A stretch of 14,422 nt of DNA, from NCBI GenBank assembly GCA_029554925.1, contig JAKPUV010000705.1:1-14422 (forward strand), written 5' to 3'. This DNA is from Candidatus Hydrogenedentota bacterium (GTDB taxonomy: Bacteria > Hydrogenedentota > Hydrogenedentia > Hydrogenedentales > CAITNO01). The notes below the pieces were generated by a model, which did no database searches, was not told where the DNA came from, and was given only the letters and a program-made list of their open reading frames with translations. Both the position numbers and the translations under genes were made by a program. Below, in pieces: positions 1-14,422 of this stretch (the stretch's first letter is position 1; every line of letters starts with the position of its first letter).

Positions 1-94
1 TGCCCGTGGGCAGTTTCTCCGGGGCGCCCTCGCTCTGCCACTTCTTGGCGGGCTTGCCGCCGGACCACATGGTGACCACATAGACGCTTTTCAT
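1..94 (-). CDS. Small hypothetical protein, N-terminal part only
   Basis: An ATG at 94 opens a frame that runs off the left edge. The visible 31 residues begin MKSVYVVTMWSGGKPAKKW and continue with a Lys/Glu/Pro-rich stretch. The ATG overlaps the TGA stop of the upstream heptosyltransferase gene in an ATGA arrangement (94 to 91), so the two genes are probably translationally coupled in one leftward operon. The start VYVVTMW looks like a beta strand. There is no signal peptide or membrane segment in the visible part. I do not recognise the family and assign no function. The four-base overlap and uninterrupted reading to the edge are the only support for it being a gene. Confidence 0.55.
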   Translation of the reverse strand, partial: MKSVYVVTMWSGGKPAKKWQSEGAPEKLPTG

Positions 95-1146
95 GCGCGC
101 TCCTCGTCGCGCGGGCGCGCGCCCCGCGCGGGTTGACCCAGGGCCTCCAGCGCGGCCTCCGCCGCGCGGTCCACCGAGATGCCGGTCATGCAGCGGTGGT
201 CCGTGGCGCACACGGGCTGCTGGCAGGGACCGCAGTCCACGTCAATGCGCAGCACCCGGCCCCGCTCCCACGGGCTTTCCGTGTAGGCGGGCGAGGTGGG
301 GCCCATGAGGCAGACCACGGGTTTTCCAAAGGCCACAGCGATGTGGCGGGGCCCGCTGTCGTTGCCGACCAGCAGGTCGGCGAGGGACACCGCCGCCTTG
401 AGCATGTCCAGGCCCTGCCGGGGGCATTCGAGCAGGGGGTGCCGGGCGGCGTCCAGCACGGCGCGGCGCGTGTCCTCCTCGCCCGGTCCGGTCAGGAGCA
501 CGCAGCGCGCACCGCACTGCCCGCGCAGACGGTCCGCGAGGCTGGCGAACCGCTCCGCGGGCCAGCGCTTGCTCGGGCCGAAGGCCGCGCCCGGCGCGAA
601 CGCCACCAGGGGGCCCTCCCCGGTGAACCGCTCCGCGAGTTCCGCGCGCAGGGCCGCCGGGGCCGCGAGTTCGGGGCCAAGGTCGTCGCGTGTTCCCCCG
701 GCCGCCTCCGCCACGTCCAAATATTCAAAGGCCATGTAGACCGGGGTGATACGTCCGTCCACCCGGTGCGGGGCCACGCGCTCCGTGAGCAGGAATCCCC
801 GCCCGTTGCGGTCGTGTCCGACGCGGCGGCGGGCCCCGGCCAGCCGCGCCAGCAGGGCAGCGCGGAAGGAATGGGGGAACACCACGGCCATATCGCGCGC
901 GGCGGGGGCCAGCAGGCGCGCGTGACGGAACAGCTCCACCACCCCGGGCCGGGCGGGCAGGGGGTGCAGGGCGTCCACCCAGGGGAGCCCCTCCAGCAGG
1001 GAGCAGACGGCGTCGCGGCCCGCAACGGTAAGGCGCGCCCGGGGATGGGCGTTCTTGAGCGCGCGCAGCGCGGGGGTGCACATTACGGCGTCGCCCACCC
1101 AGTTCGGGGCAAGGGCGAGAAGGGCCTCAGGGGCGGCGCACCGCAT
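91..1146 (-). CDS. waaF: Lipopolysaccharide heptosyltransferase II-type glycosyltransferase (GT9 family)
   Basis: The 351-residue protein, normal for the family, belongs to glycosyltransferase family 9. These cytoplasmic enzymes transfer heptose from ADP-heptose to the growing LPS inner core. The N-terminal half carries the GT9 motif APNWVGDAVMCTPALRALK (residues 13-31), with the Asp (D19) that matches the proposed catalytic base of WaaC/WaaF. The C-terminal nucleotide-sugar domain shows APGAAFGPSKRWP (184-196) with K193, then GNDSGPRHIAVAFGKPVV (261-278) with D263. A cysteine cluster (C305, C308, C313, C319) follows, as is typical of WaaF-type rather than WaaC-type proteins. The ATG at 1146 lies 9 bases after the stop of the upstream small gene. 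There is no good ribosome binding site, so coupling is likely. The end overlaps the next gene by four bases. Its presence implies an LPS-bearing outer membrane. WaaF versus another GT9 specificity (WaaQ, rhamnosyl or other heptosyl) cannot be settled from sequence alone. Confidence 0.88.
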   Translation of the reverse strand: MRCAAPEALLALAPNWVGDAVMCTPALRALKNAHPRARLTVAGRDAVCSLLEGLPWVDALHPLPARPGVVELFRHARLLAPAARDMAVVFPHSFRAALLARLAGARRRVGHDRNGRGFLLTERVAPHRVDGRITPVYMAFEYLDVAEAAGGTRDDLGPELAAPAALRAELAERFTGEGPLVAFAPGAAFGPSKRWPAERFASLADRLRGQCGARCVLLTGPGEEDTRRAVLDAARHPLLECPRQGLDMLKAAVSLADLLVGNDSGPRHIAVAFGKPVVCLMGPTSPAYTESPWERGRVLRIDVDCGPCQQPVCATDHRCMTGISVDRAAEAALEALGQPARGARPRDEERA

Positions 1147-1155
1147 GGCGGCGGT

Positions 1156-1590
1156 TCAGGCCTGTTCCGGCGCGGGATCGGTGATGTCCGGAACACCGGG
1201 GGCCGGTTCGGCGGCGGGCGCGGGGTCTTCCGCGGCCGCCGGGGGCGGGGGCGCGGCGGCGGCGAGCGCGGCCATCCGGGCCTCCTGCTCGGCGCGGCGC
1301 GCGGCGCGCTCCGCACGCGCGCCCGCGGCGGGCTCCTCCCACTGCTCCCGGGTCTCCTCCAGCCAGGCGGTGAGCCCGGCGGCGACCTCGGTCCGGTTGA
1401 ACTGGCGCTCGGCGCGGAAGGTTTCCCGCCAGCTTCCCCGCCGGACGATGCCGAAGAACGCGGGCCGCTGGCGCACATAAACGGCGACGCAGTGCTCCGG
1501 TTCCGGGTCGTCAAAGGCGGCCATGAACTCCGCGGGCGTCATGGCCCCAAGATAGATGTCCCAAAACTCCTGTGCTTTCATGCCGGCCAT
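1156..1590 (-). CDS. Hypothetical protein with Ala/Pro/Glu-rich tail
   Basis: A 144-residue protein that I do not recognise. Residues 1-80 look like a small folded domain rich in aromatics (FWDIYLG, FFGIVRRGSWRETF, a Trp-containing LTAWLEETREQW helix). Residues 85-110 are an Ala/Arg/Glu helix that may form a coiled coil. The last 35 residues are low-complexity Ala/Pro/Glu and probably disordered. There is no signal peptide or membrane span, so it is likely cytoplasmic. Two starts are possible: the ATG at 1590 or the one at 1581 (MKAQEFW). Neither has a Shine-Dalgarno sequence. A TTGTTT-16-TACAAT promoter candidate ends exactly over the first ATG, which would favour 1581 and a nearly leaderless mRNA. 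The gene lies 9 bases upstream of the heptosyltransferase gene and is probably cotranscribed with it, so a role in envelope sugar metabolism is possible but unproven. Confidence 0.65.
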   Translation of the reverse strand: MAGMKAQEFWDIYLGAMTPAEFMAAFDDPEPEHCVAVYVRQRPAFFGIVRRGSWRETFRAERQFNRTEVAAGLTAWLEETREQWEEPAAGARAERAARRAEQEARMAALAAAAPPPPAAAEDPAPAAEPAPGVPDITDPAPEQA

Positions 1591-1616
1591 TGTAGCAGAA
1601 GCGGGCAGGGAAACAA
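1589..1616 (-). promoter_or_regulatory. Candidate promoter for the hypothetical/heptosyltransferase operon
   Basis: On the minus strand, TTGTTT (1616-1611) and TACAAT (1594-1589) are separated by 16 bases. The -10 matches consensus at five of six positions and the -35 at four of six. Transcription would start near 1582, next to the ATG at 1581, giving a leaderless or nearly leaderless transcript. The -35 also forms the T-rich tail of the preceding terminator hairpin, so terminator and promoter are fused. This is inferred from sequence only. Confidence 0.4.
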
Positions 1617-1671
1617 GCGGCGTGCGCGCCGCAAACAGAAGGGCGGCGGCACGCGCCTGGTGCCGCCGCCC
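1611..1671 (-). terminator. Tandem-hairpin terminator after the pseudopilin gene
   Basis: Two perfect hairpins lie downstream of the pseudopilin stop (1693). The first has 12-bp arms, 1660-1671 and 1641-1652 (GGGCGGCGGCAC and its complement), around a 7-base loop. On the minus strand it is followed by TTCTGTTTG. The second has 6-bp arms, 1617-1622 and 1627-1632, around a 4-base loop, and is followed by TTGTTT. The T-tracts are interrupted, so termination may be partial, but the very stable GC stems support the call. Oriented for leftward transcription. Confidence 0.7.
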
Positions 1672-1692
1672 GTTGTCCGTGTTGGGGGGACG

Positions 1693-2715
1693 TTATTCCG
1701 TGAACACGCCGGACAGGATCGCCAGCGAGTTCGCCACGAGCTCGTTGGGCAGCCCGTCGCCGAGCCGCTCGTACCGCTGGAACTCCACATGGCCGTCCAT
1801 GAAGAGAACATTGGACCCGCCGGGCACATGGTTGTACGCCTCGGCGACGGCAGCCACCTGGTCGAACATGACCGGCAGGCCGCTCTGGGCGAGGGCCGAG
1901 GCGCCGGGGTTGTTGATGTCCGTGATCAGGAAGCGCTCGATGCCCTCACGGAGACGGTAGATGGTGGTCCCCATGCCGTTGCCCACGCCCACGGGAAGGT
2001 TCTCGATGTCGCTGTCGAACTTGTTGGCCAGCGCGGCCGCCTGGGCGGGGGACACGTTGTTCGCCCCGGCCATCATGGCCTGGAGCACCTCGGTGCTGAA
2101 AAGGTTCGTCACCGCCGCGACCAGCTGGGCGGGGCCGTTCGAGGCCGGGTCAATCGCGGGAGGGGTGGCCATGAGTGCCAGAATGCTGGACAGGGACGCG
2201 AACGACGTCACGCCGCAGCGGTCCGTGTAGCAGTCCAGCGTCCAGCCGATGTAGGAGTAGCTGATGTCCGTGGCGCTCGCGCAGCGCTGCTTGCCCGCGC
2301 CCGCCCCCGTGGCCGGCCACAGGTAGCTGCCCACGCACAGCTCGCCGTTGTTCGGGTTCGTGAACAGGTCCGCCGCCTCGCCCGCCTCGGGGTCCGAGGG
2401 GCACACCAGCACGTTGGCGTCCGTCAGGTACTCGGGGTACATGGCGAAGATGTTCGGCGCGAGGTCAATGGACGGCGCCCGGCCCGTGGCGCTGCGCCAC
2501 GGCAGGTAGCCGGCCTGGATGGTCGGGAAACTGCCCTTCGCCTCGTTCGCGTACATCTTGAACACCACGCCCATCTGCTTCAGGTTGTTCTGGCAGGAGG
2601 AGCGGCGGGCCGCCTCGCGCGCCCGCGCCAGCGCGGGCAGCAGAATCGCCGCCAGAATGCCGATGATCGCGATGACCACCAGCAGCTCGATCAGGGTGAA
2701 TCCTTTCCGTCGCAT
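1693..2715 (-). CDS. Type IV pilin-like / pseudopilin protein (DUF1559 family)
   Basis: The 340-residue protein opens with a class III prepilin leader, [24 protein letters not shown]. The prepilin peptidase would cut after G5, with the conserved Glu at mature position 5 (E10). One hydrophobic helix (about residues 6-30) follows, then NNLKQMG typical of DUF1559 proteins. The C-terminal signature is [17 protein letters not shown] (296-312), related to the H-X9-DG motif of these proteins but with ten residues between His and Asp-Gly. The middle holds several Cys residues (around C118-SYLWP and [11 protein letters not shown]). Such proteins are abundant in Planctomycetes, Lentisphaerae and Hydrogenedentes; their exact role is poorly known. 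They are presumed to be minor pseudopilins of a type II secretion or type IV pilus-like machine in the inner membrane. The start at 2715 has an AAAGGAGAT site nine bases upstream. An in-frame ATG at 2862 would bury the leader peptide. The gene is monocistronic with its own promoter and terminator. Confidence 0.88.
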
Positions 2716-2870
2716 ATGAATGATCTCCTTTGGCCCGGTGGGCCGATTTCTCCGGCCGAAAAACTGGCCGGGGCGCACTTTTCCCCTCAGCCGTCCCTGC
2801 ATGAAAACAAAGAAGGCCGGAAAAGCCCGCATTCCCAAAAAAATCCCGTGCGAACAAGCCATGTCCGCCC
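2716..2870 (-). promoter_or_regulatory. Long structured 5' leader of the pseudopilin mRNA
   Basis: From the predicted start of transcription (about 2870) to the ATG at 2715 there are about 155 untranslated bases. The leader contains a perfect hairpin with CCGGCC arms (2752-2757 and 2766-2771, 8-base loop). A second hairpin, GGCCC-ACC-GGGCC on the minus strand (2744-2732), directly abuts the Shine-Dalgarno AAAGGAGATC (2731-2722). The placement could allow control of translation initiation. I could not match it to the GEMM c-di-GMP riboswitch consensus or to any other known class. Confidence 0.45.
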
Positions 2871-2876
2871 TGACCT

Positions 2877-2905
2877 ATTGTCGGAAAAACCACGAAAAAT
2901 GTCAA
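2877..2905 (-). promoter_or_regulatory. Sigma-70-type promoter of the pseudopilin gene
   Basis: On the minus strand a perfect TTGACA (2905-2900) is followed, after a 17-base T-rich spacer, by GACAAT (2882-2877), which matches TATAAT at four of six positions. The region is clearly AT-richer than its surroundings. Predicted transcription start is near 2870. It lies in the 212-bp gap after the DUF6454-type gene, showing the pseudopilin is transcribed separately. Confidence 0.65.
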
Positions 2906-2927
2906 GAGGTTTTTTGCGCAGGATGCG

Positions 2928-3854
2928 TTACGGGCGGGGCTTTGTCTCGAAGACATGCAGGGTGGAATGGTCGTCCCCGCTGACGAAGAGGAAGCGGACG
3001 CCGTCCGGCCCCATTTCCACGAGGAAGGGGTTCTGGGTCCAGGCGGGGGCGCCGGCGTTCCTCACGGGCACGGGGATTTGGTGGACGGCGACGGGACCGG
3101 CGGTGTCCACCAGGTCTATGCCCCCAAGCCGGAGCGCCGGCAGGCGGCCGCCCGGAAGGGTGTATTGCTGCAGGCCGGCGCAAAGCAGCCAGCGGGTGCC
3201 GGGGACGCGCTGCATGTCCTGATAGTCTATGTAATGGTTGCCGTTGGGGCGGGACTCCGGGTGGTCGGGGTCCGGCACGGTCACCACGCCGTCGCGGGTT
3301 TCCGTCTTCCACGAATACCAGCGGCGCGCCCCCCAGCTCACCCCCACCAGCAGCCCCTCCTCCGGCAGGTGGGCGACCGCTCCCAGGTGGTCGGCGAAGC
3401 GGAACACCTCCCGGCTCTCCAGTGTTGCGGGGTCCACGGTGTAAACAATGGACCGGCTGTCGGGACGGTATTCGCCCACAGACACCCACAGGCGCCCGCC
3501 GTCATGGTCCATGCCGCCGGGGTGGTACAGGGCCCCCTCGCCCAGGGTGATTTCCCGAAGTTTTCGGCCCTCCCGGTCCATTTCGAAAAGGTGGCCGGTC
3601 CCTTTGCCGGCCTCCCGGTCGAGCACCTCCACCGAGGACAGGAAGAGACGGTCCCCGACAGCGGCCATGCCCTGCGGGTGGAAGGAGGGGAATTCGAGCG
3701 CGCGGGAGGAGACCTCCGTCCAGACGGCGTCTTTTCCCAGGGCCTGAAAGGCCGCGGCCAGGTCCTGGCCTGCGGACAGGTGGGCGGTGAGCAACAGCGG
3801 GGCAACCCAGACGTGCATGACGGCAAACCTCCGGCGGGAACGCCCGCGTGTCAT
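2928..3854 (-). CDS. Exported DUF6454-type beta-propeller protein
   Basis: The 308-residue protein resembles DUF6454, a family of uncharacterised secreted proteins with a likely beta-propeller fold. The family-like landmarks are FHPQGMAAVGDRLFLSSVEV (58-77), GTGHLFEMDREG (86-97), LGEGALYHPGGMDHDG (104-119), EYRPDSRSIVYTVDPATL (128-145), FRFADHLGAVAHL (151-163) and VSWGARRWYSW (172-182). The N-terminus has a Tat-like SRRRFAV (6-12) before a short hydrophobic stretch and a possible cut after LSA (26-28). An internal Met at residue 13 would instead give a plain Sec signal. The start at 3854 overlaps the stop of the upstream lipoprotein gene as ATGA, so translation is probably coupled. It is the last gene of a three-gene operon of exported proteins. 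No catalytic residues can be named and the family has no known reaction; a binding or sugar-related enzymatic role is only suggested by its neighbours. Confidence 0.75.
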   Translation of the reverse strand: MTRGRSRRRFAVMHVWVAPLLLTAHLSAGQDLAAAFQALGKDAVWTEVSSRALEFPSFHPQGMAAVGDRLFLSSVEVLDREAGKGTGHLFEMDREGRKLREITLGEGALYHPGGMDHDGGRLWVSVGEYRPDSRSIVYTVDPATLESREVFRFADHLGAVAHLPEEGLLVGVSWGARRWYSWKTETRDGVVTVPDPDHPESRPNGNHYIDYQDMQRVPGTRWLLCAGLQQYTLPGGRLPALRLGGIDLVDTAGPVAVHQIPVPVRNAGAPAWTQNPFLVEMGPDGVRFLFVSGDDHSTLHVFETKPRP

Positions 3855-4567
3855 TCGGCCAGCACGACCTCCCCGAAGGAGTCGGGGGTGTGGAAGTCGG
3901 GCTTGCCGGGGTGGTTTTTCCAGGTGATCCAGCGCGGCTCGCCGTTGAGCCGGTCAAAATCGGCGCGGAAGAGCCCCGCGCGGAAACGTTCGCCCGGCGC
4001 GAGGCGCAGGCCCATGGCCTCGACCGCGCGCCGCGAAAGCACCATCTCCACGGCATACGCGCCCCGGCAGGGCCGGGCGGCCACCGCCGCCTCCGCGCCC
4101 GGCGTCCAGGCGTCGTCAAACTTCCGGTAGAACCGGCCCGAATAGTCGTGCACCGCGCCCAGCGGGGCCGCCTCGATGCAGTGGTAGACCGCCCCGGGGT
4201 CGCCGTTCCAGAGAAACAGCTCGCAGCGGTCCTGGCCGTCCACATCCAATTCGCGGGCCGTCGGGGGCGCGGCCGCCGGGGTGTCATCGGCGCAGGCAAA
4301 GGCGCAGACCAGCCGGTCCCCGCTCCAGAAGAGCCAGGCCCGGGTGGTGGTGTCCGCAGGGCCGCCGTCGCCCGCGCGCACGAAGACGCTGACGGGGGCG
4401 TGGGTGCGGTAGCAGGGCTCGTCCAGGCTCCCGTCGGCCGTCACGGGCTCCGTCATTCGGGGCACGGCACGCGGCGCGGCGCTTGGGGGGGAGGAGGTGG
4501 CGCATCCGGCGGCGGCGAGAAGGGCCGCAGCAGCTGCGAGGACCAGGAGGTTACTTTGTAGCGGCAT
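3851..4567 (-). CDS. Lipoprotein with carbohydrate-binding family 9-like (DOMON) domain
   Basis: The 238-residue protein begins with a lipoprotein signal, MPLQSNLLVLAAAAALLAAAG, followed by Cys22 as the lipid-attachment residue. The box AAGC lacks the usual Leu at -3 but is acceptable. A Ser/Pro-rich linker leads to a CBM9-like module at about 38-238. Its typical elements are DGSLDEPCY (45-53), TRAWLFWSGDRLVCAFACADD (75-95), DRCELFLW (113-120), YAVEMVLSRRAVEAMGL (171-187), FRAGLFRADF (195-204) and WITWKNHPGKPDFHTPDSFG (213-232). Such modules bind sugars or occur beside glycan-degrading enzymes in carbohydrate-active loci. It would be anchored at the periplasmic or outer surface. It overlaps the upstream DUF4838 gene by 17 bases and the downstream DUF6454-type gene by four. 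Whether this domain binds glycan or is only structurally similar cannot be seen from sequence. Confidence 0.8.
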   Translation of the reverse strand: MPLQSNLLVLAAAAALLAAAGCATSSPPSAAPRAVPRMTEPVTADGSLDEPCYRTHAPVSVFVRAGDGGPADTTTRAWLFWSGDRLVCAFACADDTPAAAPPTARELDVDGQDRCELFLWNGDPGAVYHCIEAAPLGAVHDYSGRFYRKFDDAWTPGAEAAVAARPCRGAYAVEMVLSRRAVEAMGLRLAPGERFRAGLFRADFDRLNGEPRWITWKNHPGKPDFHTPDSFGEVVLAE

Positions 4568-5636
4568 GGGGCGGTCCTCCGAGGGCTGCGGCGTACTCCG
4601 CGAGGGGCGGGTCGCCGAAGCGGGTCACATAGTCCGCGTCTATCCAGGTGGCGAAGGTGGTGACGTGGCGGATGCCCCGCTTCGCGTAGGCCGCCGCGTC
4701 GGCCCGCATCACCTCCGGGTTCCAGGGGATTTTCACCGAGGGGCGTTTCCAGCCGGAGAAGCGGGAAACGTCCAGCCAGTATTCCAGCACCTGCGCCGTG
4801 GCGCGGGGGAACATCGCCAGGTTGGCGTCCAGAATCTCCAGATACCCCGCATGCGAGGCCGGTTCGGGCGGGGCGGCGGACAGGGGGGCGTCCGGGTCGT
4901 CTATCGGGCGGTCGTAGGCGCGGGCGATGGGCGCGAACTCCAGAAAGAGCCCCTCATGCGGCCGCACCGTTTTCGGCGGCGGCAGCGTCATGTTGTAGGA
5001 AATGTGGCTCAGGGTGGCCCCGGGGTCCAGCTCCCGCCGCAGGGCCGCCGCGATGGCGTTCTCCACCGTCACCGCCTGGTCCGTGGCGGAGAGCGCGGCG
5101 CACTTGGGGCAGTGGCACCATTCCCGCCCGTCGTCGGGCCAGTAGTAATACCGCCCCGTCGTGGGTTTCAGCACCCGGCCAAAAGCCGCCGCCTTCCCGG
5201 CAATGATCTCCAGCGCCCGGGGCGAGGACGGGCAGCAGTTGAAGTCCGGCGTGCGCGCCCCCGCGGCGTCCATGCGGAACATGTCCATGTCCGGCGAGGC
5301 GAACCATTCGCGGGACAAAAGATCGCCGAAGGCGTGCACCTCGTACTCCACCCCCAGCCCCAGGGCGGCGCAGCGGGAAAGGAGGCGCTCTCCTTGGGCC
5401 GAGCGCACAAACTCCGAGAGCACGTCCAGCCGCCGTCCCGCGTGCAGACCGATGGTGGTAAGGCCCGCCGCGGCGGCGCGGTCGGGCCAGTCCTCCAGGG
5501 ACAGGTCAAAGGGGTACAGCACCACCCCCCGCGTCTGGAACGCGGGGGAATCCGCCCCGGCGCGCGCGCGCCCGCCCACCGCCAGGGCGCCCGCCGCCAT
5601 CAGGCCCAGGGCCTTCCTTCTCGACATGTCCCGCAT
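4551..5636 (-). CDS. Tat-exported DUF4838-type protein, likely glycan-acting TIM barrel
   Basis: The 361-residue protein starts with a twin-arginine signal, SRRKALGLMAAGALAV (5-20), ending near the ARAGA cut site (24-28). The rest resembles DUF4838: a predicted TIM-barrel-like fold with FNCCPSSPRALEII (132-145), YYYWPDDGREWCHCPKC (163-179, three close Cys at 174, 176 and 179), SATDQAVTVENAIA (183-196) and a C-terminal FATWIDADYV (328-337). DUF4838 proteins are linked to polysaccharide breakdown loci and thought to be glycoside-hydrolase-like, but the reaction is not established. Tat export fits a protein that folds in the cytoplasm, perhaps around a metal held by the Cys cluster; that is inference. 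The ATG at 5636 has GGGAG nine bases upstream; an ATG at 5627 lacks a site. It is the first gene of the three-gene exported-protein operon and is divergent from the ABC transporter operon. Confidence 0.78.
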   Translation of the reverse strand: MRDMSRRKALGLMAAGALAVGGRARAGADSPAFQTRGVVLYPFDLSLEDWPDRAAAAGLTTIGLHAGRRLDVLSEFVRSAQGERLLSRCAALGLGVEYEVHAFGDLLSREWFASPDMDMFRMDAAGARTPDFNCCPSSPRALEIIAGKAAAFGRVLKPTTGRYYYWPDDGREWCHCPKCAALSATDQAVTVENAIAAALRRELDPGATLSHISYNMTLPPPKTVRPHEGLFLEFAPIARAYDRPIDDPDAPLSAAPPEPASHAGYLEILDANLAMFPRATAQVLEYWLDVSRFSGWKRPSVKIPWNPEVMRADAAAYAKRGIRHVTTFATWIDADYVTRFGDPPLAEYAAALGGPPHAATK

Positions 5637-5645
5637 GTGTCCGCA

Positions 5646-5669
5646 CTCCCGTCGCTTTTCCTTATCATA
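5646..5669 (-). promoter_or_regulatory. Candidate -10 element and ribosome binding site for the DUF4838 operon
   Basis: On the minus strand TATGAT (5669-5664) resembles a -10 element and GGGAG (5650-5646) sits nine bases before the ATG at 5636. The 17-base-spaced -35 position holds only TTCCTT, a poor match, so the promoter may need an activator or the call may be wrong. TTATCAT at 5662-5668 (plus strand) repeats the half-site of the palindrome at 5720-5735. Confidence 0.3.
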
Positions 5670-5706
5670 TCCGCCGCGCCCCCGGAAAGGAAACGGCGGG
5701 CGCCAT

Positions 5707-5736
5707 TTGCTCCCGCAGGTGATAATGAATTATCAT
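5707..5736 (+). promoter_or_regulatory. Candidate promoter of the ABC transporter operon
   Basis: TTGCTC (5707-5712) and TATCAT (5731-5736) are separated by 18 bases. The -10 is a five-of-six match, the -35 a weak one. GATAAT at 5721-5726 is an alternative -10. Either would overlap the Fur-box-like palindrome, the expected layout for repression. About 90 bases of leader would precede the ATG at 5833. Confidence 0.3.
5720..5735. promoter_or_regulatory. Fur-box-like palindromic operator
   Basis: TGATAAT-GA-ATTATCA is a perfect inverted repeat with 7-bp arms and a 2-bp centre. It is strikingly AT-rich in a GC-rich region. The arms are identical to those of the classical 7-1-7 Fur box (TGATAATNATTATCA), but the centre is one base longer. 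A further half-site, TTATCAT, lies at 5662-5668. It sits between two divergent operons and overlaps candidate -10 elements on both strands. Binding by a Fur-family regulator (Fur, Zur or similar) is inferred from arm identity and from the histidine-rich transporter downstream. Confidence 0.5.
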
Positions 5737-5832
5737 GTATGGGCGCCACACGGCGGGAAGCGGGCGCTTTCGGGAAATGACGTGGTAGCATGAAAGCGTT
5801 GTCAAGGGGGGGGCAACGTTGGAGAGCCGCTT

Positions 5833-6495
5833 ATGGTGACGATGGAAGGAGTCCGGCGCACGCTGGGGCCGGGCGTGGTGTTCCAGTGCGACGCGTTTCA
5901 CGCGGCGCCCGGCGAGCGGGTGGCCCTTTGGGGTCCGAGCGGCTGCGGCAAGTCCACCATGCTTAATCTGGTCTCCGGGCTGCTGCGCCCCCACGGGGGC
6001 GTGGTCCGGGTGGACGGGGTGGACATCACGGGGCTTTCGGGCAGCCGTCTGGACGCGTTCCGCGGGGAGCGGTACGGGTTCATCTTCCAGACCTTCAACC
6101 TCCTGTCGCCGTTCACGTCGCTGCAGAACGTGGTGCTGGGGATGCGCTTCGCCGACGTGGTGCCGGAGAAGGAGTGGAAGACGCGGGCGACGGCGATGCT
6201 GGCGCGGGTGCGGCTGGGGCACCGCCTGCACAGCCGCCCCGGCACGCTGAGCGTGGGCGAGCGGCAGCGGGTGGCCATCGCGCGGGCGCTGGTGAACCGG
6301 CCGAAGCTGATCGTGGCGGACGAGCCGACGGGGAGCCTGGACCCCAAGACGGCGGAATCGGTCATGGCGCTGCTCCTTGAGCTGTGCGCGGAGGAGGGCG
6401 TGACCCTGCTGCTGGTGACGCACGACCGCGCCGTGGCCGAACGGCTTCCGCGGATGCACGACTGCACGGAACTCGTGAAGGAGACGGTGTCATGA
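5833..6495 (+). CDS. LolD/MacB-type ABC transporter ATP-binding protein
   Basis: The 220-residue cytoplasmic ATPase is the energy-providing partner of the permease encoded next. All ABC motifs are present: Walker A GPSGCGKST (34-42), Q-loop FQTFNLL (85-91), signature LSVGERQR (139-146), Walker B LIVADE (159-164) with the D-loop TGSLD, and the switch His in THD (H197). The signature is LSVGE rather than LSGGQ, a variant seen in the LolD/MacB subfamily. PFTSLQNVVLG (93-103) is also typical of this subfamily. The ATG at 5833 has GGAG eight bases upstream. An ATG at 5790 is out of frame. The stop overlaps the permease start by four bases (ATGA), so both chains are made together. Family members drive mechanotransmission or lipoprotein release in the envelope rather than classical import. 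Substrate cannot be read from the ATPase. Confidence 0.9.
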   Translation: MVTMEGVRRTLGPGVVFQCDAFHAAPGERVALWGPSGCGKSTMLNLVSGLLRPHGGVVRVDGVDITGLSGSRLDAFRGERYGFIFQTFNLLSPFTSLQNVVLGMRFADVVPEKEWKTRATAMLARVRLGHRLHSRPGTLSVGERQRVAIARALVNRPKLIVADEPTGSLDPKTAESVMALLLELCAEEGVTLLLVTHDRAVAERLPRMHDCTELVKETVS

Positions 6496-7745
6496 GCCTG
6501 TGGCACGTCGCGTGGAACTATTTGTGGAACCGGAAACTGACCACGGCCATGACGATCATCTCGGTGGCCCTGGGCGTGGCGCTGATCTCCGCGGTGCTGA
6601 CCCTGCGCGAGCAGACGCAGAAGCGCTTCGAGGAGGAGGGGCAGGCCTTCGACCTGGTCATCGGCGCCAAGGGCAACCCCCTGCAGCTGGTGCTCAGCAC
6701 GGTGTATTTCCTGGACGCGCCCACGGGCAACATGAGCCGGGCGGACTTCGAGGAGATCGCGAAGCTGGAGGACGTGGAGGCCGCGTTCCCCCTGGGCATG
6801 GGCGACACCTTCAAGGGCTACCGCATCGTGGGCACGGACCGGGCGCTCATGGACTTCACCTGGGGCGACCGGCGCCCCTACGAGCTGGAGGAGGGGCGCT
6901 ATTTCGAGGGGGTCCGCGAGGCCGTCATCGGGGCGGCGGTGGCGCAGGACACGGGGCTCCGGGTCGGGTCGTCGTTCATCAGCACCCACGGGTTTGTGGA
7001 CATGCCCGGCGCCCACGCCCACGAGGACAAGCCCTACACGGTGGTCGGCGTCATGCGCCGCTCCGGCACCCCCAACGACCGGGCCATCTTCTGCGACATG
7101 GAGTCCGTGTGGGACGCGCACGACCACGGCGGGGAGGAGGCGGAGGAGCACGCGCACGAGCACGGGGAGGAGTGCGACCACGACCACGAAGGGGTGCGGG
7201 CGGACATCACCGCCGCCCTGGTCAAGCTGGCCTCGCCCGCGCTGCGCTTCGAGTACAAGGACCGGATCAACAAGCAGTACAACGCGATGGCCGCGGTGCC
7301 GGTGAACGAGATCCAGAAGCTCTACGAGCAGCTGCTGGGCACGGCGAAGGCGGTGCTGCTGGCCATCGGCTACCTCGTGGTCGTCATCTCCTCCATGTCC
7401 ATCCTCATCGGCCTGTACATGTCCATCCTGCAGCGCCGGCGCGACCTGGCCGTCATGCGCGCCCTCGGCGCCACGCGCGGCGAGATCTTCGGCGCCGTCC
7501 TCATCGAGGCCTTCTGGGTCACCGTGCTGGGCATCGGGGTGGGATGGATCCTCGGCGCCGTGGTATGCTACGGGCTGGGCATGTACCTGGTGGCGAAGCT
7601 CGGGTTCCACGTCTCCGCCGTGGCCCTCGGGCCGGACCTGGTCACCGCCTACTCCGCGGTCCTGCTCATGGGCCTGGTGGCGGGCATCCTCCCCGCGTGG
7701 CAGGCCTACCGGACCGACATCGCGCGCGACCTCGCGGAACTCTAG
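6492..7745 (+). CDS. FtsX/MacB-type ABC permease with histidine-rich periplasmic segment
   Basis: The 417-residue inner-membrane protein has the four-helix MacB/LolE layout. One transmembrane helix lies at about 17-37, then a large periplasmic domain (about 40-280), then three helices at about 285-312, 333-363 and 383-403. The FtsX-type motif RRRDLAVMRALGATRGEIF (315-333) lies after the second helix. The periplasmic domain carries an acidic, histidine-rich stretch (208-234; H210, H212, H220, H222, H224, C228, H230, H232) and an earlier HAH (175-177). Such runs usually bind Zn, Ni or Cu ions. The start at 6492 overlaps the ATPase stop by four bases and gives the expected short MSLWHVAWNYLWNRKL cytoplasmic lead; a start 36 codons earlier would run inside the ATPase gene. 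With the following DUF3299 gene the set resembles the zinc-regulated PA4063-PA4066 locus of Pseudomonas aeruginosa, as I recall it. A metal-linked role is inferred. Confidence 0.88.
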   Translation: MSLWHVAWNYLWNRKLTTAMTIISVALGVALISAVLTLREQTQKRFEEEGQAFDLVIGAKGNPLQLVLSTVYFLDAPTGNMSRADFEEIAKLEDVEAAFPLGMGDTFKGYRIVGTDRALMDFTWGDRRPYELEEGRYFEGVREAVIGAAVAQDTGLRVGSSFISTHGFVDMPGAHAHEDKPYTVVGVMRRSGTPNDRAIFCDMESVWDAHDHGGEEAEEHAHEHGEECDHDHEGVRADITAALVKLASPALRFEYKDRINKQYNAMAAVPVNEIQKLYEQLLGTAKAVLLAIGYLVVVISSMSILIGLYMSILQRRRDLAVMRALGATRGEIFGAVLIEAFWVTVLGIGVGWILGAVVCYGLGMYLVAKLGFHVSAVALGPDLVTAYSAVLLMGLVAGILPAWQAYRTDIARDLAEL

Positions 7746-7772
7746 GCCGCGCCCCCCCATGAAAGGAAGCGC

Positions 7773-8456
7773 ATGAGACGCAAAGCCAAACGCGACCTCC
7801 TGACCCTCACCGGCGTGATCGTTGTCCTGGCGGGCATCGTGCTGATCAACGGCTACACCCGGCGCGACGCCCTGCGAGAGCAGTATGTGAAAATGCGCAC
7901 CGCCTTCGAGGAGAAGCACCGCGGCGAGGGCGTGGAGGTGGTGGACTGGGCGGAGCTCCACAGCGTCACCGGAAAACGCAGCACCGGCGCCGGCTTCCCC
8001 GAGTCCCTCAAGAAGAAGGACGGCCGCCTCGTCAACATCTGCGGGTTCATGAGCCCCATTGACCAGTTCAAGAACGTCACCGAGTTCATGCTCCTGCCCG
8101 TCCCCATGACCTGCTACTTCTGCGAGGCGCCGCCGATGCGCGACATCATCCAGGTCAAACTCTCCAAGCCCGCCAGCATGGTCAACGAGCCCGTGCTCAT
8201 CGGCGGACGGCTCCGGCTTCACGAGGGCCCCAAGCAGATGTTCTTCTACACCATTGAGGAGGCCCGGTGGAACGAGGCCGTGAAGGACGATGAGGACCAG
8301 ACCGACAAGGTTATCGGCGAGGACCACCGCGTGCATTTGCAGGAGGGGTTCCGCAAGATGCGCGAGGGGGACGAGGAGCAGCTCCTGCCCGGATACACGC
8401 CGCCCGAAGCGCCCGCAGACAGCGCCGCGCCTGCGGCCACACCGCCCGCCCAATAA
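7773..8456 (+). CDS. Membrane-anchored DUF3299 protein
   Basis: The 227-residue protein has one N-terminal transmembrane helix (about 9-27) after a basic MRRKAKRD, so most of it should face the periplasm. The DUF3299 core covers about 55-165: VEVVDWAELHSVTG (54-67), VNICGFMSPIDQF (87-99), TEFMLLPVPMTCYFCEAPP (103-121) and PVLIGGRLRLHEG (140-152). Cys90 and the CYFC pair (C114, C117) are candidates for metal binding or a disulfide. The tail is Ala/Pro-rich and probably disordered. DUF3299 proteins have no proven activity but often accompany MacB-like ABC systems. The ATG at 7773 has AAGGAA a few bases upstream; an ATG at 7759 is out of frame. It is the third and last gene of the operon, 27 bases after the permease, and is followed by an intrinsic terminator. 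Confidence 0.85.
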   Translation: MRRKAKRDLLTLTGVIVVLAGIVLINGYTRRDALREQYVKMRTAFEEKHRGEGVEVVDWAELHSVTGKRSTGAGFPESLKKKDGRLVNICGFMSPIDQFKNVTEFMLLPVPMTCYFCEAPPMRDIIQVKLSKPASMVNEPVLIGGRLRLHEGPKQMFFYTIEEARWNEAVKDDEDQTDKVIGEDHRVHLQEGFRKMREGDEEQLLPGYTPPEAPADSAAPAATPPAQ

Positions 8457-8482
8457 TTCCCCCCGCCACTTCCTGACCTATG

Positions 8483-8521
8483 TCGGACCCGTCAGACCTG
8501 TCTGACGGGTCCGATTTTTTT
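8483..8521 (+). terminator. Strong intrinsic terminator of the ABC/DUF3299 operon
   Basis: A perfect 14-bp stem (TCGGACCCGTCAGA at 8483-8496 and its complement at 8501-8514) closes a CCTG tetraloop and is followed at once by seven T residues (8515-8521). On the opposite strand there is no T-tract, so it acts on rightward transcription only. It isolates the transporter operon from the dcw cluster. Confidence 0.93.
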
Positions 8522-8649
8522 CTGCCCCCCGCGATTCTTCCCAGTCCTCCCCTGCCCTTCTGCACGCCAAGCACAATATGTGGTTTCCTCCTTTCGGATT
8601 CCCACAATATGTCGTGCTTTCTGCGGATTTTTGATTCTTCCCTATCCTC
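8519..8649 (+). repeat. Imperfect duplicated segment flanking the mid-gap
   Basis: TTTCTGC, a 7-8 base spacer, GATTCTTCCC, two bases and TCCTC occur twice, starting at 8519 and at 8618. The two GATTCTTCCC cores (8533-8542 and 8633-8642) are exactly 100 bases apart. The first copy overlaps the T-tract of the terminator. No coding potential is seen. Function unknown; it could be a decayed duplication or paired regulator sites. Confidence 0.5.
8569..8619. repeat. Paired CACAATATGT repeats framed by an inverted repeat
   Basis: CACAATATGT occurs twice (8572-8581 and 8603-8612), with starts 31 bases apart, close to three helical turns. The pair is framed by AAGCAC (8569-8574) and GTGCTT (8614-8619), which are inverted copies. 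It lies between the terminator and the mraZ promoter, about 70 bases upstream of the -35, a typical place for an activator or repressor site. No regulator can be named. Confidence 0.45.
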
Positions 8650-8681
8650 TTCATACAGCGCCGGTTACGCAAAGACAAGGG

Positions 8682-8710
8682 TTGACATTCGGGCGTGAAC
8701 GTGATAGATT
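8682..8710 (+). promoter_or_regulatory. Sigma-70-type promoter of the dcw cluster
   Basis: A perfect TTGACA (8682-8687), a 17-base spacer and TAGATT (8705-8710, four of six) give a standard promoter. The predicted start of transcription is near 8717, about 47 bases before the mraZ ATG. This is the only clear promoter seen for the mraZ-to-murE run, where genes overlap or lie within 28 bases of each other. Confidence 0.75.
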
Positions 8711-8736
8711 AGGGATACTTCGTGGATGATCCGGGA
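8711..8736 (+). promoter_or_regulatory. MraZ-box-like repeats
   Basis: AGGGA (8711-8715), GTGGA (8722-8726) and CGGGA (8732-8736) follow each other with spacers of six and five bases. They lie between the promoter and the mraZ start. MraZ in other bacteria represses its own operon by binding TGGGN repeats with five-base spacers at this place. The match here is degenerate, so autoregulation is a plausible inference, not a demonstrated site. Confidence 0.4.
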
Positions 8737-8763
8737 GTGACTGCGGCTTTTACGGATTGGGCT

Positions 8764-9249
8764 ATGAGCGTCTACTTCGGCGAATATCATGTGTCTTTGG
8801 ATGAGCGCGGGAGGTTTCCCGTGCCCATGGACCTCCGCAAACTGATGCAGGAACGCGGCGATCTGTCCTGGGCCGTCGCCCGGGGGTTTGACGACGCGCT
8901 TTTCGTCTATCCCGAGCCGAAGTACCGCGAGGTGATGGGCCGCCTGACGGACGGCGCCATGGACCCCGAGGTGCTGGCGTTCCTGCGCCACTTCGGCGCC
9001 GCATCCTTCACACAGCTCGACACGCAGGGGAGGCTGCTCGTCGGTTCGTCCCTGAGGGACTACGCGGGTTTCCTGCGCGAGGCGATCCTGATCGGGGTGG
9101 GCGAGACGCTCGAACTGTGGAGCGTCTCAGGATGGAGGAAGTACCAGCAGGACCAGAAGGACAACTACAAGGCTGTGGCGGCCGGGCTGTTCGGCCGCCG
9201 TGTGAGTGGCTGCGGGCAAAGAACGGAAGAAGGGAGCACGGGATGCTGA
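8764..9249 (+). CDS. mraZ: Transcriptional regulator MraZ
   Basis: The 161-residue DNA-binding regulator usually opens the dcw cluster and represses it. It has two SpoVT/AbrB-like halves, each with the DxxxR motif: GEYHVSLDERGRFPVP (6-21, D13 and R17) and ASFTQLDTQGRLLV (80-93, D86 and R90). EAILIGVGETLELWS (106-120) is the usual end of the second half. The start at 8764 gives the family's short lead (MSVYF before GEYH); in-frame GTG codons at 8722 and 8737 would add up to 14 residues and lie close to the transcription start. The Shine-Dalgarno is poor (GGATTGGG, 8754-8761), so translation may be weak. The last residues (GRRVSGCGQRTEEGSTGC) are a short basic/Gly-rich tail. The end overlaps the next gene by seven bases. 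Confidence 0.9.
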   Translation: MSVYFGEYHVSLDERGRFPVPMDLRKLMQERGDLSWAVARGFDDALFVYPEPKYREVMGRLTDGAMDPEVLAFLRHFGAASFTQLDTQGRLLVGSSLRDYAGFLREAILIGVGETLELWSVSGWRKYQQDQKDNYKAVAAGLFGRRVSGCGQRTEEGSTGC

Positions 9250-9596
9250 ACGTGGAGCGGCTGGAGAACGGGGCTGTGACGGTGCTGCGCCTTCGCGGCG
9301 TGATCGACGAGGAGGGCGTGGCCGTGCTTCGGCTGGCGCTTTCCGGGTGCGTGCGCGACGGACGGCACAAGGTGGTGCTGAATCTGGCGGGGGTGGGGTT
9401 TGTCAGTTATCTGAGCATGGCGGTGATTCTGGAGCGGCTCGGGCAGTTCCGGGCGGCGAAGGGCGACCTGAAGCTGGCCTGCCTGAGCCTCTACATGCGC
9501 ATGCTGCTGCGGCAGATGGCGCTGACGCACCAGTTTGACTGCCACGAGACCGAGGTGCAGGCCGTCACAGGGTTCTCGGCGCCCGCGGCGGCCTGA
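9243..9596 (+). CDS. STAS-domain protein (anti-sigma factor antagonist-like) inside the dcw cluster
   Basis: The 117-residue cytoplasmic protein looks like a single STAS domain, the fold of SpoIIAA-like anti-anti-sigma factors. The order of elements fits: VTVLRLRGVIDEEGVAVL (12-29), HKVVLNLAGVGFVSY (42-56), an amphipathic helix around SMAVILERLGQFRAAKG (58-74) and LKLACLS (76-82). The usual phospho-site D-[ST]-S-G-L is not intact; the place reads VSYLSMAVI, where S55 or S58 might substitute. This suggests a partner switch without the normal phosphorylation, or a different role. The ATG at 9243 has GGGAG (9232-9236) six bases upstream, and the start overlaps the mraZ stop by seven bases. An in-frame ATG at 9117 would lie deep in mraZ. 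The next gene, rsmH, starts 19 bases later. A STAS gene here is not part of the standard dcw order. Confidence 0.78.
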   Translation: MLNVERLENGAVTVLRLRGVIDEEGVAVLRLALSGCVRDGRHKVVLNLAGVGFVSYLSMAVILERLGQFRAAKGDLKLACLSLYMRMLLRQMALTHQFDCHETEVQAVTGFSAPAAA

Positions 9597-9615
9597 GCAC
9601 CCGCCCGGAGGGACC

Positions 9616-10578
9616 ATGGCCGACACGACCGGCGGCGCGCCCCACATTCCCGTGATGCTGCGGGAGGCGCTTGAGTGGCTGGCGGTGCGGCCGGACGGGC
9701 GGTATGTGGACTGCACGGCGGGGGCCGGGGGGCATTCCGCGGCCATTGCGGAGCAGCTCACCACGGGCCGGCTGCTGGCCCTGGACCGCGACCCGGCGGC
9801 GGTGGAGACGGCGCGGCGGCGGCTGGCGCCCCACGGCGGCGCCGAGGTGGTCTCCGCCAACTACGCACAGTTGAAAGAGGTGCTTTCCGGACTGGGCTGG
9901 GGGCCCGTGGACGGCGTGCTCATTGACGCGGGCGTGTCAAGCATGCAGATCGACACCCCGGGGCGCGGGTTCTCCTTCCAGGCGCCGGGGCCGCTGGACA
10001 TGCGGATGGACACCACCGGCCCGGTGACGGCGGCGGCGTGGCTGGCGCGGACGACGGAGACCGAACTGGTCCGGGTGCTGCGCGAATACGGCGACGTCGG
10101 GCCGGCGGGGCGGATCGCGCGGACGGTGCTGGCGCGGGCGCGCGCGGGGCGCATGGAGACGACGGAGGACCTGGCGGCGGCGGTGCGCGAGGCGCTGCCC
10201 TTTGTGTCGGGCGAGCCCGCCGAGACGCGGACGGTGTTCCAGGCGGTCCGCATCGCGGTGAACGACGAGCTTTCGGCCCTGCGCGCGGGCGTGGGGCAGG
10301 CGCTGGAGGCGGTGGCGCCCGGCGGGCGGGTGGTCGTGATCACCTTCCACTCGGGCGAGGACAGAATCGTGAAAACCCTGTTCCGGGAGGCCGCAAGGCC
10401 GGCGGTGGAACTGCTGCGCGACGGGCGCCGGGGGACGTGGGCCCCCGCTCGGTTCCGGCTGCCGGTGGCGCGGCCCGTGGTGCCGGGTCCGGAAGAGGCG
10501 CGGACAAACCCCCGCGCGAAAAGCGCGCGGCTGCGGGTGGCGGAGCGGCTGGCCGGCGGCGACGGAAAGGAGGCCTGA
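9616..10578 (+). CDS. rsmH: 16S rRNA (cytosine-1402-N4)-methyltransferase RsmH
   Basis: The 320-residue enzyme methylates N4 of C1402 in the decoding centre of 16S rRNA using S-adenosylmethionine. Family motifs are clear: HIPVMLREAL (10-19), the SAM-binding VDCTAGAGGHS (31-41), LDRDPAA (56-62), DGVLIDAGVSSMQID (99-113), GRGFSFQAPGPLDMRMD (116-132), TRTVFQAVRIAVNDEL (204-219) and VVITFHSGEDRIVK (240-253). Compared with the common forms DLGVSS and SFHSLEDR there are small changes (DAGVSS, TFHSGEDR). Length is normal. The ATG at 9616 has GGAGG (9607-9611) just upstream; an earlier in-frame ATG at 9535 lies inside the STAS gene and gives an Arg/Pro-rich extension without family character. It sits in its usual place in the dcw cluster, between mraZ/STAS and the ftsL-like gene. 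Confidence 0.95.
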   Translation: MADTTGGAPHIPVMLREALEWLAVRPDGRYVDCTAGAGGHSAAIAEQLTTGRLLALDRDPAAVETARRRLAPHGGAEVVSANYAQLKEVLSGLGWGPVDGVLIDAGVSSMQIDTPGRGFSFQAPGPLDMRMDTTGPVTAAAWLARTTETELVRVLREYGDVGPAGRIARTVLARARAGRMETTEDLAAAVREALPFVSGEPAETRTVFQAVRIAVNDELSALRAGVGQALEAVAPGGRVVVITFHSGEDRIVKTLFREAARPAVELLRDGRRGTWAPARFRLPVARPVVPGPEEARTNPRAKSARLRVAERLAGGDGKEA

Positions 10579-10582
10579 GCGG

Positions 10583-11143
10583 ATGCACAAGGGATGGAGC
10601 AGGATCAAGGTGCGGCAGGCGCGCTACGGATGGATCGTCTGGGCGCCCCTGGTGGCGTTTCTGTTCGGCATGATGGCCTGGGACGCCTCCCTCAACATCC
10701 GGCTGCGCCGGACCGACTACGAGTTCCACAAGGCCGAAACGGAGCGGCGCGCCACGGTGCGCCGGCTCGATGAGAAACTCGCTCTTGAGGCGCAGATGAA
10801 GAGCATGGAATGGCTCACGGCGCAGGCCGAGGCCCTGGGGCTCCGCGCCCCGGCGCTGGAGCAGGTGGAGGTGGTCCGGATGGACACGCTTCTCGAACTG
10901 CCCCTGCTCCTGGACGCGCCGGAGGTGCTGCCGCCCCTGGCGCCGCCCGCGCCCGCGGCGCCGGACGCCGCGCCGGACTCGGGCGGTGGGCGCGGGGCGC
11001 TGCTGGCCGCGGCGCCGGGGCTGTCGGGCCCGGTCCCGCAGACTGCCACGGCCCCCGCGGCGGCAGCGGCCGCCCCGCCCCCCGCGGCGGCGGAGGCCAC
11101 GCCGCTGGACAAGTCCCTGGACGCGCTGATTTCACCGCTGTAA
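10583..11143 (+). CDS. ftsL: FtsL-like cell division protein with long Ala/Pro-rich C-terminal extension
   Basis: The 186-residue bitopic membrane protein is in the ftsL position and has its layout: a short basic cytoplasmic end (1-16), one transmembrane helix (about 17-35) and a periplasmic coiled-coil region (about 40-84). The usual closing segment, EWLTAQAEALGLRAPALEQVEVV (76-98), resembles the end of FtsL domains. FtsL with FtsB and FtsQ activates septal peptidoglycan synthesis by FtsW/FtsI. Unlike ordinary FtsL (about 90-120 residues), it continues with a Pro/Ala-rich linker (about 112-172) and ends in PLDKSLDALISPL (174-186), a motif also present in the next protein. AAGGAGG (10567-10573) lies nine bases before the ATG, four bases after the rsmH stop. 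Sequence identity of FtsL is always low, so the call relies on position and topology. Confidence 0.78.
   Translation: MHKGWSRIKVRQARYGWIVWAPLVAFLFGMMAWDASLNIRLRRTDYEFHKAETERRATVRRLDEKLALEAQMKSMEWLTAQAEALGLRAPALEQVEVVRMDTLLELPLLLDAPEVLPPLAPPAPAAPDAAPDSGGGRGALLAAAPGLSGPVPQTATAPAAAAAAPPPAAAEATPLDKSLDALISPL
11102..11140 (+). other. C-terminal PLDxSLxALISPL motif of the FtsL-like protein
   Basis: These codons encode PLDKSLDALISPL, the last 13 residues before the stop. Eight of 13 residues are identical and most others conservative with PIDESLSAMITPL in the FtsI-like protein (13110-13148). It follows a disordered linker, so it would be an exposed periplasmic tail peptide. Confidence 0.7.
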
Positions 11144-11171
11144 CCGGCAACCACCCGGGGGAGGCCTTAAC

Positions 11172-13427
11172 ATGGGCTACCGCAACATTTCCTCTAAATC
11201 GCCCATCATGGTCGAACTGGAAGACCTGCGCCCGGGGGCGCCGCAGCAGCGGGCGGTCTGGGTGCTGTTCGGCCTGTTCATGCTCGTGGCCATCGTGCTC
11301 GGCCTCCGGCTCCACCTGCTCCATTTCACCCCCGGCGAGAAACTGCTGGAGGAGCAGCGCTTCCATGTGGTGGAGATCCCAATCACGGAGCCGCGGGGGG
11401 AGATTTTCGACCGGAACGGGGTGATACTGGCGACCAACCAGGAGGCGCCCTCTCTCTGGGTGGACCCGCGCGACGTGGCGGACGACCGCCAGGACGAGGT
11501 GGCCGCCGTGATCTCCGGGCGGCTGGGCATTCCCCTGCCGGAGGTGATGGCCGCCCTCGTGAAGCGGGACGAGGCCGGCAAGGTCCGCAAGTTCTCCATG
11601 CTTAAGCGGTGGGTGACGGACATGACCGGTGAGGAGGTGGCGCGGCTGCAGGCGGAGACCGGCGGCGCGGTCCGCGTGGTCAAGGAGACCATCCGCCATT
11701 ACCCGCACAAGGACGCGGCGGCCCATCTGCTGGGCTACGTTAACCGGTCCGGGGAGCTTTGCGAGGGGGTGGAAAAGGCTTACAACCGGCACCTGAAAAG
11801 CCACGCCGGGGTGCTGCGGGCGCGGGCGGACAACCGGCGGCGCCCGCTGCCGTCGGAAACCCTGGACTACCGGGAGGCCGAGGGCGGCGAGCTGCTGCAG
11901 CTCACGATAGACCTGAACATCCAGCACAACCTGGAGGCCGCGCTCGACGCGCGCATGGAGGAGACGGGGGCGAAGGAGGCGATGGGGGTGGTGATGAACC
12001 CCAAGACCGGCGAGATCTACGCGCTGGCGAGCCGCCCGGCGTTCAACCCGAACGAGTACGACAAGTTTCCCGCCGAACTGCGCAAGAACCGGGCGCTGGT
12101 GGACGTGTTCGAGCCGGGCTCGGCCTTCAAGATCGTCACCGCCGCCGCGGCGCTCGAGCACGGCCTGGTCACGCCCAACACGATGATCAACTGCGAGGGC
12201 GGGCGCTTCAACCCCTACGGCCACTCCATCGGCGACTTCCACAAGCTGGGGGTGGAGCCCTTCTGGAAGTGCTTCGAGGAGTCGAGCAACATCGCCATCA
12301 TCAAGGTGGCCGCCATGCTCGGCGAGGCGCGCCTGGAGGAGTGGATCCGGCGTTTCGGGTTCGCCGCCCCCACGTCCCGCGACTTCCCCGGCGAGAGCAT
12401 CGGCCTCTTCCGCCCCCGGAGCAAATGGTCCAAACTGAGCATGGGCGCCCTGCCCATGGGGCAGGAAATCTCGGTCACCACGCTCCAGCTCGCCCGCGCC
12501 TTTGCGGTGCTGGCAAACGACGGGCGGGTGGTGGAGCCCTACTTCGTGGAGCGGGCGGTGGCGCGCGACGGCCGGGTCACCTACCAGCACGAGCCCGTGG
12601 TCTCCGAGAGGATCCTCTCCCCGCGCACGGTGGAGACGATGCGCATGCTGTGCCACCAGGTGGTGCTGCACGGCACCGGAAGCGCCGCGAACATGATGGA
12701 ATACCGGGCGGGCGGCAAGACGGGCACGGCGCAGATGGCCAAGGCGGGCGGCGGCGGCTACGACGCCAACCGCTACACGGCGGTCTTCGCGGGCTTTGCG
12801 CCCATCGCCGACCCCCGGATCGTGGCCGCCATCGTCGTGCAGGAACCCAAAATCCGCCTGAGGTATGGAGGGTATGTGTGCGGCCCGGTCTTCAAGAAGG
12901 TGGTCGGCGAGGCGCTGGCCTCGATGAGCGTGCCCGGGGACCCGGTCACGGACCCGGAACTCGTCGCCAAGCACGAGAAGGAAAAGGAGAAGGCGGAGAA
13001 GGAGAAGCTGGCGAAGAACAAGAAGGATGCGAGGCCCGCGCCCGCCAAGCCGGCCGAAGAGCCCCGGGAAGCCGAGGAGGCCGGGGATCCCGACACGGCG
13101 GCCTTTGTGCCGATTGACGAGTCGCTGTCCGCCATGATCACCCCGCTCGACGGCCTGGACCTGGTCGCGCGGAAGATGGGCGACCGGCTGGAGACCTCGC
13201 TGCCCGACCTGGCGGGCCTGACCAAGCGTCAGGCGCGCGAGCGACTGCAGCGGCTGGGCGTGCCCATGGACGCCCAGGGCGAGGGATGGGTGGTGGCGCA
13301 GAACCCGCCGCCGGGCACCGCGCTCGGCGAGGACCTGGTGTGCAGCCTTGAATTCGCGCGGAAGGGGCAGCCCCTTCCGGCGGAGGAGACGCCGAAAGAG
13401 GAAAATGAACCGCAGTCAGCTCAGTGA
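11172..13427 (+). CDS. ftsI: FtsI/PBP2-type penicillin-binding protein with one PASTA domain
   Basis: The 751-residue class B transpeptidase cross-links septal peptidoglycan. It has one membrane anchor (about 29-48), a dimerisation/pedestal domain that includes EPRGEIFDRNGVILATN (73-89), and a transpeptidase domain (about 240-585). The three active-site motifs are complete: S317-A-F-K320, S371-S-N373 and K516-T-G518. A highly charged Lys/Glu linker (about 598-640) and the motif PIDESLSAMITPL (647-659) lead to one PASTA domain (about 677-728; LPDLAGLTKRQARERL to NPPPGT). PASTA domains occur in PBP2x/SpoVD of Gram-positives and in some diderm lineages, but not in enterobacterial FtsI. At 751 residues it is longer than typical FtsI (about 580). 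The ATG at 11172 has GGGAGG seven to eight bases upstream. The end overlaps murE by 23 bases. It would act with the FtsL-like protein encoded just before it. Confidence 0.93.
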   Translation: MGYRNISSKSPIMVELEDLRPGAPQQRAVWVLFGLFMLVAIVLGLRLHLLHFTPGEKLLEEQRFHVVEIPITEPRGEIFDRNGVILATNQEAPSLWVDPRDVADDRQDEVAAVISGRLGIPLPEVMAALVKRDEAGKVRKFSMLKRWVTDMTGEEVARLQAETGGAVRVVKETIRHYPHKDAAAHLLGYVNRSGELCEGVEKAYNRHLKSHAGVLRARADNRRRPLPSETLDYREAEGGELLQLTIDLNIQHNLEAALDARMEETGAKEAMGVVMNPKTGEIYALASRPAFNPNEYDKFPAELRKNRALVDVFEPGSAFKIVTAAAALEHGLVTPNTMINCEGGRFNPYGHSIGDFHKLGVEPFWKCFEESSNIAIIKVAAMLGEARLEEWIRRFGFAAPTSRDFPGESIGLFRPRSKWSKLSMGALPMGQEISVTTLQLARAFAVLANDGRVVEPYFVERAVARDGRVTYQHEPVVSERILSPRTVETMRMLCHQVVLHGTGSAANMMEYRAGGKTGTAQMAKAGGGGYDANRYTAVFAGFAPIADPRIVAAIVVQEPKIRLRYGGYVCGPVFKKVVGEALASMSVPGDPVTDPELVAKHEKEKEKAEKEKLAKNKKDARPAPAKPAEEPREAEEAGDPDTAAFVPIDESLSAMITPLDGLDLVARKMGDRLETSLPDLAGLTKRQARERLQRLGVPMDAQGEGWVVAQNPPPGTALGEDLVCSLEFARKGQPLPAEETPKEENEPQSAQ
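13110..13148 (+). other. Internal PIDxSLxAMITPL motif of the FtsI-like protein
   Basis: These codons encode residues 647-659 (PIDESLSAMITPL), between the charged linker and the PASTA domain. The matching peptide ends the FtsL-like protein (11102-11140). Most corresponding codons differ between the copies (for example TCC/TCG for Ser, ATT/ATC for Ile, CTG/CTC for the last Leu), which argues for conservation at protein level rather than a recent DNA duplication. Confidence 0.7.
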
Positions 13428-14422
13428 GGCGGCCGGCATCCCCTTTGGGGAAGGGCCGGACTTTGAGGCCACGGGCGTCACGGAGGACTCCCGCAGGGTG
13501 AGGCCCGGCTTCGTCTTTGCCGCGCTTCCGGGCGTCCACGCCGACGGGCACGACTACGCCGCGCGCGCGGTGGAGGCCGGGGCCGTGGCGGTGCTGGGCG
13601 GGCGGGGCGGCCTCCGGGAGCTGCACGGGGTCCCCTACCTGGGCGCGCCGGCGCCGCGGCGCGCCACGGCGCTCCTCGCACAGGCCTTCGCGGGCAACCC
13701 CACGCGCCGGCAGTGCGTTCTCGGGGTCACGGGCACCAACGGCAAGACCAGCACGGCGCATCTGGTGCGCGCGGTGCTTTCCCGGGCGGGGCGGCCCTGC
13801 GCCAACTTCGGCACCATCGCCTACCACATTGGCGGGGAAACGCTGAACGCCCCGCACACCACGCCCTTCCCCGAGGACCTGGCGGCCATGTTCGCCCGCG
13901 CGCTGGCGGCGGGCAACCGCCACGTGGTCATGGAGGTCAGTTCCCACGCCCTCGACCAGGACCGGGCCGCCGGGGTGCAGTTCACGGCGGCGGCCTTCAC
14001 CAACCTTACGCAGGACCACCTCGACTACCACGGCGACATGGACCGCTACCGGGCGGCGAAGGGCCTGCTCTTCTCGGCGGTCACGCCGGATCCCGGCGCG
14101 GAGTGGCCGCGGTTCACCGTGGTGAACGAGGAGGACCCGGCCGCCCCGTATTTCCGCGGGCTCAGCGCCGTCCCCTGCCACGGTTACGGCGCGGGCGGCG
14201 ACGTGCGCGCCGAGGGGGTGCGCATGCTCTTCTCGGGCACGGCGTTCCGGTTGGTCTCCCCTTGGGGGGCGGCGGACCTGTCCATCCGCCTCGCGGGCAT
14301 GCACAACGTGTCCAACGCCCTGTGCGCGGCGGCGCTGTGCCTGGGGCTGGGGCTGGACGTGGCGGAGGTGGCGGCGGGGCTGGAGTCGCTGGACAAGGTG
14401 GACGGCCGCTTTGAGGCGGTGA
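13405..14422 (+). CDS. murE: UDP-N-acetylmuramoyl-tripeptide synthetase MurE, 3' end beyond window
   Basis: The visible 339 residues are the N-terminal and most of the central domain of MurE. This cytoplasmic ligase adds the third amino acid (meso-diaminopimelate or lysine) to UDP-MurNAc-L-Ala-D-Glu. Seen are the N-terminal TGVTEDSRRVRPGFVFAALPG (23-43), the ATP loop GVTGTNGKTST (107-117), APHTTPFPEDL (149-159), MEVSSHALDQDR (176-187), FTNLTQDHLDYHG (198-210) and YRAAKGLLF (215-223), whose K219 is the expected carbamylated lysine. AGMHNVSNALCAAA (297-310) follows. The C-terminal domain with the DNPR/DDPR-type specificity motif is outside the window, so the amino acid added cannot be told. The ATG at 13405 is 23 bases inside the end of ftsI, with AAAGAGG only three bases before it; this short spacing suggests translational coupling. 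The reading frame is open to the right edge. Confidence 0.95.
   Translation, partial: MNRSQLSEAAGIPFGEGPDFEATGVTEDSRRVRPGFVFAALPGVHADGHDYAARAVEAGAVAVLGGRGGLRELHGVPYLGAPAPRRATALLAQAFAGNPTRRQCVLGVTGTNGKTSTAHLVRAVLSRAGRPCANFGTIAYHIGGETLNAPHTTPFPEDLAAMFARALAAGNRHVVMEVSSHALDQDRAAGVQFTAAAFTNLTQDHLDYHGDMDRYRAAKGLLFSAVTPDPGAEWPRFTVVNEEDPAAPYFRGLSAVPCHGYGAGGDVRAEGVRMLFSGTAFRLVSPWGAADLSIRLAGMHNVSNALCAAALCLGLGLDVAEVAAGLESLDKVDGRFEAV

Follow-up and report, generated by a model that had tools for sequence, protein, structure and literature searches.

The question raised by this locus is why an FtsL-like and an FtsI-like protein, encoded side by side, carry much the same short peptide outside the cytoplasm. 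The window analyzed here is a stretch of 14,422 nucleotides from a Candidatus Hydrogenedentota bacterium. The ftsL-like gene was recognized by its place in the gap between rsmH and ftsI and by a single hydrophobic segment, its topology being predicted from hydropathy (Table 1). The protein consists of a short N terminus, the hydrophobic segment, a charged stretch, and a long Ala/Pro-rich tail; it matched no Pfam family at an E value of 0.1, and its match to the NCBIfam model FtsL_Actino (E = 0.028, 14.3 bits) falls below the cutoff of 55. The gene was matched in 49 of 100 genomes, its own genome counted.

The neighboring gene was assigned as ftsI from its position in the dcw cluster and from the dimer and transpeptidase domains of its product (Pfam PBP_dimer, residues 72 to 198; Transpeptidase, 272 to 578; PASTA, 677 to 718). 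A dimer domain, a transpeptidase domain, and a C-terminal PASTA domain are likewise the layout of SpoVD/PBP2x-type class B penicillin-binding proteins, and SpoVD is the best NCBIfam match, with a score of 395.7 bits that lies below the cutoff of 688. Unlike proteins of that type, the protein in the window has an approximately 100-residue linker (578 to 677), in which a D-A-D-T element and the shared peptide precede the PASTA domain.

Table 1. Positions of the genes, the two peptide copies, and the flanking elements in the window
Feature	Position	Strand	Remark
ftsL-like gene, 186 aa	10583..11143	+	sits between rsmH and ftsI
motif copy 1, PLDKSLDALISPL, extreme FtsL C terminus (residues 174-186; last 13 codons ahead of TAA)	11102..11140	+	top window of the FtsI profile in this FtsL
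ftsI-like gene, class B penicillin-binding protein with one PASTA domain, 751 aa	11172..13427	+	
DPDT, consensus D-A-D-T (residues 639-642)	13086..13097	+	conserved, directly ahead of the FtsI motif
motif copy 2, PIDESLSAMITPL, between the FtsI transpeptidase and PASTA domains (residues 647-659)	13110..13148	+	profile tests, conservation
DGLDLVA, consensus D-G-L-E-L-V-A (residues 660-666)	13149..13169	+	conserved extension past the FtsI motif

The FtsL and FtsI peptides as one motif

The two 13-residue peptides are identical at 8 of 13 residues (BLOSUM62 score, 46) and form the top ungapped 13-mer match between FtsL, taken from residue 41, and the whole of FtsI. None of 2,000 FtsL shuffles reached this score (highest shuffle, 43); on this comparison, chance is excluded for the pair in the window. 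A sequence-only reading of the window had given the same positions and the same identity count, and both were borne out. Its remark that the copies use largely different synonymous codons was half right: codons differ at four of the eight identical residues, and the remark was overstated because the other four use the same codon.

Conservation was examined among 68 genomes of the order, with G013, G014, G059, G064, and G065 absent from the ftsI set and with genomes lacking a readable gene dropping from individual tests. Alignment A2 joined the window to 76 hand-picked FtsI homologues of the 120 listed. Several of the omitted homologues had no clear motif, and the conservation analysis and the FtsL scan were therefore repeated with all 120. 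In this full set, the mean relative entropy was 1.77 bits over FtsI residues 647 to 668, with 1.00 bits for the flank at 592 to 635 and 0.82 bits for that at 669 to 675; the first, hand-picked set of 77 gave 1.91, 1.02, and 0.92 bits, respectively. Ahead of the motif, D639 was kept in 114 and D641 in 113 of 121 aligned FtsI sequences, and past it, D660 was kept in 101 and L664 in 116. By alignment, the FtsI motif is a conserved island inside a variable linker. The FtsL tails end in leucine in 26 of 32 cases and in phenylalanine or isoleucine in 3, and columns -4, -5, and -11 hold 1.75 to 1.88 bits, with 0.31 to 0.95 bits in columns -12 to -34; judged by these columns, the FtsL C terminus is also a conserved island.

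Profiles were then scored against shuffled linkers, omitting rows more than 58% identical to the window (6 of 77 in the first set, 11 of 121 in the full set); L104 and L105, near-duplicates of G005 and G010, were kept out of the tested rows and remained in some profiles and backgrounds. In the tail families, which were defined after inspecting the tails and whose related genomes are not independent, an FtsI-only profile found its top window at the FtsL C-terminal 12-mer in 20 of 32 genomes and scored that terminus at P < 0.01 in 21 of 32, against 0 of 28 genomes of families f4, f5, and f8 by either measure. With all homologues, the top-window count was 19 of 32 versus 0 of 28, and the count at P < 0.01 was 21 versus 0. 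In the opposite direction, an FtsL-only profile built without the genus under test gave P < 0.05 in the FtsI linkers of 21 of 34 tail-family genomes and picked the motif as the top FtsI window in 15 of 15 genomes of the window's family, f1. The tests in both directions support a real motif, and the two 13-mers appear to represent a single short linear motif, approximately [LI]-[DE]-x-S-[LP]-x-x-[LM]-[LIM]-x-[PST]-L. It would be sited at the end of an extracytoplasmic linker or within one, both in FtsL and FtsI and, as a related form, in an Amidase_3 amidase.

The suggestion that a shared extracytoplasmic motif is under selection gains from the orthologues, since the motif is found in those of several families, and is limited by f4, f5, and f8, in which FtsL is without the motif (0 of 28) and the FtsI motif is lost or worn down (P < 0.05 in 3 of 26). 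A poor fit to the motif profile was also seen for the FtsL tails of f10 and for the FtsI linkers of f7, f3, and f9. By plain BLOSUM comparison, the FtsL tail matched its own FtsI linker significantly in only 4 of 31 tail-family genomes (G000, G001, G002, and G048). FtsL was not significantly more similar to the FtsI of its own genome than to a swapped one (by family, P = 0.24; by genus, P = 0.30 and 0.15). This pairing test, applied also to the amidase below, was run in several forms, all reported here with P values nominal for each form.

A related peptide in a cell-wall amidase

A related linker peptide was found in a cell-wall amidase (Amidase_3) of family f1, at P < 0.05 in 10 of 17 genomes with a profile built without amidases; an earlier run gave 9 of 17. 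The motif, in the amidase in its related form, is present in otherwise unrelated proteins, is conserved inside variable linkers, and is less frequent in the other linkers tested: the same test gave P < 0.05 in 0 of 12 linkers of a second amidase paralogue, for which 3 of 15 loci had no usable frame, and in 2 of 14 linkers of a SPOR protein scored with the FtsI-plus-FtsL profile. The SPOR protein is present in 14 of 16 genomes, and as a whole protein scored with the pooled profile it gave 0 of 14 at P < 0.05. Neither outcome that the sequence-only reading had named as refuting was therefore seen in the form stated, since orthologues of several families carry the motif and these two control linkers matched it less often.

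The amidase peptide occupies a conserved place in the f1 alignment and is kept in 10 of 11 close homologues (P0127 to P0137), P0136 having lost it; the ten more distant homologues P0138 to P0147 do not carry it. Pfam identified the Amidase_3 catalytic domain in P0131, P0127, P0134, and P0138. The N terminus is hydrophobic by eye, and export and septal action are putative. Unlike AmiA/AmiB/AmiC-type enzymes, this amidase has an N-terminal domain with no Pfam match above the cutoff and a long linker bearing the peptide; in a structure comparison of the amidase model, nearly all rows span residues 236 to 425.

The strength of the signal differs between genomes. The combined test gave a Fisher P value of 5e-9 in f1, outside of which the amidase signal is weak, yet also P = 0.003 in f4, f5, and f8. 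Part of the signal in these three families is due to G053, whose FtsL has no tail. The significant amidase window of G011 is displaced from the aligned place. Compared by genus, the FtsI motif region was closer to its own amidase linker than to swapped ones (P = 0.004; P = 0.027 without the top genus), and three control linker stretches gave P values of 0.22, 0.33, and 0.60 in the same test; a first version, in which the motif was mis-cut in at least 3 genomes, gave P = 0.12. FtsL-amidase pairing gave P values of 0.038 and 0.035, and 0.46 once G017 was removed. In this f2 genome, FtsL PASSPDESTAMLA matches amidase PAENPDESEAQLA at P = 0.006; the best ungapped FtsL-amidase 13-mer reached P < 0.05 in 5 of 46 genomes and lay near the FtsL end only in G017.

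A scan of proteomes for further division or envelope carriers, as the sequence-only reading had proposed, found a related peptide in a cell-wall amidase, although the copy in the window's own genome, DEEDPATLLETV, is not significant by itself (P = 0.28). The third carrier of much the same peptide is probably this wall-cutting enzyme, a finding new here, and because the enzyme bears such a peptide the network may exceed FtsL and FtsI.

The joint-model scan returned 44 rows in 67 genomes, comprising 22 FtsI or FtsL proteins, 1 amidase, and 21 others. Models A1 and A4 contain peptides of the searched genomes, and their FtsI, FtsL, and amidase matches are therefore partly circular. The FtsI-only model A3, built without peptides from the window's genus or G002, recovered FtsL in 2 of 67 genomes, G000 (E = 0.37) and G001 (E = 0.27). 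Thirteen further matches were set aside, mostly as chance: aldo/keto reductases in three f7 genomes, a protein kinase, a sigma-factor-like protein, and frames that appear to lie on the wrong strand. Two of the 13 look exported and were not dismissed as chance. G024:C527 (L179) has a hydrophobic start and a Ser/Pro stretch followed by DLDQSLGNLIDPM, and G000:C557 (L181) has FAADLDALLKP directly after a signal-like segment. A 21-bit match in G012 was rejected as a 52-residue frame opposite a 491-residue frame, and with the three-protein model, the matches inspected beyond FtsI, FtsL, and the amidase were single enzyme-like frames. M23 peptidases were also set aside, with top scores of 8.6 (in a hydrophobic segment) and 6.3 versus 16 to 27 for five reference peptides; frames were available for 28 of 30 loci, and the result is a partial test because some of them, e.g., L272 and L275 (G001 and G000), were read on the opposite strand. 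The FtsQ Pfam profile matched in 3 of 70 genomes, and FtsQ-like frames, judged by eye, precede ftsZ in families both with and without the motif.

Docking on a shared partner and its alternatives

We put roughly even confidence in a helix-forming linear motif by which FtsL, FtsI, and the amidase dock on a common partner in the periplasm. On binding, the peptide would fold into an amphipathic helix of about two turns. Were its leucines to occupy a groove of a putative shared periplasmic division protein, FtsL, FtsI, and the amidase would therefore gather at, or alternate on, that partner, and such docking would tie the synthesis of the septal wall to its cutting. In AlphaFold models of FtsI and of the amidase (the latter built from 12 sequences), examined for docking in cis, which may still occur, the motif has low confidence, and a short helix is predicted, also at low confidence, at FtsI residues 649 to 655; a conserved peptide with low confidence at that place inside a variable linker is what a linear motif would look like. 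More tentatively, Hydrogenedentota may possess a periplasmic docking-peptide code, in which a single hub reads the same helical peptide on FtsL, FtsI, the amidase, and perhaps the SPOR protein, its occupancy couples septal synthesis and splitting, and the code is lost as a unit in some families.

It is unlikely that the peptides converged through composition, acidic leucine-bearing helices being common where Ala/Pro linkers need structure, and so resemble each other without shared function. Such convergence would fit the weak matches in cytoplasmic enzymes, such as the aldo/keto reductases, and in frames resembling the wrong strand, as well as the small number of genomes with a strong BLOSUM-level match and the combined amidase signal partly outside the motif families. 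However, the position is fixed and conserved in each protein, the profile tests exceeded shuffled linkers in both directions, and two further sets of linkers from these genomes matched at low rates.

Rather unlikely, too, is mutual pairing, in which the FtsL tail helix would form a short two-stranded coil with the helix of FtsI (and of the amidase), giving a second FtsL-FtsI contact. Leucine-type residues fall at motif positions 2, 6, 9, and 13 (spacing 4-3-4), and by family the motif is mostly co-present or co-absent in FtsL and FtsI. Against this, a coil of some 11 residues would be short, FtsI position 12 is proline in 84 of 121 sequences, and no significant FtsL-FtsI co-change was seen. 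In favor of pairing, an FtsL-FtsI contact outside the membrane is known from the Pseudomonas aeruginosa FtsWIQBL core complex (PMC7614612). There, FtsL touches FtsI via its coil and the alpha2/beta1 end, and the last strand of FtsL adds to the FtsQ-FtsB sheet. The FtsL studied here differs in having a long Ala/Pro-rich tail that terminates in a leucine-bearing peptide, with a similar peptide found again in FtsI.

Prc/Tsp-like proteases are known to recognize proteins by hydrophobic C-terminal tags. The free hydrophobic carboxyl terminus of the FtsL tails would suit a tag read by a PDZ-type protease or chaperone in the periplasm, with only a general likeness to FtsI; this is quite improbable, as the FtsI and amidase copies are internal and the FtsL conservation extends 11 residues back. 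Duplication or gene conversion between the neighboring genes is very improbable despite their adjacency, the greatest similarity of the pair in G000 to G002, and the four shared codons, as both copies are separately conserved in several families of the phylum, and any copying would therefore be old and later kept by selection.

If docking on a shared partner holds, the peptide in FtsL, FtsI, and the amidase would offer a direct, testable physical link for the open question of how septal synthesis and cutting are coordinated. It could also serve as bait for finding the division proteins of a phylum represented here, in its named records, by metagenome assemblies. No such motif turned up among the open-licence papers searched. 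The shared peptide would, in addition, be a periplasmic counterpart of the FtsZ tail. The C-terminal peptide of FtsZ is short and conserved, ends a variable linker, and is used by several division proteins. The likeness lies in a conserved short peptide at the end of a variable linker; however, the FtsZ peptide is cytoplasmic and belongs to one protein read by many, whereas here one peptide is borne by several extracytoplasmic proteins, presumably for a single partner. Judged by eye, the FtsZ proteins of these genomes end in an IPAF-like sequence of their own.

A peptide common to FtsL and FtsI

The sequence-only reading reported that the FtsL-like protein of the window ends in a 13-residue peptide matching one in the FtsI linker at eight positions. 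This count was borne out, and the pair reached a BLOSUM score of 46, which was equalled by 0 of 2,000 FtsL shuffles against the true FtsI and by 0 of 2,000 double shuffles. The further claim, that the copies use largely different synonymous codons, held for half of the identical residues; the other half share the same codon.

Copies of the shared peptide in the window
Protein	Position	Sequence	Context
FtsL	C-terminal end	PLDKSLDALISPL	
FtsI	residues 647-659	PIDESLSAMITPL	between transpeptidase domain (272-578) and PASTA (677-718)

All 100 genomes searched, the window's own included, had a match to FtsI, and 49 of 100 had one to FtsL; the ftsL-ftsI region was read in 63 of the 68 genomes of the window's order (G000-G067). 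In an alignment of the window's FtsI with all 120 listed homologues (121 sequences), mean relative entropy was 1.77 bits over residues 647-668, versus 1.00 in the linker at 592-635 and 0.82 at 669-675; a first, hand-picked alignment of 77 sequences gave slightly higher values. L659 is leucine in 107 and P658 proline in 84 of the 121 sequences, and the motif is preceded by a D-A-D-T element and followed by D-G-L-E-L-V-A. FtsL tails vary in length and letters among genomes and keep their C-terminus: among 32 sequences, D occurs at -11 in 17, S/T at -9 in 18, L/M at -5 in 20, L at -4 in 19, and L at -1 in 26. In families f4, f5, and f8, the FtsL tail is mostly shorter with another ending, and the FtsI motif is worn down or lost. 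Family f3 (L080 in G018 and L082 in G026) has an FtsL ending in GSF and an FtsI linker reading L[DE][SP]F, compared with [SP]L elsewhere, possibly a parallel L-to-F change in both proteins.

When FtsL was scanned with an FtsI-only profile that excluded the window's closest relatives, the C-terminal 12-mer was the best FtsL window in 20/32 genomes of the tail-bearing families (f1, f2, f3, f6, f7, f9, f10, and f11) and in 0/28 genomes of f4, f5, and f8, and it reached a P value below 0.01 against shuffled linkers in 21/32 and 0/28, respectively, with the families having been defined after the tails were seen and related genomes not being independent samples. A profile of all FtsI homologues gave similar counts (19/32 versus 0/28 for best window; 21 versus 0 at P < 0.01). 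Conversely, a profile of FtsL C-termini only, excluding the tested genus, gave P < 0.05 in FtsI of 21/34 tail-family genomes versus 3/26 others and picked the exact FtsI motif in 15/15 genomes of the window's family, f1. The FtsL tails of f10 and the FtsI linkers of f7, f3, and f9 fitted poorly. In plain pairwise comparison, a genome's own FtsL tail matched its own FtsI linker significantly in 4 of 31 tail-family genomes (G000, G001, and G002 among them); of the 25 other genomes, one gave a significant match. Own pairs were not significantly closer than swapped pairs at the family level (P = 0.24) or at the genus level (P = 0.30, and P = 0.15 for the FtsI motif region only). The likeness is thus broad at the profile level, but the near-identity noted in the sequence-only reading is peculiar to close relatives of the window.

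The amidase linker, a probable third carrier

When the genomes were scanned with a joint model of the FtsI and FtsL peptides, the scattered matches included a cell-wall amidase of G005, which was hit in its linker. Amidase_3 proteins were present in 67/67 genomes, and 51 amidase linkers were read (30 and 20 loci from Amidase_3 searches, and one from the joint-model scan). Amidases of f1 carry a conserved linker peptide at a single aligned place, e.g., LEEDPAALLAPL (G002) and EEEDPAALLETV (G001), with further forms including DEEDPATLLETV (G000), HTESPDALLTPL (G005), and LDEDPGLLLETL (G014). It is kept in 10 of the 11 close homologues P0127-P0137, being lost in P0136, and is absent from all ten more distant homologues. 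In two f11 amidases (L232 in G030 and L235 in G048), the linker holds two or more near-copies resembling PLES[VI], as if the peptide were repeated.

A profile of FtsI and FtsL peptides, containing no amidases, gave P < 0.05 in 10/17 f1 amidases (9/17 in a first run), and in 9/16 without G005, the source of the first match; in G011 the scoring window was displaced from the aligned peptide place. Among control linkers, 0/12 of a second amidase paralogue and 2/14 of a SPOR protein reached this level. The amidase of the window's genome was not significant by itself (P = 0.28). Beyond f1 the signal was weak: 4/14 in f2, f3, f6, f9, f10, and f11, with the G024 match outside the linker, and 2/20 in f4, f5, and f8, yet with a combined P value of 0.003.

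By genus, own FtsI motif regions (22 residues) and own amidase linkers were closer than swapped ones (P = 0.004; 0.027 minus the top genus), as compared with 0.22 and 0.33 for control stretches of the FtsI and FtsL linkers against the amidase; an earlier version, in which the FtsI motif had been wrongly cut in at least three genomes, gave 0.12. FtsL tails paired with amidases at P = 0.038 and 0.035, and at 0.46 without G017, an f2 genome in which PDESxAxLA is common to FtsL and amidase (13-mer P = 0.006).

Rarity and other possible carriers

Within the window's genome (4.7 Mb, 1,350 contigs, the window being C1318), the joint model found two places at E ≤ 10, FtsI and FtsL, in a partly circular search. 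The FtsI-only model, built without peptides of the window's genus or of G002, found three: FtsI (0.069), FtsL (0.37), and an exported-looking protein (0.66). Exported-looking proteins with motif-like stretches at L179 (G024:C527) and L181 (G000:C557) are possible further carriers. In f7 (L176-L178), LESN[LI]xALLxPL lies in an aldo/keto reductase, which cautions that folded enzymes, too, can contain the 12-residue pattern.

A SPOR (FtsN-like) protein was found, one per genome, in 14/16 genomes searched, and only those of G001 and G012 reached P < 0.05 by linker profile. Five SPOR proteins (L304 in G000, L307 in G001, L299 in G014, L300 in G016, and L309 in G003) have [ELA]LTP[VI] followed by acidic residues; the stretch in G000, ELTPVDPKDDDPALV, is much like the amidase motif flank ELTPVVPDAPALDEDPGLLLETL of G014.

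Predicted structure, possible partner, and locus

An AlphaFold2 model of FtsI (77 sequences; mean pLDDT, 87.6) has an ordered PASTA domain and places the motif as a short helix, 649-655, within a stretch at pLDDT of about 37-50. For the amidase, a model from 12 sequences (mean pLDDT, 65.7) has residues 137-229, with the motif among them, below 50. Such low confidence, which is not proof of disorder, fits a peptide needing a partner on another chain.

The computed results are that the motif is present and conserved, that other linkers carry it less often, and that its loss is shared by family. The peptide may form a short one-sided helix that would dock on a common periplasmic partner, and docking could couple FtsL, FtsI, and the amidase. 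FtsQ-like frames, recognized by eye, occur in families both with and without the motif; thus, the pattern is not accounted for simply by whether FtsQ is there, although a changed FtsQ surface could account for it. In Pseudomonas the arrangement differs, with the end of FtsL forming a strand on the sheet of FtsQ and FtsB (PMC7614612). A survey of open-licence papers, at listing and abstract level, on FtsL/FtsI short linear motifs, the Hydrogenedentota divisome, and broader topics yielded no such motif.

Both of the closest named records belong to Candidatus Hydrogenedentota. The end of the window holds a dcw cluster of mraZ (Pfam MraZ), rsmH (MraW), the FtsL-like gene, ftsI, and murE, which in G001, G002, and G030 seems to continue as murE, murF, mraY, murD, ftsW, and murG (named by eye). 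Between mraZ and rsmH lies a small frame at 9243-9596, STAS-like by eye; such a frame is not known to be usual in dcw clusters. At 5833-7745, an ATPase and permease pair of an ABC transporter has, by eye, a MacB/LolCDE look.
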